Origin: Alcanivorax sp.
GTDB lineage: Bacteria > Pseudomonadota > Gammaproteobacteria > Pseudomonadales > Alcanivoracaceae
DNA: 64,000 nucleotides
Assembly (NCBI RefSeq): GCF_002733835.1
Contig: NZ_NVWY01000007.1
Location: 1 to 64,000, forward strand
Direction of reading: 5' to 3'
Each line of letters starts with the position of its first letter. Position 1 is the stretch's first letter. Below are positions 1-64,000 of the stretch, one piece after another. The translations under genes were made by a program, and so were the position numbers. Below the pieces are notes generated by a model that saw nothing but the letters and a program-made list of their open reading frames with translations, did no database searches and was not told the origin of the DNA.

Positions 1-152
1 AATTAACAAAAACTTTGTTGACTCGTTCAGAACTGAAATCTTTTAAAGATCCCATCCCGAACAGGTCCCACACGTTTGCTTGCCTGATTGTTAAAGAGCG
101 TCTCGTTCGTGGCGCTTCGCTGTGGTGCGTTGCGTTGTTGCCCCGTCGAGGA
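1..152 (-). other. 5' leader of an rRNA operon (16S gene lies off the left edge)
   Basis: Read on the minus strand, this stretch follows a strong stable-RNA promoter and contains boxA, so it is the transcribed leader of an rrn operon whose 16S gene begins beyond base 1. No mature 16S sequence is visible inside the window. A short open frame runs across it on the other strand but has no coding character. A tyrS-rrn neighbourhood is also found in Pseudomonas. Confidence 0.75.
87..100 (-). promoter_or_regulatory. boxA antitermination site
   Basis: The minus strand reads CGCTCTTTAACAAT, nearly identical to the E. coli rrn boxA core TGCTCTTTAACA that loads NusB/S10. It lies about 55 bases after the predicted transcription start, as expected for an rrn leader. 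Confidence 0.8.
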
Positions 153-158
153 GTGCGC

Positions 159-186
159 ATTCTAGAGAGTTCGCTCTGGGAGTCAA
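159..186 (-). promoter_or_regulatory. rrn P1-type sigma-70 promoter
   Basis: On the minus strand TTGACT (181-186) and TAGAAT (159-164) are separated by exactly 16 bases. A GC-rich discriminator (GCGCACTC) follows, and an A/T-rich UP-like stretch precedes it around 190-210. The 16-base spacer and GC-rich discriminator are typical of growth-rate-controlled, ppGpp/DksA-sensitive rRNA promoters. The predicted start is near 152. Confidence 0.8.
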
Positions 187-250
187 ACCCTTTTTCGCAC
201 TTTTTTTAAAAAACCTGCTGACCGTTCAAATTCCGCTCAAATCGCCGAGA

Positions 251-271
251 AAACAGGCGCCAGCGCCTGTT
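251..271 (-). terminator. Hairpin at the end of tyrS
   Basis: An 8-9 bp perfect stem (AACAGGCG / CGCCTGTT) overlaps the tyrS stop codon and is followed on the minus strand by only TTT-CTC. It is a plausible but weak intrinsic terminator that would separate tyrS from the downstream rRNA promoter. Confidence 0.5.
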
Positions 272-1469
272 ATTTGACCGTCACCCGGGCAATCTTCTTC
301 TTTCCGGCCTGAATCACGTGGCTATCGCCACGGGAGAAGGTGCGCTCCTCACTGAGTTGAGCCCCATCCAGGTACACCGCGCCCCGCCCGAATACGTCCT
401 TGGCCGCCTTGCCGTTCTGCACAAGGCCTGCTTCCCGTAGCAACGGCAGGATATGGATGCTGTCCTGATCCCCCAGATCCACCTCAACTTCCGGCACATT
501 ATCAGGGATATCGCCCAGCGCAATCTGGTTGCCTGCCGATTTGGGCGCCGCCTGGGCCGCCTCGGCCCCATGGAACCGCTCGACCATCTCCAGCGCAAAG
601 GCTTTTTTGGCCTCCTGGGGCGAGCCCAGAGTCTCCGCCTCGGCCTTCAATTCCTCAATGCGCTCATTGGAGCAGGCACTGAGCAGTTCATAATAGCGCC
701 AGGTGAGACTGTCGGGAAGCGAGAGCAGCTTGCGGTACATTTCCCCCGGCGCATCGTTGACCCCCACATAGTTGCCCAACGATTTGGACATCTTCTGCAC
801 GCCGTCCAGTCCTTCCAGAATCGGCATGGTCAGGCAGATCTGTGGCGCTTGGCCATAAGACTTTTGCAGCGTACGCCCCATCAGCAGGTTGAACTTCTGA
901 TCGGTCCCGCCCAGCTCCACATCCGCCTCCAGGGCCACAGAGTCGTAACCCTGCACCAGCGGGTAGAGGAATTCGTGGATGGCGATGGGCTGATTACCCT
1001 TGTAACGCTTGTCGAAATCATCCCGCTCCAGCATTCGCGCCACCGTGTACTGGCCTGCCAGCTTGATCATGCCGGCCGCGCCAACCTCGTTCATCCAGCT
1101 GGAGTTGAAGGCGACCCGGGTTTTGCTCTCGTCGAGAATCTTGAAGACCTGCTCTTTGTAGGTCTCCGCGTTGCGCAGCACATCTTCTCGACTCAGCGGC
1201 GGACGGGTGGCGCTCTTGCCCGTGGGGTCACCGATCATCCCGGTGAAATCGCCAACCAGGAAGATCACTTCATGCCCCAGCTCCTGAAACTGGCGCAGCT
1301 TGTTGATCAATACCGTATGCCCCAGGTGCAGATCCGGGGCAGTAGGGTCAAAGCCCGCCTTCACCCGTAACGGCCGGCCCGATGCCAGTTTTTCCCGCAG
1401 CTCCTCTTCCTGGATGATCTCATCCGCCCCGCGGGTAATAAGTGCCAGTTGCTGATCCACCGTGGCCAT
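270..1469 (-). CDS. tyrS: Tyrosyl-tRNA synthetase (TyrZ/TyrS)
   Basis: Class I aminoacyl-tRNA synthetase that charges tRNA-Tyr in the cytoplasm. The protein of 399 residues carries the HIGH-type signature HLGH at about residues 48-51, the KMSKS loop intact in mid-protein (about residue 230), and a C-terminal S4-like RNA-binding domain ending in KKIARVTVK. An ATG eight codons further upstream (1493) is in frame, but the ATG at 1467-1469 is preceded by AGAGG at good spacing and gives the usual family length. It sits between an rRNA operon and a divergent murein peptidase gene, as tyrZ does in Pseudomonas. Confidence 0.96.
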
Positions 1470-1623
1470 GCCTACCTCTATTTCCAGACCCATTAATGAA
1501 AGCGCGCCATTGTAGCACTTGAACGCGGCCAGAGAAGGCGGGTATCTTTGCAGGTCAGTTTTTCGCCGTGCCCCGCGGGCGCGCCAGTCTCTATTTACCC
1601 AACCAGGCCCTCACAGACTCTTC

Positions 1624-2949
1624 ATGAAACAACTTATCTCTGCTGCCGGCAGGCTGGTGCGCCAGTTCCCACGCACCCATTTACTGCTGAGCATGGTATT
1701 GCTGGGCGGCGTCATCCTGATCGCCTTTCGCCCGGACAGCACCGAAACCACCCCGGAACGCGTCCAGCCCATCAGCCTGCCGGAACGCACAGCACCCGCA
1801 CCAAAACCGCAAACCACCAGCAAACCCGCACCGGCCACACCGCAATGGCAAACGCTGACCGTGCAATCCGGAGACAGCCTGTCCTCATTACTGCATCCCC
1901 TGGGCATTGGCGCCGGGCAGATCGATGCCCTGCTCAAAGGTGACGACAAGCTGAAGCGGCTCACCCGCTTGCGCCCCGGGGAAGCACTGGAAGTCATTGT
2001 TAACGACAGCGGCTCCCTCACCAACGTGCGCTACCACCCCTCAAAAGTTGAAACCCTCACCGCACGGCTGACAGGCGGCGGCTGGAGTGTGCGCCTGAGC
2101 CAGCGGGAATATCAGAAGCAGACCCGCTTCGCCCAAGCCGACATTACTGGCTCCCTGTTCCTGGCCGGGGCTGCGGCCGGCATCACCGACCGACTCACCA
2201 TGCAGCTTGCCAACCTGTTCGCCTGGGATGTGGATTTTGCCCTCGACATCCGCAAAGGCGACCGCTTCCGCATTATCTACGAAGAGCTCTACCTGGATGG
2301 GGAGAAAGTCGGCGAAGGCGATATCCTGATGGCCGAATTCTGGAACCAGGGCCGCCATCTCACTGCCTTCCGCTACGAAACCCTGTCTGGCGACGTGGAG
2401 TACCTGAATATCAAGGGCGACTCCATGCGCAAGGCATTTATCCGTACCCCCGTGGCTTTTTCCCGTATCAGCTCCCGCTTTAATCCGGGCCGCAAACACC
2501 CGGTACTTAACCGCATCCGAGCCCACAAAGGCACCGACTACGCCGCCCCCTCCGGCACCCCCATCAAGGCCGCAGGCGATGGCAAGGTCATCTTCGCCGG
2601 GGTAAAAGGGGGCTACGGCAATGTCATCATCCTCAAGCATGGCCAGATCTACACCACCCTGTATGCCCATATGCGCAGTTTTGCCAAAGGTATCCGCGTG
2701 GGCAAACGAGTCAGCCAGGGGCAAACCATCGGCTATGTCGGTTCGTCCGGGCTGGCCACCGGCCCACACCTGCATTACGAGTTCCGTATTAACGGCGTAC
2801 ACCGCAATCCACAAACCGTACCGCTGCCCAAGGCACGCGGCATCAACGATAACGAGAGAGCGGAGTTCCTGATTGCCGCCAACCGGCTGAAGGCACAAAT
2901 GACCCTGTTCTCCGAAGCCTCGACACTGGCCAGCAGCGATGCCTTCTAA
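1624..2949 (+). CDS. Murein DD-endopeptidase, M23 family (MepM-like)
   Basis: Predicted envelope peptidoglycan hydrolase of 441 residues that would cut peptide cross-links during growth. It has one N-terminal membrane segment (about 17-34), a Pro/Thr-rich linker, an OapA/LysM-like region (SGDSLSSLL, about 80-130) and a C-terminal LytM/M23 domain. The zinc ligands are visible in HKGTDYA and HLHYEF. The open frame extends upstream to 1519, but that part is Arg-rich and unlike a leader; the ATG at 1624 puts a short basic end directly before the membrane helix. No strong ribosome binding site is seen. It overlaps anmK by 11 bases, so the two are probably co-transcribed and link wall cleavage with wall recycling. 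Confidence 0.9.
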   Translation: MKQLISAAGRLVRQFPRTHLLLSMVLLGGVILIAFRPDSTETTPERVQPISLPERTAPAPKPQTTSKPAPATPQWQTLTVQSGDSLSSLLHPLGIGAGQIDALLKGDDKLKRLTRLRPGEALEVIVNDSGSLTNVRYHPSKVETLTARLTGGGWSVRLSQREYQKQTRFAQADITGSLFLAGAAAGITDRLTMQLANLFAWDVDFALDIRKGDRFRIIYEELYLDGEKVGEGDILMAEFWNQGRHLTAFRYETLSGDVEYLNIKGDSMRKAFIRTPVAFSRISSRFNPGRKHPVLNRIRAHKGTDYAAPSGTPIKAAGDGKVIFAGVKGGYGNVIILKHGQIYTTLYAHMRSFAKGIRVGKRVSQGQTIGYVGSSGLATGPHLHYEFRINGVHRNPQTVPLPKARGINDNERAEFLIAANRLKAQMTLFSEASTLASSDAF

Positions 2950-4042
2950 GACCGAACTACCCCTGTTTATCGGCCTGATGACCGGCACCAGCGTGGACGG
3001 TATAGATGCCGTTCTCGCCAGCATTGGCGACGACCATTTTTCTCTGCTCGGCACCCTGAGCCAGCCAATCCCGGCACCGCTTCGCGACGACATTCTCGCC
3101 CTGTGCCAGCCGGGCAGTAACGAAATCGACCGGGCCGGCCGCGTCAACCTGCAGCTGGCCGGACATTACGCCAACACCTGCCAGACCCTGCTCACGCAGG
3201 CCGGCATAACCCCGGACCAGGTCCGTGCCATCGGCTGCCACGGGCAGACCATTCGCCATCGCCCGCAACCGCCCGGCTTCAGCGTACAACTGGGCTGCCC
3301 GGATTCGCTGGCCGTGGCAACCGGCATCCCCGTGGTCAGCAACTTTCGCAACAAGGATATGGCGCTGGGCGGGCAAGGCGCCCCGCTGGTGCCGCCCTTT
3401 CATCGACAGTTATTTGCCCGCCCTGATCAACGCATTGCCGTGGTCAACATCGGCGGCATGGCCAATGTGACCTTGCTGGATACCGGCCAGCTCACCGGCG
3501 GCTTTGATACCGGCCCGGGCAACGTGCTGATGGATAGCTGGATTCAACAGCACTACCAGCAAGCCTACGACCGCAACGGTGACTGGGCCGCCAGCGCCCA
3601 GCCCGACAGCACCCTGCTCACTACCCTGCTGGATGATCCGTATTTCCATCAGCCGCCCCCGAAAAGCACCGGACGGGAACGCTTCAGCCGCGACTGGCTC
3701 AACGCCCAACTGGCTAACCACTCGCTCCCTGATGACGTCATCCAGGCAACACTGGCAGAACTCACCGCCCACTCGATCAGAGATGCACTTAACAACTTCC
3801 AGCCCGATCACGTACTGATCTGTGGTGGAGGCGCCCATAACCGGCACCTGCTGGAACGCCTTCAGGCATTACTCAACACCCCGGTCACCAGCACCGCCGA
3901 GCACGGACTGCACCCGGACTGGGTGGAAGCCGCCGCGTTTGCCTGGTTGGCCTGGGCGCGCATGGAAGGAAAAGCGGGCAATGCGCCGGTGGTCACCGGG
4001 GCGTCGAGGGAAGCGGTATTGGGGCAGATCACCCTGCCTTAA
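2939..4042 (+). CDS. anmK: 1,6-anhydro-N-acetylmuramic acid kinase
   Basis: Cytoplasmic kinase of cell-wall recycling that hydrolyses and phosphorylates anhydro-MurNAc to MurNAc-6-phosphate. At 367 residues it has the family length. The N-terminal GLMTGTSVDGID phosphate loop, the NIGGMAN stretch, the GFDTGPGN motif and the ICGGGAHN segment of the ASKHA fold are all present. The ATG lies 11 bases inside the upstream M23 peptidase gene, which suggests translational coupling. The Pseudomonas chromosome has the same peptidase-anmK pair. Confidence 0.95.
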   Translation: MPSKTELPLFIGLMTGTSVDGIDAVLASIGDDHFSLLGTLSQPIPAPLRDDILALCQPGSNEIDRAGRVNLQLAGHYANTCQTLLTQAGITPDQVRAIGCHGQTIRHRPQPPGFSVQLGCPDSLAVATGIPVVSNFRNKDMALGGQGAPLVPPFHRQLFARPDQRIAVVNIGGMANVTLLDTGQLTGGFDTGPGNVLMDSWIQQHYQQAYDRNGDWAASAQPDSTLLTTLLDDPYFHQPPPKSTGRERFSRDWLNAQLANHSLPDDVIQATLAELTAHSIRDALNNFQPDHVLICGGGAHNRHLLERLQALLNTPVTSTAEHGLHPDWVEAAAFAWLAWARMEGKAGNAPVVTGASREAVLGQITLP

Positions 4043-4050
4043 GAGCAGCT

Positions 4051-4217
4051 GCGAGCTATGAGCTACGAGCTTCAAGGCGCGAAACAGGGATTGGCTCAAC
4101 CGACAAACTCTTGAACCGCGCTTCGGCGTTGCTTTTCGCCTCGCCTGGGCGCGGCACACCACAGTGAACCTGGCTTTGGCTCTTCCCGCGCCTCGCAACT
4201 CGTAGCTCGTAGCTAGC
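4051..4217. repeat. Heptad-periodic inverted repeat element
   Basis: Two arms, 4051-4081 and 4187-4217, match in inverted orientation at about 26 of 31 positions. Each arm is a run of 7-bp units (GAGCTAT, GAGCTAC, then GAGCTTC). About 105 bases lie between them. The element fills the gap between the convergent anmK and PAP2 genes. The inner part (4082-4186) has no recognisable gene. Confidence 0.7.
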
Positions 4218-4220
4218 CCC

Positions 4221-4754
4221 TCAAACCAGCCACAGCCCAATCATGGCGCAGCTGAAGCCAAGCGTCGCGCCAGCCAGAATGTCCGACGGATAATGGACCC
4301 CCAGCAACACCCGGGACAAGCCCACCATCACCGCCAACCCCAACGCCAGAGCCATTACCGGGGGATAGAAGACACACAGCAGTGTCGCCATCACAAAGGC
4401 GGCAGCGGTGTGCCCGGACGGGAAGCTGAACCGGTCCGCGGGCTGAATAAACGCCGACAGGCTCTCCAGCGCATCCGCCGGCCGGGGCCGTTTGATCAAG
4501 TGCTTGAGCAGCACAAACATCGGCACTTCCAGGGCATAGGCGGCCATGGCAGTCAGGGCGAACTCGCTGCCGCCCTGCCGATCCATCCACCAGATCAGCA
4601 ACGTCAGCGCCACATAGAAAGGACCATCGCCGAGGCGGGAGATCATCCGCGCCATGCGGGCACGGCGGGCTGCCTGCGGCTGTTGTAGCAACCAGCACAT
4701 GGCCCGGGTATCCGCGGCGGTCATTCGTTGAAATGTCGGTTTTGTCGTCATCAT
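4221..4754 (-). CDS. PAP2-family membrane phosphatase
   Basis: Integral membrane phosphatase of 177 residues, probably acting on undecaprenyl pyrophosphate or another lipid phosphate at the outer face of the inner membrane. The three PAP2 signatures are complete: KHLIKRPRP, PSGH (catalytic His) and SRVLLGVHYPSD. About five hydrophobic segments are seen. Two adjacent ATG codons (4754 and 4751) are possible starts. It stands alone, flanked on both sides by heptad-repeat elements. The substrate cannot be told from the sequence. Confidence 0.85.
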   Translation of the reverse strand: MMTTKPTFQRMTAADTRAMCWLLQQPQAARRARMARMISRLGDGPFYVALTLLIWWMDRQGGSEFALTAMAAYALEVPMFVLLKHLIKRPRPADALESLSAFIQPADRFSFPSGHTAAAFVMATLLCVFYPPVMALALGLAVMVGLSRVLLGVHYPSDILAGATLGFSCAMIGLWLV

Positions 4755-4826
4755 GGGTTCAGTGTCTACCCGAAAAGCGACGAAATGTTGATCAAACAGT
4801 GAAGGTTTTGTGACAGGGGAGACAGG

Positions 4827-4907
4827 CGCGAGTTGCGAGAAGCGAGTTTCGAAACCCAGTCCACCTCTTGCCTTTCGAGACTCGTAACTCGTTACTCGCT
4901 TCTTTTC
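4827..4907. repeat. Heptad-periodic inverted repeat
   Basis: The left arm (about 4828-4854) is built from units GCGAGTT, GCGAGAA and GCGAGTT. The right arm (about 4875-4903) is its imperfect mirror with ACTCGTA and ACTCGTT units, pairing at about 21 of 27 positions around a 20-base loop. It lies between erpA (end) and the start of the PAP2 gene and may end transcripts leaving erpA. Confidence 0.65.
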
Positions 4908-4944
4908 GGCAAAGCGGGCTTACGACTGAAGCAGCCAGTTATTC

Positions 4945-5304
4945 CTAAACAGAGAAGGAAGAACCGCAGCCGCAGGTGGTGGCCGCATTGGGGTTGCTGA
5001 CCACGAAACGCGAACCCATCAGGCCCTTTTCGTAATCCACCTGGGAACCATCCAGGTATTGAATGCTCATGGCGTCCACCAGCAGGGTTACGCCGGCTTT
5101 CTCCACCGAGGTATCGTCTTCATTCACCGCTTCATCGAAGGTGAAACCATAGGAAAACCCCGCACACCCGCCGCCAGTGATATACACACGCAGCTTCAGG
5201 TTCGGGTTTCCTTCGTCGTCACGCAGCTCTTTGACTTTGGCCGCGGCGGCATCAGTAAATGAAATAGGCGCTGACTCGGTCATACTCTCGCTATTGGCTG
5301 ACAT
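4945..5304 (-). CDS. erpA: Iron-sulfur cluster carrier, A-type (ErpA)
   Basis: A-type carrier that delivers Fe-S clusters to apo-proteins such as IspG in the cytoplasm. The 119-residue protein has the three conserved cysteines: one in GGGCAGF and two in [10 protein letters not shown] at the C-terminus. The body closely follows E. coli ErpA ([22 protein letters not shown]). The start may instead be the internal ATG giving MTESAPIS (112 residues, nearer to E. coli length); neither has a clear ribosome binding site. The bactofilin, DUF6776 and argC genes lie upstream on the same strand, as in Pseudomonas. Confidence 0.95.
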
Positions 5305-5382
5305 CTGGGCAGTAGGATCCCCGCCTGGGCAACAGCAGTCGCCCAGGCGGGTAGATCATGTTCCAGTACCCGACTAAAACAG

Positions 5383-5862
5383 TCAAGAATTATCCACGGC
5401 CGCCTTGCCTGCCACAGCCTTGCCTTCAGGCTCCGACTTGGCGGCTTTACTGGCGTCCGGGGCAGGCAAATTGCGGCGCTCATCATCCAGCCGTACCAAC
5501 TTGCCATTCACCCGCGCGCCCATGACCATTTCGATCATCCGGTAATACACGTTGCCTTCCACGGATGCCTTTTCGGCCAGCTCCAGGTTTTCGGTGGCGT
5601 GCACATCCCCTTCCACGCGACCGTTGATCACCACCTGGGCGACCTGAATCTCACCTTTCACCACGCCGCTTTCGCCGATCACCAGGCGGCCGCCATCCTT
5701 GCCCACGCTGACGTTGCCTTCCACGGTGCCCTGGATATGCAGCCCCCCGGAGAATTCGATATCGCCACGAACGGTTGCGCTGGGCGCGATCAGGGTGTGG
5801 TTACGGTAATCCTGGGACGATGCCCCTGTCGTTGCTGCGGTTTTCTTGTCTCGGCCTAGCAC
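5383..5862 (-). CDS. Bactofilin
   Basis: Polymer-forming cytoskeletal protein of 159 residues. The middle (about 25-125) is a right-handed beta-helix of short Gly/Val-rich turns such as VRGDIEFSGGLHIQGTVEGNV, flanked by a short N-terminal tail and a charged Ala/Lys-rich C-terminal tail, the standard bactofilin plan. Bactofilins assemble without nucleotide and help place wall enzymes. It follows the DUF6776 membrane protein by 9 bases, so the two are probably one operon and may act together at the membrane. Confidence 0.88.
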   Translation of the reverse strand: MLGRDKKTAATTGASSQDYRNHTLIAPSATVRGDIEFSGGLHIQGTVEGNVSVGKDGGRLVIGESGVVKGEIQVAQVVINGRVEGDVHATENLELAEKASVEGNVYYRMIEMVMGARVNGKLVRLDDERRNLPAPDASKAAKSEPEGKAVAGKAAVDNS

Positions 5863-5871
5863 ACGTCTCTC

Positions 5872-6600
5872 CTACTGCCATTTTATGGTTTTCTGTGTCT
5901 GGTAACGGTTTCTGCCGCCGCTCTCAGCATCCACATCCACCGCCTGTATCACCACCCCTTCGGGCACCTTAAAGCGGCCATTCAGCTCCTGAAAGTAGCG
6001 AAACCGGAAGCGTGTCTCACTGCCGTCCTCAAGCCAGCTGCGTCCGTTGAGCGAAAACGCCTCACCGTCTTTCTCTCCGCGCAGGTGCAGACTGATATCC
6101 CCGGACAGATAGCCCCGGTTATCGCCGGACTGCACCAACACCACCCGATAATGGTATTCGTCAGTGTCGTTATCCTGCTGCACGGTCATTTTTTCGATCT
6201 GCAGGCCACCTTCGGTGCCAGCCGGTGCCATGACATTCTTATAGAACAGCACCGCCTCTTCGAGCTCGGCCACCTGATCCTGCAATGCCTTGATCTCCCG
6301 GCGCACCTCTTCGCGAGCCTCCAGGGTCAGTTCGGAATCCGCTCTGAACACCGCCAGTTCATTACGCGCAGTCTCCAGCTCTGCATCCAGGGTCTTGACC
6401 TCACCACGCAGTCGGCGATTGGATTCCGAGGCATCCAGGGCACCGCCAGCACCCAGCCAGCCGCCCAGCAAAAACAGCAACACCGCCACGACAAGCGCAA
6501 CCGACACCCACAGCCGCCGCTGCTTCTTCTGCTGAGACGGGCTGATCGGCATCAGCATCACATCATCGATGCCGGCCCGGCTTTTCGGTTTCTTCGCCAT
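5872..6600 (-). CDS. DUF6776 family membrane-anchored coiled-coil protein
   Basis: Protein of 242 residues with a basic cytoplasmic start, one membrane helix (about 29-52), a coiled coil (about 58-120, rich in Glu/Leu/Arg heptads) and a C-terminal beta-rich domain (about 130-242). The arrangement suggests a periplasmic or outer-face structural factor. Family members usually lie next to bactofilin and argC. It starts 2 bases after the argC stop and is followed by bactofilin. A role in envelope organisation is inferred only from the neighbour and topology; no catalytic motif is seen. Confidence 0.75.
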   Translation of the reverse strand: MAKKPKSRAGIDDVMLMPISPSQQKKQRRLWVSVALVVAVLLFLLGGWLGAGGALDASESNRRLRGEVKTLDAELETARNELAVFRADSELTLEAREEVRREIKALQDQVAELEEAVLFYKNVMAPAGTEGGLQIEKMTVQQDNDTDEYHYRVVLVQSGDNRGYLSGDISLHLRGEKDGEAFSLNGRSWLEDGSETRFRFRYFQELNGRFKVPEGVVIQAVDVDAESGGRNRYQTQKTIKWQ

Positions 6601-6602
6601 GG

Positions 6603-7673
6603 TTACGGGGCCAACGGGACCACAGCCAGCCCCGCCCCCTCATCCAGACCAAACATGATATTCATGGCCTGCACCGCCTGGCCCGACGCCCCTTTCACCA
6701 GGTTATCGATCACCGACAGCACCACAATCACGTTCTCACCACGGGGCTGGTGCAGCGCCAGCCGACACATGTTGGCGCCCTTCACAAAGCGCGTTTCGGG
6801 ATGACTCCCCAGCGGCATCACGTCCACGAAAGGCTCATCGGCATAACGGGCCTCGAATGCGGCCTGGATCTCTTCCAGTGGCGGCGCCGACTCGGTGAGC
6901 TGGCCGTAGAGTGTGGCATGAATACCACGGATCATGGGGATAAGATGTGGAACAAATGTAGCGCTTACCGGGGCACCCGCAATATCACCCAGTCCTTGCT
7001 CAATTTCAGGCAAGTGCCGGTGACCACTGGCGCCATAGGCCTTGTAGCTTTCCCCGGCTTCCGCCAGCAACATGGGCACCTTGGCACCCTTGCCGCCGCC
7101 ACTGGCACCACTGGCCGCGTTGGCAATCAGTTGGTCCGGCTTGATCCAGCCTTTTTCCAGCAATGGCAGATAGCCCAGCTGAATCGAGGTGGGATAGCAG
7201 CCGGCGCACGCCACCAGCCGGGCATCACGAATTTTCTCCCGATTCACTTCCGGCAGGCCATATACCGCATCCGCCAGCAACTCCGGGCAAGCATGGGGCT
7301 CGCCATACCATTCGCTCCAGAGCTCATGATCGCGCAGACGAAAATCCGCAGACAAGTCCACCACCCGCACCCCGGCGTCCATCAGCTCAGGCATCATGCG
7401 CATGGCCACGTTATGGGGCGTGGCGAAGAACACCACATCACAGGCCGCCAGCCGTTTTACGTCCGGCTCGCTGAACACCAGATCCGTGCGCCCGCGCAGG
7501 GACGGAAACAAATCCGCCACCGCCACACCGGCTTCACCACGGGAGGTAATCACATCCAGCTCAGCATGGGGATGATTAACCAGCAGGCGCAATAATTCGA
7601 CCCCGGTATACCCGGTACCGCCAACCACACCCACTTTCAGCGGTGCACTGACTTGTGCTGGCTGAGAAGACAT
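6603..7673 (-). CDS. argC: N-acetyl-gamma-glutamyl-phosphate reductase
   Basis: NADPH-dependent reductase of the arginine pathway that converts N-acetylglutamyl phosphate to the semialdehyde. The 356-residue protein has the dinucleotide loop [17 protein letters not shown] near the start and the catalytic cysteine in ACAGCYPTS. The ATG at 7673 has AGGAG at good distance and gives the normal length; the open frame runs 34 codons further up but without family similarity. It heads the argC-DUF6776-bactofilin run. Confidence 0.96.
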
Positions 7674-7712
7674 ATCCCACTCCTGAACTGCATTAATAAA
7701 AGGAAGCCCTGC

Positions 7713-7741
7713 ATGATAGGGTCGCCGCCCGTCAGCGGCAA
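7713..7741 (-). promoter_or_regulatory. Likely sigma-70 promoter of argC
   Basis: On the minus strand TTGCCG (7736-7741) and TATCAT (7713-7718) lie 17 bases apart, about 40 bases before the argC start codon. The match to consensus is moderate. No clear ArgR operator was identified by eye. Confidence 0.5.
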
Positions 7742-7793
7742 GAAAGCCACAACAGCGACGCGCCGATAACCCCACCGCGCGCCCGATTTGTGA

Positions 7794-9212
7794 TCAACCC
7801 GGCAACTGTCGCTCGGGCTCTTTCGTCGCCTGTGTTGAATCACCCTTTTCGTCGCTACGCTCCACAGGCTTTTCCAGCGCCATACCTTCGCCCTCGGAGA
7901 GACGGTCCGCCAGGGAATCGTACAAGGGCCGGGCCCAGACAATTTTCGCCACCGCCGCCGACAAAAAAGCGCCTGCCATGAGTGGCAGCAGGATGTCGTG
8001 ACGGTTACCGGTCAACTCCATCACGATCACAAAAGAAGTGATGGGCCGCTGGATTACGCCTGCCAGAAAAGCCGCCATGGCCACCAGCGTCAGCCCCACC
8101 AGCGAAGAGCCCGGGAAGAAGCCGCCCACCACGTTACCAATCCCCGCGCCAGCCGCCAGGCTCGGCGAGAACAGGCCACCGGGAATGCCGGTAAAATACG
8201 ACACCAGCGTGGCGGACATCTTCGCCAGCGCAAACGTCCAGTTGCCAGGCTGCTCACCGTCCAGCAACGTGGACGCCTGCTCATAACCACTGCCGTAAGT
8301 GGCCCCGCCCGTAATCAGCCCCAGAAACACCAACACCAGCGCGCACATCATCACCACGCGATAGGGGTGCTCCTTGGCATACGGGGAGAGAAACTGGCTG
8401 CCCTTGATCAGCAATCGACTGAACAACCCGCCCAGCAGGCCACACACCAATGCGGTCACCCCAATGGCCGCCCAGTCCCGGGTAATGTCCAGGGAACCAT
8501 CCGGGTGCCCGAAAAAGCTGTAGTGCCCCATGATCATCAGCACCACCACACCAGAAAGGATGATCGCCAGAATCAGGGTACCGCTGGTGCGCTGCTCAAA
8601 AGAGCCGGACAACTCCTCAATGGCGAACACAATCCCTGCCAGCGGGGCATTAAACGCCGCCGACACCCCTGCCGCGCCGCCCGCCACAATCAGGGAATTA
8701 TCCACGTATTTCTGCTGAAGCCGCCCCACCCGGCCCACCGAATACATCATCGCCGCGCCCATGTGCACACTGGGGCCCTCGCGGCCAATACTGGCCCCGC
8801 ACAGCAACCCCAGGCAGGTGAGTACAAACTTACTGAGGATCACGCGCAAGGAGAGGAAAGCAGGGCGCAGCCAGTGGTAACGCTGCTTCAGCACCACCAG
8901 CACCTGGGGAATACCACTGCCCTGGGATTCGGTGCCCAACTGACGCATCAACCAGACAATAATCACCATTCCCAGCGGAGTAATCAGCACCGGCAGGTAC
9001 GGCGAATGAGCATGGATAGCGGTAAAGGTATGGGAGGCCAGTTCCGCCACCCAGGCAAACGCCACCACCAACAACCCCACCATCACCGCGCCAGTCCAGA
9101 ATACCGCGCGCAGTTTCCAGTCTTGCCAGGAACCCAGCTGTCGACGGCTCAGCCGCCGGGTACGAAACAGGTAGTAACGCAACAGACGACTATGGCGTGG
9201 CCGCTTATTCAC
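7794..9212 (-). CDS. CLC-family chloride/proton antiporter
   Basis: Polytopic inner-membrane transporter of 472 residues with the three CLC filter signatures GSGIP, GREGPSV and GGLFSP in order. Both the gating glutamate (GREGP) and the inner proton glutamate (in FAIEELSG) are present, so this should be an H+/Cl- antiporter rather than a channel. The best start is the GTG at 9210-9212, four bases after AAGGAG; an alternative TTG start five codons upstream would overlap that binding site. It is divergent from hemJ and ends 120 bases before argC. Confidence 0.88.
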   Translation of the reverse strand: MNKRPRHSRLLRYYLFRTRRLSRRQLGSWQDWKLRAVFWTGAVMVGLLVVAFAWVAELASHTFTAIHAHSPYLPVLITPLGMVIIVWLMRQLGTESQGSGIPQVLVVLKQRYHWLRPAFLSLRVILSKFVLTCLGLLCGASIGREGPSVHMGAAMMYSVGRVGRLQQKYVDNSLIVAGGAAGVSAAFNAPLAGIVFAIEELSGSFEQRTSGTLILAIILSGVVVLMIMGHYSFFGHPDGSLDITRDWAAIGVTALVCGLLGGLFSRLLIKGSQFLSPYAKEHPYRVVMMCALVLVFLGLITGGATYGSGYEQASTLLDGEQPGNWTFALAKMSATLVSYFTGIPGGLFSPSLAAGAGIGNVVGGFFPGSSLVGLTLVAMAAFLAGVIQRPITSFVIVMELTGNRHDILLPLMAGAFLSAAVAKIVWARPLYDSLADRLSEGEGMALEKPVERSDEKGDSTQATKEPERQLPG

Positions 9213-9325
9213 AGCGCTCCTTCTCAAGGCAGTAGCAAGTGAACCGGAAAGAAAACAGGTAAGTCTGTATAGTGTACGCCGACTGGAAATATCTCTCCAA
9301 TGCAGCCACCAATAAGGGAAGCCCC

Positions 9326-9769
9326 ATGCAGTTTGCGCTCGATTACTTTCTCTGGATCAAGGCCTTCCACTTGATCGCTGTAATTTGCTGGTTTGCCGGC
9401 ATTTTCTACCTGCCGCGCCTGTTCGTATACCACGCCATGGCAGACGATCAGCCCAGCCGCGAACGCTTCAAGATCATGGAACGCAAACTCTATCGGGGCA
9501 TCATGAACCCCAGCATGATTGTCACCGTAGTCCTTGGCATGTGGATGTTCATGGCAAACATGGAAGCCTACAAAGGCAACGGCTGGATGCACGCCAAACT
9601 GGCGCTGGTGTTCCTTCTGATTGGCTACCACCACGTCTGCCTGTCCTACATGAAGAAGTTCGCCGCCGACGCCAACACCAAAAGCGACAAGTTCTACCGG
9701 ATCTTCAACGAGATCCCGGTTGTCCTGCTCATCGCCATTGTTATTCTGGTGATTGTTCGTCCTTTCTAA
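9326..9769 (+). CDS. hemJ: Protoporphyrinogen IX oxidase HemJ
   Basis: Integral membrane enzyme that oxidises protoporphyrinogen IX to protoporphyrin IX, the step before iron insertion in heme synthesis. The 147-residue protein has four membrane helices, with the conserved His in KAFHLIAVICWFAGIFYLPRL and basic residues in KIMERKLYRGIMNPSM. The ATG at 9326 follows AAGGGAA. The nearby hemL, which acts at the start of the same pathway, supports the call. A CopD-like protein is the main alternative. Confidence 0.85.
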   Translation: MQFALDYFLWIKAFHLIAVICWFAGIFYLPRLFVYHAMADDQPSRERFKIMERKLYRGIMNPSMIVTVVLGMWMFMANMEAYKGNGWMHAKLALVFLLIGYHHVCLSYMKKFAADANTKSDKFYRIFNEIPVVLLIAIVILVIVRPF

Positions 9770-9780
9770 TTCCGGCCAAG

Positions 9781-9837
9781 GCCTGACGCTCGGTACAGAC
9801 CGGCATCAGGCGTCCGGCTTCCAGCATCAGGCGTTAT
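9781..9837. repeat. Heptad-periodic repeat before thiD
   Basis: Successive 7-bp units GGCATCA, GGCGTCC, GGCTTCC, AGCATCA and GGCGTTA run from about 9802 to the thiD start codon. An inverted partner GCCTGACGC stands at 9781-9789. The element occupies the whole gap between hemJ and thiD and leaves no visible ribosome binding site for thiD. Confidence 0.6.
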
Positions 9838-9839
9838 CA

Positions 9840-10601
9840 ATGAAACCGAACATTCTCGTCATCGCCGGCCACGACCCTTCCGGGGGCGCCGGCATCCATG
9901 CCGACATTGAAGCCATTCAGGCCCTGGGCGGCTTCGCCTCCACCCTGATCACCGGGCTCACCGTGCAGAACAGCCAGAACGTGCGCGGCTTCCGGCTCAC
10001 CGATATCGACCTGCTGCAACAACAGGCCGACGCCCTGCTGGACGACATGGATTACCAGGCCATCAAGATCGGCATGACCGGCTCGGTGGTCATCATTGAT
10101 TTCATTGTTTGCCTGCTCAAGCGTCTGCCCGGCGTTCCCGTCATTCTCGACCCGGTACTGGCCGCCGAAGCAGGCGGCAGCCTGGCGCAGGAATCCCTCG
10201 CCGAAGCCATGCTCGAAAAGCTGGCGCCACTGTGCGACGTGATGACCCCCAACCTGCCAGAAGCCCAGGCCCTGAGCGGGCAAACAAGCGTCACCGACTG
10301 CGGTCAGACACTGGTCCAGCGCAGCGGCTGCGCCACCCTGGTCACCGGCACCCACGACGACACCGATCAGGTCATCAACCACCTGTTCACCGCCGTTGGC
10401 GAAGAACAATGGCGGTGGGACCGGTTGCCACACAGCTATCACGGCTCCGGCTGCACCCTGGCCTCCTCCATTGCCTGCCTGCGCGGTCGCGGCCAGTCAC
10501 TGGACAGCGCCGTGGCCAATGGCCAAGCCCACGTGGACCGCTTTCTGCGCGGCGCCTTCCAGCCCGGGCAAGGCCAATACGTGCCCAACCGCCAGGCCTG
10601 A
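9840..10601 (+). CDS. thiD: Hydroxymethylpyrimidine/phosphomethylpyrimidine kinase
   Basis: Ribokinase-fold enzyme that phosphorylates HMP and HMP-P to HMP-PP for thiamine synthesis. The 253-residue protein has the N-terminal GHDPSGGAGIHADIEA signature, the GMTGS stretch and the C-terminal anion hole HGSGCTLASSIA. The ATG at 9840 matches the family start; the open frame extends further upstream through the heptad repeat without similarity. No Shine-Dalgarno is visible, so translation may depend on hemJ or be leader-controlled. thiE follows after 7 bases. Confidence 0.94.
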   Translation: MKPNILVIAGHDPSGGAGIHADIEAIQALGGFASTLITGLTVQNSQNVRGFRLTDIDLLQQQADALLDDMDYQAIKIGMTGSVVIIDFIVCLLKRLPGVPVILDPVLAAEAGGSLAQESLAEAMLEKLAPLCDVMTPNLPEAQALSGQTSVTDCGQTLVQRSGCATLVTGTHDDTDQVINHLFTAVGEEQWRWDRLPHSYHGSGCTLASSIACLRGRGQSLDSAVANGQAHVDRFLRGAFQPGQGQYVPNRQA

Positions 10602-10608
10602 GCGCCCC

Positions 10609-11280
10609 ATGTCCCTCCACCGACGCCACCGGCTCCACGGCCTCTACGCGATCACCGACCCGGCACTGACCCCGGACGAGCGCCTGCTGCCTGCCGCCGA
10701 AGCCGCCCTGCGCGGCGGCGCCCGACTGCTGCAATACCGGGACAAGACCGCCAGCCCGGCCCAGCGCGAATACCGGGCCACCCAGCTACGCGCCCTGTGC
10801 CACCAATACAGTGCCCTGTTTATTGTCAATGATGATCCGGCTCTTGCCGCCCGCGTGGACGCCGATGGCGTGCACATCGGCCAGAGCGACGGCGGCATCG
10901 AAGCCGCCCGCAAGCAGCTGGGAGGTTCACGGATTATCGGCGTCACCTGCCACGGCGATCTGGCATTGGCCGGCCAAGCCGCCGAAGCCGGCGCCGATTA
11001 CCTGGCCATGGGTCGCTTCTTCACCTCGCAGACCAAACCCCAGGCGCCGCCGGCCTCACTGACGGTGCTACGCCAGGCCTGCCAGCAGTTTCATCAACCC
11101 GTGGTAGCCATCGGCGGAGTGAATCCGGATAATGCGCCGCAACTGATCGACGCTGGCGCCGTGTCTGTGGCGGTCATTCATGCCCTGTTCGGGCACGCCG
11201 ACACGGCCTCCATCGAAGCAGCAGCACGCCGCCTCAGCGCCTGTTTCCCGGCCTCCGCCGGACAGGCCATCCCAGAATAG
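10609..11280 (+). CDS. thiE: Thiamine-phosphate synthase
   Basis: TIM-barrel enzyme joining HMP-PP and thiazole phosphate into thiamine phosphate. The 223-residue protein has the pyrophosphate site [26 protein letters not shown] and IGGVNPDN motifs in order. Starting at the ATG 7 bases after the thiD stop gives the usual length. It forms a tight run with thiD, its direct pathway partner, and hemL follows after 19 bases. Confidence 0.95.
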
Positions 11281-11299
11281 ATTCAACAGAGGACACACC

Positions 11300-12580
11300 A
11301 TGAGCCGCAAGCACTCTGAACAGCTTTTCCGTCAGGCCCAGAAACACATTCCCGGCGGCGTGAATTCCCCGGTGCGGGCGTTCAAAAGCGTCGGCGGCAC
11401 ACCGGTGTTCTTCCATTCCGCCCGTGGCGCCTACCTGTTCGACGAAGACGACAATCAATACATCGATTACGTGGGCTCCTGGGGCCCCATGATCCTGGGC
11501 CATAACCACCCCCACGTGGTGGCCGCCGTGCAGGCCGCCGTACAGGAAGGACTGAGCTTCGGCGCCCCCACCGCAACGGAAGTGGCCATGGCCGACAAGG
11601 TCTGCGAACTGGTGCCCTCCATGGACATGGTGCGCATGGTCAACTCCGGCACTGAAGCCACCATGAGCGCCATCCGCCTGGCCCGCGGCTACACCGGCCG
11701 CAACAAGATCATCAAGTTTGAAGGTTGCTACCACGGGCACGTGGACAGCCTGCTGGTGAAAGCCGGCTCCGGCGCCATCGCCATTCCCGGCTCCCCCGGC
11801 GTACCGGAAGCCGTCACCGCGGACACCCTGGTGCTGAACTACAATGATGCCGCCAGCGTCACCCAGGCTTTCGAAGAAAACGGCGACGACATCGCCGCCA
11901 TCATCGTGGAGCCGGTGGCCGGCAACATGAACTGTGTCCCCGCCACCGAGAATTTCCTGCAGACCCTGCGCCAGCAATGTGACAACAACGGCGCGGTGCT
12001 GATTTTCGATGAAGTCATGAGCGGGTTCCGGGTAGCGCTGGGCGGCGCCCAGGGCCATTACGGCATCACCCCGGACATGACCACCCTGGGCAAGATTGTC
12101 GGGGGCGGCATGCCGGTGGGCGCCTTTGGCGGCAAGCAGGCCATCATGGAGCATCTGGCCCCGCTCGGGCCGGTCTACCAGGCCGGCACCCTGTCCGGTA
12201 ACCCGGTGGCCATGGCTGCAGGCCTGGCGACGCTGAACCTGATCAGCGAGCCCGGCTTCCACGACGCGCTGACGGAAAAAACCACCCGCCTGCTGGAAGG
12301 CCTGACCGCCGCCGCCCATGCGCAAGGGGTGTCATTCACCACTGCACAGGCCGGCGCCATGTTCGGGCTGTTCTTCACCGACCAGAACCGTATCAGCAGC
12401 TTTGCGGAAGTGATGGCCTGCGACAGCGAGCGCTTCAACCGCTTCTTCCACGCCATGCTGGACCAGGGCATTTATCTGGCGCCCAGCGCGTTCGAAGCGG
12501 GGTTCGTGTCTGTGGCGCACAGTGATGAGGATATCGATGCCACCATCGCCGCCGCACGCAAGGCGTTTGCGAAGGTGTAA
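11300..12580 (+). CDS. hemL: Glutamate-1-semialdehyde 2,1-aminomutase
   Basis: PLP enzyme that makes 5-aminolevulinate in the C5 heme pathway. The 426-residue length is exact for the family. The N-terminal [14 protein letters not shown], the [10 protein letters not shown] stretch, [10 protein letters not shown] and the PLP lysine in [17 protein letters not shown] are intact. AGAGG lies before the ATG at 11300. It ends the hemJ-thiD-thiE-hemL run; a REPIN follows. Confidence 0.97.
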
Positions 12581-12601
12581 AGGCCTGACCAGAATCTCAC
12601 C

Positions 12602-12728
12602 TGTAGGCGCACCTCTTGAGGTGCGAACCGTGCCGCGTAAGCAGGGATTTGTGAGCGACGCTTGCGTGAAAGCTGTATCGTTTTCCCTCGCCAAGGCTCG
12701 GGTTCGCGCCTCAAGAGGCGCTCCTACA
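12602..12728. repeat. REPIN (two inverted GTAG-type REPs)
   Basis: REP 1 (12602-12628) begins TGTAGGCGC and holds a perfect 7-bp hairpin GCACCTC/GAGGTGC, ending GCGAAC. REP 2 (12702-12728) is in opposite orientation, GTTCGCGCCTC to GCTCCTACA, with its own perfect hairpin. The spacer is 73 bases. The pattern GTAGGAGC...GCGAA is that of Pseudomonas REP/REPIN elements mobilised by RAYT transposases; no RAYT gene is in the window. It fills the gap between hemL and ybaK. Confidence 0.85.
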
Positions 12729-12746
12729 GCGGCCCCATAAGCAAGG

Positions 12747-13214
12747 TCAGTCGCGCACCAAGACGGCCTGCTTGCCGCCGATGAGCTTCAGTAAAGCCCC
12801 CGGCGCCATGGCGATTTCCAGCCCGCGCCGGCCGGCGCTCATGTAGATAATCTCGTGGGATGCCGCGCTGCCATCCAGATATAACGGCAACCGTTTCTTC
12901 TGCCCCAGCGGGCTAATGCCGCCCAGCACATAACCGGTTAATCGTTGCGCCTTGTCCGCCGGGCACATCTGCGCCTTCTTGCCACCGTGGGCACGGGCCA
13001 GATATTTCAGGTCCAGCTGATGGGCCACTGGCACCATGGCCACCACCGGCGCGTCATCCACCAGCGCCATCAGCGTCTTGAACACCTGCTCCACCGGCAG
13101 GCCCAGAGCCTCGGCCGCTTCCAACCCGTAGCTTTGCGCTTTCGGGTCGTGTTCGTAGCTATGCAGCGTAAACGCTACCTTGCCGCGCTTGGCGGCCTGC
13201 ACCGCCGGTGTCAT
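12747..13214 (-). CDS. ybaK: Cys-tRNA(Pro) deacylase, YbaK/EbsC type
   Basis: Editing enzyme of 155 residues that hydrolyses mischarged Cys-tRNA(Pro). The fold signatures HSYEHDP, the catalytic-lysine region EQVFKTLM, YLARAHGGKK and GYVLGGISPLGQKK are all present, and length is typical. Its ATG overlaps the stop of the upstream TPR lipoprotein gene (ATGA), so the two are translationally coupled, though a functional link is not obvious. Confidence 0.92.
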   Translation of the reverse strand: MTPAVQAAKRGKVAFTLHSYEHDPKAQSYGLEAAEALGLPVEQVFKTLMALVDDAPVVAMVPVAHQLDLKYLARAHGGKKAQMCPADKAQRLTGYVLGGISPLGQKKRLPLYLDGSAASHEIIYMSAGRRGLEIAMAPGALLKLIGGKQAVLVRD

Positions 13215-13663
13215 GCCTTGCGCGACTCCGGGTCACGCAGCGTCGCCGCCCGTTCGCGAGCCGCCTTCGCTCCCGCGGCATCGCCTTGCCGGTCCCGCGC
13301 GGTGGCCACCAATTCCCATAAACCTGCCTGATACGCCGGGTGGTCCGGCGCCAGACGCAGCGCTTTCAGGGCAAAGCCTTCCGCACCTCGGGCGTCGCCT
13401 TCTGTCAGGCGCAGGTCCGCCAGCTGCTTGTACAGCCAGGAGGAATCAGGGGCAATATTCAGCGCCCGCTCCAGATACCGTTCCGCCCGGGAATTATCCC
13501 CTTGCTGGCGCGCCTGCTCGGCACTGGCCAACAGACTCAGCGCCGGAGAACCTTCCAGTTCCTGGCTGGCAGTCATCGGTTCCTGCGGTTCTTCGACCAC
13601 GGGCTTCACCGCACACCCCACCATCACGGCACTGATTAGCACCAATCGAACCAGCTTTTGCAT
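13211..13663 (-). CDS. Small TPR lipoprotein
   Basis: Predicted lipoprotein of 150 residues: a short basic signal sequence ending in the lipobox VMVGC (modified Cys at about 17), a Pro/Glu-rich linker, then about three tetratricopeptide-like helical pairs (about 40-145: AERYLERALNIAPDSSWLYKQLADL, then GFALKALRLAPDHPAY). The ATG at 13663 puts the signal at the very N-terminus and follows AGGA by 8 bases; an ATG three codons up (13672) is possible. It lies between mrcB and ybaK on the same strand; an accessory role for the synthase PBP1B is conceivable but not shown. Confidence 0.75.
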   Translation of the reverse strand: MQKLVRLVLISAVMVGCAVKPVVEEPQEPMTASQELEGSPALSLLASAEQARQQGDNSRAERYLERALNIAPDSSWLYKQLADLRLTEGDARGAEGFALKALRLAPDHPAYQAGLWELVATARDRQGDAAGAKAARERAATLRDPESRKA

Positions 13664-13734
13664 AAACAACATCCTGACCCCTATTTCCTTGATCGCAGGT
13701 TGAATTGAGCGAGCCACCGCAAACCGCATGGCGT

Positions 13735-16074
13735 TTAATCAAACAGGCCCTTGAACCATCCTTTGATGCCCTTGCCGGTTTGTTTCACTGTGCCACAACC
13801 ATCGCTGTCTTCGGGAATCGACGCGGCCAGCATGGGGTAGCGACGGGCATTGCCACAACCTTCTGCACTGACGCGGCGGCCGTCTTCATTCATCCATACC
13901 CATTCCACGCTGGGCGGCGGGTTTTGTGACAGGCTGCGCTGTGGCAGCTTGCCCATCAAATTCGCCCACACCGGCAAGGCGCCGCTGGAGCCGGTAATCC
14001 CCGCGTTTTTGTTGTCGTCACGGCCCACCCAGACCACCGCCAAGTGATTGGCCGAGAACCCGGCAAACCAGGCATCGCGGAAATCATCACTGGTACCGGT
14101 CTTGCCGGCCACTTTCAGATCCGACGGCAGCGCCGCACGAGCGGCACGGGCGGTGCCTTCTTCCACGACCTGTTGCATGGCCCACTGGGTCAAGAAAGCC
14201 GGCCCGGCCTCCACCACTTCGTCGGTGCTCACCGGATAACGGGCCAGCGGTTTGCCGTCCTTGTCCAGCACATCGGTAATGGAGCGCAGCCGGGTACTGA
14301 AGCCACCGGTGGCCAGCGGCTGATACATCATCGCCACTTCAAACGGGGTCAATTCCAGGCTCCCCAACAGAATACTCGGGTACAGCGGGATATTGCGGGT
14401 AACGCCCAGGGTCTTCATGGTGTCGGCCACCTTGTCCAGGCCCACATCCAGCCCCAGCCGCGCGGTGGCCTGGTTACGGGACAAGGCCAGCACATCCACC
14501 ATGGGCATGGCGCCCTTGGCCTTCTTGTCGAAGTTCTGTGGCGCCCACACGCTGCCATTGGGCAACTTCACCTGAATCGGACCGTCTTCCACTAAAGAGG
14601 CCAACGAGTAGGTTTCCGGTTGCTCAACCGCCGACAAGATAACCGCCGGTTTGGCCAGGGAGCCCATGGGTCGCTGAGCATCCAGCGCCCGATTGAAACC
14701 CGCCTGCCGCGAGTCCCGGTTACTCACCAGCGCCAGCACATCGCCCTGGGCCGGCGCCACCACCACCACAGCACCGTTGAGTTTTTTCACCTGTTTCGGA
14801 TCGCGATGATTGAGATGCTCTTTCAGCGCTCCTTCCGAGGCCAGTTGCGCCAGCACATCCAGGGTGGAGTGAATATGCAGCCCTTCATCGCTGAGCACCT
14901 CCGGCGGGTAATCCCGCGCCAGCTGACGGCGCACCAGATCAATAAACGCCGGGAAGGCATACAGCGCGGATGCACCCCGCGGCACCACTTCCAGCGGCCG
15001 GGCGCTGTACTTGTTGTAGTCCGCTTCAGACAATGCCCCCTCGTCCCGCGCGACTTGCAACACGGTATTGCGGCGCTCCATGGCCCGCTCCGGGCGGCGG
15101 CGCGGGTCGTACCAGCTGGGGCCTTTCAGCAAGGCCACCAGCGTCGCCAGCTGATGGGGTTCCAGTTCTTCCAGCGGTCGGCCAAACAGGAACTGCGCTC
15201 CCAGGCCCATACCATGAATGGCGCGGGCGCCGTCCTGGCCGAGATAGACCTCATTCAAGTAGGCCTCGAGAATCTGGTCCTTGCTGTAATGCAGCTCCAG
15301 CAGCAAGGCCATGGGCATTTCCATCAGCTTGCGCGACAGGGTCCGGTCGGAGCTGAGCCAGAAGTTTTTCACCAGCTGCTGGGTCAGGGTACTGCCGCCC
15401 TGCACCAGGCCGCCGGCCTTGATATTGGCCAACATGGCGCGGCTCAAGCCGCGCAGGGAAATGCCATGGTGGTCGTAGAAACTGCGGTCTTCGGTGGCGA
15501 TGAGCATGTCCACCAGCAACGGCGGCACCTTATCCAGCGGCACCAGCACCCGGTCCTCAGCGTGCTGGGGGTGAATACTGCCGATCTGCAATGGCTCCAG
15601 CCGGGCCAGGCGATCGCCGCCGGCTTCCAGGCTGCGAATCTGCCCGCCGGACAGGGACAGCCGAATACGCTCGGACTGCTCGCCACCGTCGCTGTCATTG
15701 AAACCCCGAGTGTGAATCAGCAGGGAATTGCCCTGCACCGCGAAACTGCCCGGCGTACTGGCCCGCGCATCACGCCGGTAACGCATCAGGTCCAGCAGCT
15801 TGAGCATGTCATCACGGGACAACACCCGGCCTTCATACAATTCCACCGGCCGGGCATAGACCCGCGCCGGCAGCTGCCAGGCATGGGAATCGAACCGCTC
15901 GCGCACCAGCGCATCCAGGTACGCCATGCCGGCGGCCCCGAGCACCAGGCACACCAGCCCGACCTTGGCAATGAATGACCAACTGAACCAGCGCCGGCGC
16001 TGGGCGGAGGGCTGCTTTTTTCTACTGGGTTGCCGCCGCGACTTTGCGGGGGACTTTTTCGCTTTTTTTGCCAT
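13735..16074 (-). CDS. mrcB: Penicillin-binding protein 1B (bifunctional murein synthase)
   Basis: Class A PBP of 779 residues, anchored in the inner membrane by one helix (about 34-53) after a Lys/Arg-rich tail. A UB2H-like region (about 60-140) would bind an outer-membrane LpoB-type activator. The glycosyltransferase domain shows the catalytic EDRSFYDHHGIS (about 195-206); the transpeptidase domain shows SLAK (about 470), SRN and KTGTS (about 657). The start at 16074 is chosen because upstream residues do not match the family. Its promoter region is shared with the divergent PfkB kinase. Confidence 0.96.
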   Translation of the reverse strand: MAKKAKKSPAKSRRQPSRKKQPSAQRRRWFSWSFIAKVGLVCLVLGAAGMAYLDALVRERFDSHAWQLPARVYARPVELYEGRVLSRDDMLKLLDLMRYRRDARASTPGSFAVQGNSLLIHTRGFNDSDGGEQSERIRLSLSGGQIRSLEAGGDRLARLEPLQIGSIHPQHAEDRVLVPLDKVPPLLVDMLIATEDRSFYDHHGISLRGLSRAMLANIKAGGLVQGGSTLTQQLVKNFWLSSDRTLSRKLMEMPMALLLELHYSKDQILEAYLNEVYLGQDGARAIHGMGLGAQFLFGRPLEELEPHQLATLVALLKGPSWYDPRRRPERAMERRNTVLQVARDEGALSEADYNKYSARPLEVVPRGASALYAFPAFIDLVRRQLARDYPPEVLSDEGLHIHSTLDVLAQLASEGALKEHLNHRDPKQVKKLNGAVVVVAPAQGDVLALVSNRDSRQAGFNRALDAQRPMGSLAKPAVILSAVEQPETYSLASLVEDGPIQVKLPNGSVWAPQNFDKKAKGAMPMVDVLALSRNQATARLGLDVGLDKVADTMKTLGVTRNIPLYPSILLGSLELTPFEVAMMYQPLATGGFSTRLRSITDVLDKDGKPLARYPVSTDEVVEAGPAFLTQWAMQQVVEEGTARAARAALPSDLKVAGKTGTSDDFRDAWFAGFSANHLAVVWVGRDDNKNAGITGSSGALPVWANLMGKLPQRSLSQNPPPSVEWVWMNEDGRRVSAEGCGNARRYPMLAASIPEDSDGCGTVKQTGKGIKGWFKGLFD

Positions 16075-16190
16075 GGGCCGGAGTATAGAGAAAAGTGTGG
16101 GTACTTTATGAGTGTGGGGGCAGAAATATGTTCCCGGAGGCAAAATCCCTGAGCCAAGAGGGATAACCCCGGCCCGCTGGCGTACAAATT

Positions 16191-16218
16191 TTGCATGCAG
16201 CGCCCGGCAGCCCATAAT
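16191..16218 (+). promoter_or_regulatory. Likely sigma-70 promoter of the PfkB kinase gene
   Basis: TTGCAT (16191-16196) and CATAAT (16213-16218) are separated by 16 bases, about 30 bases before the start codon. Match to consensus is fair. Confidence 0.5.
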
Positions 16219-16249
16219 AGCCGCCCCTGCAACCCGGTTCGGAGCTTCC

Positions 16250-17254
16250 ATGACAAAGCAATATGACGTTTACGCCCTCGGTAATGCCCTGGTGGACACG
16301 GAAATCGAGGTCAGCGACGCCTTCCTGCAACGCATGGAAGTGGGCAAGGGCCTGATGACACTGGTGGATGAAGCGCGCCAGGCGGAATTGATCGAAGCAC
16401 TGGCCAACGAAGCCGAGCCCCGCAAACAGACCAGCGGTGGCTCCGCCTGCAACACCGTCGTCGCCACCCGCTACTTCGGCGGCAACAGTTACTACGCCTG
16501 CAAAGTGGCCGACGACGCCACCGGCGCCATCTTCGTCGATGACCTGACCGCCGCCGGCGTGGACACCAACATGAACGGCCCACGGGAGACGGGTGTTTCC
16601 GGCAAATGCCTGGTCATGCTGACGCCGGATGCCGAGCGCACCATGAACACCTACCTGGGCATCTCCAGCCAGGTCTCCGATACCGAACTGGACGAAGCTG
16701 CCATCGCCGCCAGCCAGTATGTTTATCTGGAGGGCTATCTGGTCAGTGGCGACAGCTCCCGCGCCGCCGCCATCAAACTCCGTCAGCTGGCCGAAAAGCA
16801 CGGCGTAAAGACCTCGCTGACCTTCTCCGACCCGGCCATGGTGCAGTTTTTCAAAGACGGCCTGAATGAAATGCTCGGCGAGCGTGTGGACCTGCTGTTC
16901 TGCAACGAAGCCGAAGCCACCAGCTTCACCGACACCGATAACGTGGACGCTGCCCTGGAAGCGCTCAAGCCGCGCTGCAGTTCAGCCGTGATTACTCTCG
17001 GGGCGGACGGCGCCCTGGCCTGGGACGGCGAACAGACGCACCGCATCGACCCGGTGCCGGTAAAAGCCATCGACAGCAACGGCGCGGGCGACATGTTTGC
17101 CGGCGCCTTCCTGTATGCCATTACCCACGGCCACGACTTTGCCGCTGCCGGCAAACTCGCCTCCGCCGCCGCCGCAAGGCTGGTCAGCGAATTTGGCCCG
17201 CGCCTCCCGGCACAGGTCCACCAGGAACTTCGCAACGCCGTTCTCGGCGAATAA
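16250..17254 (+). CDS. PfkB-family carbohydrate/adenosine kinase
   Basis: Ribokinase-fold kinase of 334 residues. The substrate Gly-Gly signature (TSGGSACNTVVATRYFGG) lies at about 64-81 and the catalytic anion hole SNGAGDMFAGAFLY near the C-terminus, with its Asp base. Proteins of this length and with this N-terminus (YDVYALGNALVDTEIEV) are usually annotated as adenosine kinases, but sugar kinases cannot be excluded. It is divergent from mrcB and followed by a Rieske protein. Confidence 0.82.
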   Translation: MTKQYDVYALGNALVDTEIEVSDAFLQRMEVGKGLMTLVDEARQAELIEALANEAEPRKQTSGGSACNTVVATRYFGGNSYYACKVADDATGAIFVDDLTAAGVDTNMNGPRETGVSGKCLVMLTPDAERTMNTYLGISSQVSDTELDEAAIAASQYVYLEGYLVSGDSSRAAAIKLRQLAEKHGVKTSLTFSDPAMVQFFKDGLNEMLGERVDLLFCNEAEATSFTDTDNVDAALEALKPRCSSAVITLGADGALAWDGEQTHRIDPVPVKAIDSNGAGDMFAGAFLYAITHGHDFAAAGKLASAAAARLVSEFGPRLPAQVHQELRNAVLGE

Positions 17255-17307
17255 CCGCAGGGCGGCCAGTTCTTCCCGACGACACAGCATCACGGAAAAC
17301 CAGGACC

Positions 17308-17640
17308 ATGGAACACATCTGCAACGTGAACGACATCGAGCATGAGAGTGCTCGGGAATTTCAGAAAGACGGCCAGCCGATTGTCGTCGCCAGGTTCGAT
17401 GGGCAGATTCACGCCTACATCAACTGGTGCCCACATCTGGGCATCGAACTGAACTTCATGCCCGATGAATTCATGGACGGCGACAGCCAGTTCATCATGT
17501 GCGCCAACCACGGCGCCCTGTTCGAAGTGGAGACCGGCAATTGCCTGTCCGGCCCCTGCAGCGGCGACAAGCTGATTCCTGTACCGCTGGAAGTCCGCGG
17601 CGAGGAAGTCTGGCTCGGCGAGGTTCCCCAGCCCGCATGA
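17308..17640 (+). CDS. Rieske [2Fe-2S] ferredoxin-like protein
   Basis: Small soluble Rieske protein of 110 residues with the cluster motifs CPHLG and CANHGA, whose two Cys and two His bind a [2Fe-2S] centre. No signal peptide or membrane anchor is present, so it is a cytoplasmic electron carrier or a sensor, like the NirD-type ferredoxins. The srkA start codon overlaps its stop (ATGA), so both are translated together. The partner oxidoreductase is not in the window. Confidence 0.87.
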   Translation: MEHICNVNDIEHESAREFQKDGQPIVVARFDGQIHAYINWCPHLGIELNFMPDEFMDGDSQFIMCANHGALFEVETGNCLSGPCSGDKLIPVPLEVRGEEVWLGEVPQPA

Positions 17641-18608
17641 AAGCGCAAAGCAGCCACCCCTTCGATTTACTGACCCCGGACTACATGCTGGATGCCGTCG
17701 ATGCCGCCGGCTTTCTCAGCGATGGCCGGCTGCTGCAGCTGAACAGTTTTGAGAACCGGGTGTATCAGGTGGGCCAGGAAGACGGCCCGCCGGTAATCGT
17801 GAAGTTCTACCGCCCGCACCGCTGGAGCGATGAACAAATCCTCGAAGAACATGCCTTCAGCCTGTTTCTGGCGGACCGGGACCTGCCAGTGGTCGCCCCC
17901 GTCGAAAAGAACGGCACCAGCCTGTTCCATTGCGACGACTTTGCTTTCGCCGTGTTTCGCCGCGCCGGCGGCCACGCCCCGGAGCTGGCCAACGACGATC
18001 ATCTGGAGCAGTTAGGCCGCACCCTGGCTCGCTGGCATACCTGCGGCAGCGACCGCCCCTATCAGACGCGTCCGACCCTGCAGATCGTCGACGACATCCG
18101 CACCGCCAGCACCTTTCTCACTAACGATGTGGTGGATCTGAACTACCGGGGACAATATCGGGATGTGACCGGCCAGATACTGGAAAAGGTGGAGCAACAA
18201 CTGGCCGAGCACAACTTTCCCTTACTGAACGTGCACGGCGACTGCCACACCGGCAATATCCTGTGGCGAGATGATAGCCCCCACTTCGTGGACCTGGACG
18301 ACAGCCTGCGCGCGCCCGCCATGCAGGACATCTGGATGCTGCTGTCTGGTGAACACGACGAACAGCAACACCAGCTACGGGTACTCGCCCGTGGTTATGA
18401 CACCTTCCTGCCGTTCCCCTGGAACCAGACAGTCCTGATTGATCCGCTGCGCCTGCGCCGCATCATCAACTACGATGCCTGGCTGGCCAAACGCTGGGAC
18501 GACCCGGCCTTCCCGCCGGCCTTTCCGTGGTTCGAATCCATGAATTACTGGGGCAACCAGGTGACCTTATTGCAACAGCAGCTGCGCAGTTTGCAGACCC
18601 CGCTGTAG
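17637..18608 (+). CDS. srkA: Stress response kinase A (YihE/SrkA)
   Basis: Choline-kinase-like Ser/Thr protein kinase of 323 residues that in E. coli limits stress-induced death. The Brenner motif HGDCHTGNILW and the metal site VDLDDS are intact, and the N-terminal lysine (PPVIVKFYRPHRW) and the length fit. The start ATG overlaps the Rieske stop. The stop TAG is directly followed by a dense cluster of REP elements. Confidence 0.93.
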   Translation: MKAQSSHPFDLLTPDYMLDAVDAAGFLSDGRLLQLNSFENRVYQVGQEDGPPVIVKFYRPHRWSDEQILEEHAFSLFLADRDLPVVAPVEKNGTSLFHCDDFAFAVFRRAGGHAPELANDDHLEQLGRTLARWHTCGSDRPYQTRPTLQIVDDIRTASTFLTNDVVDLNYRGQYRDVTGQILEKVEQQLAEHNFPLLNVHGDCHTGNILWRDDSPHFVDLDDSLRAPAMQDIWMLLSGEHDEQQHQLRVLARGYDTFLPFPWNQTVLIDPLRLRRIINYDAWLAKRWDDPAFPPAFPWFESMNYWGNQVTLLQQQLRSLQTPL

Positions 18609-18622
18609 AGGACAGCGAATTT

Positions 18623-18852
18623 CTGCAGGAGCGTCGCTCGCGGCGCGACAGGGCTGGCACCGTGTTTTCTCAAGCCGCTGCTTTAGGAGTTCCTCTCGAG
18701 GGACGAACCCGAGCCCTGGCGAGGGAAAAGGCGAGGCAGGGGTGCCCGCCCGATCACTCTGGAGGTGCCCCGGTTCACAGCAACGACGTTGCTGCCCCTA
18801 CAAGCGTTTTCCACGCTAACGCGTGGTTCGTCCCTCGAGAGGAACTCCTACA
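18623..18852. repeat. Nested cluster of four REP-like elements
   Basis: Two inverted pairs interleave. REP 18682-18708 (TTTAGGAGTTCC... to GACGAAC) and REP 18826-18852 are mirror copies at 26 of 27 positions. Between and around them are a degenerate forward REP at about 18623-18649 (GCAGGAGCG...GCGCGAC) and a reverse REP at about 18773-18802 (GTTCACAGCAACG to CCCCTACA) with its own perfect stem CAGCAAC/GTTGCTG. All share the GTAG-GAG head and GAAC tail. The cluster fills the gap between srkA and sfsA. Confidence 0.75.
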
Positions 18853-19567
18853 ACGCAATCGGCAAGGGTTTTTCCAGTTCGAAACCCTCAGCGGATAACG
18901 CCACCTTCCACGCCAGCACTTCCACCCCTTTCTCCACCGCTTCGCGCAGCAGCTCTCCATAGCGGGCATCAATTTCATCCGCCGGACGAGCGGCCAGCGC
19001 GCCGCTGTGCTGCACACAGAAAAACAGCACCGCCCGCTTACCGGACGCCACCACATCCATCAGCGTCTGCAAATGCTTCTGGCCCCGCTCGGTGACCGAA
19101 TCCGGGAAGGCGATGATGCCGTCGTCCGCATCCTTTGGCCCCGGACCCAGGGTGACGTTTTTCACTTCAATAAAGGTATGCGGATCAGCCCGCTCACCCA
19201 GCGCCAGATCAAAGCGGCTGTCCCGGTATTTCACCTCTCGCTCCACCCCACTGGCTGGATCCAGCACGGGAATCTGCCCGGCCCGCACCGCTTCTTCCAC
19301 CAGCGCATTGGGGCGGGCGGTATTGACCCCGGCCCAGTGGCCGTGAGCCACCTGTAGCGCTTCCAGAGTGTGGCGATATTTGCGTTTGGGGTTGCCGCTG
19401 TCGGAAATCAACGCCTGCTGCGGCTCGCCCAGCACGCAATTTTTCATGGAGCCGGTATTCGGGCAATGCACGGTAACCTCGCTGCCATCGGCGCGGACCA
19501 CATCCGCCATGAACCGTTTATAGCGACGCAATAGCGTCACCGCTTCCAGTGGGGGATCAAAGATCAC
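18848..19567 (-). CDS. sfsA: DNA/RNA nuclease SfsA (sugar fermentation stimulation protein)
   Basis: SfsA family protein of 239 residues, an endonuclease-like fold once thought to be a sugar regulator. Conserved blocks are RRYKRFMADV, HCPNTGSMKNC, RKYRHTLEAL, the DLAL...FIEVKNVTL nuclease core and FPDSVTERGQKHL. The start is GTG, overlapping the stop of the aminotransferase gene (GTGA). The stop codon TAG belongs to the GTAG head of the adjoining REP element, so the REP insertion sets the C-terminus. Confidence 0.94.
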   Translation of the reverse strand: MIFDPPLEAVTLLRRYKRFMADVVRADGSEVTVHCPNTGSMKNCVLGEPQQALISDSGNPKRKYRHTLEALQVAHGHWAGVNTARPNALVEEAVRAGQIPVLDPASGVEREVKYRDSRFDLALGERADPHTFIEVKNVTLGPGPKDADDGIIAFPDSVTERGQKHLQTLMDVVASGKRAVLFFCVQHSGALAARPADEIDARYGELLREAVEKGVEVLAWKVALSAEGFELEKPLPIAL

Positions 19568-20739
19568 AGGGACTCCAGATACTGTTCCAGACGATGCAAG
19601 GCATCCGTCAGCCGCGCCTCACTGCAGGTATAGGCCATGCGCACAAAACGGCGGTGATCGTGGCTTTCACCGAAGTCCAGGCCCGGTGTCATGGCCACCT
19701 TGGCCTTTTCCAGCAGGTCGGCACAAAAGGCAAAGCTGTCGTCGGTGTAATCACTCACATCCGCATAGACATAAAAGGCGCCGTCCGCCTGGGAGACCAC
19801 CGGCAGTTTCAGGTGCGCCAGGCCATTGAGCAAACACTGGCGGCGCCGTGCCAATAGCTGATGACGCTGCTCCAGGATTGTCAGTGTCGGCTCCTGCAGC
19901 GCTGCCAGCGCCCCATGCTGCGCCGGGGTGGATGGCGCCAGAAACAGGTTCTGGGCCAGCCGCTCAATGGCGGGCACCAACGGTTCGGGTGCCACCAGCC
20001 AGCCCAATCGCCAACCGGTCATGCAGAAATACTTGCTGAAGCTGTTGATCACCAGTACCTGGTCTGTGCCGGCCAGCACCGATGAGGCGGGCCGGGTGTA
20101 ACACAGCCCCTGATAGATCTCGTCCACCAGCAAGATGCCGCCCTTGTCTACGGCACCGCGGGCCAGCTGCTGCAAGGTCTCTACCGGCAGCATATTGCCG
20201 GTGGGGTTGTCCGGGCTGGCAACCATGACTACCCGGGTATTGGCTTGCCAGGCATCCAGAAACGCCACCGGGTCCACGTTGAAATGGGAATCTGCCTGCA
20301 GCGCCACCGGTTGCGGCTCGCCGCCGACCAAACGCACAAATTGCCGGTTACAGGGGTAACCGGGGTCCGTGAGCAGCACGCCGTCACCGGGATTGAGCAG
20401 CGCCGCCAACGCCAGCTGCAAGGCCCCGGAGGCTCCGGGCGTCACCACCACTTGGGCAGGGCTAACCTTCGCAGCGAAGCGATTCTGGTAATCCTCGGCA
20501 ATGGCTTCACGCAGTGCCGGCAACCCCGCAGCAGGGGTATAGCCGGTATGCCCGTGAGCGACCGCGTCCTGTATCGCCGCCAGCACCGGCTCGGGAGTGG
20601 CAAAATCCGGCTCACCCACTTCCAGGTGAATCACATCATGGCCTTGAGCAGACAATGCCTGCGCACGCTCCAATAGCGCCATCACATGAAACGGCGGAAT
20701 GCGTCGGGCGAAATCGGACAAACTGGGTGTCATGATCAT
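19564..20739 (-). CDS. Class I/II pyridoxal-phosphate aminotransferase
   Basis: Fold-type I aminotransferase of 391 residues. Visible features are the substrate loop VGEPDFATPEPVL, the DNPTGN motif, DEIYQGL and the PLP lysine in NSFSKYFCMTGWRLGW, with the late substrate Arg in RRFVRMAY. Family members act on alanine, aspartate or aromatic substrates; the exact one is not clear. Two starts, ATG 20739 or 20733, share the GAGGGAG binding site. It overlaps sfsA by 4 bases and is divergent from dksA. Confidence 0.88.
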   Translation of the reverse strand: MIMTPSLSDFARRIPPFHVMALLERAQALSAQGHDVIHLEVGEPDFATPEPVLAAIQDAVAHGHTGYTPAAGLPALREAIAEDYQNRFAAKVSPAQVVVTPGASGALQLALAALLNPGDGVLLTDPGYPCNRQFVRLVGGEPQPVALQADSHFNVDPVAFLDAWQANTRVVMVASPDNPTGNMLPVETLQQLARGAVDKGGILLVDEIYQGLCYTRPASSVLAGTDQVLVINSFSKYFCMTGWRLGWLVAPEPLVPAIERLAQNLFLAPSTPAQHGALAALQEPTLTILEQRHQLLARRRQCLLNGLAHLKLPVVSQADGAFYVYADVSDYTDDSFAFCADLLEKAKVAMTPGLDFGESHDHRRFVRMAYTCSEARLTDALHRLEQYLESL

Positions 20740-20880
20740 GCTCCCTCGAAAATGCGTGACTTACGGTACAACAACCGCCCCGCTTCATCTGCTACCCCGG
20801 TCGGGCCCACGCAACAGGGTCAAAACACAGGAAAAGGCGACCTGTCACAAGATTCCCCTTTTCTGTTGCGCCTGCATGGC

Positions 20881-20886
20881 TATAAT
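20881..20886 (+). promoter_or_regulatory. -10 element of a probable dksA promoter
   Basis: A perfect TATAAT stands in the gap between the aminotransferase gene and dksA. The -35 region is poor (TTTTCT-like at 16 bases), so an activator or UP contact may be needed. It would give a leader of about 178 bases before dksA; I see no gene or clear riboswitch fold in that leader (20893-21070). Confidence 0.45.
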
Positions 20887-21070
20887 CGGCCAGATTTTCA
20901 CCAACCATGGTCAGAAAATGTCCAGCGGCCCGCTGATTGGTGACAACCCTTGCCCAGACGGGGTAAGGTCGAAGATTACATTATGCCCGGGCCTGGCGAT
21001 ATCAGGCCGGCACCCAAGGATTGCGGGTTACCGATAGAGAGTCGCGAAGATGCTAAGGGAGTTAATCAAC

Positions 21071-22237
21071 ATGGCCACCGGCAAGAAAAAAGCCCCCAAG
21101 AAGGCGGCTAAAAAACAAACCTCCGGTTCTGCCTCCAGCAGCAAGAAAGCCTCGGCATCAACAAAGGCTGCGCCCAAAAAAGCCGCGGCTAAAAAGGCAG
21201 CTCCGGCTGCAAAAAAAGCCGTAGCGAAAAAAACCGCAGCCAAAAAGACTCCGGCCAAGCCGGCAGCAAAGGCCGCCACAAAAAAAGCCCCCGCAAAAAA
21301 AGCGGTAGCCAAGAAAGCCGCCGTAAAAAAAGCACCGGCCAAGAAAGCTCCGGCGCCCAAGGCCTCCGCGAAAAAAGCCCCGGTTAAAAAGACCGCTGCC
21401 AAACCCGCAGTGAAAGCTGCACCTAAGAAAGCAGCGCCCAAAAAGGCCGTAGCGAAGAAGCCCGCAGCCAGCAAAACAGCCAGTAAGGCAACCGCTACGC
21501 CCAAAGCAACAACACCCAAAAAAGCGGCCACCAAGAAAGCCGCTGCGCCAAAGGCACCAGCAAAAGCTGCGGCTAGCAAGCCCCAGCCCAAGCCAGCGCC
21601 CAAGACTTCGGCAAAGAAAGCCGCTTCCAGAAAGGCTCCAGCAGCACCAAGAACGAAATTACCGGCCTCAGGCAAGGCCACCGCAGCGGCCCGTGCGGCC
21701 GCAAACACAGGTTCTGCACGGACTGCAACTGCCGGCAAAAGGACTTCGCCGAGCCGTTCCCCCTCTTCTGCTCAGGTAAATCCGAAAGTGAAAAAGAAAA
21801 GCACCAGTTCCTCCGCATCACAGGCCCAGGTTCACGGCTTCAAGCCTTACCAGCCCGGCCCTGACGAGGAATACATGAATGAAGCGCAACGCGACCACTT
21901 CCGCAATATCCTGCTGGCCTGGCGCCAGGAGCTAATGGAAGAAGCGGACCGCACCATGCACCACCTGCAGGACGAGCAGGCCAACCTTCCCGACCCGGCC
22001 GACCGCGCCACCCAGGAAGAAGAATTCGCTCTGGAACTGCGCACCCGCGACCGTGAGCGCAAGCTGCTCAAGAAAATCGAGAAGACCCTCGATCTGGTGG
22101 GCAAGGACGATTACGGCTTCTGCGAAGCCTGTGGCGTAGAAATCGGCATCCGCCGCCTGGAAGCTCGCCCCACTGCGGAAATGTGCATCGACTGCAAAGA
22201 GCTCGCTGAAATCAAGGAAAAGCAGCTGGCAGGTTAA
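21071..22237 (+). CDS. dksA: DksA with a long histone-H1-like Lys/Ala N-terminal domain
   Basis: RNA polymerase secondary-channel factor that, with ppGpp, controls rRNA promoters. The last 134 residues (about 255-388) are a complete DksA: coiled coil with the tip motif DPADRA, then a four-cysteine zinc finger CEACG...CIDC. In front lies a 254-residue tail of Ala, Lys and Pro in [10 protein letters not shown]-type runs, like histone H1 or AlgP. Ordinary DksA is about 150 residues. The ATG at 21071 follows GGGAG; an ATG at 21050 would add seven residues. A terminator and heptad element follow. Confidence 0.9.
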
Positions 22238-22242
22238 CGTCA

Positions 22243-22352
22243 GTTGACAGTGTACAGTTGATAGTTGACAGCTAACGGGGCGTTTTACGCCCCGTTTTGC
22301 TGAATCTAGAAACTGTCTTTTCGCTGTCAATTGTCAACTGTCCACTGTCAAC
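22243..22352. repeat. Heptad-periodic inverted repeat around the dksA terminator
   Basis: The arms 22243-22272 and 22323-22352 match in inverted orientation at 27 of 30 positions. Each reads as 7-bp units, GTTGACA and GTGGACA types. A separate GC hairpin terminator lies between them. The right arm ends one base before the gluQ start codon. Confidence 0.85.
22274..22298 (+). terminator. Intrinsic terminator of dksA
   Basis: A 9-bp perfect stem AACGGGGCG / CGCCCCGTT with loop TTTTA is followed by TTTT. It sits inside the heptad inverted repeat and should end dksA transcripts before gluQ. Confidence 0.85.
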
Positions 22353-22353
22353 C

Positions 22354-23232
22354 ATGTTCTATCGCGGACGTTTCGCCCCAACGCCCTCCGGCCCGTTGCA
22401 CTTCGGCTCACTGGTGGCGGCCCTGGCCAGCTGGCTGGACGCTCGCCATCAAGGCGGGCAGTGGCTGGTTCGCATTGACGATCTCGATCCTCCCCGGGAG
22501 ATGCCGGGTGCCGCGGATCATATTCTGGCGCAACTGGAGGCGTTCGGCCTGCACTGGGACGAAACCGTGCGTTACCAGAGCCGGCGCGGCGAGGCCTACC
22601 AGGCAGCAGTGACACAGTTGCTCGACACCGGCCACGCCTTTCACTGCCGCATGACCCGCAAGGAACTGGCCACCCTGGACCACTGCCATCCCGGCATCGC
22701 CGCCGCCGTTCCCGCCGGCAGCGACACAGCGATTCGCCTGCATGTGCCAGACCGGCAGCTCTGTTACCCCGATGGCATCCAAGGACAAGTCTGCAATAAC
22801 CTCCACCGTGATGGTGGCGCCTTCGTAATACGCCGCCGCGACGGCCTGTTCGGTTACCAGCTGGCCTGCGCCCTGGATGATGCCGATGACAACATTACCC
22901 ATGTACTGCGCGGTGCCGATCTGCTTGATTCCACTCTGCGTCAGCGCTGGCTGCTGGAATGCCTGGGTCGGCCAGTGCCGGATTATGCCCACCTGCCGGT
23001 GGTAATGAATGGTCGTGATACCAAGCTGTCCAAATCCAGTGGTAGCGAAGCGCTGGACCCTGCTCGGGCCAGCCAGCTACTCGCCGCCGCATTTAGCTGC
23101 ATGGGCCTGCAGCTCCCCATCGATATGCATGGAGCCAGCCCCACAACCATGCTGGCATGGGCGAAAGCCCATTACCCCGAACACCAGTGGCCACCCGGCC
23201 GCCAACAACCGTTACCGGCATCTTCCTTGTAA
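22354..23232 (+). CDS. gluQ: Glutamyl-Q tRNA(Asp) synthetase
   Basis: Truncated GluRS paralogue of 292 residues that glutamylates queuosine at position 34 of tRNA-Asp. The HIGH-type motif (GRFAPTPSGPLHFGS) is at about 5-19 and the KMSKS equivalent is DTKLSKSSG; the anticodon-binding domain is absent, as usual for the family. The dksA-gluQ order matches many gammaproteobacteria. The start at 22354 gives the correct N-terminus, yet no Shine-Dalgarno is present because the heptad repeat arm reaches to the codon. Confidence 0.95.
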   Translation: MFYRGRFAPTPSGPLHFGSLVAALASWLDARHQGGQWLVRIDDLDPPREMPGAADHILAQLEAFGLHWDETVRYQSRRGEAYQAAVTQLLDTGHAFHCRMTRKELATLDHCHPGIAAAVPAGSDTAIRLHVPDRQLCYPDGIQGQVCNNLHRDGGAFVIRRRDGLFGYQLACALDDADDNITHVLRGADLLDSTLRQRWLLECLGRPVPDYAHLPVVMNGRDTKLSKSSGSEALDPARASQLLAAAFSCMGLQLPIDMHGASPTTMLAWAKAHYPEHQWPPGRQQPLPASSL

Positions 23233-23273
23233 GATTGCTGAAATCATCTCGTCAATCAATTCTTAACCTTTTT

Positions 23274-23300
23274 GTTCGCGGCTCAAGCGCCACTCCTACC
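23274..23300. repeat. Solitary REP element
   Basis: GTTCGCGGCTCAAGC to CACTCCTACC has the same orientation and ends as the second REP of the 12.6-kb REPIN, with an imperfect stem. It is a single copy in the gap after gluQ. Confidence 0.7.
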
Positions 23301-23321
23301 CACAAAACGTGCTTTTCGCCT

Positions 23322-23357
23322 TTCGCTGTCAACTTTCAACTATCCACTGTCCACTTT
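23322..23357. repeat. Single-arm heptad repeat
   Basis: Consecutive 7-bp units CTGTCAA, CTTTCAA, CTATCCA, CTGTCCA and CTTTGCG. The same words occur in the arms at 22.3 kb and 63.4 kb. No mirrored partner is seen nearby. The rest of the gap 23233-23424 holds a REP and no clear promoter. Confidence 0.7.
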
Positions 23358-23424
23358 GCGTTCCCGCTTTTACACGCCTCCCCCACCTGACGTATGCTCT
23401 TGCACCAGAGGGCCTTAACCACCT

Positions 23425-23601
23425 ATGTATACTGATCGCCTGCTTATTATTTTTATTCTCGGCACCTACTTGCTGTCCCCTGCCATTATTGACTGGTGGA
23501 GTGAAGGTGGCCGCGCCTGGTATCGGCCCTACCTGATCTGGCTGGGCCTGATCGCGCTGAGCTACTGGATTGCCAAGAGCAAGGATGTCGATGGTCTATA
23601 G
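23425..23601 (+). CDS. cbrX: Small membrane protein, CbrX-like
   Basis: Small protein of 58 residues with two hydrophobic segments (about 5-22 and 36-50) rich in Trp and Tyr, ending KSKDVDGL. It directly precedes cbrA and its end overlaps the cbrA start by 17 bases. In Pseudomonas a small hydrophobic frame called cbrX has the same position and couples translation to cbrA; identity here rests on position, size and character. The ribosome binding site is poor (GAGGG about 12 bases away). Confidence 0.7.
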   Translation: MYTDRLLIIFILGTYLLSPAIIDWWSEGGRAWYRPYLIWLGLIALSYWIAKSKDVDGL

Positions 23602-26533
23602 TGTCAGCGACCTCATCCTGATTGCCTGTGGCTACCTGTTTTTTCTTTTCATGGTGGCCTGGATCACCGAACGCGGCTGGTTACCCGCAAGACTGGTGCG
23701 ACACCCGGCGGTATATGTGTTCTCACTCGGGGTCTATGCCAGCGCCTGGGCGGTATACGGCTCGGTGGGGTACGCCTATCAGTACGGCTATAATTTTCTG
23801 TCCTACTTTCTCGGCATATCAGGCGTGTTCCTGCTCGCGCCGATTCTGCTGGCGCCCATCCTGCGCCTGACCACCACCTACCAGTTAAGCTCCCTGGCGG
23901 ATTTGTTTGCCTTCCGCTATCGCAGCCGTCTGGCTGGCGCCATGACCACCATCATCATGCTCATCGGGGTGCTGCCGCTGCTGGCGCTGCAATTAAAAGC
24001 CGTCGCCGAGTCCATCCAGATTCTCAGCGGCACCGCCGACCCCCGCGACCTGGCCGCCGGCTTCTGCCTGATGATGGTGATCTTCGCCATCCTGTTCGGC
24101 GCCCGCCATGCCACCGCCCGGGAGAAACACGAAGGACTGGTGGTGGCCATCGCCATGGAGTCACTGATCAAGCTGCTGGCTTTCGGGGCCGTGGCCCTGC
24201 TGGGCCTGTATGGCGTTTTTGATGGCCCGGAAAGCCTGGGAAATTGGCTAGACGACCACCCGGAAATGCTCTCGCGGCTCTATTACCCGCTACAGGATGG
24301 CACCTGGCACTCCATGATCATGGCATTCTTCGTGTCCGCCGTGGTGCTGCCACACATGTTCTACATGGCGTTCACCGAAAACCTGAACCCCCGCGCCCTG
24401 ATCACCGCCAGCTGGGCACTGCCGCTGATGTTCCTGGTCATGGCCCTGTGCGTGCCGGTTATCCTGTGGGCTGCTGCCGCCAGTAACGCCCCCACGTCGC
24501 CGGACTACTATGCGCTGGGCATTGGCATGGTCACCGGCGGGCACGGCGCCATCCTCGGCTATATTGCCGGTCTGGCCGGTGCCAGCGGCATGCTGATTGT
24601 GGCGACCCTGGCCTTGTCCGGCATGTGCCTGAATCATCTGGTACTGCCTGCCAGCCCGTTGCATCAGGGCAAAAACCTCTACCGCAACCTGCTGTGGACC
24701 CGGCGTATTCTGATCGCCGCCATCCTTGCCCTGGCCTATCTGTTCTATCGCTTCACCGGCACCGAGCACACCCTGGTAGAACTGGGCGTGCTGTCTTTCG
24801 TGGCCACGCTGCAATTTGTTCCCGGGCTGATCGGCGCCCTGTTCTGGCCCTCCGGCAACCGCAATGGTCTGTTCGCCGGTCTCGTCGTGGGTTTCCTGTT
24901 GTGGCTGCTATTACTGCTGCTCCCCATCACCTACCCGCAATGGCAATTTCAGGGCTTGATGGAATTGCTGGGCATGCGATTCCAGACCGGCGCCAGCCAA
25001 TGGCACCACGTGGCCATCGCGTCAGTCACCGCCAACACCTTGATCTACGCCATCGTCTCCATTGTCACGCCCATGTCCCGCGCCGAACAGAACGCGGCGC
25101 AAGCCTGCGCAGTGGACAGTTTGCGCCGCCCCTATCGCTGGGAACTGGAAGCCAAGAGTGTAGATGATTTCATTGATGCGCTGACCCAGCCCCTGGGGCC
25201 GATTACCGCTACCCGGGAAGTGGAAATGGCGCTGCGGGATTTACGTCTGCCACGCACCGAAACCCGGCCCTACGCCCTGCGGCGTTTGCGCGACCAGCTG
25301 GAGACCAACCTGTCAGGCCTGCTGGGGCCGTCGGTTTCCCATCAGTTGATGGACGATCACCTGCCTTACTTGCCTGAAGAGGAACAAAGCTCCAGCGAAG
25401 ACATCCAGTTTATCGAATCACGACTGGAGCAATACCGCGACCGGCTCTCCGGGCTGGCCGCAGAGCTGGACGGCCTGCGACGCTTCCACCGCCAGACCTT
25501 GCTGGAACTGCCCATGGGGGTCATTTCCCTGGGCGCCGACCGGGAAATCATTGGCTGGAACCGGGCCATGGAAGAACTCACCGGCATCACCGCCGCCGAC
25601 ACCATCGGCTCCCGGCTGGCGGATCTGGACCCGCCCTGGGGCGATTTCCTGACGCAGTTCAGCCACGACGACAACCCGCACCAGCCACAACAATCGCTGG
25701 AAGTGGACCGGCAGACTCGCTGGCTCAGCCTGCATAAATCCGAAGTGCTGGGCACCGGCACCTCGGAGCAGGCTGGCGGGCAGGTAGTGGTGATTGAAGA
25801 CATTACTGAACTGCGCCACATGGAAGCGCACCTGGCCCACAATGAGCGGCTCGCCTCCATCGGCCGGCTCGCCGCCGGGGTAGCCCACGAGATTGGCAAC
25901 CCGGTGACCGCCATCGCTTGCCTGGCACAAAACCTGGACAGCGAAACCGATGCAGAGGAACAGCTGGAATCCAGCCAGCAGATCCTTGAACAGACTCGCC
26001 GCATCACCCGCATCGTGGAATCGCTGGTGACTTTCAGCCATTCCGGCGGCATCAAACATAGCCAGCATGTGCCCGTGAATATCCGCGACACCGTGGACGA
26101 AGCCGTATCCCTGCTACTGCTCGACCCGGACCACCGCCAGCAACCCTTCAATAACCAGTGCGAACCGGAACACTGGGTGCAAGGCGACCCACAACGCCTG
26201 CTGCAGGTCTTCATCAACCTGCTGGGCAATGCCGCCGACGCCAGTGCCGACAAACAGCCGGTCATTATTCGCTGCGAAGCCGCCGATGAGGTGCTGGATG
26301 TGATTGTGGAGGATCAGGGCCACGGCATCCCCGATGAACTGCGCGACGCCCTGTTTGAACCCTTTGTCACCAGTAAGCCACCGGGGCGGGGAACAGGCCT
26401 TGGGTTAGCGCTGGTTTACAGTATTATCGAAGAACACCTGGGCGCGATTCGAGTGGAGAGCCCGATCACCGAACAGGGCGGCACCCGGTTTATTATTCGG
26501 CTTCCCATGCACGCCCCAACATCCGGTGTGTAA
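23585..26533 (+). CDS. cbrA: Sensor histidine kinase CbrA with SLC5 transporter domain
   Basis: Membrane sensor of 982 residues for the CbrAB carbon/nitrogen balance system. The N-terminal half (about 1-480) is a sodium:solute symporter-like domain with some 13 helices. Then come a linker, a PAS domain (about 635-745, LPMGVISLGADREIIGWNRAMEEL), a HisKA box with the phospho-His in VAHEIGNPV (about 769) and a HATPase with GRGTGLGLAL. The ATG at 23585 (or 23591) overlaps cbrX. cbrB follows after 36 bases. Confidence 0.92.
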   Translation: MSMVYSVSDLILIACGYLFFLFMVAWITERGWLPARLVRHPAVYVFSLGVYASAWAVYGSVGYAYQYGYNFLSYFLGISGVFLLAPILLAPILRLTTTYQLSSLADLFAFRYRSRLAGAMTTIIMLIGVLPLLALQLKAVAESIQILSGTADPRDLAAGFCLMMVIFAILFGARHATAREKHEGLVVAIAMESLIKLLAFGAVALLGLYGVFDGPESLGNWLDDHPEMLSRLYYPLQDGTWHSMIMAFFVSAVVLPHMFYMAFTENLNPRALITASWALPLMFLVMALCVPVILWAAAASNAPTSPDYYALGIGMVTGGHGAILGYIAGLAGASGMLIVATLALSGMCLNHLVLPASPLHQGKNLYRNLLWTRRILIAAILALAYLFYRFTGTEHTLVELGVLSFVATLQFVPGLIGALFWPSGNRNGLFAGLVVGFLLWLLLLLLPITYPQWQFQGLMELLGMRFQTGASQWHHVAIASVTANTLIYAIVSIVTPMSRAEQNAAQACAVDSLRRPYRWELEAKSVDDFIDALTQPLGPITATREVEMALRDLRLPRTETRPYALRRLRDQLETNLSGLLGPSVSHQLMDDHLPYLPEEEQSSSEDIQFIESRLEQYRDRLSGLAAELDGLRRFHRQTLLELPMGVISLGADREIIGWNRAMEELTGITAADTIGSRLADLDPPWGDFLTQFSHDDNPHQPQQSLEVDRQTRWLSLHKSEVLGTGTSEQAGGQVVVIEDITELRHMEAHLAHNERLASIGRLAAGVAHEIGNPVTAIACLAQNLDSETDAEEQLESSQQILEQTRRITRIVESLVTFSHSGGIKHSQHVPVNIRDTVDEAVSLLLLDPDHRQQPFNNQCEPEHWVQGDPQRLLQVFINLLGNAADASADKQPVIIRCEAADEVLDVIVEDQGHGIPDELRDALFEPFVTSKPPGRGTGLGLALVYSIIEEHLGAIRVESPITEQGGTRFIIRLPMHAPTSGV

Positions 26534-26569
26534 TGCGCCATTGAAAGACAGGACAGGATCAAGTCATTC

Positions 26570-27898
26570 ATGAGTCACATTCTGATTGTTGAAGATGAGC
26601 CGGTAATTCGCGGCGCCCTGCGCAAGCTGCTGGTGCGCCACGAACATTCGGTTGAAGAAGCGGAATCCGTGGAGCAGGCCCGCGAGTACAGCCTCAATCA
26701 GTTCGACCTGATTATCAGCGACCTGCGCCTGCCCGGCGAACCCGGCACCACACTTATAGAAGCGGCCGGCATCACACCGGTGCTGATCATGACCAGTTAT
26801 GCCAGCCTGCGCTCCGCAGTGGATGCCATGCGACAGGGCGCCGTGGACTACATCCCCAAACCCTTCGATCACGACGAAATGTTGCTCGCCGTGGATCGGG
26901 TATTGAAAGAAGGCCGCCTGAACCGGGGCAACCGGGCCCTGCGCCGGGACCTGGAACGCAGCTTCCCGGTACGCAACATGATCGGCAACAGCGAGGCCAT
27001 GGAAGAGCTGAAACACCGCATTGGCCGCGTGGGACCGACCAACACCCCGGTGCTGATCATGGGCGAAGCCGGCACCGGCAAAGAGCTCACCGCCCGCGCC
27101 CTGCATGAGCACAGCGAGCGAGGCAATGGCCCGCTGGTCTCGGTGCAATGCGCGGCGCTGCCCCAGGCCCTGCAGCTCACAGAACTATTCGGCGATCACG
27201 AACAGCCCGGCCGCATTGAAGAAGCCGACGGCGGCACCCTGTTTCTGGATGAAGTGGGCGAACTGACCAGCGAAGTACAAAGTCGCCTGCTGACCCTGCT
27301 GACCCATCACGAAATCCACCGTCAGGGCTCCCTGTCACCCCGCCGGGTAGATGTGCGCATTCTCGCCAGCAGCCAGCTGGACCTGCCCGGCCGGGTCGCC
27401 GACGGCAGCTTCCGCCAGGATCTTTACTATCGGCTGAACGTCATGGAATTGACCCTGCCGCCGCTTAATGATCGTCAGGAAGACCTGGAACCCCTGGCCA
27501 ACGCCCTGCTGGCCCGGGGCTGCGAAAAGCTCAACCGTCCGGACCTGCACTTCACCCCGGAAGCCCTGCAAGCCATGCATAGCTATAGCTGGCCCGGCAA
27601 CGTGCGGGAACTGGAAAACGTGATTGAACGGGCCGTTATTCTCACTGAAGAAGACGGCATCGGCCCGGCCCAGCTGGGCCTGAACCCCAACCGCGCCCCC
27701 CAACGCGTCAGCCGGGCCAGCCTGGACCCCAGCGAAGACCTGTCACTGGAAGATTATTTCACTCGCTTCGTGATGGAAAATCAGGACAGCATGACCGAGA
27801 CCGAGTTGGCGCAGAAACTGGGAATCAGCCGGAAAAGCCTTTGGGAGCGGCGTCAGCGGCTGGGCATCCCCCGCAAAAAAGCCAGTGCACGTCGTTGA
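26570..27898 (+). CDS. cbrB: Response regulator CbrB lacking the GAFTGA loop
   Basis: NtrC-family regulator of 442 residues and partner of CbrA. Receiver domain (about 1-115) with the phospho-acceptor in ISDLRLPG (Asp 51), AAA+ domain (about 140-370) with Walker A GEAGTGKE and Walker B GGTLFLDE, and a Fis-type DNA-binding end (TETELAQKLGISRKSLWERRQRLG) like Pseudomonas CbrB. The loop that should read ELFGHEKGAFTGA is replaced by ELFGDHEQPG followed directly by RIEEADGG, so the sigma-54 contact is missing. ATP binding residues and the arginine region FRQDLYYRL remain. Confidence 0.88.
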   Translation: MSHILIVEDEPVIRGALRKLLVRHEHSVEEAESVEQAREYSLNQFDLIISDLRLPGEPGTTLIEAAGITPVLIMTSYASLRSAVDAMRQGAVDYIPKPFDHDEMLLAVDRVLKEGRLNRGNRALRRDLERSFPVRNMIGNSEAMEELKHRIGRVGPTNTPVLIMGEAGTGKELTARALHEHSERGNGPLVSVQCAALPQALQLTELFGDHEQPGRIEEADGGTLFLDEVGELTSEVQSRLLTLLTHHEIHRQGSLSPRRVDVRILASSQLDLPGRVADGSFRQDLYYRLNVMELTLPPLNDRQEDLEPLANALLARGCEKLNRPDLHFTPEALQAMHSYSWPGNVRELENVIERAVILTEEDGIGPAQLGLNPNRAPQRVSRASLDPSEDLSLEDYFTRFVMENQDSMTETELAQKLGISRKSLWERRQRLGIPRKKASARR

Positions 27899-28028
27899 AT
27901 AAGAATACAGCATCGCTTGCCATTGACCGGCAAAACCAATCCGCACGTCACTAGGGTCAAACGCAAAAACGTTAATTCGAGACACGGAAATCGGGAGCAG
28001 GACCCGAAACAACCGAAAAGCCGAGCAA

Positions 28029-28067
28029 GTGTTACCGCTCTACACAGGAAAGTAACACAAGCGTTAC
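28029..28067. promoter_or_regulatory. Inverted GTGTTAC/GTAACAC site, probable CbrB operator
   Basis: GTGTTAC (28029-28035) and GTAACAC (28052-28058) form a 7-bp inverted repeat, and a third half-site GTTACC lies at 28063-28068. They stand between cbrB and the CrcZ-like RNA. Pseudomonas CbrB is reported to bind TGTTAC-type half-sites before crcZ; the spacing here should be compared with that work. Confidence 0.5.
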
Positions 28068-28179
28068 CTGGATCCGGCCGCATTTAAGGTGTTTTTTACA
28101 AAACACACATAACCAAATGATTTAAATGGATTTTTTGGCGTGTTGCATTGGCAGGGGTGGACGGGCACTATGAATCCCA

Positions 28180-28377
28180 CGCCAGCAAACAACAAAAACA
28201 GCGGCGTAAAGGCTCAAACAATAACAACAAGAAAGAAGAACAATAATTTCACGAGCCAATGCAGTGCTGCTGCAACTGATGATTGCAGCGACAAGGCAGA
28301 AAACAACACAAACAATAATAACAACAGAATCAGCGCAAAATATGGGAGTCACAACTTCGGTTGTGGCTCCTTTTTAC
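28180..28377 (+). ncRNA. crcZ: CrcZ-like Hfq/Crc-sequestering small RNA
   Basis: The region contains three A-rich blocks of (A-purine-N) repeats: about 28187-28200 (AACAACAAAAACAG), 28216-28247 (AACAATAACAACAAG...) and 28301-28327 (AACAACACAAACAATAATAA). These are the distal-face Hfq / Crc catabolite-activity motifs. It ends in a strong UUCG-loop terminator and lies between cbrB and pcnB, the exact position of crcZ in Pseudomonas. Such RNAs titrate Hfq-Crc and relieve carbon catabolite repression. The 5' end is approximate; the visible RNA is about 200 bases, shorter than Pseudomonas CrcZ. Confidence 0.8.
28345..28375 (+). terminator. Terminator of the CrcZ-like RNA
   Basis: An 11-bp stem (GGAGTCACAAC / GTTGTGGCTCC, one G-U pair) is closed by a TTCG tetraloop and followed by TTTTT: a textbook intrinsic terminator. 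Confidence 0.95.
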
Positions 28378-28506
28378 TTTCTGGCCGGGCATTTTATCCC
28401 ATTACGTTGGCCGGTGTCGGCCCTTGCGGGCCAAAGACATCTCAACTGGCGAAAAAAAGTGCTACTATCGCCGCCTTATTGCTCATTTTGAGGCCGAATT
28501 TTTCGC

Positions 28507-29886
28507 ATGCCCTGCAAGCTTCTGAAACGTATGACACGCTGGTTCACTCCGGGTTCCCCAAAATCTTCCGGCCCGATAGAACCGCGCGTAATTCCCCGCG
28601 ACCAACACCCGATCTCCCGCAAGCAAGTTTCCCGAGCGGCGCTTGATGTGCTCTACGGATTGCACAAAGGCGGGTTCGAGGCCTACCTGGTCGGCGGCTG
28701 CCTGCGCGACATTCTCTGCGGCCGCGAGCCCAAGGATTTCGACGTCAGCACCAACGCTACACCTGAGCAGGTCAACCGTCTGTTCAAGCGCAGCCGCATT
28801 ATCGGCCGCCGCTTCCAGATCGTGCATGTGCGCTTTGGCCGCGAAGTCATTGAGGTTTCCACCTTCCGGGCCAAGGCCAGCGATGACAACCAGGACCAGA
28901 ACAAACATCACGCCCACGAAGAAACCGGGCTGGTACTGCGCGACAACACCTGGGGCAGCATCGAGGAAGATGCCCTGCGCCGGGACTTCACCATTAATGC
29001 GCTATACTACAATATTGCCGACTTCACCCTGCATGACTTTGTCGGCAGCATGGGCGATATCGACCAGGAAGTGATCCGCCTGATCGGCAACCCGGAACAA
29101 CGCTTCCGCGAAGATCCGGTACGCATGCTGCGCGCGGCCCGCTTCGCCGCCAAGCTGGGCTTCCACATTGAAAGCAGCACGGCGCAACGCATTCCCGACA
29201 TGGCAGAGCTGCTTCTGCAGGTCCCCGCCGCCCGTCTGTTTGATGAAGTGCTCAAGCTGTTCCTCAGCGGCCACGCCCGCGCCTCCTATGAGCAGCTACA
29301 GGAGCTGGGTCTGTTCCGCTTCCTGTTCCCGGAAACCCAGCAAGCGCTTGAAGGCGACCAGGGCGAGACCTGGGAAGCCATGCTGCTGGCCGCCATGGAC
29401 AACACCGACCGCCGCCTGCTGATGGACAAACCCGTCACTCCGGCCTTTATCTATGCGGTACTGCTGTGGCCGGTCATTCAGCAGCGCTTCGGTGGCTACC
29501 TGTCCAGCGGCTTGCCGCCGGCCCAGGCACTGCACAAAGCCGCCACCCGCGCCCTCAACCAGCAAATAAAACACACCGCCATTCCCCGTCGCTTCTCCAC
29601 CGTGATGCGTGAGATGTGGGAATTGCAGCTGCGTCTGGACAAACGGGCCGGGCGCCGCGCCGATGCGATGATGGAACATCCTCGCTTCCGTGCCGCCTAC
29701 GATTTTCTGCTACTGCGTGAGCAGAGCGGAGAGATCAAGGCCGGGCTGGGTGACTGGTGGACCCGCTATCAGGAAGAAGATGAAAGCGGCCGCCGGGACA
29801 TGATCAGTCAGCTGGGCAACCAGGGGGGCGGCGGCAACAAACGCCGTCGCCGTCGGCGCCGCCCGAAGCCTGCTGCGGATAATTAA
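28507..29886 (+). CDS. pcnB: Poly(A) polymerase I
   Basis: Class II nucleotidyltransferase that adds 3' poly(A) tails to RNA and promotes decay. The 459-residue protein has the signature LVGGCLRDILCGREPKDFDVST (about 61-82, with the catalytic Asp pair), the second motif RRDFTINALYY, and FREDPVRMLRAARFA. The C-terminus is a run of arginines (KRRRRRRRPKP), typical of an RNA-binding tail. The start ATG at 28507 has no good binding site; ATG 28531 is an alternative. Its stop overlaps the folK start (TAATG). Confidence 0.95.
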   Translation: MPCKLLKRMTRWFTPGSPKSSGPIEPRVIPRDQHPISRKQVSRAALDVLYGLHKGGFEAYLVGGCLRDILCGREPKDFDVSTNATPEQVNRLFKRSRIIGRRFQIVHVRFGREVIEVSTFRAKASDDNQDQNKHHAHEETGLVLRDNTWGSIEEDALRRDFTINALYYNIADFTLHDFVGSMGDIDQEVIRLIGNPEQRFREDPVRMLRAARFAAKLGFHIESSTAQRIPDMAELLLQVPAARLFDEVLKLFLSGHARASYEQLQELGLFRFLFPETQQALEGDQGETWEAMLLAAMDNTDRRLLMDKPVTPAFIYAVLLWPVIQQRFGGYLSSGLPPAQALHKAATRALNQQIKHTAIPRRFSTVMREMWELQLRLDKRAGRRADAMMEHPRFRAAYDFLLLREQSGEIKAGLGDWWTRYQEEDESGRRDMISQLGNQGGGGNKRRRRRRRPKPAADN

Positions 29887-30404
29887 TGCAGGCGTTCATT
29901 GGCCTTGGCAGTAATCTGGATCAGCCGGCACAACGGCTGATCAGCGCGCTGCTGGCCATGGCTCGGCTACCCGGAATCACCCTGCAGCACCACTCCCGCT
30001 TGTACAGCAGTGCCCCCATCGGCCCCCAGGACCAGCCCGACTACGTCAACGCGGTCGCCGAAGTACACAGCACGCTGACGCCCCACGCCCTGCTGCACAG
30101 CCTGCAGGCACTGGAACTGGCTGCTGGACGACAACGCTTGCGCCACTGGGGCGAACGCACTCTGGACCTGGATATTTTGTTGATCGACGATCAGCCTATC
30201 GACACCCCCGACCTCCAGGTACCTCACCCACAGATGCACCGTCGCGCCTTTGTCCTGCACCCTTTGCTGGAAATCGCCCCGCACTGCCACTTGCCCGACG
30301 GCACTGCACTGGGTAGTTTTCTCAGTCAGGTAGCCGAACAAACGCTTTCACCGCTGGCAGAACTGGACCGCGATGCACTCATTGAACGAAAAGACCCTCA
30401 CTGA
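29886..30404 (+). CDS. folK: 6-hydroxymethyl-7,8-dihydropterin pyrophosphokinase
   Basis: HPPK of folate synthesis, 172 residues. It begins FIGLGSNLD and carries the motif RWGERTLDLDIL-type stretch (HWGERTLDLDILLID) with the metal-binding Asp pair, then PHPQMHRRAFVLHPL. It shares one base with pcnB and overlaps the next gene by 32 bases, so pcnB-folK-kinase are one translation unit. folP lies elsewhere in the window, at 48 kb. Confidence 0.95.
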   Translation: MQAFIGLGSNLDQPAQRLISALLAMARLPGITLQHHSRLYSSAPIGPQDQPDYVNAVAEVHSTLTPHALLHSLQALELAAGRQRLRHWGERTLDLDILLIDDQPIDTPDLQVPHPQMHRRAFVLHPLLEIAPHCHLPDGTALGSFLSQVAEQTLSPLAELDRDALIERKDPH

Positions 30405-31074
30405 ACGGATTGAACAGCGCCGCACCGCCGGCACCCTGCCCCGCTTCATCGCCGTGGAAGGCCCCATCGGCGCCGGCAAAACCAGCCTTGCCAAGCGCCT
30501 GGCCATGACCTTCGGCTATGACCTGTTACTGGAACAGGCCGACGACAATCCATTCCTGACCCGTTTCTATCAGGACCCGGCTCGCTACGCCCTGCAGACC
30601 GAGCTGTTCTTTCTGTTTCAGCGTGCCGATCAGCTGCGCCAGATCCAGCAGCAGGACCTGTTTGCCGGGCCACGGATTGCGGACTTCCTGATCGACAAGA
30701 ACCGGCTGTTTGCCCAGGTCACCCTGGACGAAGATGAATTCGAGCTGTACCGCAACGTGGACGATCACCTGACCGTGGACGCGCCCAGGCCGGATCTGGT
30801 GATTTACCTGCAGGCACCGCCCCAGGTACTACGCCAGCGCATCGGCCATCGGGGCAACGATTTCGAACAAGGCATCGCCAGCGATTATCTGGATAAACTC
30901 AGCAACGCCTATACCGAATTCTTCCATTTTTATGACCGCGCCCCGCTGCTCATCGTCAACGCGGCGGAAATCGATCTGGTCAACCACGACCGTGACTACC
31001 AGCAACTGATCAGCGAGTTGCTGGACATCCGCTCCGGTCGCCACTATTTTAACCCCCGGCCACTAGTGGACTGA
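30373..31074 (+). CDS. Deoxynucleoside kinase family protein
   Basis: P-loop kinase of 233 residues of the deoxyadenosine/deoxyguanosine kinase family. Features are Walker A EGPIGAGKTSLAK (about 29-41), the acid-rich LLEQADDNPFL, the DRY-like region RIADFLIDKNRLFA and the lid arginines RQRIGHRGNDFE. In Pseudomonas-type genomes this gene also lies between folK and panB. The ATG lies 32 bases inside folK. The natural substrate is not established from the sequence. Confidence 0.85.
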   Translation: MHSLNEKTLTERIEQRRTAGTLPRFIAVEGPIGAGKTSLAKRLAMTFGYDLLLEQADDNPFLTRFYQDPARYALQTELFFLFQRADQLRQIQQQDLFAGPRIADFLIDKNRLFAQVTLDEDEFELYRNVDDHLTVDAPRPDLVIYLQAPPQVLRQRIGHRGNDFEQGIASDYLDKLSNAYTEFFHFYDRAPLLIVNAAEIDLVNHDRDYQQLISELLDIRSGRHYFNPRPLVD

Positions 31075-31218
31075 GTTGAAAGTTCAAAGTTGAAAGTTCA
31101 AGAGCGCGGACAGGCGCATTGCCAGCTGCCCGCGAAACTTTTGACATGACCGCGGGCACAGCCTGTACGCAGCAACAGACTGGACCGCGTTTCAACTTTC
31201 AACTTTCAACTTTCAACT
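31075..31218. repeat. Heptad-periodic inverted repeat before panB
   Basis: The arm 31075-31101 is made of GTTGAAA and GTTCAAA units. The arm 31191-31218 is four TTCAACT units. They pair at about 25 of 27 positions across an 89-base interior that itself is GC-rich with no gene. The left arm starts at the base after the kinase stop codon; the panB ribosome binding site lies just beyond the right arm. Confidence 0.85.
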
Positions 31219-31239
31219 GATTTCCCTGGGAGGTATCCC

Positions 31240-32028
31240 ATGTCCATCACCATTCGCACCCTGCAAAAACGCAAACAGGAAGGCGGCAAGTTTTCTGTGC
31301 TCACCGCCTACGATGCCTGCTTCTCAAGGCTGATTTCCGAAGCGGGCGTGGAAGCCATTCTGGTCGGCGACTCTCTGGGCAATGTCATCCAGGGCCAGAC
31401 CAGCACCGTCCCGGTGACCCTGCAACAAATGGTCTACCACACCGAATGCGTGGTCCGCGGCAACCAGGGCAGCCTGGTCATTGCTGATGTTCCCTTTATG
31501 GGCGCCGCCACCCTGGAACGTACCCTGGAAGCCGCCACTGCCCTGATGCAGGCCGGCGCCAACATGGTGAAACTGGAAGGCAGCGCCTGGCTGGCCGACG
31601 CCATTGAGATCCTGAATCGCAACGGCATTCCTGTCTGCGCCCACCTGGGCCTGACCCCGCAAGCGGTGAACTCGCTGGGCGGCTACCGGGTGCAGGGCAA
31701 AGATGACGACGGCGCCGCCGAGCTGCTCGACGCCGCCAAAATACTGGATCAGGCCGGCGCAGCCCTGTTCGTACTGGAGTGCGTACCGCGCGCACTCAGC
31801 GCGGAGATTGCCCGCCAGGTCGCCGCCCCGGTGATCGGCATCGGCGCTGCGCCGGAATGCGACGGCCAGGTACTGGTGATGCACGACATGCTCGGCATCA
31901 GCCCCGGCAAACCGGCCCGTTTCGTGCGCGATTTCATGGCGGACACCGGCGATATGCGCGCCGCTTTCAAGGCCTATGACGCCGCCGTGAAAGACGGCAG
32001 CTTTCCGGCCGACGAACACTGTTTTTAA
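31240..32028 (+). CDS. panB: 3-methyl-2-oxobutanoate hydroxymethyltransferase
   Basis: First committed enzyme of pantothenate synthesis, adding a hydroxymethyl group to ketoisovalerate. The 262-residue TIM barrel has LTAYDACFSRL, the metal site VGDSLGNVIQG, CAHLGLTPQ and IGIGAAPECDGQVLVMHD. GGGAGG stands before the ATG. panC and panD follow on the same strand, separated by a heptad repeat and an 89-base gap. Confidence 0.97.
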   Translation: MSITIRTLQKRKQEGGKFSVLTAYDACFSRLISEAGVEAILVGDSLGNVIQGQTSTVPVTLQQMVYHTECVVRGNQGSLVIADVPFMGAATLERTLEAATALMQAGANMVKLEGSAWLADAIEILNRNGIPVCAHLGLTPQAVNSLGGYRVQGKDDDGAAELLDAAKILDQAGAALFVLECVPRALSAEIARQVAAPVIGIGAAPECDGQVLVMHDMLGISPGKPARFVRDFMADTGDMRAAFKAYDAAVKDGSFPADEHCF

Positions 32029-32037
32029 AAGACCGCA

Positions 32038-32094
32038 GCACGCGTCACGCTTCACGCCCCCAACGCGTTGCAAGCCTGTTGCGTGTTGCGTCTC
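32038..32094. repeat. Heptad-periodic repeat between panB and panC
   Basis: 7-bp units GCACGCG, TCACGCT and TCACGCC on the left face TTGCGTG and TTGCGTC units on the right, with a small palindrome CAACGCGTTG between them. Arms pair imperfectly. Confidence 0.6.
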
Positions 32095-32107
32095 AGCGAG
32101 GATTTCC

Positions 32108-32965
32108 ATGCAAACCGTTCACTCCGTCGCCCAGGTCCGTGAATATGTCCGCGGGTGGCACAACAAAGGCCAGACCGTGGGCTTTGTCCCCACCATGGGT
32201 AACCTGCACGACGGCCATATCAGCCTGATTCGCGAGGCGCGCGCCCGCTGCGACGTGGTGGTGGTATCGATCTTTGTGAACCCCACCCAGTTCGGCCCCA
32301 ACGAAGACTTCGACCGCTACCCACGCACCCTGGACGCCGATGCCGCCGCCCTGGTCGAGGCCGGCACCGACCTGCTGTTTGCGCCATCCGTCGAGGAAAT
32401 GTACCCGCTCGGCCAGAACCAGACCTGGGTGGACGTGGACCAGCTGGGCGACTACCTGTGTGGCGCCAGCCGCGAAGGGCACTTCCGGGGCGTCACCACC
32501 GTGGTCTCCAAGCTACTGAACATCGTGCAACCGGACGTGGCCGTATTCGGTGAAAAGGACTTCCAGCAGCTGGCCATTCTGCGCCGCATGTGTGAAGAGC
32601 TACTGTTCCCGGTGAAAATCGTCGGTGCCGCCACCAGCCGCGAAACGGATGGCCTGGCGCGCAGCTCGCGAAACGGCTTTTTGAGCGACAGTGAGCGCAC
32701 ACTCGCCCCACAGCTCTATGCACACCTGCAACAGCTGAAAGCCGACATCGACGCCGGCGAGCGGGACTACCGGGCGCTGGAAAGCCGCATCAGCCAATCG
32801 CTCGATACTGCCGGGTTCAGCGTGGACTATCTGACCATCGTCAGCGCCAAAACCCTGGCGCCGGCGGGCCCGCAGGACACTGACCTGGTGGCCGCCGTCG
32901 CCGCGAAACTAGGGTCAACGCGATTGATCGACAATATATCTCTGGCCGTTGTGCGTGACCGGTGA
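32108..32965 (+). CDS. panC: Pantothenate synthetase
   Basis: ATP-dependent ligase joining pantoate and beta-alanine. The 285-residue protein has the nucleotide-binding motifs PTMGNLHDGH and FGEKDFQQL, and the KMSKS-like end of the core (TSRETDGLARSSRNGFLS). GAGGA precedes the ATG. It acts directly after panB and panD in the pathway. Confidence 0.97.
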   Translation: MQTVHSVAQVREYVRGWHNKGQTVGFVPTMGNLHDGHISLIREARARCDVVVVSIFVNPTQFGPNEDFDRYPRTLDADAAALVEAGTDLLFAPSVEEMYPLGQNQTWVDVDQLGDYLCGASREGHFRGVTTVVSKLLNIVQPDVAVFGEKDFQQLAILRRMCEELLFPVKIVGAATSRETDGLARSSRNGFLSDSERTLAPQLYAHLQQLKADIDAGERDYRALESRISQSLDTAGFSVDYLTIVSAKTLAPAGPQDTDLVAAVAAKLGSTRLIDNISLAVVRDR

Positions 32966-33054
32966 TTCATGCATACTTCCGGCCCCTTGAAGTGCCTGCA
33001 TGCCCACCATACGGCGTTTACAGCAGGTTTCGGGTCGCTTGAGAGGTAACCAAC

Positions 33055-33435
33055 ATGCAGTGCACCATGCTGAAAGCAAAACTCCATCAGGCTCGTGTCA
33101 CCCACGCGGAGCTCGAGTACGAAGGCTCCTGCGCCATTGATGGCGATTTGATGGACATGGCGGGTATCCTGGAATACGAACAGATCCAGATCTACAACAT
33201 CGACAACGGTGAGCGTTTCGAAACCTACGCAATCCGTGGCGAAGCGGGCTCCAAAATCATCTCCGTCAACGGTGCCGCCGCTCACAAGGCCCAGCCCGGT
33301 GACCGCGTGATCATTTGCGCTTACGCCAGTTACTCCAGCGCGGAACTGATCAACTTCAAGCCAAGCCTGATTTACATGGCCGAAGGCAATGAAGTGAAAG
33401 GCACCAGCGATGCAATTCCGGTTCAGGTTGCCTGA
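33055..33435 (+). CDS. panD: Aspartate 1-decarboxylase (pyruvoyl enzyme)
   Basis: Makes beta-alanine for pantothenate. The 126-residue proenzyme self-cleaves at Gly24-Ser25, seen here as YEGSCAID, to form the pyruvoyl group; Lys9 ([10 protein letters not shown]) and the Tyr in ICAYASY are kept. GAGAGG precedes the ATG. A strong terminator follows, which closes the pan gene run. Confidence 0.97.
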
Positions 33436-33461
33436 TCCCGAATTGGCTCTGAATTTTTGAT

Positions 33462-33488
33462 AAAACGCCGGCCCTGCCGGCGTTTTTT
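33462..33488 (+). terminator. Terminator of panD
   Basis: AAACGCCGGC, loop CCT, GCCGGCGTTT followed by a T run: a strong intrinsic terminator. The next 200 bases (33489-33691) hold the acs leader; no sure promoter is seen there. Confidence 0.93.
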
Positions 33489-33691
33489 TTGCCTGCCGCT
33501 TTTTACTGCTTTCCCTGTATACATTGCCTCTTTTGTCCGCTTGGGCATTGGTCATTAAGCAACGCTTTGTTTACTCTTGGAACACAACGTCTACCCTCAC
33601 AACACCCTATAAGACCATGGTGGAATACCCCCGGGCAGGCGTAGCCATAATAATGATGGAAACTGGCAGGCAGTATCCCAAGGAGGCCCTA

Positions 33692-35629
33692 ATGTCCCAA
33701 GTACATATTCACCCTGTTCCCGCCGAGTATAAAAAACAGACCCTGATGGACCGCGACACCTACGACCGCTGGTACGCCCAATCCATCAACGACCCGGACA
33801 CCTTCTGGGCCGAGCGCGCCGAACAGTTTCTGGACTGGAAGACCCCCTGGGACACCGTCAGCGAATGGAACTTCAGTGAAGGCCGGGCGGCCTGGTTCAA
33901 GGGCGCCACCCTGAATGCCTGCTATAACTGCGTCGATCGCCACCTGCCTGAGCGCGCCAATCAAACCGCGATTATCTGGGAAGGCGACGAGCCCGATCAG
34001 GACAAGCACATCAGCTATCAACAGCTGTTCGAGGAAGTAAGCAAATTCGCTAACGTGCTCAAGAACCGGGGCGTGAAAAAAGGCGACCGCGTCGTTATCT
34101 ACATGCCCATGATTCCCGAAGCGGCCTACGCCATGCTGGCCTGCGCCCGTATCGGCGCCATTCATTCTGTGGTGTTTGGCGGCTTCTCTCCGGAAGCCCT
34201 GAAAGACCGTATCCTCAACGCCGAAGCCTGCGCACTGATTACCGCCGACGAAGGGGTACGCGGTGGCAAGGCGATTCCGCTGAAAGTGAATGCGGACAAG
34301 GCGCTGGACGGCGTCGACTGCGTGCATACCTGCCTGACCGTGAAACGCACCGGTGGTGACGTGGCCTGGCAAACGCCCCGCGATGTCTGGTACCACGAGG
34401 CCATGGCCGACGCCTCCACCGATTGCGAACCGGAGTGGGTCGAGGCTGAGGACCCGCTGTTCACCCTGTACACTTCCGGCTCCACCGGCAAACCCAAAGG
34501 GGTGGTGCACACCACCGCCGGCTACCTGCTCAACAGCGCCCTGACCCATAAATACGTGTTCGACTATCAGGACGGCGACATCTACTGGTGCACCGCCGAT
34601 GTGGGCTGGATCACCGGGCACAGCTACATCGTCTACGGCCCACTGGCCAACGGCGCCACCACCCTGATGTTCGAAGGCGTACCCACCTATCCCGATGCCT
34701 CCCGTTGCTGGCAGGTGGTGGACAAACACAAGGTCAATATTTTCTACACTGCCCCCACCGCCATTCGCGCCCTGATGGGGCTGGGGGACGCCCCTGTGGA
34801 GCAGACCTCCCGCGCCAGCCTGAAGCTGCTGGGCACAGTGGGCGAACCCATCAACCCGGAAGCCTGGGAGTGGTACTACAAGATAGTCGGTAATTCCCGC
34901 TGCCCGATTGTGGACACCTGGTGGCAGACCGAAACCGGCGCCATCATGATTGCGCCCCTGCCCGGCGCTGTGGACCTGAAAGCCGGCTCGGCCACCCTGC
35001 CCATGTTCGGTGTGCAGCCCGGGCTGATGGACCCGGACGGCAAGGAACTGGACGGCGCGGCCTCCGGTAATCTGGTCATCAAGGCCAGCTGGCCCAGCCA
35101 GATCCGGACAGTCTATGGCGATCACCAGCGCCTGATCGACACCTATTTCAGCGCCTACAAGGACTGCTATTTCACCGGTGATGGCGCTCGCCGTGATGAA
35201 GATGGCTACTACTGGATCACCGGCCGGGTGGACGACGTGCTCAACGTGTCTGGCCACCGCCTGGGCACTGCCGAAATTGAATCAGCCCTGGTGCTGCACC
35301 CCAGCATCTCCGAAGCCGCCGTGGTCGGCTATCAACATGACGTCAAAGGCCAGGGCATCTATGCCTATGTGTCACTGATGGCCGGCAAGGAAAGCAGCGA
35401 AGAACTGGTTCAGGCCCTGCGGGACCTGGTCACCCAGGAAATCGGCCCCATTGCCAAGCCCGACCTGATCCACTTTGCCCCGGGCCTGCCGAAAACCCGC
35501 TCCGGCAAGATCATGCGTCGCATCCTGCGCAAGATCGCCGCCGATGAACTGGACAGCCTGGGCGATACTTCCACCCTGGCCGACCCCGGCGTGGTGGACC
35601 AGCTTATCGAGACCCGCCAGAATAAATAA
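33692..35629 (+). CDS. acs: Acetyl-CoA synthetase
   Basis: AMP-forming acetate:CoA ligase of 645 residues. The adenylation P-loop [14 protein letters not shown] is at about 260, the A5/A8 motifs WWQTETG and [29 protein letters not shown] are present, and the acetylation-regulated lysine lies in RSGKIMRR (about 606). The ATG at 33692 has a perfect AGGAGG; an upstream frame start at 33524 is not supported. In Pseudomonas acs-type genes are under CbrAB/Crc control, and the 23-28 kb circuit here could act on it. Confidence 0.96.
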
Positions 35630-35646
35630 GCCACAACAGCAACAAG

Positions 35647-35684
35647 AAACGGCGCAGCGGGCTAATCACCCCCTGCGCCGTTTT
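35647..35684 (+). terminator. Terminator of acs
   Basis: Stem AAACGGCGCAG / CTGCGCCGTTTT with a partly paired 15-base loop, then TTTTC. It lies 18 bases after the acs stop. Confidence 0.85.
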
Positions 35685-35792
35685 CATTTGCCCCGCCGTT
35701 ACACTGCACTCATTGGCCTGACGCCAGCCGCCTTTTACGGCCAGGCCATTACTGTTTGCAGAACTGGCCGTCGTTCCCGCCTTTCCCGCGCA

Positions 35793-35825
35793 TAAAAAAA
35801 GGGCCGGCAAATGCCGACCCTTCTT
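35793..35825 (-). terminator. Terminator of pnp
   Basis: On the minus strand, stem AGGGTCGGCA / TGCCGGCCCT is followed by a T run. It also has A/T ends on the other strand and could work both ways. Its core CCGGCAAATGCCGA is shared with the rpsO terminator. Confidence 0.9.
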
Positions 35826-35843
35826 TACAAGCAAAAAGAGAAA

Positions 35844-37937
35844 TTAATCTTCTTTGGCTTCCTTCATGGACAGCTTGATGCGACCACGCTGATCCACATC
35901 AAGGACTTTCACCTTGATGATCTCGCCTTCGTTCACGTAGTCAGTCACTTTTTCTACGCGCTCTTCAGCAATTTGGGAGATGTGCAGCAGGCCTTCAGTG
36001 CCAGGCATGATCGCCACAAACGCACCGAAATCGACAACACGGGTTACCTTGCCTTCGTAGATCACGCCCACTTCAGCTTCAGCAGTGATTTCTTCCACAC
36101 GACGCACGGCTTCATCCGCTTTTTCACGGGTTTCACCGTAGATTTTCACGCTACCGTCGTCTTCGATATCGATGGTACAACCGGTTTCGTCGGTCAGCGC
36201 ACGAATGGTCGCACCACCTTTACCGATCACATCACGAATCTTGTCCGGGTTGATCTTCAGGGTCAGCAGGGTCGGCGCGTTGTCAGACACCTGGGAGCGA
36301 GACTCGGAGATCGCCTTGTTCATTTCACCCAGAATATGCAGACGGCCGGCATTCGCCTGGTTCAGCGCCTTCTCCATGATCTCTTCGGTGATACCTTCGA
36401 TCTTGATGTCCATCTGCAGGGCCGTAACGCCACGGGCCGTACCCGCCACCTTGAAGTCCATGTCGCCGAGGTGATCTTCGTCACCGAGGATATCGGACAG
36501 GACCGCATAGCGACCGTCTTCTTCCTTCACCAGCCCCATGGCAATACCCGCCACCGGCGCGGTCAGCGGAACACCCGCATCCATCAGCGCCATGGAAGTA
36601 CCGCACACGGACGCCATGGAGGACGAACCGTTGGATTCGGTAATCTCGGAAACCACACGAACGGTGTACGGGAAGTCCTGCACGCTGGGCACAACGGCTT
36701 CCACACCACGACGCGCCAGACGGCCGTGGCCGATTTCACGACGTTTCGGAGAGCCGATAAAGCCGGTCTCGCCCACACAGTACGGAGGGAAGTTGTACTG
36801 CAGCATGAAGTGATCCTGGCGGGACCCTTCCAGCGCATCGATGAACTGGGCATCGCGCATGCCACCCAGAGTGGCCGTCACGATGGCCTGGGTTTCACCA
36901 CGGGTGAACAACGCAGAACCGTGGGTTTTGGCCAGGGTGCCCACCTGACAATCGATTGCACGGACAGCGTCCAGAGCACGGCCGTCGATACGCGGCTTGC
37001 CGGATACCACGGCTTCACGCACTACGCTCTTTTCGATCTTGCCGAACAGCTCTTTCACTTCGCCGGCTTCCGGAGCACCTTCTTCGCCGGTGGCAAATTC
37101 AGCCACACAGGCTTCGCGCAGCTCGCCAACCTTGGCGTAACGGGCCATCTTCTCGGTGATGGTGTAAGCCTCGCCCAGCGCCGCGGCGAATTTGTCTTTG
37201 ATGGCGGCCTTCAGGGTTTCGTTCTGCTCAGCCGGTTTCCAGTCCCAGGTCTCGGTGCCCACTTCGGCAGCGAATTCCTTGATGCCCTGGATCAGCGGCT
37301 GCATTTCCATATGGCCGAACAATACCGCACCCAGCATCTGGTCTTCAGACAGCTCCTGCGCTTCCGATTCCACCATCAGTACCGCAGGCTCGGTGCCAGC
37401 CACAACCAGATCCAGCGCAGACTCGGCCAGTTCGGTGTAGCTCGGGTTCAGGATGTACATGCCATCCTTGTAACCCACACGGGCGGCGCCGATGGGGCCA
37501 TTGAACGGAATCCCGGAAATGGACAGGGCAGCGGAGGTACCGATCAGGGCAGCGATATCCGGGTCACGGTTCTTGTCCGAAGACATCACGGTGGCCACAA
37601 CCTGCACTTCATTCATGAAGCCATTGGGGAACAGCGGGCGAATCGGGCGATCGATCAGGCGGCAGGTCAGCGTTTCTTTTTCGCTGGGGCGGCCTTCACG
37701 CTTCAGAAAGCCACCGGGAATACGGCCGGTTGCGTAGGTCTTTTCCTGATAGTTAACGGTCAGGGGAAAGAAGTTCTGCCCTGGATTGGCTTCTTTTTTG
37801 CCCACCACGGTGACAAGCACTTCGGTGTCACCGATACGGACCATGACAGCGGCAGTTGCCTGGCGGGCGATCTGCCCGGTTTCCAGGGTGACGGTGTCAC
37901 GGCCAAACTGAATTTGCTTGGTGATTTTATTAAACAT
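35844..37937 (-). CDS. pnp: Polyribonucleotide nucleotidyltransferase (PNPase)
   Basis: 3'-5' phosphorolytic exoribonuclease of the degradosome, 697 residues. Two RNase PH domains, a KH domain ([16 protein letters not shown]) and a C-terminal S1 domain ([33 protein letters not shown]) are in the normal order. It follows rpsO on the minus strand. The leader between them is 256 bases and contains a heptad repeat; PNPase genes commonly autoregulate through such leaders. Confidence 0.97.
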
Positions 37938-38025
37938 ATCTCGTCTCTTCTCTCTTCTTCACAACAGTCTTCGAGGCCCATGCCTCTAATAAACAATCTT
38001 CTTCCGCTCGCGCATCATAACCAGA

Positions 38026-38051
38026 AACGCATCACGCATCACGCCTCGCGC
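38026..38051. repeat. Heptad repeat in the pnp leader
   Basis: Units ACGCATC, ACGCATC, ACGCCTC and GCGCG follow each other at 7-bp spacing. Farther along, GCCTCAGG occurs twice and CTGAGGCG once in inverted form (38051-38113), giving a weak mirrored arm. Confidence 0.6.
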
Positions 38052-38136
38052 GCCTCAGGCTCCGAAACACCACAGCCTCAGGCCCATACCAACACCCCTT
38101 CTTGTCTGAGGCGAGGAATTTATTGCTTGCCCCAAA

Positions 38137-38172
38137 ACAACAGAAGCCCGGCAAATGCCGAGCTTCTGTTGT
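38137..38172 (-). terminator. Terminator of rpsO
   Basis: On the minus strand a long stem ACAACAGAAGC / GCTTCTGTTGT with a nested CGGCA/TGCCG tip is followed by TTTTGG. It lies 21 bases after the rpsO stop. Confidence 0.85.
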
Positions 38173-38193
38173 GGTTACCCAATCTACGGCCTG

Positions 38194-38463
38194 TTAGCGA
38201 CGCAGACCCAGCTTTTCGATCAGCTGGAGGTAACGGGTGCGGTCTTTCTTGGCCAGGTAGTCCAGCAGCTTACGACGCTGGTTTACCATGCGGATCAGAC
38301 CACGACGGCTGTGGTGATCCTTCTTGTGGCCTTTGAAGTGATCCTGCAGGCCATTGATGTTGGCGCTCAGCAGAGCCACCTGAACTTCCGGGGAACCGGT
38401 GTCGTTCTCTTTGCGGCCATGCTCTTTCAGGATCTCAGCTTTCTGTTCAGCGGTTAACGCCAT
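38194..38463 (-). CDS. rpsO: 30S ribosomal protein S15
   Basis: Primary 16S rRNA-binding protein, 89 residues, the exact family length, with the conserved [26 protein letters not shown] and RRKLLDYL blocks. It lies between truB and pnp as in most gammaproteobacteria. Confidence 0.98.
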
Positions 38464-38544
38464 GTTGCTTCTCCAATATGCTCAATTAAGGTCACGGCCA
38501 GCCATGCATATTTATAGCTGCCGTCATTAATCAGGCCAGTCCCC

Positions 38545-39471
38545 TCAGGAAGCTCCGCCTGCGATCAGACGACGAGGGGCAATCCGCCCGTCTTCCAATA
38601 CTTCTCCGACACCCAGAAATTCACCACTGGATGCCTGATAAACGCTGACCCAGCCGTCCAGAGGACGGTCTGAGGCCATCACTGGCTGACCCTGCTGCAG
38701 GTAATACGCCGCATTGTCACCCAGTTCAACGCGCGGCCAGTCTGCCACGCTGGTAGATAAAGGCAAGAGCAGTTCGTCGATTGCCTCGAACCCGCCGGTT
38801 TCCTTGATCTTGCCCAGCTGCTCCAGAGTCAGCATGCGCTCCGCGGGATAAGGCCCCGCCGACAGGCGGTGCAGCGCCGTTACATGGCCACCGCAACCCA
38901 GCAGTGCGCCGGTATCTTCCACCAGAGAGCGCACATAAGTGCCTTTGGAGCAATCCACCTCGAACTCCACCTCATCACCATCGATGCGCAAAATTCGCAG
39001 GTCGTAAATGGTCACCGGCCGCGGCTTGCGCTCCACGGTCTTGCCCTCGCGGGCCAGCTTGTACAGCGGCACCCCCTCGTGCTTGATGGCCGAATACATG
39101 CTGGGGATCTGTTCGATGTCGCCCTTGAACGACAATAAGGCCGTCTCGATCTGGGCGGACGACGCGTTCACCTCGGTGGTTTCCACCACATCGCCGTCGG
39201 CGTCACCGGTTTCCGTGGTCACACCCAGCTTGGCGGTGACCCGGTAACTCTTGTCGGATTCCAGCAAAAACTGGCTGAACTTGGTGGCTTCACCAAAACA
39301 AATCGGCAACATGCCGGTGGCCAGCGGATCCAGACTACCGGTATGCCCCGCCTTGGCAGCGGCAAACATTTTCTTGGCCATCTGCAGCGCGCCATTACTG
39401 CTCACGCCGGACGATTTATCCAATAACAGGATGCCGTTGAGATCACGGCCTCTGGGACGACGCTTTGCCAC
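38545..39471 (-). CDS. truB: tRNA pseudouridine-55 synthase
   Basis: Makes pseudouridine 55 in the T loop of tRNAs. The 308-residue protein has the catalytic Asp in GSLDPLATGMLP, the substrate loop KSYRVTAKLG and the EFEVDCSKGTYVRSL block, plus a C-terminal PUA-like domain. It follows rbfA by 14 bases in the rimP-nusA-infB-rbfA-truB-rpsO-pnp run. Confidence 0.97.
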   Translation of the reverse strand: MAKRRPRGRDLNGILLLDKSSGVSSNGALQMAKKMFAAAKAGHTGSLDPLATGMLPICFGEATKFSQFLLESDKSYRVTAKLGVTTETGDADGDVVETTEVNASSAQIETALLSFKGDIEQIPSMYSAIKHEGVPLYKLAREGKTVERKPRPVTIYDLRILRIDGDEVEFEVDCSKGTYVRSLVEDTGALLGCGGHVTALHRLSAGPYPAERMLTLEQLGKIKETGGFEAIDELLLPLSTSVADWPRVELGDNAAYYLQQGQPVMASDRPLDGWVSVYQASSGEFLGVGEVLEDGRIAPRRLIAGGAS

Positions 39472-39485
39472 CTGACAGCTCCGAG

Positions 39486-39917
39486 TTACTCGTTGTTTCC
39501 GGTTTCGTCGTCTTCCGGACGCAACTCCCGGTCTTCGGCACGGGCATCATCAATCAACTGCGACAGATGTGCCGCCCGCTCCGGGGTCATGTCGTAATGG
39601 AAACGCAATTTGGGCGTGGTGCGGGTATTGAGGCTCTTCGCCAGGCTGCTGCGCAGGAAGCCGCTGGCCTTGACCAGCGCTTCTTCGGCTTCCACGCCGG
39701 CTTCTTCACCCTGTCCCAGCAAGGTGAAATACACCTCGGCATAGGACAGATCGCGGGAAACCGTGACATCCTGAATCGTCGCCAGATTGACCCGCGGGTC
39801 TTTCATTTCAAACTGCAGCAACCGGGACAGTTCACGCTGAATCTGGTCAGCGATACGGTCGGTGCGGTTAAAGCCCTGGGGGCGGCGATGACGGCTCATA
39901 GCAGGGTTCGGGCACAC
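39486..39917 (-). CDS. rbfA: Ribosome-binding factor A
   Basis: Late 30S assembly factor of 143 residues with a type II KH fold, recognisable by RTDRIADQIQRELSRLLQFEMKDPRV and the FTLLG...ALVKASGFLRSSLAKSLNTRTTPKLRFHYD segment. The acidic tail is typical. It begins 3 bases after the infB stop. Confidence 0.96.
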   Translation of the reverse strand: MCPNPAMSRHRRPQGFNRTDRIADQIQRELSRLLQFEMKDPRVNLATIQDVTVSRDLSYAEVYFTLLGQGEEAGVEAEEALVKASGFLRSSLAKSLNTRTTPKLRFHYDMTPERAAHLSQLIDDARAEDRELRPEDDETGNNE

Positions 39918-39920
39918 TCC

Positions 39921-42623
39921 TTACAGGAAGCGCGCCACCTCCTTCACTTCGAAGACTTCGATCTTGTCGCCTTCCTTCACGTCGTTGTAGCTCTTCACCG
40001 CGATGCCACACTCCATGCCGTTACGCACTTCAGGCACATCGTCCTTGAAGCGACGCAGGGATTCCAGCTCGCCTTCGAAGACCACCACATCGTCGCGCAG
40101 AACGCGGATCGGACGGTTCCGGTACAGCGTACCTTCCACCACCATACAACCAGCAACCGCACCGAACTTGGAAGAACGGAACACGTCGCGCACCTGGGCC
40201 ACGCCAAGGATCTCTTCGCGTTTTTCCGGCGCCAGCAAACCACTCATGGCCTGCTTCACGTCATCAATCAGCTCATAAATCACGCTGTAGTAGCGCAGAT
40301 CAATGCCTTCCTGCTCGCAGGTTTTCTTGGCCTTGGAATCTGCACGAACGTTAAAGCCCAGCAACACACCTTCACTGGTCATCGCCAGGTTGACGTCGGA
40401 TTCGTTGATCGCACCCACGCCGCTGGAGACCAGATTCACCTTCACTTCATCAGTGCCCAGATCATTCAGGGCACTGGTCAGCGCTTCCAGTGAACCGCGC
40501 ACATCGGTCTTCAACACGATGTTGACGGTTTTGGTTTCTGCGCTGCCCATATTTTCAAACAGGTTTTCCAGCTTGGATGCCTGTTGACGCTTGAGTTTGA
40601 GCTCACGGTCACGTTCCTGACGGAACTCGGCCACTTCCCGCGCCTTACGCTCGTCGGTCACAACTTGGATCTGCTCACCGGCTTCCGGTGCGCCATTCAG
40701 GCCCAACACTTCCAGCGGAATAGACGGGCCGGCTTTTTTGATCGGCTTGCCGTTCTCATCGATCATCGCCCGCACGCGGCCAAAGTGGGCACCGGCCAGC
40801 AGCATGTCACCGATCTGCAGCTCGCCGCCCTGAACCAAAATGGAAGCAACGGTACCGCGACCTTTCTCGATACGGGATTCAATCACCACACCAGTGGCTG
40901 AACCAGACGCCTGAGCCTGAAGCTCCAGCAATTCAGATTGCAACAGAATGGCATCCAGCAGGTCATCGATGCCTTGGCCGGTATGGGCCGACACATTGAT
41001 GAACTGGTATTCGCCACCCCACTCTTCCGGAATCACATCCTTGGTCGCCATCTCGTTACGCACGCGATCAGGATCCGCCTGCTCTTTATCGATCTTGTTG
41101 ACCGCAATAATGATCGGCGCACCGGATGCTTTCGCGTGATTGATCGCTTCTTCGGTTTGCGGCATCAGGCCGTCATCGGCCGCCACCACAATCACCACGA
41201 TATCCGTGGCTTTGGCACCACGGGCACGCATGGCGGTAAAGGCCGCGTGGCCAGGAGTATCGAGGAAGGTAATCATGCCCTTCTCGTGCTCAACGTGGTA
41301 CGCACCAATGTGCTGGGTAATACCGCCGGCTTCACCGCTTGCCACCTTGGCTTTACGGATATAGTCCAGCAGGGAAGTCTTACCGTGGTCCACGTGGCCC
41401 ATAATGGTAACAACAGGCGCACGGTGCTCGGAATCCACGCCTTCACGGGTAACCAGATCCGCGGCCAGATGATCTTCAAGCAGCTCTTCCTGCCCTTTGC
41501 TGGCAATGGGCTTGTGCCCCATCTCTTCCACCAACAGGAAGGCGGTTTCCTGATCGATCGGCTGATTGACAGTGACCATCTCGCCCATCTTCATCAGGGA
41601 CTTGATCAACGACTTGGCCTTGACGTTCATACGCTGGGCCAGGTCGGTCACAGTAATAGTATCTGGAACTTCGACTTCGTAGATTTTCTTCTCCGTCGGC
41701 GTTTTAAAGCCATGCTGCTTGTTCATGGAGCTCTTCATCTTGCCGTGCACAACGCCCGCAACCTTGGGTTTGCGACGACGACGGCGAGACTGGCGCTCTT
41801 CACGCTGGTAGCTGGCTTCCTGGGCAGCATTAACGATGGACGAACCTTTGTCCTTTTCGTCTTCCGCAGCAGGCTTCTTCTCTTCCTGCTCGCCACGCTG
41901 TTCCAGTTCAGCTGCAATGCGGGCCGCTTCTTCAGCGGTGCGGCGAGCCGCTTCTTCTTCCGCTTTCTTGCGGGCTTCCGCTTCCTGCTTGCGCTTGGCT
42001 TCATCAGCTTCACGCTGCTTGCGCTCGGCTTCTTCGCGCTTGGCTTTTTCTTCCGGCGTTTCTTCCTTGGCCGGTTTCTTGGTTGCAGAAACCTTGGGCA
42101 CAGAAACGCGTTTGCTCTTTTCTTCCGCCGCTTTTTCGCCGGCAGCTTTGCGTTCCTGCTCAGCCTTGGCGCGTGCTTCGTCTTCCTTCAACCGTGCCGC
42201 TTCATCATCCGCAGCACGTTTGGCGGCTTCTTCTGCCGCGCGTTTCTCTTCTTCCGCAGCACGTGCAGCTTCTTCAGCCGCCAGGCGTTCTGCTTCTTCA
42301 CGCTCTTCCGCTTCCAGTACATCGCGCTTCACGTAGGTGCGCTTCTTGCGCACTTCCACGTTCACGGTCTTGGACTTGCCGGCAGCGCCGGTGGTCTTGA
42401 TGGTGCTGGTGGATTTACGCTTCAGCGTAATTTTCTTTCCACTGCTTTCGTCCTGGGCACCATGAGACTTGCGCAGATGCGCCAGTAGCTGCTGCTTCTG
42501 TTCATCGGAGACCACTTCGCTGGCATCGCCATGGGGCAAGCCTGCGTCTTTCATCTGCGTGAGCAGCTTCTCGACGGGCGTCCCTACGATGTCGGCCAGT
42601 TTCTTTACGGTCGTTTCTGCCAT
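39921..42623 (-). CDS. infB: Translation initiation factor IF-2
   Basis: GTPase that brings fMet-tRNA to the 30S subunit, 900 residues. The N-terminal IF2-N domain is followed by a long Glu/Ala/Lys/Arg-rich coiled stretch (about 110-290), a second N domain, then the G domain with GHVDHGKTS (about 405), DTPGH and NKID, and the C-terminal beta-barrels. All order and length match the family. It lies between nusA and rbfA. Confidence 0.97.
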
Positions 42624-42685
42624 GTCAGCAACACTCTCCTGTCCGTCTCTGATGGTGCCTGCTTGATCAGCCTGAAAAGGGGCGG

Positions 42686-44194
42686 TTATGCCCCGGCTTC
42701 GTCTTCGCCTTCAAACCAGGGAGCCCGTGCAGTCATGATCAACTCGGCTGCACGTTCTTCGCTCAGGCCTTCAATTTCCAGCAGGTCATCCACCGCCTGT
42801 TCGGCGAGGTCTTCCATCGTGACAATGCCACGGGAAGCCAATTCAACGGCCAACTCACGGTCCATACCTTCCATGTTCAGAAGGTCTTCCGCAGGCTCGG
42901 CCTGTTCAAACTTCTCTTCAGACACCAGGGCCTTGGTCAACAGCGCGTCTTTGGCGCGCTGGCGCAACAGCTCCACGATCTCTTCATCAAAACCATCAAT
43001 TGCCAGCATCTCTTCCTCAGGCACATAGGCCACTTCTTCGAGGGTAGAGAAACCTTCATCAACCAGTACACCGGCCACATCTTCGTCAACGTCCAACTCA
43101 TTGATGAACGTCTGCAAGGCCTGTTCCGCTTCTTCTTCCTGTTTGGTCTCAGCGTCATCAATAGTCATGACGTTGAGTTCCCAGCCGGTCAGCTCGGAGG
43201 CCAGGCGAATGTTCTGCCCGCTGCGGCCGATAGCCTGGGCCAGTGCGGATTCGTCTTCCACGGCGATATCCATGGAATGGCTTTCTTCATCCATCACGAT
43301 GGAAGCCACTTCCGCCGGCTGCATGGCATTGATCACCAGCTGCGCCGGGTTGTCGTCCCACAGGACGATATCGATACGCTCACCGGCCAACTCATTGGAC
43401 ACCGCCTGGACACGCGCGCCGCGCATACCCACACAGGCACCCACTGGATCAATGCGTTGATCATTGGTTTTCACGGCAATCTTGGCGCGGGACCCCGGAT
43501 CACGGGCAGCACCCTTGATCTCGATCAGCTCTTCACCGATCTCCGGCACTTCGATCTTGAACAATTCGATCAGCATGTCCGGGCAAGCGCGGCTGGCGAA
43601 CAGCTGCGGCCCCCGGTTTTCCTCATTTACACCCAACAGGTAGGCGCGGATGCGGTCGTTCTGACGAACCGCTTCACGGGGAATCATGTGCTCGCGGGTA
43701 ATCAGCGCTTCAGCATTGCCACCGAGATCCAGAATAATGGAATCCCGGGTCGCTTTTTTCACCGTGCCGCTAACCAGGTCGCCAATGCGATCACGATATT
43801 CTTCAACAATCTGACGGCGCTCGGCTTCACGTACCTTTTGTACGATAACCTGCTTGGCAGTCTGTGCAGCGATACGGCCAAAGGCTTCGGATTCAACTTC
43901 CTCTTCCCAGGTATCACCGATCTGCAACGACGCATCCTGCTCGTGCGCTTCATCCAGTGTCAGCTGCTTGCCAAACTCGTAGAGCTCCTCGTCTGGCACC
44001 ACGTGCCATACACGGAAACTCCTGGCATTGCCGGACACCCGGTCAATCTCCACACGAATTTCTACGTCTTCTTGCTTGAAACGTTTCTTGGTGGCCGCCG
44101 CGAGTGCCAGTTCAATGGCCTCGAAGATTACGTCTCGGCTTACACCTTTCTCGTTTGATACGGTTTCCGCTACCAGCAGGATCTCTTTGTTCAT
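42686..44194 (-). CDS. nusA: Transcription termination/antitermination factor NusA
   Basis: RNA polymerase-binding factor, 502 residues, with an N-terminal polymerase domain, S1 domain, two KH domains ([24 protein letters not shown]) and two acidic C-terminal repeats. Starting at the ATG at 44194 gives [13 protein letters not shown], the family N-terminus; the frame extends 23 codons further without similarity. It works at the boxA found before the rRNA operon at the window's left edge. Confidence 0.97.
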
Positions 44195-44234
44195 GGCCAG
44201 GCCTTTACAAAGACTAAAGTTCTTCAGGGCGTAC

Positions 44235-44690
44235 TCAGTCGAAGCGGGGCTGCAACCGGGCACGATCTACCTGACTGTAAGGAACACGCAAGGTTTCGCC
44301 ATCCAGCTCCACCACCAGCGTATCGCCATCCACGGCCACAATGGCCGCCGTCATTTTGCGCTTGCCGCTTACCGGTGCCAGCAACTTGAGCTGCACATCT
44401 TCACCGATGTAATCGACATACTGCGCAATTTCGAACATGGGCCGATCCATGCCCGGTGAAGACACCTCAAGGTTATATTCACCGGAAATCGGATCTTCCA
44501 CATCCAGCACGCCGCTGACTTCGTGACTCACGGCCGCGCAATTATCTACCGAGATACCGTCTGCATGGTCAATAAATACACGCAGAACAGCCCCGCGCCC
44601 CTGGATGTATTCAACACCCCAGAGCACGAAGCCCAGATCTTCCACTACCGGAGCGAGCAGCTCCGTTAATTGTTCCGTGCGTTTTGACAT
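44235..44690 (-). CDS. rimP: Ribosome maturation factor RimP
   Basis: 30S maturation factor of 151 residues with the two-domain RimP pattern ([65 protein letters not shown]). The ATG at 44690 gives the usual MSKRTEQL start; an upstream in-frame codon at 44714 is not favoured. It is first in the nusA operon, after a tRNA-fMet and its terminator. Confidence 0.95.
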
Positions 44691-44811
44691 AAAACTTTCC
44701 GACGGTACAAACAAAAAATGGGCCCGAGGATGTCACAGCGATTGCAGCTTTGCCGCACAACGACCGTGTATCCACCGCCCATTCCCACTAACCGGGTCGG
44801 TTTGCGGATAA

Positions 44812-44840
44812 CAAAAAGCCCCTGCTAGAGGGGCTTTTTG
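44812..44840 (-). terminator. Terminator after tRNA-fMet
   Basis: Stem AAAAAGCCCCT / AGGGGCTTTTT around a 5-base loop, with T runs on both strands. On the minus strand it stands between tRNA-fMet and rimP, so rimP-nusA needs read-through or its own promoter. Confidence 0.9.
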
Positions 44841-44879
44841 TCCGCTTTGAACCAGAGATGTTTTTCTGGTTCCTCTAAG

Positions 44880-44956
<77 letters not shown>

Positions 44957-44972
44957 TCAAAATCGAGCGCAA

Positions 44973-45001
44973 ATAATACTTAGAGGCACTCACTCTGTCA
45001 A
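44973..45001 (-). promoter_or_regulatory. Strong sigma-70 promoter of tRNA-fMet
   Basis: On the minus strand a perfect TTGACA (44996-45001) and TATTAT (44973-44978) are 17 bases apart, with a GC-rich discriminator and a predicted start about 10 bases before the tRNA. An AT-rich palindrome TCGAAAAA/TTTTTCGA (45009-45031) lies directly upstream and may act as an UP element or as the terminator of tRNA-Leu. The rest of 45032-45165 shows nothing. Confidence 0.85.
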
Positions 45002-45165
45002 GGCATTATCGAAAAAGTATTTATTTTTCGAAGCCTTAGCATCGGGAAAAGCCACATAACCCGATACTGATCAACCCGTGGGTCGATTCTGAAGAAAGCC
45101 GGTCAATCCACCGATTTCCTTCATACGTTTCACTGACAACACACACCAGCAAAACGTTCCCTAAT

Positions 45166-45251
45166 TGGTGCCGAAGGCCGGACTTGAACCGGCACGAGCG
45201 AAGCTCACTACCCCCTCAAGATAGCGTGTCTACCAATTCCACCACTTCGGC
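45166..45251 (-). tRNA. tRNA-Leu (GAG)
   Basis: An 86-base class II tRNA with encoded CCA, acceptor stem GCCGAAG/CTTCGGC, long variable arm and anticodon loop TTGAGGG, giving anticodon GAG. It lies 13 bases after secG and is probably co-transcribed with tpiA-secG, as in E. coli. Confidence 0.96.
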
Positions 45252-45264
45252 AAAGAACGCTTAC

Positions 45265-45708
45265 TTACTGCTCCGGCTGAGGCGCGTCAGCCGGGGCCGG
45301 GGATTCTACCTCAGCTTGAGGCACATCCGAAACTTCTTTTTGCCCTTCATTGGCTTCTGGCGCCACAGGCACTTCTGTCATGCCAGCGGGCACGTCGGAT
45401 TGCTCCTCGTCAACGACGGGAACATCCTGATGCTCGACGGTTTCCAGTTCCGGCAGGAAGCTACGCGTGCTATCCGCTTCCTGACGCGCCATCCAGGCCA
45501 ACACTAGGCTGGTCACAAAGAAAACCGCCGCCAGCACCGCCGTGGCACGGGTCAGGAAGTTTGCGGAACCGGCGCTCCCGAATACCGTCTGCGAGCCACC
45601 GCCGCCAAAGGAAGCACCGGCATCCGCGCCTTTACCGTGCTGAATAAGCACCAGACCAATCAGCCCAAGGGCTGCCAGCACGTGCACTACATGAACAACA
45701 ATATCCAT
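45265..45708 (-). CDS. secG: Protein translocase subunit SecG
   Basis: Small SecYEG subunit of 147 residues with two membrane helices (about 5-22 and 52-72) separated by the conserved [18 protein letters not shown] region. The C-terminal half (about 80-147) is an acidic, Pro/Glu-rich tail longer than the E. coli one. It lies after tpiA by 11 bases and before tRNA-Leu. Confidence 0.94.
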
Positions 45709-45719
45709 AACGTCTCTAA

Positions 45720-46463
45720 TTATTCCGCCGCCTGACAGATCGCAACAAAGCTGTCGGCTGTTAACGATGCCCCACCGATCAGACCCCCATCGATGTCTGA
45801 CTGGGCAAATAGAAGGGCGGCATTATCCGCCTTTACGCTGCCGCCGTAAAGCAACCGCAGCGATTGAGCGATATCCGGGTCATTTTCTGCCAAAGACTGG
45901 CGCAAACAGGCATGCACGGCCTGAGCCTGTTCCGGGCTTGCCGTCTTGCCGGTACCAATGGCCCAGACCGGCTCATAGGCAACAACGGCCTTCGCAAACG
46001 CCGCAATGCCCACCGCATCGATCACCGCCTGCAGCTGCCCACAGACCACCGCCTCTGTATTGTCTGCCTCTCGCTCCGCCAGGGTTTCCCCCACACACAA
46101 GACGGGAATCAGCCCTGCCGCCTGCACCTGGGCGAACTTGTCAGCAATCTGCGCATCGCTTTCCGCGTACAAGGCACGGCGCTCGGAATGACCAATAATC
46201 ACATAACCGCAACCCGTTTCCGCCAGCATGGAGGCAGACACCTCACCCGTGAAGGCGCCGTCTGCCTGATCACTGACATTCTGCGCCCCCAGGCCAATGG
46301 CCTCCGGCAACTGCTCGCGGGCAGAGACCAGATAGGGAAACGGCGGACATACGACCACATCCGCCGCACCCTGATAATCCGCCAGGGCCGCCGCCATGGA
46401 CGCCACCAGAGATTGCCCGCCATTCATTTTCCAGTTGCCAGCAACCAGAGGGGTTCTTTTCAT
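45720..46463 (-). CDS. tpiA: Triose-phosphate isomerase
   Basis: Glycolytic isomerase of 247 residues with GNWKMNG (catalytic Lys), IIGHSERR (catalytic His), the [11 protein letters not shown] loop (catalytic Glu) and LLYGGSV. The start at 46463 follows AAGGA and gives the family N-terminus. It lies between glmM and secG. Confidence 0.97.
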
Positions 46464-46517
46464 TGTTGGATTCCTTGGAGTCTTTTCTTGTGCCAACCAG
46501 CCCGACCGCTCTTGCGG

Positions 46518-47852
46518 TCAGGCAATGGCTTTTTCAACCACATCGGCCAGTTCACGACAGAGCGTCGCCACCTGATCGCCATCTTTACCTTCTATCATCA
46601 CCCGCACCAATGGCTCCGTGCCGGAAGGCCGCAAAAGCACACGGCCATTGCCTGCCAACCGCTCCTCGACGCTGGCCATCGCCGCCTGCACGTCCGAATG
46701 CTCCATAAAACCATCGCGGTTGGGGCCACGCACATTGATCATCTGCTGGGGCAGCATGACAACATCAGCCACGGCATCCGCCAAACTTTCACTCCGGCGG
46801 GACAAGGCTGCCAGCACCTGCAGGGCCGACACGGTGCCATCACCGGTGGAAGTGCAATCCAGGCACACCAGGTGCCCGGAAGATTCGCCACCAATACTCC
46901 AGCCACGCTTATCCAGCTGCTCCATGACGTAACGATCGCCGACCTTGGCACGCACAAATTCAATACCTTCAGCCTTCAGTGCCAGCTCCAGCCCGAAATT
47001 GGACATGAGAGTGCCAACCACGCCTGCCATTTTTGCGCCATTGTCCTTGCGGTCTCGAGCCACCACGAACAGCAGCTGGTCACCATCCACCAGATTGCCC
47101 GCATGATCCACCATCAGCAGCCGGTCTGCGTCACCATCCAGCGCCACCCCCAGATCCGCCTTTTCTTCCAGCACTCTGCGCTGCAGAGCCTCAGGGTGTG
47201 TGGAGCCGCAATCGCGATTGATATTGAAACCGTCGGGCTGGTTAGCCATTGGCACCACCGTTGCGCCCAGCTCTTCAAACACATCCGGCGCGATGTGGTA
47301 GGCCGCACCATTGGCCGTATCCACCACAATTTTCATGCCGCTGAGATCCAGGCCCGGCACAGTGCTTTTGCAAAACTCGATGTAGCGGCCACGGGCGTCA
47401 TCAATGCGGCGCACCTTGCCGATCTGGTCCGTGGACACCACGGAAATTTCTTCGTCCAGCAAACGTTCAATTTCCAGCTCAATCTCGTCATTGAGCTTGC
47501 GGCCATCTGCACCGAAAAACTTGATACCGTTATCCGTATAGGGATTATGGGATGCGGAAATAACGATGCCCGCCTGGGCCGACAAGGTACGGGTCAGATA
47601 GGCAATCCCCGGTGTGGGCAACGGCCCCAGCAGGCGCACATCCACCCCGGCAGCGGAAATCCCTGCCTCCAGGGCCGACTCGAACATGTAGCCGGAAATA
47701 CGGGTGTCCTTGCCGATCAAAATCTTGCTGCCGCCCCGTGCGGCCAGCACCTTGCCTGCCGCCCAACCCAGCTTGAGCACAAAATCCGGTGTGATAGGAA
47801 ACTCCCCCACCGTGCCGCGCACCCCATCAGTGCCGAAATATTTGCGCGTCAT
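46518..47852 (-). CDS. glmM: Phosphoglucosamine mutase
   Basis: Converts glucosamine-6-phosphate to glucosamine-1-phosphate for wall and LPS precursors. The 444-residue protein starts [11 protein letters not shown], has the phospho-serine loop ISASHNPY (about 100), the metal site DGDADR, and the C-terminal phosphate site [12 protein letters not shown]. Its start overlaps the folP stop by 4 bases (ATGA). Confidence 0.97.
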
Positions 47853-48703
47853 GACAACTCCTTTTGTGATTCTCTGACCGCATGGGCAAAACGCACCACA
47901 TCCACGGTTTCTTTGACATCGTGGGCACGCACGATCATCGCGCCGCGCTCCACACACATAACGGCCGCCGCCAGACTGCCAGGCAACCGTTCACTCACAT
48001 CACGGCCAAGCACTTTACCGAACAGGGACTTACGCGATACACCAATCAAGACCGGCAACGCCAACGCCTGCAACTCAGCTATTTCCTGCATAAGCTGCAA
48101 ATTATGCGACACGGTTTTCGCGAAGCCGAACCCCGGATCCACCAACAAACGCTCGCGGGTCATACCCGCCCGTTCGCAGGCCGCGATCCGCTCACGCAGA
48201 AACGCCACCACCTCGGCGGTCACATCATCGTAATGGGGGTTATCCTGCATGCTGCCGGGCTCTCCCTGCATATGCATCAGGCAGACCGGGAGCTGACTGG
48301 CTGCGGCCGCCTGCATGGCGCCGGGGCGGCGCAAGGAACGCACGTCATTGATAAGACCGGCGCCAGCCTCTGCACTGTCACGGATCACTGCCGCCGTACT
48401 GGTATCCACGGACACCAACGCATCAAGCTCATTGCTTAACGCCTCGACAATGGGAACCACCCGATCCAGCTCTTCCTGTTCAGACACCGCCGCCGCCCCC
48501 GGACGAGTGGATTCGCCACCCACATCGAGAATCGCGGCGCCGTCACGTAGCATCTGCTCCGCCTGGCGCAGCGCCGCATCACGCTCGGTGTAACGACCAC
48601 CGTCGGAAAAGGAGTCGGGGGTCACATTGAGGATCCCCATAACGACAGGCGCGGACAGGTCTAGTGTCCGCGCCCCACAGCTAAGCGTTGTTGGATGCAT
48701 CAT
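47849..48703 (-). CDS. folP: Dihydropteroate synthase
   Basis: Sulfonamide-target enzyme of folate synthesis, 284 residues, TIM barrel. Signatures are [33 protein letters not shown] and the pterin site DPGFGFAKT and GVSRKSLFG. Two adjacent ATG starts are possible. It lies 3 bases after ftsH and overlaps glmM, the usual ftsH-folP-glmM order. Confidence 0.97.
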
Positions 48704-48706
48704 GAA

Positions 48707-50629
48707 TCAGTGCGTGTTGGCAGGCCCACCAATGGGGTCGTCACCGGACGGCTGATCACCATCGCCGGAGGCGGCGGCACCGTTACCCGGACCCTGATCA
48801 CGCCAGTCTTTTGGTGGGCGAGGCTTATGGCCGCCCATGATGTCATCGATCTGAGCCGCATCAATGGTTTCGTACTGCATCAACGCATCCGCCATCAGGT
48901 CCAGCTTGTCGCGGTTGTCTTCCAGGATCTGCTTGGCGCGCCCGTAACAGCCATCGATGATGGCCCGCACTTCACGGTCGATTTCTTCTGCAGTCTGCTC
49001 GGACATATGCTTGCGCTGCCCCACCTGCTTGCCAAGGAAGACTTCGCCCTCTTCTTCCTCATAAGCCAGCGGCCCCATTTTCTCGCTCAGGCCCCACTTG
49101 GTGACCATGGCACGGGCCAGCTTGGTAGCACGTTCGATATCGTTGGACGCCCCGGTGGTTACACCGTCAAAGCCCAGGGTCATTTCTTCCGCGATACGAC
49201 CACCAAACAGGGAGCAGATCGAGGATTCCAGACCACGCTTGGACTGGGAGTACTTGTCTTCTTCCGGCAGGTACATGGTGACACCCAACGCTCGACCACG
49301 GGGAATAATGCTCACCTTGTAAACCGGATCATGCTCTGGCACCAAGCGCCCCACAATAGCGTGGCCCGCTTCGTGGAAGGCGGTGTTTAGCTTTTCTTTT
49401 TCGTTCATCACCATGGAGCGACGCTCGGCGCCCATCAGGATCTTGTCCTTGGCTTTCTCAAACTCTTCCATGGACACCATTCGCTTGTTGGCGCGAGCGG
49501 CGAACAATGCAGCTTCGTTGACCAGATTGGCCAGGTCCGCACCGGAGAACCCGGGCGTACCCCGCGCAATCAACGCTGGCTCCACATCATCCGAAATCGG
49601 CACCTGACGCATGTGCACCTTGAGCACATGCTCACGGCCACGGATATCCGGCAGCGGTACCGTCACCTGGCGATCAAAACGGCCAGGGCGCAGCAACGCC
49701 GGGTCCAGCACGTCCGGGCGGTTGGTGGCGGCAATCACGATAATGCCTTCGTTGCCATCAAAACCGTCCATTTCCACCAGCAGCTGGTTCAGGGTCTGTT
49801 CACGCTCATCGTGACCGCCACCGACGCCGGCCCCACGGGAGCGGCCCACCGCATCGATTTCATCGATGAAGATAATGCAGGGGGAATGCTTTTTGGCCTG
49901 CTCGAACATGTCACGGACACGGCTGGCGCCGACACCCACAAACATTTCCACAAAGTCCGAACCGGAAATGCTGAAGAACGGCACCTTGGCCTCGCCTGCA
50001 ATGGCCTTGGCCAGCAGGGTCTTACCGGTACCCGGCGAGCCCACCATCAGCACACCGCGGGGAATCTTGCCGCCCAGGCGCTGGAATTTAGCCGGATCAC
50101 GCAGAAACTCCACCAGCTCCTGCACTTCTTCCTTGGCTTCTTCCACGCCCGCCACATCGGCAAAGGTGGTCTTGATCTGGTCTTCGCCCAGTAACTTGGC
50201 CTTGGACTTGCCGAATGTCATCGGCCCGCCGCCGCCACGGCCGCCGCCCTGCATCTGGCGCATAAAGAAGATAAAGATGGCCAGAATCAGCAGAATGGGC
50301 AGTACGGACAGGAACAGCTGGGTCAGAAAGCCCTGACGCTGGGGCTCCAGGCCCACCACGTTTACATCATTCTGGATCAGCGTGGGCATCAGATTGGTGT
50401 CCAGCGTCGGCGGTTTCACCGTGCGGAACTGGCCACCATCCGTGTAGGTCCCGGTAATCGTACTTTCGCCGATTTTCGCTTCCTGCACTTTGCCGTCTTC
50501 TACCCGCGAAATGAAGGTGGAATAGGGCACATCTGTGGTTGCAGGCTGCGTACTGAGACTGGATGCCACCACGTACAAGACGCCGGCAATCACCAGCCAC
50601 AGCACAATATTCTTGGTCATGTCGTTCAA
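48707..50629 (-). CDS. ftsH: ATP-dependent zinc metalloprotease FtsH
   Basis: Membrane AAA+ protease of 640 residues. Two N-terminal membrane helices flank a periplasmic domain; then Walker A GSPGTGKT (about 196), Walker [10 protein letters not shown], the SRH region and the zinc site HEAGH (about 418). The tail is Gly/Asp/Pro-rich. A start at the internal ATG (MTKNIVLW) is possible. It follows rlmE, with a 156-base gap (50630-50785) in which I see no definite promoter. Confidence 0.97.
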
Positions 50630-50785
50630 GGGAGACCTCGATTAATCCGGGCGCTCGCGCGCACACTAACGAACTTAGAACCTGCCTGGAGCCTATAACG
50701 CAGGCTCTTACACCTTACACCATTTGCCAGAAGCAACGTAATGCCGGTTCGGACAGGAATATAGCCATTTTACGGCTTTCACCGC

Positions 50786-51412
50786 CTATTTCAGGCCAAA
50801 ACCCAACTGATAGACCTCTGTGGAGCGAGCCCGGCTTGCCGCCGGTTTGCGGCTGACGACGCGCTTGAAACGGCTTTGCAGCGCTTTGCGGTAGTCTTCA
50901 AACCCCTCACCCTGGAATACCTTGACCAGAAACAGGCCATCAGGTTCCAGCACCCGCTCAGCCATATCCAGCGCCAACTCTGCCAGATACATGGCCCGCG
51001 GCTGATCTACAGCACTATTACCACTCATATTGGGGGCCATGTCGGACATTACAAGGTCTGCCCGCTGATCCCCCAGCGCCGCAAGGATTTGCTCATAGAT
51101 CGCATCCTCACGAAAGTCCCCCTCAATGAAGGTCACATCCGGCAGGGCATCCATAGCGAGAATATCACTGGCAATCACCGTCCCCTTGCCGCCGATCAGC
51201 TGGCCCGCCACCTGGCTCCACCCCCCCGGCGCAGCGCCAAGATCCAGCACCGTCATTCCCGGCCGGAACAAACGGTCTTTCTCGTGCATTTCCAGCAGCT
51301 TGAAACTGGCCCGGGAGCGATACCCCTGCTCCTGGGCCTTGGCCACCCACGGGTCGTTGAAATGTTCTTTCAACCAGGCCTTGCTGGTCTTGGAACGGCT
51401 GGACTTCGCCAT
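50786..51412 (-). CDS. rlmE: 23S rRNA 2'-O-methyltransferase (U2552)
   Basis: RrmJ/FtsJ methyltransferase of 208 residues. The SAM site [14 protein letters not shown] is at about 60-73 and the catalytic K-D-K-E set is suggested by [24 protein letters not shown]. The ATG at 51412 gives the normal length; the frame runs 32 codons upstream without similarity. rlmE-ftsH and divergent yhbY repeat the E. coli order. Confidence 0.96.
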
Positions 51413-51532
51413 GGCCCCTCTCTCCTGAATTCTCTGTACTCGCAAGCCCTCATGACTAACCCACATGACGGCTGCTTTTCGGCCGGGTAATACGTAGAAT
51501 ACGCGCACAGCAACCCTTTCTGGAGCTACACC

Positions 51533-51847
51533 GTGCCGCTATCTACCCAGGACATCAAACGGTTACGCCGTATTGGTCACCACCTGAAACCCGTTCTGAT
51601 CTTTGGCGACAAGGGACTCAGCGACAACTTCGTGGAAGAACTCAACCTGCGCCTGGAAGATCACGAGCTCATCAAAGTGAAAGTCAACGCAGAAACCCGC
51701 GACGACCGCGCCGCCATTGTGCAGGCCCTGACCGAAAAAGGCAGCGCCGAGCTAATCCAGCGTATCGGCAACATCGCCCTGCTCTACCGCCCGGCCCAAA
51801 AGCCCAGCGCCAAACTGTCGAACATCCTGCGCTATCAGAATGCCTGA
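51533..51847 (+). CDS. yhbY: Ribosome assembly RNA-binding protein YhbY
   Basis: CRM-domain protein of 104 residues associated with pre-50S particles. It shows the family core [24 protein letters not shown] and the glycine-rich [10 protein letters not shown] end. The start codon is GTG, seven bases after GGAG. It is divergent from rlmE; the gap between them is 120 bases. Confidence 0.93.
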
Positions 51848-51878
51848 CGCCCAAGGCCCTACGCAGGATGCCAAAAGC

Positions 51879-51912
51879 AAAAAAGGCGGCGTGTTATCAC
51901 GCCGCCTTTTTT
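51879..51912. terminator. Bidirectional terminator between yhbY and greA
   Basis: AAAAGGCGGCGTG, loop TTAT, CACGCCGCCTTTTTT: a perfect 13-bp stem with A and T runs on either side, serving the convergent yhbY and greA. Confidence 0.95.
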
Positions 51913-51948
51913 ATTGTCGTCTGGCGTCATGCATCGGGCATCAAGCGC

Positions 51949-52425
51949 CTAGATATGCTCCACCTGATCGACTTCGTACTCACGGGTACCGCCGGGGGTA
52001 TCAATCTGCACCACATCGCCTTCTTCACGGCCAATCAAACCGCGGGCAATGGGTGAGTTCACACTCAACTTGCCTTCCTTGATGTTGGCTTCGTCGTCAC
52101 CCACGATCTGGTAGACCTTGGTTTCGTCCGTATCCACATCAATGATGGTCACGGTCACACCAAAAATCACCTTGCCGGTATTTTCGATAGTCTGAATATC
52201 GATGATCTGCGCATTGGAAAGCTTGCCTTCAATATCGCCAATGCGGCCTTCACAAAACCCCTGCTGTTCGCGGGCAGCGTGATACTCGGCATTTTCTTTC
52301 AAGTCGCCATGCTCACGGGCTTCTGCAATCGCAGCAGAAATCCGCGGGCGATCTTCTTTTTTCAGCTTTTCCAGTTCCTCGCGCAGGGCTTTGGCACCCT
52401 TGGCGGTCATCGGTACACGTTGCAT
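51949..52425 (-). CDS. greA: Transcription elongation factor GreA
   Basis: Secondary-channel factor that rescues backtracked RNA polymerase, 158 residues. The coiled-coil tip carries the two catalytic acids in [15 protein letters not shown], and the C-terminal domain has SPIARGLIG and GDVV. The ATG at 52425 gives the proper N-terminus ([11 protein letters not shown]). It follows carB by 93 bases on the same strand, the usual carAB-greA order. Confidence 0.97.
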
Positions 52426-52518
52426 AGTTATCCTCGTATCTTTTAACAGGCGCAAAATAAAAGGCGCTGCTAACGGAACCGCCCGGAGCACTCTGCTCCG
52501 AGCGCTCCCGACGACGAT

Positions 52519-55500
52519 TTATTTCATTTCTGCGTGCAGGTCCTGCAAGCGACGAACAGTGGGTTCACCACTAATCCCCAGCGCCTGACACACCGCATGG
52601 GCGGCCGCGATGGTCGTGGTGTAGAACACTTTGTGCTGCAGCGCCGAGCGACGAATCGCGAACGAATCACGGGTCGCCTGCTTGCCTTCAGTGGTATTCA
52701 CGATCAGGGCAATCTGGTCGTTCTTGATCATGTCCACAATATGCGGACGCCCTTCCAGCACCTTGTTCACCACCTTCACTTCAAGACCAGCCTCACCCAA
52801 CACCTTGGCGGTGCCTTTGGTGGCAACCAGGCTGAAGCCCCGCTCAATCAACATGCGAGCCACTTCCACAGACGCAGGCTTGTCGACTTCACGCACGGAA
52901 ATAAAGGCCGTACCCGATTCCGGCAGCTTTTCGCCCGCACCCAGGGATGCCTTGCCAAAGGCTTCCGCGAAGGTCGCTCCCACACCCATGACTTCCCCGG
53001 TGGATTTCATTTCCGGGCCCAGGATCGGATCGACTTTCGGGAACTTGGCAAACGGGAACACCGCTTCTTTCACGAAATAGTGCTGCGGTTTGACCTCTTT
53101 GGTGAAGCCTTGTTCCTTGAGGCTGGTGCCGGCCATACAACGGGCGGCCACTTTCGCCAGGGACACGCCGATGCACTTGGACACATACGGCACTGTCCGG
53201 GAGGCACGCGGATTCACTTCCAGCACATACACCTCACCGCTTTTCACGGCGAACTGCACGTTCATCAAACCGACCACACCCAGCTCCAGCGCCATATCGG
53301 CAGCCTGCTGGCGCATCACATCCTGCACATCCTCATCCAGCGAGTACGGCGGCAGCGAACAGGCGGAGTCACCGGAGTGCACGCCGGCCTGTTCAATGTG
53401 CTGCATGATGCCACCGATAACCACATCGGTACCGTCGCAGACCGCATCCACATCCACTTCGATGGCATCATCCAGGAAGCGATCCAGCAGCACCGGCGAA
53501 TCGTTGGACACGGACACCGCGTTCATCATGTAGTTACGCAGCTCCGCTTCGCTGTACACGATTTCCATGGCACGACCACCCAATACATAGGAGGGGCGCA
53601 CCACCAGCGGATAACCGATTTCTTCCGCCAGACGTACACCGTCTTCCAGGGAGCGGGCGGTGCGGTTGGGCGGCTGCTTCAGGCCAAGCTTGTTGACCAT
53701 CTGCTGGAAGCGTTCGCGATCTTCCGCTTCATCGATGGCATCCGGCGGGGTGCCAATAATCGGCACGCCGGCAGCCTGCAGGGCACGGGCCAGCTTCAAC
53801 GGGGTCTGCCCGCCGTACTGGACGATCACACCCTTGGGTTTTTCTTTCGCCACGATGGCCAGCACGTCTTCCAGCGTCACCGGCTCGAAGTACAGGCGAT
53901 CGGAGGTATCGTAATCAGTGGACACGGTTTCCGGGTTACAGTTGACCATGATGGCTTCGTAACCGTCGTCCTTCATGGCAAACGCCGCGTGCACACAGCA
54001 GTAATCGAACTCGATGCCCTGGCCAATCCGGTTGGGGCCACCACCGATAACCATGATCTTGTCACGGTCGGTGGGATTGGCCTCACACTCTTCATCGTAG
54101 CTGGAGTACATGTAGGCCGTATCCGTGGCGAATTCCGCCGCGCAGGTATCCACCCGCTTGTAGATCGGCAGCACACCCAGCTCTTCACGCTTGCCACGCA
54201 CATCCGCTTCCTTCACGCCCAGCAACTGCGCCAGGCGAGCATCGGAAAAGCCCTTGCGCTTGAGCGCGTACAGGCTGTCGCGGGTCAGGCTACTGAAGGT
54301 GCCGTCGGCCAATTGCTGCTCGGCACGAATCAGATCCTCGATTTGCACCAGGTACCAGCGGTCGATCTTGGTGATGTTGAACACATCGTCCACGGTCATA
54401 CCAACACGGAACGCGTCGCCAACAATCCAGATACGCTCCGGGCCCGGCGTGGACAGCAATTGCGCCACTTGCTCACGGGCGTCTGGGTCAGCCGGATCCA
54501 CATGAGGGTCAAAACCGATGGATTCGGTTTCCAGTCCGCGCAGCGCTTTCTGTACCGATTCCTGGAAGTTACGGCCGATGGCCATCACTTCACCCACGGA
54601 CTTCATCTGGGTGGTCAGCACCGCATCCGCTTCGGCAAACTTCTCGAAGTTGAAGCGCGGGATCTTGGTCACCACGTAATCGATGGACGGCTCGAAGGAC
54701 GCCGGGGTCTTGCCGCCGGTGATCTCGTTCTGCAGCTCATCCAGGGTATAACCCACCGCCAGCTTGGCAGCCACCTTGGCGATCGGGAAGCCAGTGGCCT
54801 TGGAGGCCAGCGCCGAGGAACGACTCACCCGCGGGTTCATCTCGATCACCACCATGCGCCCGTTATCCGGATTAATGCCGAACTGCACGTTGGAGCCACC
54901 GGTTTCCACGCCGATCTCGCGCAGCACCGCCAGAGAGGCGTCGCGCATGATCTGCAGCTCTTTATCGGTGAGCGTCTGCGCAGGCGCCACGGTGATGGAG
55001 TCACCGGTGTGCACACCCATGGGGTCAAAGTTCTCGATGGAGCACACGATGATGCAGTTGTCCTTTTTGTCGCGGACCACTTCCATCTCGTACTCTTTCC
55101 AGCCCAGCAGGGACTCGTCGATCAACAGCTCGTTGGTGGGCGACAGGTCCAGACCACGCTGGCAGATTTCCTCGAATTCTTCCCGGTTATACGCCACACC
55201 ACCGCCGGAGCCACCCATGGTGAAACTGGGGCGGATAATGCAGGGAAAACCCAGGTCTTGCAGGGCCGCGTTGGCCTCTTCCATGTTATGGGCAATGGCA
55301 GAACGCGGACATTCCAGGCCAATGGCTTTCATGGCCTTGTCGAAGCGGGAGCGATCTTCCGCCTTGTCGATGGCATCTTCGGTGGCGCCAATCATTTCCA
55401 CGCCGAACTCTTTCAGCACCCCATTGTGGTCCAGGTCCAGGGCACAGTTCAGTGCGGTCTGACCACCCATGGTGGGCAGCAGCGCGTCCGGGCGCTCCTT

Positions 55501-55737
55501 CTCGATAATCTTGGCCACGGTCTGCCAGGTAATCGGCTCGATGTAGGTGGCATCCGCCATGGCCGGGTCGGTCATGATGGTGGCCGGGTTGGAGTTCACC
55601 AGAATCACCCGGAAACCCTCTTCCCGCAGCGCCTTACACGCCTGGGCACCGGAGTAGTCAAACTCACAGGCCTGGCCGATCACAATCGGGCCAGCGCCAA
55701 TAATGAGGATGCTTTTGATGTCAGTTCTTTTAGGCAT
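52519..55737 (-). CDS. carB: Carbamoyl-phosphate synthase large subunit
   Basis: Makes carbamoyl phosphate for arginine and pyrimidines. The 1072-residue protein has two ATP-grasp halves, each opening with a [15 protein letters not shown] / [15 protein letters not shown] loop, and an MGS-like allosteric C-terminal domain where UMP and ornithine would bind. Length and N-terminus ([11 protein letters not shown]) are standard. No Shine-Dalgarno is seen directly before the ATG; a heptad repeat fills the 72-base gap after carA. Confidence 0.98.
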
Positions 55738-55778
55738 AGTTCGCTAACCGTCAGACGTATGTTGCGATTGTCTTTGCG

Positions 55779-55806
55779 TCGGACGTCAGACGTCGGACGT
55801 CAGACG
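55779..55806. repeat. Heptad tandem repeat between carA and carB
   Basis: Units GTCGGAC and GTCAGAC alternate twice to give an exact 14-bp tandem duplication with self-complementary GACGTC centres. A further GTCAGACG lies at 55751-55758. Confidence 0.8.
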
Positions 55807-55809
55807 CTT

Positions 55810-56934
55810 TTACTTAGCTTCCATCAGCTCGATGAAATGATCGAACAGCGGCGCGCAGTCACGCGGCCCCGGGCTCGCTTCCGGGTGCCCCTGGAAGCTG
55901 AAGGCCGGCACATCGGTGCGCTCGATGCCCTGCAAGGTGCCGTCAAACAGTGACACATGGGTCACTTTCAGGTTGTCCGGCAAGGTATCGATATCCACCG
56001 CAAAACCGTGGTTCTGGCTGGTAATCATCACCGTGTCATCCGCCAGGGTTTTCACCGGGTGGTTGGCGCCGTGGTGGCCCGTGGCCATTTTCATGGACTT
56101 GGCGCCACTGGCCAGCGCCAGCAATTGATGGCCCAGGCAGATACCGAACACCGGCAGACCGGTGGCAACGATCTCCTGAATCGCGGCAATGGCATAGTCG
56201 CAAGGCTCCGGGTCACCGGGGCCGTTGGACAGGAAGACACCGTCCGGCTTCATGGCCAACACCTCGGACGCGGGCGTCTGGGCCGGCACCACGGTGAGCT
56301 TGCAGCCGCGCTCGGCCAGCATGCGCAGGATGTTGCGCTTGACGCCGTAGTCGTAGGCCACCACATGGAAGCGGGTCTCGCCCTGCTCGGTGTGACCTTT
56401 CTCAAGATCCCAGGTGGACTCGGTCCAGGTGTAGGACTCGGCAACACTCACTTCCTTCGCCAGGTCCATGCCTTTCAGGCCGGGGAACCCCTTGGCCGCC
56501 GCCAGCGCCTGTGCTTCATCCACATTGTCGCCGGCCAGAATGCAACCATTCTGGGCACCCTTGTCACGCAGAATGCGCGTCAGGCGGCGAGTGTCGATAT
56601 CGGCGATGGCAACAATGTTGCGCTCACGCAGGTAGTCCGGAAGAGTTTGCTCACTACGCCAGTTGCTCACTGTCATGGCCAGATCACGAATCACCAGGCC
56701 CGAGGCCCAGATTCGGGAGGACTCTTCGTCCTCGGCAGTGACGCCAGTGTTACCAATATGCGGATAGGTAAGGGTTACAATCTGCTTGGCATAGGAAGGA
56801 TCCGTCAGGATCTCCTGATAGCCAGTCATGGCGGTGTTAAACACCACCTCACCCACGGTTTCACCCGTGGCACCGATTGCAACACCCCGAAAGATGCTTC
56901 CGTCTTCAAGAGCGAGAATGGCGGGAACCGTCAA
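55810..56934 (-). CDS. carA: Carbamoyl-phosphate synthase small subunit
   Basis: Glutamine amidotransferase subunit, 374 residues, with the catalytic triad Cys in [12 protein letters not shown] and the later HPEASPGP. The best start is TTG at 56934: it has GGAGG five bases before it and yields [16 protein letters not shown], the known N-terminus; the ATG further up (56988) would lie inside the leader. A hairpin and promoter lie just upstream and suggest control by attenuation. Confidence 0.95.
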
Positions 56935-56986
56935 CGCAACCTCCAGGCTGATAGGGAATAGGGAGATCTGCGGCGGGTGCGCTCGC

Positions 56987-57022
56987 AAAAAAGCGAGATG
57001 GATTCCTCCACCTCGCTTTTTT
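56987..57022 (-). terminator. Leader hairpin of carAB, probable attenuator
   Basis: On the minus strand an 11-bp perfect stem AAAAAAGCGAG / CTCGCTTTTTT, extended by three more pairs across one mismatch, ends in a T run. It lies between the carA promoter and the carA start, so it would stop carAB transcripts early unless prevented. A seven-codon frame (57032-57055, MGVRGAE) precedes it. Confidence 0.75.
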
Positions 57023-57070
57023 CTGAATTCTTCATTCGGCGCCCCGCACGCCCATCACGGGCTGCGCGCT

Positions 57071-57099
57071 ATTTTAGGGCTTTGTGGCCCCGCTGTCAC
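57071..57099 (-). promoter_or_regulatory. Likely sigma-70 promoter of carAB
   Basis: On the minus strand GTGACA (57094-57099) and TAAAAT (57071-57076) are 17 bases apart, followed by a GC-rich discriminator AGCGCGC. The predicted start near 57064 is upstream of the leader hairpin. Confidence 0.6.
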
Positions 57100-57142
57100 G
57101 CGGCAATCCCGCTGATAGACCAGTGGCGGGCCTGGCAGGCGG

Positions 57143-59204
<2,062 letters not shown>

Positions 59205-59214
59205 AATTACCTCT

Positions 59215-59230
59215 GATTATTGTTGTTTTT
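59215..59230 (-). promoter_or_regulatory. Hfq/Crc catabolite-activity-type motif
   Basis: On the minus strand AAAAACAACAATAATC stands immediately before AGAGG and the ATG of the exported protein. It fits the AAnAAnAA consensus for Hfq-Crc translational repression and resembles the A-rich blocks of the CrcZ-like RNA at 28.2-28.3 kb. Confidence 0.55.
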
Positions 59231-59323
59231 ATGCACAATATCGCAAGGCTGTTCACAGCGGCAATGAACCTGATCAAATTCCATACTATTGGCTGAGGGC
59301 CGCCATGCGCGGCACACAACCAC

Positions 59324-59359
59324 AAAAAAGCCCGACATGAGAATCATGCCGGGCTTTTT
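59324..59359 (-). terminator. Terminator of dnaJ
   Basis: AAAAAGCCCG-CATGA / TCATG-CCGGGCTTTTT with a 3-base loop and one bulge; T-rich on the minus strand. It lies 19 bases after the dnaJ stop. Confidence 0.9.
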
Positions 59360-59378
59360 CCTATCGGAGCAGAAGCGC

Positions 59379-60506
59379 TTACTTGGTATCGAAGAACCGC
59401 TTAACACCCTCGAACCAGCTGCTCTTACGCGGGTTGTGGCGGTTACCGCCACTTTCCAGGGACTCCTGGAATTTGCGCAACAACTCTTTCTGCTCGCCGG
59501 ACAGCTTCACCGGCGTCTCGATGACCACCTTGCAAAGCAAGTCGCCCGGTGCACCGCCACGAACCGGCGCCACACCCTTGCCACGCAGGCGGAAGACTTT
59601 TCCGCTCTGGGTTTCTGCCGGCACTTTCAGCTTCACCTTGCCATTCAGGGTGGGCACATCCAGCTCACCACCGAGCGAGGCATCGACAAAACTGATCGGC
59701 ACTTCGCAGAACAGGTTGTCACCATCGCGCTGGAAGATGTCGTGCTCACGCACGGCGACCTGCACATACAAGTCACCGGACGGCGCGCCGTGCATGCCGG
59801 CTTCACCTTCACCCGCCAGACGAATGCGGTCGCCGGTATCCACGCCCGCCGGAATTTTCACCGACAGGGTCTTGGTGTTCTGCACCCGGCCCTGGCCACC
59901 GCAGTTGCCACAGGGATCCTTGATGATCTTGCCTTCACCCTTACAGGTAGGACACGCCTGCTGCACGGTAAAGAAACCCTGCTGCATCCGTACCTGGCCG
60001 ACGCCACCACAGGTGGTACACGTTACCGGCTGACTGCCCTCTTTCGCGCCAGAGCCATGACAGACATCACAGCTATCCCAGGTGGGGATACGGATTTTTT
60101 CATCGCAGCCGCGCACGGCCTGTTCCAGGGTCAGCTCCAGCGTATAGCGCAGGTCTGCACCACGGGCAGGGCCACGGCGTCCACCGCCACCACCACCGAA
60201 GATGTCGCCGAAAATATCGCCAAAGATGTCACCAAAGCCACCGCCGCCGAAGCCGCCGCCAGCACCGGCGCCACCCTGACCGTTAACGCCGGCATGGCCG
60301 AACTGGTCATAGGCCGCGCGCTTCTGCTCATCGGCCAGCACTTCGTAGGCTTCTTTCGCTTCCTTGAATTTGGCCAAGGCCTCTTCATCATCCGGATTAC
60401 GGTCCGGATGGTATTTCATCGCCAGGCGACGATAAGCCTTCTTCAAATCCTGCGCGCTGGCATCCTTCGCCGCACCCAGCACTTCGTAATAATCACGTTT
60501 AGACAT
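59379..60506 (-). CDS. dnaJ: Chaperone DnaJ
   Basis: Hsp40 co-chaperone of 375 residues that activates the DnaK ATPase. The J domain has HPD ([10 protein letters not shown], about 33-35), then a Gly/Phe-rich linker, four zinc motifs [24 protein letters not shown] and CGNCGGQG, and the C-terminal substrate domains. It follows dnaK after a heptad inverted repeat. Confidence 0.97.
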
Positions 60507-60528
60507 AGATAAGCCTTTGGCTTAGCCA

Positions 60529-60599
60529 GACGCCGAACGCCGGAGGCCAAACGCACAACCTTGAAAGGCAACTGCGTTCAGCATCCGGCGTCGGGCGTC
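60529..60599. repeat. Heptad-periodic inverted repeat between dnaK and dnaJ
   Basis: Arms 60529-60555 (units GACGCCG, AACGCCG, GAGGCCA) and 60573-60599 (ending GGCGTCG, GGCGTCA type units) pair at about 22 of 27 positions around a 17-base loop. No T run follows on the minus strand, so it may tune, not end, dnaK-dnaJ read-through. Confidence 0.75.
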
Positions 60600-60608
60600 A
60601 GGCGTTAC

Positions 60609-62534
60609 TTACTTCTTCTTGTCGTCGTCGACTTCTTCGAACTCGGCATCGACCACGTCATCGCCTGCCTGCTGCTGGCCGCCTTCGGCGCCGGCAGCAC
60701 CTTCAGCCTGCTGGGCCTGTTCGGCGTACATCTTCTCGGCCAGCGGTGCGGACACTTCGGACAACGCCTTGATCTTGGCTTCGATGTCGTCCTTGTCGCT
60801 ACCTTTGGCGGCTTCTTCCAACTCATCCACGGCCTTGGTGATGGACTCTTTCTCTTCGTCGGTGGCCTTGTCGCCGGCTTCCTCGAGAGTCTTGCGAGTC
60901 GCATGCACCAGGTGATCCGCCTGGTTGCGGGTTTGCACCAGCTCTTCGAACTTCTTGTCTTCGTCCGCGTGGGCTTCGGCATCCGCCACCATTTGATCGA
61001 TCTCTTCATCGGACAGACCGGAAGAGGCCTTGATCTGGATGGTCTGCTCTTTGCCGGTGGCCTTGTCTTTCGCGCCCACGTGCAGAATACCGTTGGCGTC
61101 GATGTCGAAGGTCACTTCGATCTGCGGCATGCCGCGCGGTGCCGGCGGAATGTCTTCCAGGTTGAACTGACCCAGCGACTTGTTCTGCGCCGCCTGCTTA
61201 CGCTCGCCCTGCAGCACATGTACCGTCACGGCAGTCTGGTTATCGTCCGCGGTGGAGAACACCTGCGACGCATTGGTCGGGATAGTGGTGTTCTTCTCGA
61301 TCAGCGGAGTCATCACGCCGCCCATGGTTTCAATACCCAGGGTCAGCGGGGTCACGTCCAGCAACAGCACGTCGGTCACGTCACCGCTCAGTACCGCCCC
61401 CTGAATCGCTGCACCCATGGCAACCGCTTCATCCGGGTTCACGTCCTTGCGCGGCTCTTTGCCGAAGAACTCGGTAACGCTCTTCTGCACCATCGGCATA
61501 CGGGTCTGACCGCCCACCAGAATCACGTCGGTGATATCGGCCGTCTTTACGCCCGCATCAGCCAGTGCGGTTTTGCACGGCTCCAGTGAACGGCTCACCA
61601 GGTCACCCACCAGGGATTCCAGCTTGGCGCGGGTCACTTTCACCACCAGGTGCTTGGGACCGGTGCTGTCTGCAGTGATGTACGGCAGGTTCACTTCGGT
61701 CTGCTCGGCAGAGGACAGCTCAATCTTGGCTTTCTCGGCCGCTTCTTTCAGGCGCTGCATGGCCAGCGGATCACCGCCCAGATCGATGCCGGAGTCCGCC
61801 TTGAACTGATCCGCCAGGAAGTTGATCAGCGCCAGGTCGAAATCCTCACCACCCAGGAAGGTGTCGCCGTTGGTGGCCAGCACTTCAAACTGGTGCTCGC
61901 CATCCACTTCGGCGATTTCGATGATGGAAATATCGAAAGTACCGCCACCCAGGTCGTAGACCGCGATGGTGCGATCGCCGCCTTTCTTGTCCAGGCCATA
62001 GGCCAGGGCCGCTGCAGTGGGCTCGTTGATAATACGCTTCACGTCCAGACCGGCGATGCGACCGGCATCCTTGGTGGCCTGACGCTGGGAATCGTTGAAG
62101 TAAGCCGGCACGGTGATAACAGCCTCGGTGACAGATTCACCCAGGTAATCTTCCGCGGTCTTCTTCATTTTCTTCAGCACTTGCGCAGAGATCTGCGGCG
62201 GCGCCATCTGCTCGCCTTTCACTTCCACCCAGGCATCACCGTTGTCAGCCTTGGTGATCTTGTAGGGCACCATCTTGATGTCCTTCTGAACCACCTTGTC
62301 GTCGAAACGGCGGCCGATCAGACGCTTCACCGCGTACAGGGTGTTTTCCGGGTTGGTCACCGCCTGACGCTTGGCAGACTGACCGACCAGGGTTTCCTTG
62401 TCGTCGGTGTAGGCGATGATGGACGGCGTAGTGCGCGCGCCTTCTGCGTTTTCAATAACCTTGGTCTTGTCACCTTCCAGCACGGCCACACAGCTGTTGG
62501 TCGTACCCAGGTCGATACCGATAATCTTACCCAT
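60609..62534 (-). CDS. dnaK: Chaperone DnaK (Hsp70)
   Basis: Hsp70 of 641 residues. The ATPase domain starts [13 protein letters not shown] and has [17 protein letters not shown] and [12 protein letters not shown]; the substrate domain and lid end with the C-terminal [17 protein letters not shown] tail typical of proteobacterial DnaK. It lies between grpE and dnaJ. In 62535-62668 before it I see no definite heat-shock promoter. Confidence 0.98.
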
Positions 62535-62668
62535 AGTCGTTCTATCTCCTTCACACCAGCCGGGACCCTGTCGGCGCCCCAGGCAGTTGAATTGTTAATT
62601 CGTCTGGCTCCTATATGGCGGTCATGCTCGCCGTTTCAAGGGGCCGAATCGCTTTTTCCCACACCCAA

Positions 62669-63253
62669 TCAGGGGGCTTTACTGACCACCACTCGCGCCG
62701 GGCGAATCAGGCGGCCGTTGAGCTGATAGCCCTTCTCCAGCACCTCGATCACGGTATTGGGGTCCACATTGGGGACCGGCACCATGGTCATGGCCTCATG
62801 CAATTCCGGGTTGAACGGCTCGTCCGCAGGGCTGATCTGCTCCAGGTTGTAACGGGCAAACGCATCCAGCAGGGACTTGAGGGTCAGCTCGATGCCCTCA
62901 CGGGCCCCTTTCAGCGCCTCGTCCTCGGCATCCAGCGCCGCCAGACCGCGCTCCAGGTTGTCCGCCACGCTCAACAGATCACCGGCGAACTTCTCCAGGG
63001 CGAATTTGCGGGCATGCTGCACATCCCGCTCGGCACGCTTGCGCACGTTCTGCACTTCCGCCTGGGCACGGATATCCGCCTCAGCCAGCGCCTTCTTGAC
63101 CCTGGCCAGCTCGGCATCTGCCTCAGCCAGCTTCTCTTCAACGGTAGGTTCTGCCTGCTCGCTCTCGGCTTCAGCGGCGGCGGCAGCCTGTTGCTCTTCC
63201 ACCGTTTCTACCTGCGGCTCGGCATTGTTCTGGTCTTTTTCCTGGTCACTCAT
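62669..63253 (-). CDS. grpE: Nucleotide exchange factor GrpE
   Basis: DnaK nucleotide exchange factor, 194 residues. An acidic Glu/Ala-rich N-terminus leads to a long coiled coil (about 40-95) and the beta-wing domain with NPELHEAMTMVPVPNVDPNTVIEVLEKGYQLNGRLIRPARVVVSK. It lies after hrcA and before dnaK. Confidence 0.97.
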   Translation of the reverse strand: MSDQEKDQNNAEPQVETVEEQQAAAAAEAESEQAEPTVEEKLAEADAELARVKKALAEADIRAQAEVQNVRKRAERDVQHARKFALEKFAGDLLSVADNLERGLAALDAEDEALKGAREGIELTLKSLLDAFARYNLEQISPADEPFNPELHEAMTMVPVPNVDPNTVIEVLEKGYQLNGRLIRPARVVVSKAP

Positions 63254-63343
63254 TCATCACTCCACATCCCTATCCGGGCTTTTATCAGGAAAGCGGGCAA
63301 AGATATGGGAACTATTGGTGGGGATTCAAGGGGGAAGGGGCAG

Positions 63344-63495
63344 TTGACAGTGGATAGTGGTCAGTTGGCAGCGCTGCGGGATACCCCGGTCAGCTTCTGA
63401 GACGCAAAAGGCCGCGCCCACAAGCCTGGGCGCGGCCTCATACGTTCCAAAATCGACAACCTCACCCGCGCAGCTGTTAACTATCCACTATCAAC
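63344..63495. repeat. Heptad-type inverted repeat around the hrcA terminator
   Basis: The arm 63344-63359 (GTTGACAGTGGATAGT) and the arm 63480-63495 (ACTATCCACTATCAAC) pair at 15 of 16 positions. The words are the same as at 22.3 and 23.3 kb. The hrcA terminator lies between them. Confidence 0.75.
63406..63438 (-). terminator. Terminator of hrcA
   Basis: AGGCCGCGCCCA / TGGGCGCGGCCT is a perfect 12-bp stem around a 6-base loop followed on the minus strand by TTTG. It separates hrcA from grpE. Confidence 0.85.
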
Positions 63496-63499
63496 GAAA

Positions 63500-64000
63500 T
63501 TAAAGCTGGGTCAGCGCTGCCGAGAGGATCTTGGCGGTAATATCCACGGTGGGAATCACCTTTTCATAGTCCATGCGGGTGGGGCCAACCACGGCGAGCA
63601 CCCCCATCGGGCCGTTATCCGCCTGGTAGGGTGCAGAAATCAGCGAATAATCCTCGAAGGGCTGGAAGCCGGATTCACGGCCGATAAAGATCTGCACCCC
63701 GTCGGCCTTCATGGACCGCTCCAGCAAATGCAGGATATCGCGCTTGTGGTTGAAGGCGTCGAACAGGTTGCGCAGCTGCCCCAGGTTTTCCGCCTCGGCA
63801 GACTGGATCAGGTTGGATTCCCCGGAAACCACATAATCGGAATCGGGCCGCTCGGTGCGCAGGGCCTTGTCCGCCACCGCCACCGCCGTCTGCATCAGGG
63901 CATCCATCTGCTGGCGGTCGGCGTTCATGGTATCCAGCAAACCATCGCAAATGCTGTTCAGGTCGCAGCCCGCATAGGTGTGATTGATATAGTTGGCCGC
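63500..64000 (-). CDS. hrcA: Heat-inducible transcription repressor HrcA (3' part only)
   Basis: C-terminal 166 residues of the CIRCE-binding heat-shock repressor; the start lies beyond the right edge. The visible part shows ANYINHTYAGCDLNSICDGLLDTMN, a GAF-like stretch IFIGRESGFQPFEDYSLISAPY and the family end GVLAVVGPTRMDYEKVIPTVDITAKILS. It precedes grpE-dnaK-dnaJ on the same strand. No CIRCE operator is seen within the window. Confidence 0.93.
   Translation of the reverse strand, partial: AANYINHTYAGCDLNSICDGLLDTMNADRQQMDALMQTAVAVADKALRTERPDSDYVVSGESNLIQSAEAENLGQLRNLFDAFNHKRDILHLLERSMKADGVQIFIGRESGFQPFEDYSLISAPYQADNGPMGVLAVVGPTRMDYEKVIPTVDITAKILSAALTQL

Follow-up and report, generated by a model that had tools for sequence, protein, structure and literature searches.

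The window analysed here, a stretch of 64,000 nucleotides of Alcanivorax DNA whose closest named contigs in the GTDB collection belong to Alcanivorax species and MAGs, carries a locus with the gene order cbrA-cbrB-CrcZ-like RNA-pcnB. The gap between cbrB and pcnB contains, from 5' to 3', CbrB-type half-sites, an IHF-like site, a TTGCAT/CACTAT pair and an A-rich RNA with a UUCG terminator. The features of the locus are:

23570..26533, plus strand: cbrA, sensor histidine kinase, a 987-aa ORF with PAS, HisKA and HATPase_c domains (Pfam); start codon uncertain
26570..27898, plus strand: cbrB, response regulator of 442 aa with an AAA+ domain and without GAFTGA (Pfam Response_reg, Sigma54_activat, AAA_lid_14)
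27194..27208, plus strand: codons of the truncated loop 1 of CbrB (residues 209-213, DHEQP), where homologues in the CbrB alignment carry the GAFTGA loop
28030..28067, plus strand: predicted CbrB enhancer, with TGTTAC at 28030-28035, GTAACA at 28052-28057 and GTTAC at 28063-28067
28110..28122, plus strand: IHF-like site TAACCAAATGATT, of a pattern kept in the family and judged against the IHF consensus
28143..28148, plus strand: putative -35 element TTGCAT, matching TTGACA at 3 of 6 letters
28166..28171, plus strand: putative -10 element CACTAT, matching TATAAT at 3 of 6 letters, after a 17-nt spacer
28179..28375, plus strand: CrcZ-like RNA of about 197 nt (covariance model match 28175-28375, 211 bits, the window sequence being included in the model)
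28179..28207, plus strand: stem 1, ACGCC/GGCGT (28179-28183 with 28203-28207), with an A-rich loop
28211..28257, plus strand: stem 2, GGCTC/GAGCC (28211-28215 with 28253-28257), around the longest A-rich block
28269..28289, plus strand: hairpin GCTGCAA/TTGCAGC, variable in the family
28345..28370, plus strand: intrinsic terminator stem with UUCG loop
28507-29886: pcnB, after a 608-base gap 3' of cbrB

An ORF at 28140-28646 (168 aa) was rejected as spurious because it overlaps the CrcZ-like RNA and has no Pfam match. Within cbrA (23570-26533), no Pfam match at 1e-3 was obtained for the residues before approximately 647; the CbrA of Pseudomonas has been described as carrying an SLC5 transporter domain. 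Elsewhere in the window, a ribosomal S15 leader (Rfam RF00114, 45 bits) was detected on the minus strand at 38407-38525.

The comparison comprised a family set of 45 Alcanivoracaceae cbrB loci from eight genera, CbrB being present in 45 of the 46 genomes of the family and the genome without a match being 64% complete. The CbrB of the window shares 96-80% identity with those of its own genus (g1) and of the sister genus g3, and 49-67% with its other best matches. The outgroup consisted of 75 loci. Of these, 13 came from order-level genomes, and the other 62 were taken from the 80 best named CbrB matches, whose remaining 18 (L044-L056, L058-L060, L065, L078) belong to Alcanivoracaceae and were dropped as presumed duplicates of genomes in the family set. 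Since these 80 matches were picked by similarity to the window CbrB, near relatives carry more weight in the outgroup. No A-rich cluster was counted 3' of cbrB in 15 outgroup loci, four with less than 400 nt of downstream sequence (L061, L068, L092, L137); another locus counted in this way, L134, has a canonical -24/-12 but just two A-rich motifs. Several family counts are given out of 44, because the automatic rule that located the promoter left L126 unplaced. A second rule was needed to locate the CbrB frame in L107 and L133, and L074, which has an in-frame stop, was excluded from the protein alignment. For the RNA, 41 of 44 sequences were aligned, L017 and L035 being left out as truncated and identical RNAs being merged.

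The presence of a CrcZ-like RNA downstream of cbrB, with three blocks of AAnAAnAA motifs and a UUCG-loop terminator, had been proposed in an earlier note on this DNA, and all three elements were recovered between cbrB and pcnB. Indeed, 12 overlapping AANAANAA starts were found in three clusters (28188-28191, 28217-28239 and 28311-28317), as compared with a mean of 1.35 and a maximum of 8 in 2000 dinucleotide shuffles of the same 199 nt, and these represent 12 of the 23 AANAANAA motifs on the plus strand of the entire window. A covariance model built from 41 family RNAs gave one match per genome in 44 of the 46 Alcanivoracaceae genomes; in G012 the RNA was matched as two pieces at contig ends, and no match was obtained in the 64% complete genome. 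No second copy was found in the family genomes with this search, whose stricter filters lose weak matches. A covariance search with Rfam models, of the kind suggested in the same note, singled out CrcZ (RF01675) as the best match in a 671-base search, at 24.1 bits (E 2e-4), far under the gathering score of 95, so that at the gathering threshold Rfam reports no CrcZ in the window.

The predicted fold of the RNA is most strongly supported at its 3' end. The terminator stem was paired in 99.8% of alignment cells and 7 of its 11 pairs show double-sided changes, covariation that upholds the terminator, whereas the terminator scan, which detected 12 pairs at 28344-28371 followed by a T-run, is no evidence by itself because one such site equals the shuffle mean (1.0). 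Stem 1 was paired in 88.2% of cells over the 41 sequences, with little covariation, and stem 2 in 99.5%, with no double-sided change. The third hairpin is not well supported, since 58-59% of its cells were paired as aligned. The covariation score of the named structure exceeded that of 500 out of 500 shuffles, mostly through the terminator. A block AG.ATCAGCGCA, at 28326-28337 just before the terminator and unpaired in the consensus fold, was found in 41 of 41 aligned family RNAs.

Upstream of the RNA, no GG-N10-GC of any kind was found in the window between 27899 and 28220, in agreement with the earlier note, which had reported no such sigma-54 pair. Throughout the family, a canonical TGGCA-type -24/-12 was found at the crcZ promoter of 0 of 45 loci, the sole match to the pattern (in L131) being placed inside the RNA. 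Among the 60 outgroup loci with an A-rich cluster 3' of cbrB, 58 carry TGG[CT][AC]-N8-GC ahead of it; the exceptions are L026, with TGGCATTAGATCTGTA, where GT replaces GC, and L027, in which A-rich motifs are present and no RNA arrangement was seen by eye. These outgroup counts replace those of a first contingency rule (37 canonical, 23 none and 15 without cluster among the 75 loci), which was too narrow, being confined to the near surroundings of the first A-rich motif.

What the family loci share ahead of the RNA is TTGCA[AT]-N17-CANNAT, a pattern that was framed after the alignment had been seen, and that was found in 44 of 45 family loci, in 0 of 75 outgroup loci (600 nt scanned) and in 6 of 2400 shuffles; the 45th family locus, L126, reads TTGCCA-N17-CAGGAT. 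Identity among representatives of the eight genera was 0.93 in the -35 element, 0.34 in the spacer and 0.78 in the -10 element, with no indels. Conserved hexamers separated by an unconserved spacer of fixed length are the mark that would be expected of one polymerase contacting two elements. Positions C1, A2, A5 and T6 of the -10 element were invariant in 44 of 44 located loci, of which only C1 and A2 are independent, because A5 and T6 belonged to the locating rule. Among spacers of 14-21 nt, only 17 gave both A2 and T6 in all 44, and an alternative TTGCA-N20-TATGAA reading was dropped on this ground. The RNA would start at A28179, the first base of stem 1, which a 7-nt discriminator precedes.

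Matching to sigma-70 consensus gives a less clear picture. The promoter scan of the window did not report TTGCAT/CACTAT, and a sigma-70 matrix that we composed ourselves ranked this pair of positions first in only 17 of 44 family loci, because the hexamers are weak. In the window, the same matrix scored the conserved pair at 4.3, versus 6.1 for TTGGCA (28148)/TATGAA (28169), a pair with a 15-nt spacer that had been suggested as a sigma-70 promoter; this suggestion has to be abandoned, since the pair is not conserved and was the best one in just 6 of 44 family loci. The poor match of CANNAT to TATAAT (three of six letters in each of the 45 loci), together with a sigma-factor survey that covered RpoN only, leaves room for another member of the sigma-70 family, such as a stress sigma, in place of the housekeeping factor. 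We regard this as quite unlikely, as the 17-nt spacing, the TTG at -35 and the invariant A2 and T6 at -10 fit the general features of the housekeeping class best.

A divergent promoter still dependent on sigma-54, with the TTGC at 28143-28146 being a -12 or -24 remnant and another enhancer-binding protein (EBP) supplying GAFTGA, was also considered. The machinery for it exists: rpoN was found in 43 of the 46 Alcanivoracaceae genomes (40 of the 41 more complete ones), so sigma-54 itself was not lost, and two other clear EBPs of the window genome keep GAFTGA. Moreover, TTGC resembles a -12 element, TTGCA sits at about the former place of TGGCA, and nine of the 45 family loci have a bare GG-N10-GC within -60 to +50 of TTGC. 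These bare pairs, however, lack TGGCA except by chance letters, and their place differs between genera; six of the seven g4 loci have theirs at one position, overlapping the -10 element and stem 1. None of the 45 family loci has GG 12 nt ahead of the GC in TTGC, and on this ground TTGCA was rejected as a sigma-54 -12 element; the window itself has no GG-N10-GC in the region searched. A scan with sigma-54 weights scored up to 17.5 of 19.9 in some family loci, off the promoter (L042) and not conserved in place. Since TTGCA has, in addition, a partner element 17 nt downstream across an unconserved spacer free of indels, continued dependence on sigma-54 appears very improbable.

The promoter change is matched by a change in its presumed activator. 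The loss of GAFTGA from CbrB, already noticed in the window sequence, was confirmed by the protein alignment, in which GAFTGA is deleted and nine residues are missing from loop 1. G[AS]FTGA was found in 75 of 75 outgroup CbrBs versus 0 of 45 in Alcanivoracaceae. The 30 loci of g1 and g3 share the 9-residue deletion, and the remaining genera show GAFAAA and GAFAGA (g2), DALPGA or DAVPGA (g4), GAFEGA (g5), DGNNG or DDSNN (g6), GAVAGR or a 7-residue deletion (g7) and ASHLTG (g8). In a tree of 120 CbrBs with the loop removed, obtained with a quick method and with L133 as a long branch, the Alcanivoracaceae lie on one side of a branch with SH-aLRT 100, consistent with a single change. Thus, the association between the two losses, present in 45 of 45 family loci, counts as one evolutionary event and not as 45. 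With this reading, the comparison supports the earlier proposal that activator and promoter both changed while the RNA was retained, and adds three points to it: the whole family shares the change, the scaffold of enhancer and IHF-like site has been preserved, and Crc was not found.

Other motifs of Alcanivoracaceae CbrB were affected to different degrees. The phosphoacceptor Asp of the receiver domain and the GK of Walker A are kept in 45 of 45 proteins, seven of which have something other than DE in Walker B. In sensor I, ATHRD/N has been replaced by forms such as ASSQLD. The window CbrB has the Walker A motif GEAGTGKE and the Walker B motif LFLDEV; its receiver, AAA+ and lid domains were recognized by Pfam, and its C-terminal HTH, with no Pfam match there, was seen by alignment to other CbrBs only. 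Its AlphaFold2 model had a mean pLDDT of 83.6 and a pTM of 0.54. As far as motifs can tell, this state would be compatible with a protein that retains ATP binding and is not required to remodel sigma-54. The most divergent CbrB of the family (L133, genome G023; Walker A GEASTGKQ, Walker B LAEI) comes from an 86% complete genome with no rpoN match either.

The predicted enhancer contains the TGTTAC/GTAACA inverted repeat of the earlier note, with a spacing of 16 nt in the window, followed by GTTAC as a third half-site; a family-specific CTACNCA lies between the first two. The half-site letters equal those of subsites F and R described for P. putida CbrB in PMC6296734, according to which PP2810 requires CbrB and IHF, as reported also for crcZ and crcY, and subsite mutations reduce expression to varying extents, one having no effect. 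The distance from the first half-site to TTGCA was 112-114 nt in 38 and 101-102 nt in 5 of the 44 located loci, values one helical turn apart; L133 fell outside the search pattern for the half-site, yet has GTTAC at 112. A half-site 78-82 nt upstream was found in 42 of 58 outgroup loci (GTAAC) and in 30 of 44 family loci (GTTAC). In 41 of 44 family loci, TTGCA is preceded by the IHF-like site at 31-35 nt; in the 58 outgroup loci, such a site precedes TGGCA by 32 ± 2 nt in 39 and by 42 ± 2 nt in 12. These distances place TTGCA at approximately the former -24 position, with the enhancer keeping its face of the helix. An extended enhancer pattern gave one exact match and one with a single mismatch in the genome (2 and 3 for the reversed control), and given this rarity CbrB may have few targets of that kind.

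Retention of the scaffold bears on whether CbrB is still an activator. The altered GAFTGA and sensor I, along with the seven proteins whose Walker B is not DE, would also suit a CbrB that no longer activates crcZ and sits idle or represses at the retained sites, the sigma-70 promoter being constitutive or under another regulator; GAFTGA-less relatives are not necessarily activators everywhere, NtrC-repressed genes being described for Caulobacter in PMC10274813. Such a loss of activation seems unlikely in view of a half-site distance that varies by no more than 2 bp, or else by one helical turn, the preserved IHF-like site, the phosphoacceptor Asp kept in 45 of 45 proteins and a poor match of the hexamers to consensus, as expected of an activator-dependent promoter.

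The query for Crc was a P. otitidis protein matching PDB 4jg3. At E 1e-10, the 46 Alcanivoracaceae genomes yielded neither Crc nor a Crc-like ExoIII homologue, and at 1e-8 a homologue of Crc/ExoIII type was found in 201 of the 244 order genomes, bearing in mind that matches outside Pseudomonas may include ExoIII-like enzymes. What we take to be catalytic motifs were seen in L155, from a genome outside the 244-genome search, and none in L175, which is among the 201. At least 10 of the 43 order genomes without a match are Alcanivoracaceae. Other families miss Crc too, and G025, an outgroup genome (75% complete) with GAFTGA and -24/-12, yet has no match; the absence of Crc is therefore not tied to the sigma switch. 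The hfq gene is present in the window genome, its translated stretch carrying NGIKLQGQ and, at what is presumably position 25, Phe in place of Tyr. In P. aeruginosa, Tyr25 is reportedly a residue of the Hfq distal face, and CrcZ is no longer bound when it is replaced by Asp. In the same species, Hfq is the principal repressor and Crc is auxiliary (PMC4063720), which makes a decoy acting without Crc plausible.

GAFTGA and the -24/-12 element were lost and a replacement element is conserved, the scaffold and the RNA were kept and Crc was not detected, as established by comparison of the loci; the explanation that we consider probable is that CbrB became a sigma-70 activator, that the crcZ promoter changed along with it, and that the result is an Hfq decoy RNA functioning without Crc. 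From Pseudomonas and from the reports on GAFTGA-less NtrC (PMC10274813, PMC3162934), we infer each functional step, namely use of sigma-70, activation by CbrB, binding of IHF, the start site and sequestration of Hfq, as well as the order of events. In the ancestor of the Alcanivoracaceae, a family of oil degraders, the crcZ promoter would have switched from a sigma-54 -24/-12 to a sigma-70 TTGCAW-N17-CANNAT, and CbrB would have lost the GAFTGA loop, its contact with sigma-54, followed by further decay in individual lineages. Poor carbon supply would activate CbrA; CbrB would still bind the enhancer (28030-28067), which precedes the start by about 135 bp, and an IHF bend would bring it to the sigma-70 polymerase at 28143-28171, in a manner similar to that reported for the GAFTGA-less NtrC of R. 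capsulatus. The CrcZ-like RNA would then rise and take up the distal face of Hfq with its A-rich loops, freeing A-rich leaders. Since Alcanivoracaceae yielded no Crc homologue, Hfq would be the sole protein through which the RNA acts.

Parts of this scheme are already known, CrcZ on the one hand and, on the other, NtrC-type proteins devoid of GAFTGA at sigma-70 promoters, reported for R. capsulatus and Caulobacter NtrC as well as HupR, TyrR, DhaR and VpsR (PMC10274813, PMC3162934). The Alcanivorax locus resembles CbrA/CbrB-CrcZ (CrcY) of Pseudomonas in gene order, TGTTAC/GTAACA half-sites, IHF-like site and an A-rich untranslated RNA with terminator, but differs from it in having no -24/-12, a CbrB without GAFTGA and no detected Crc homologue, and its RNA is shorter, single-copy and below the Rfam cut-off. 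Similarly, Alcanivoracaceae CbrB shares with the NtrC of Rhodobacter capsulatus and Caulobacter an AAA+ domain of NtrC type with loop 1 deleted or altered (the Caulobacter deletion comprising 8 residues, versus 9 in the window CbrB). Unlike those proteins, it is a different ortholog that would regulate a regulatory RNA, and the kept enhancer and IHF-like scaffold allows base-by-base comparison of a former sigma-54 promoter across genera. CsrB and RsmZ act on CsrA/RsmA at GGA sites, whereas the expected target of the CrcZ-like RNA is Hfq at A-rich sites. In both cases, multiple motifs in one RNA would sequester an RNA-binding protein, a comparison made in PMC4063720.

Neither a GAFTGA-less CbrB nor a CrcZ outside Pseudomonadaceae came up in searches of the open-access literature, and a 2022 review restricts the CbrAB-CrcZ locus to that family (PMC8871633). 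The present data extend the locus beyond it. On balance, and with some reserve, we favour a family-wide rewiring from sigma-54 to sigma-70 in which activator and promoter would have undergone matched changes while enhancer, IHF site and spacing were kept, yielding a CrcZ/Hfq circuit without Crc, and in which the loop states of the genera (GAFEGA, GAFAAA, GAFAGA, DALPGA and full deletion) would preserve the course of the switch. In the known cases, it is difficult to trace how an ATP-driven sigma-54 activator turns into one for sigma-70; here the path is testable, because the states before and after occur at the same locus in related genera on a nearly fixed scaffold. If true, the rewiring would also provide a case of a CrcZ decoy that functions without Crc.

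Individual loci of the comparison yielded additional observations. Among the 58 outgroup loci with an A-rich RNA and a canonical -24/-12 next to cbrB, some lie beyond Pseudomonadaceae, in Ketobacter (L071), Thalassolituus (L069), Bermanella (L076) and Microbulbifer (L088). Two canonical -24/-12 elements, each with an A-rich cluster, were located approximately 814 and 1390 nt 3' of cbrB in L086, suggesting tandem CrcZ-like genes. In L107, no CrcZ-like RNA was seen 3' of cbrB; inspection by eye revealed sites resembling TGTTAC/GTAACA, along with a GG-N10-GC (CGGTACGTTCCTTGCA) and a symporter-like gene, which is possibly another target of CbrB.
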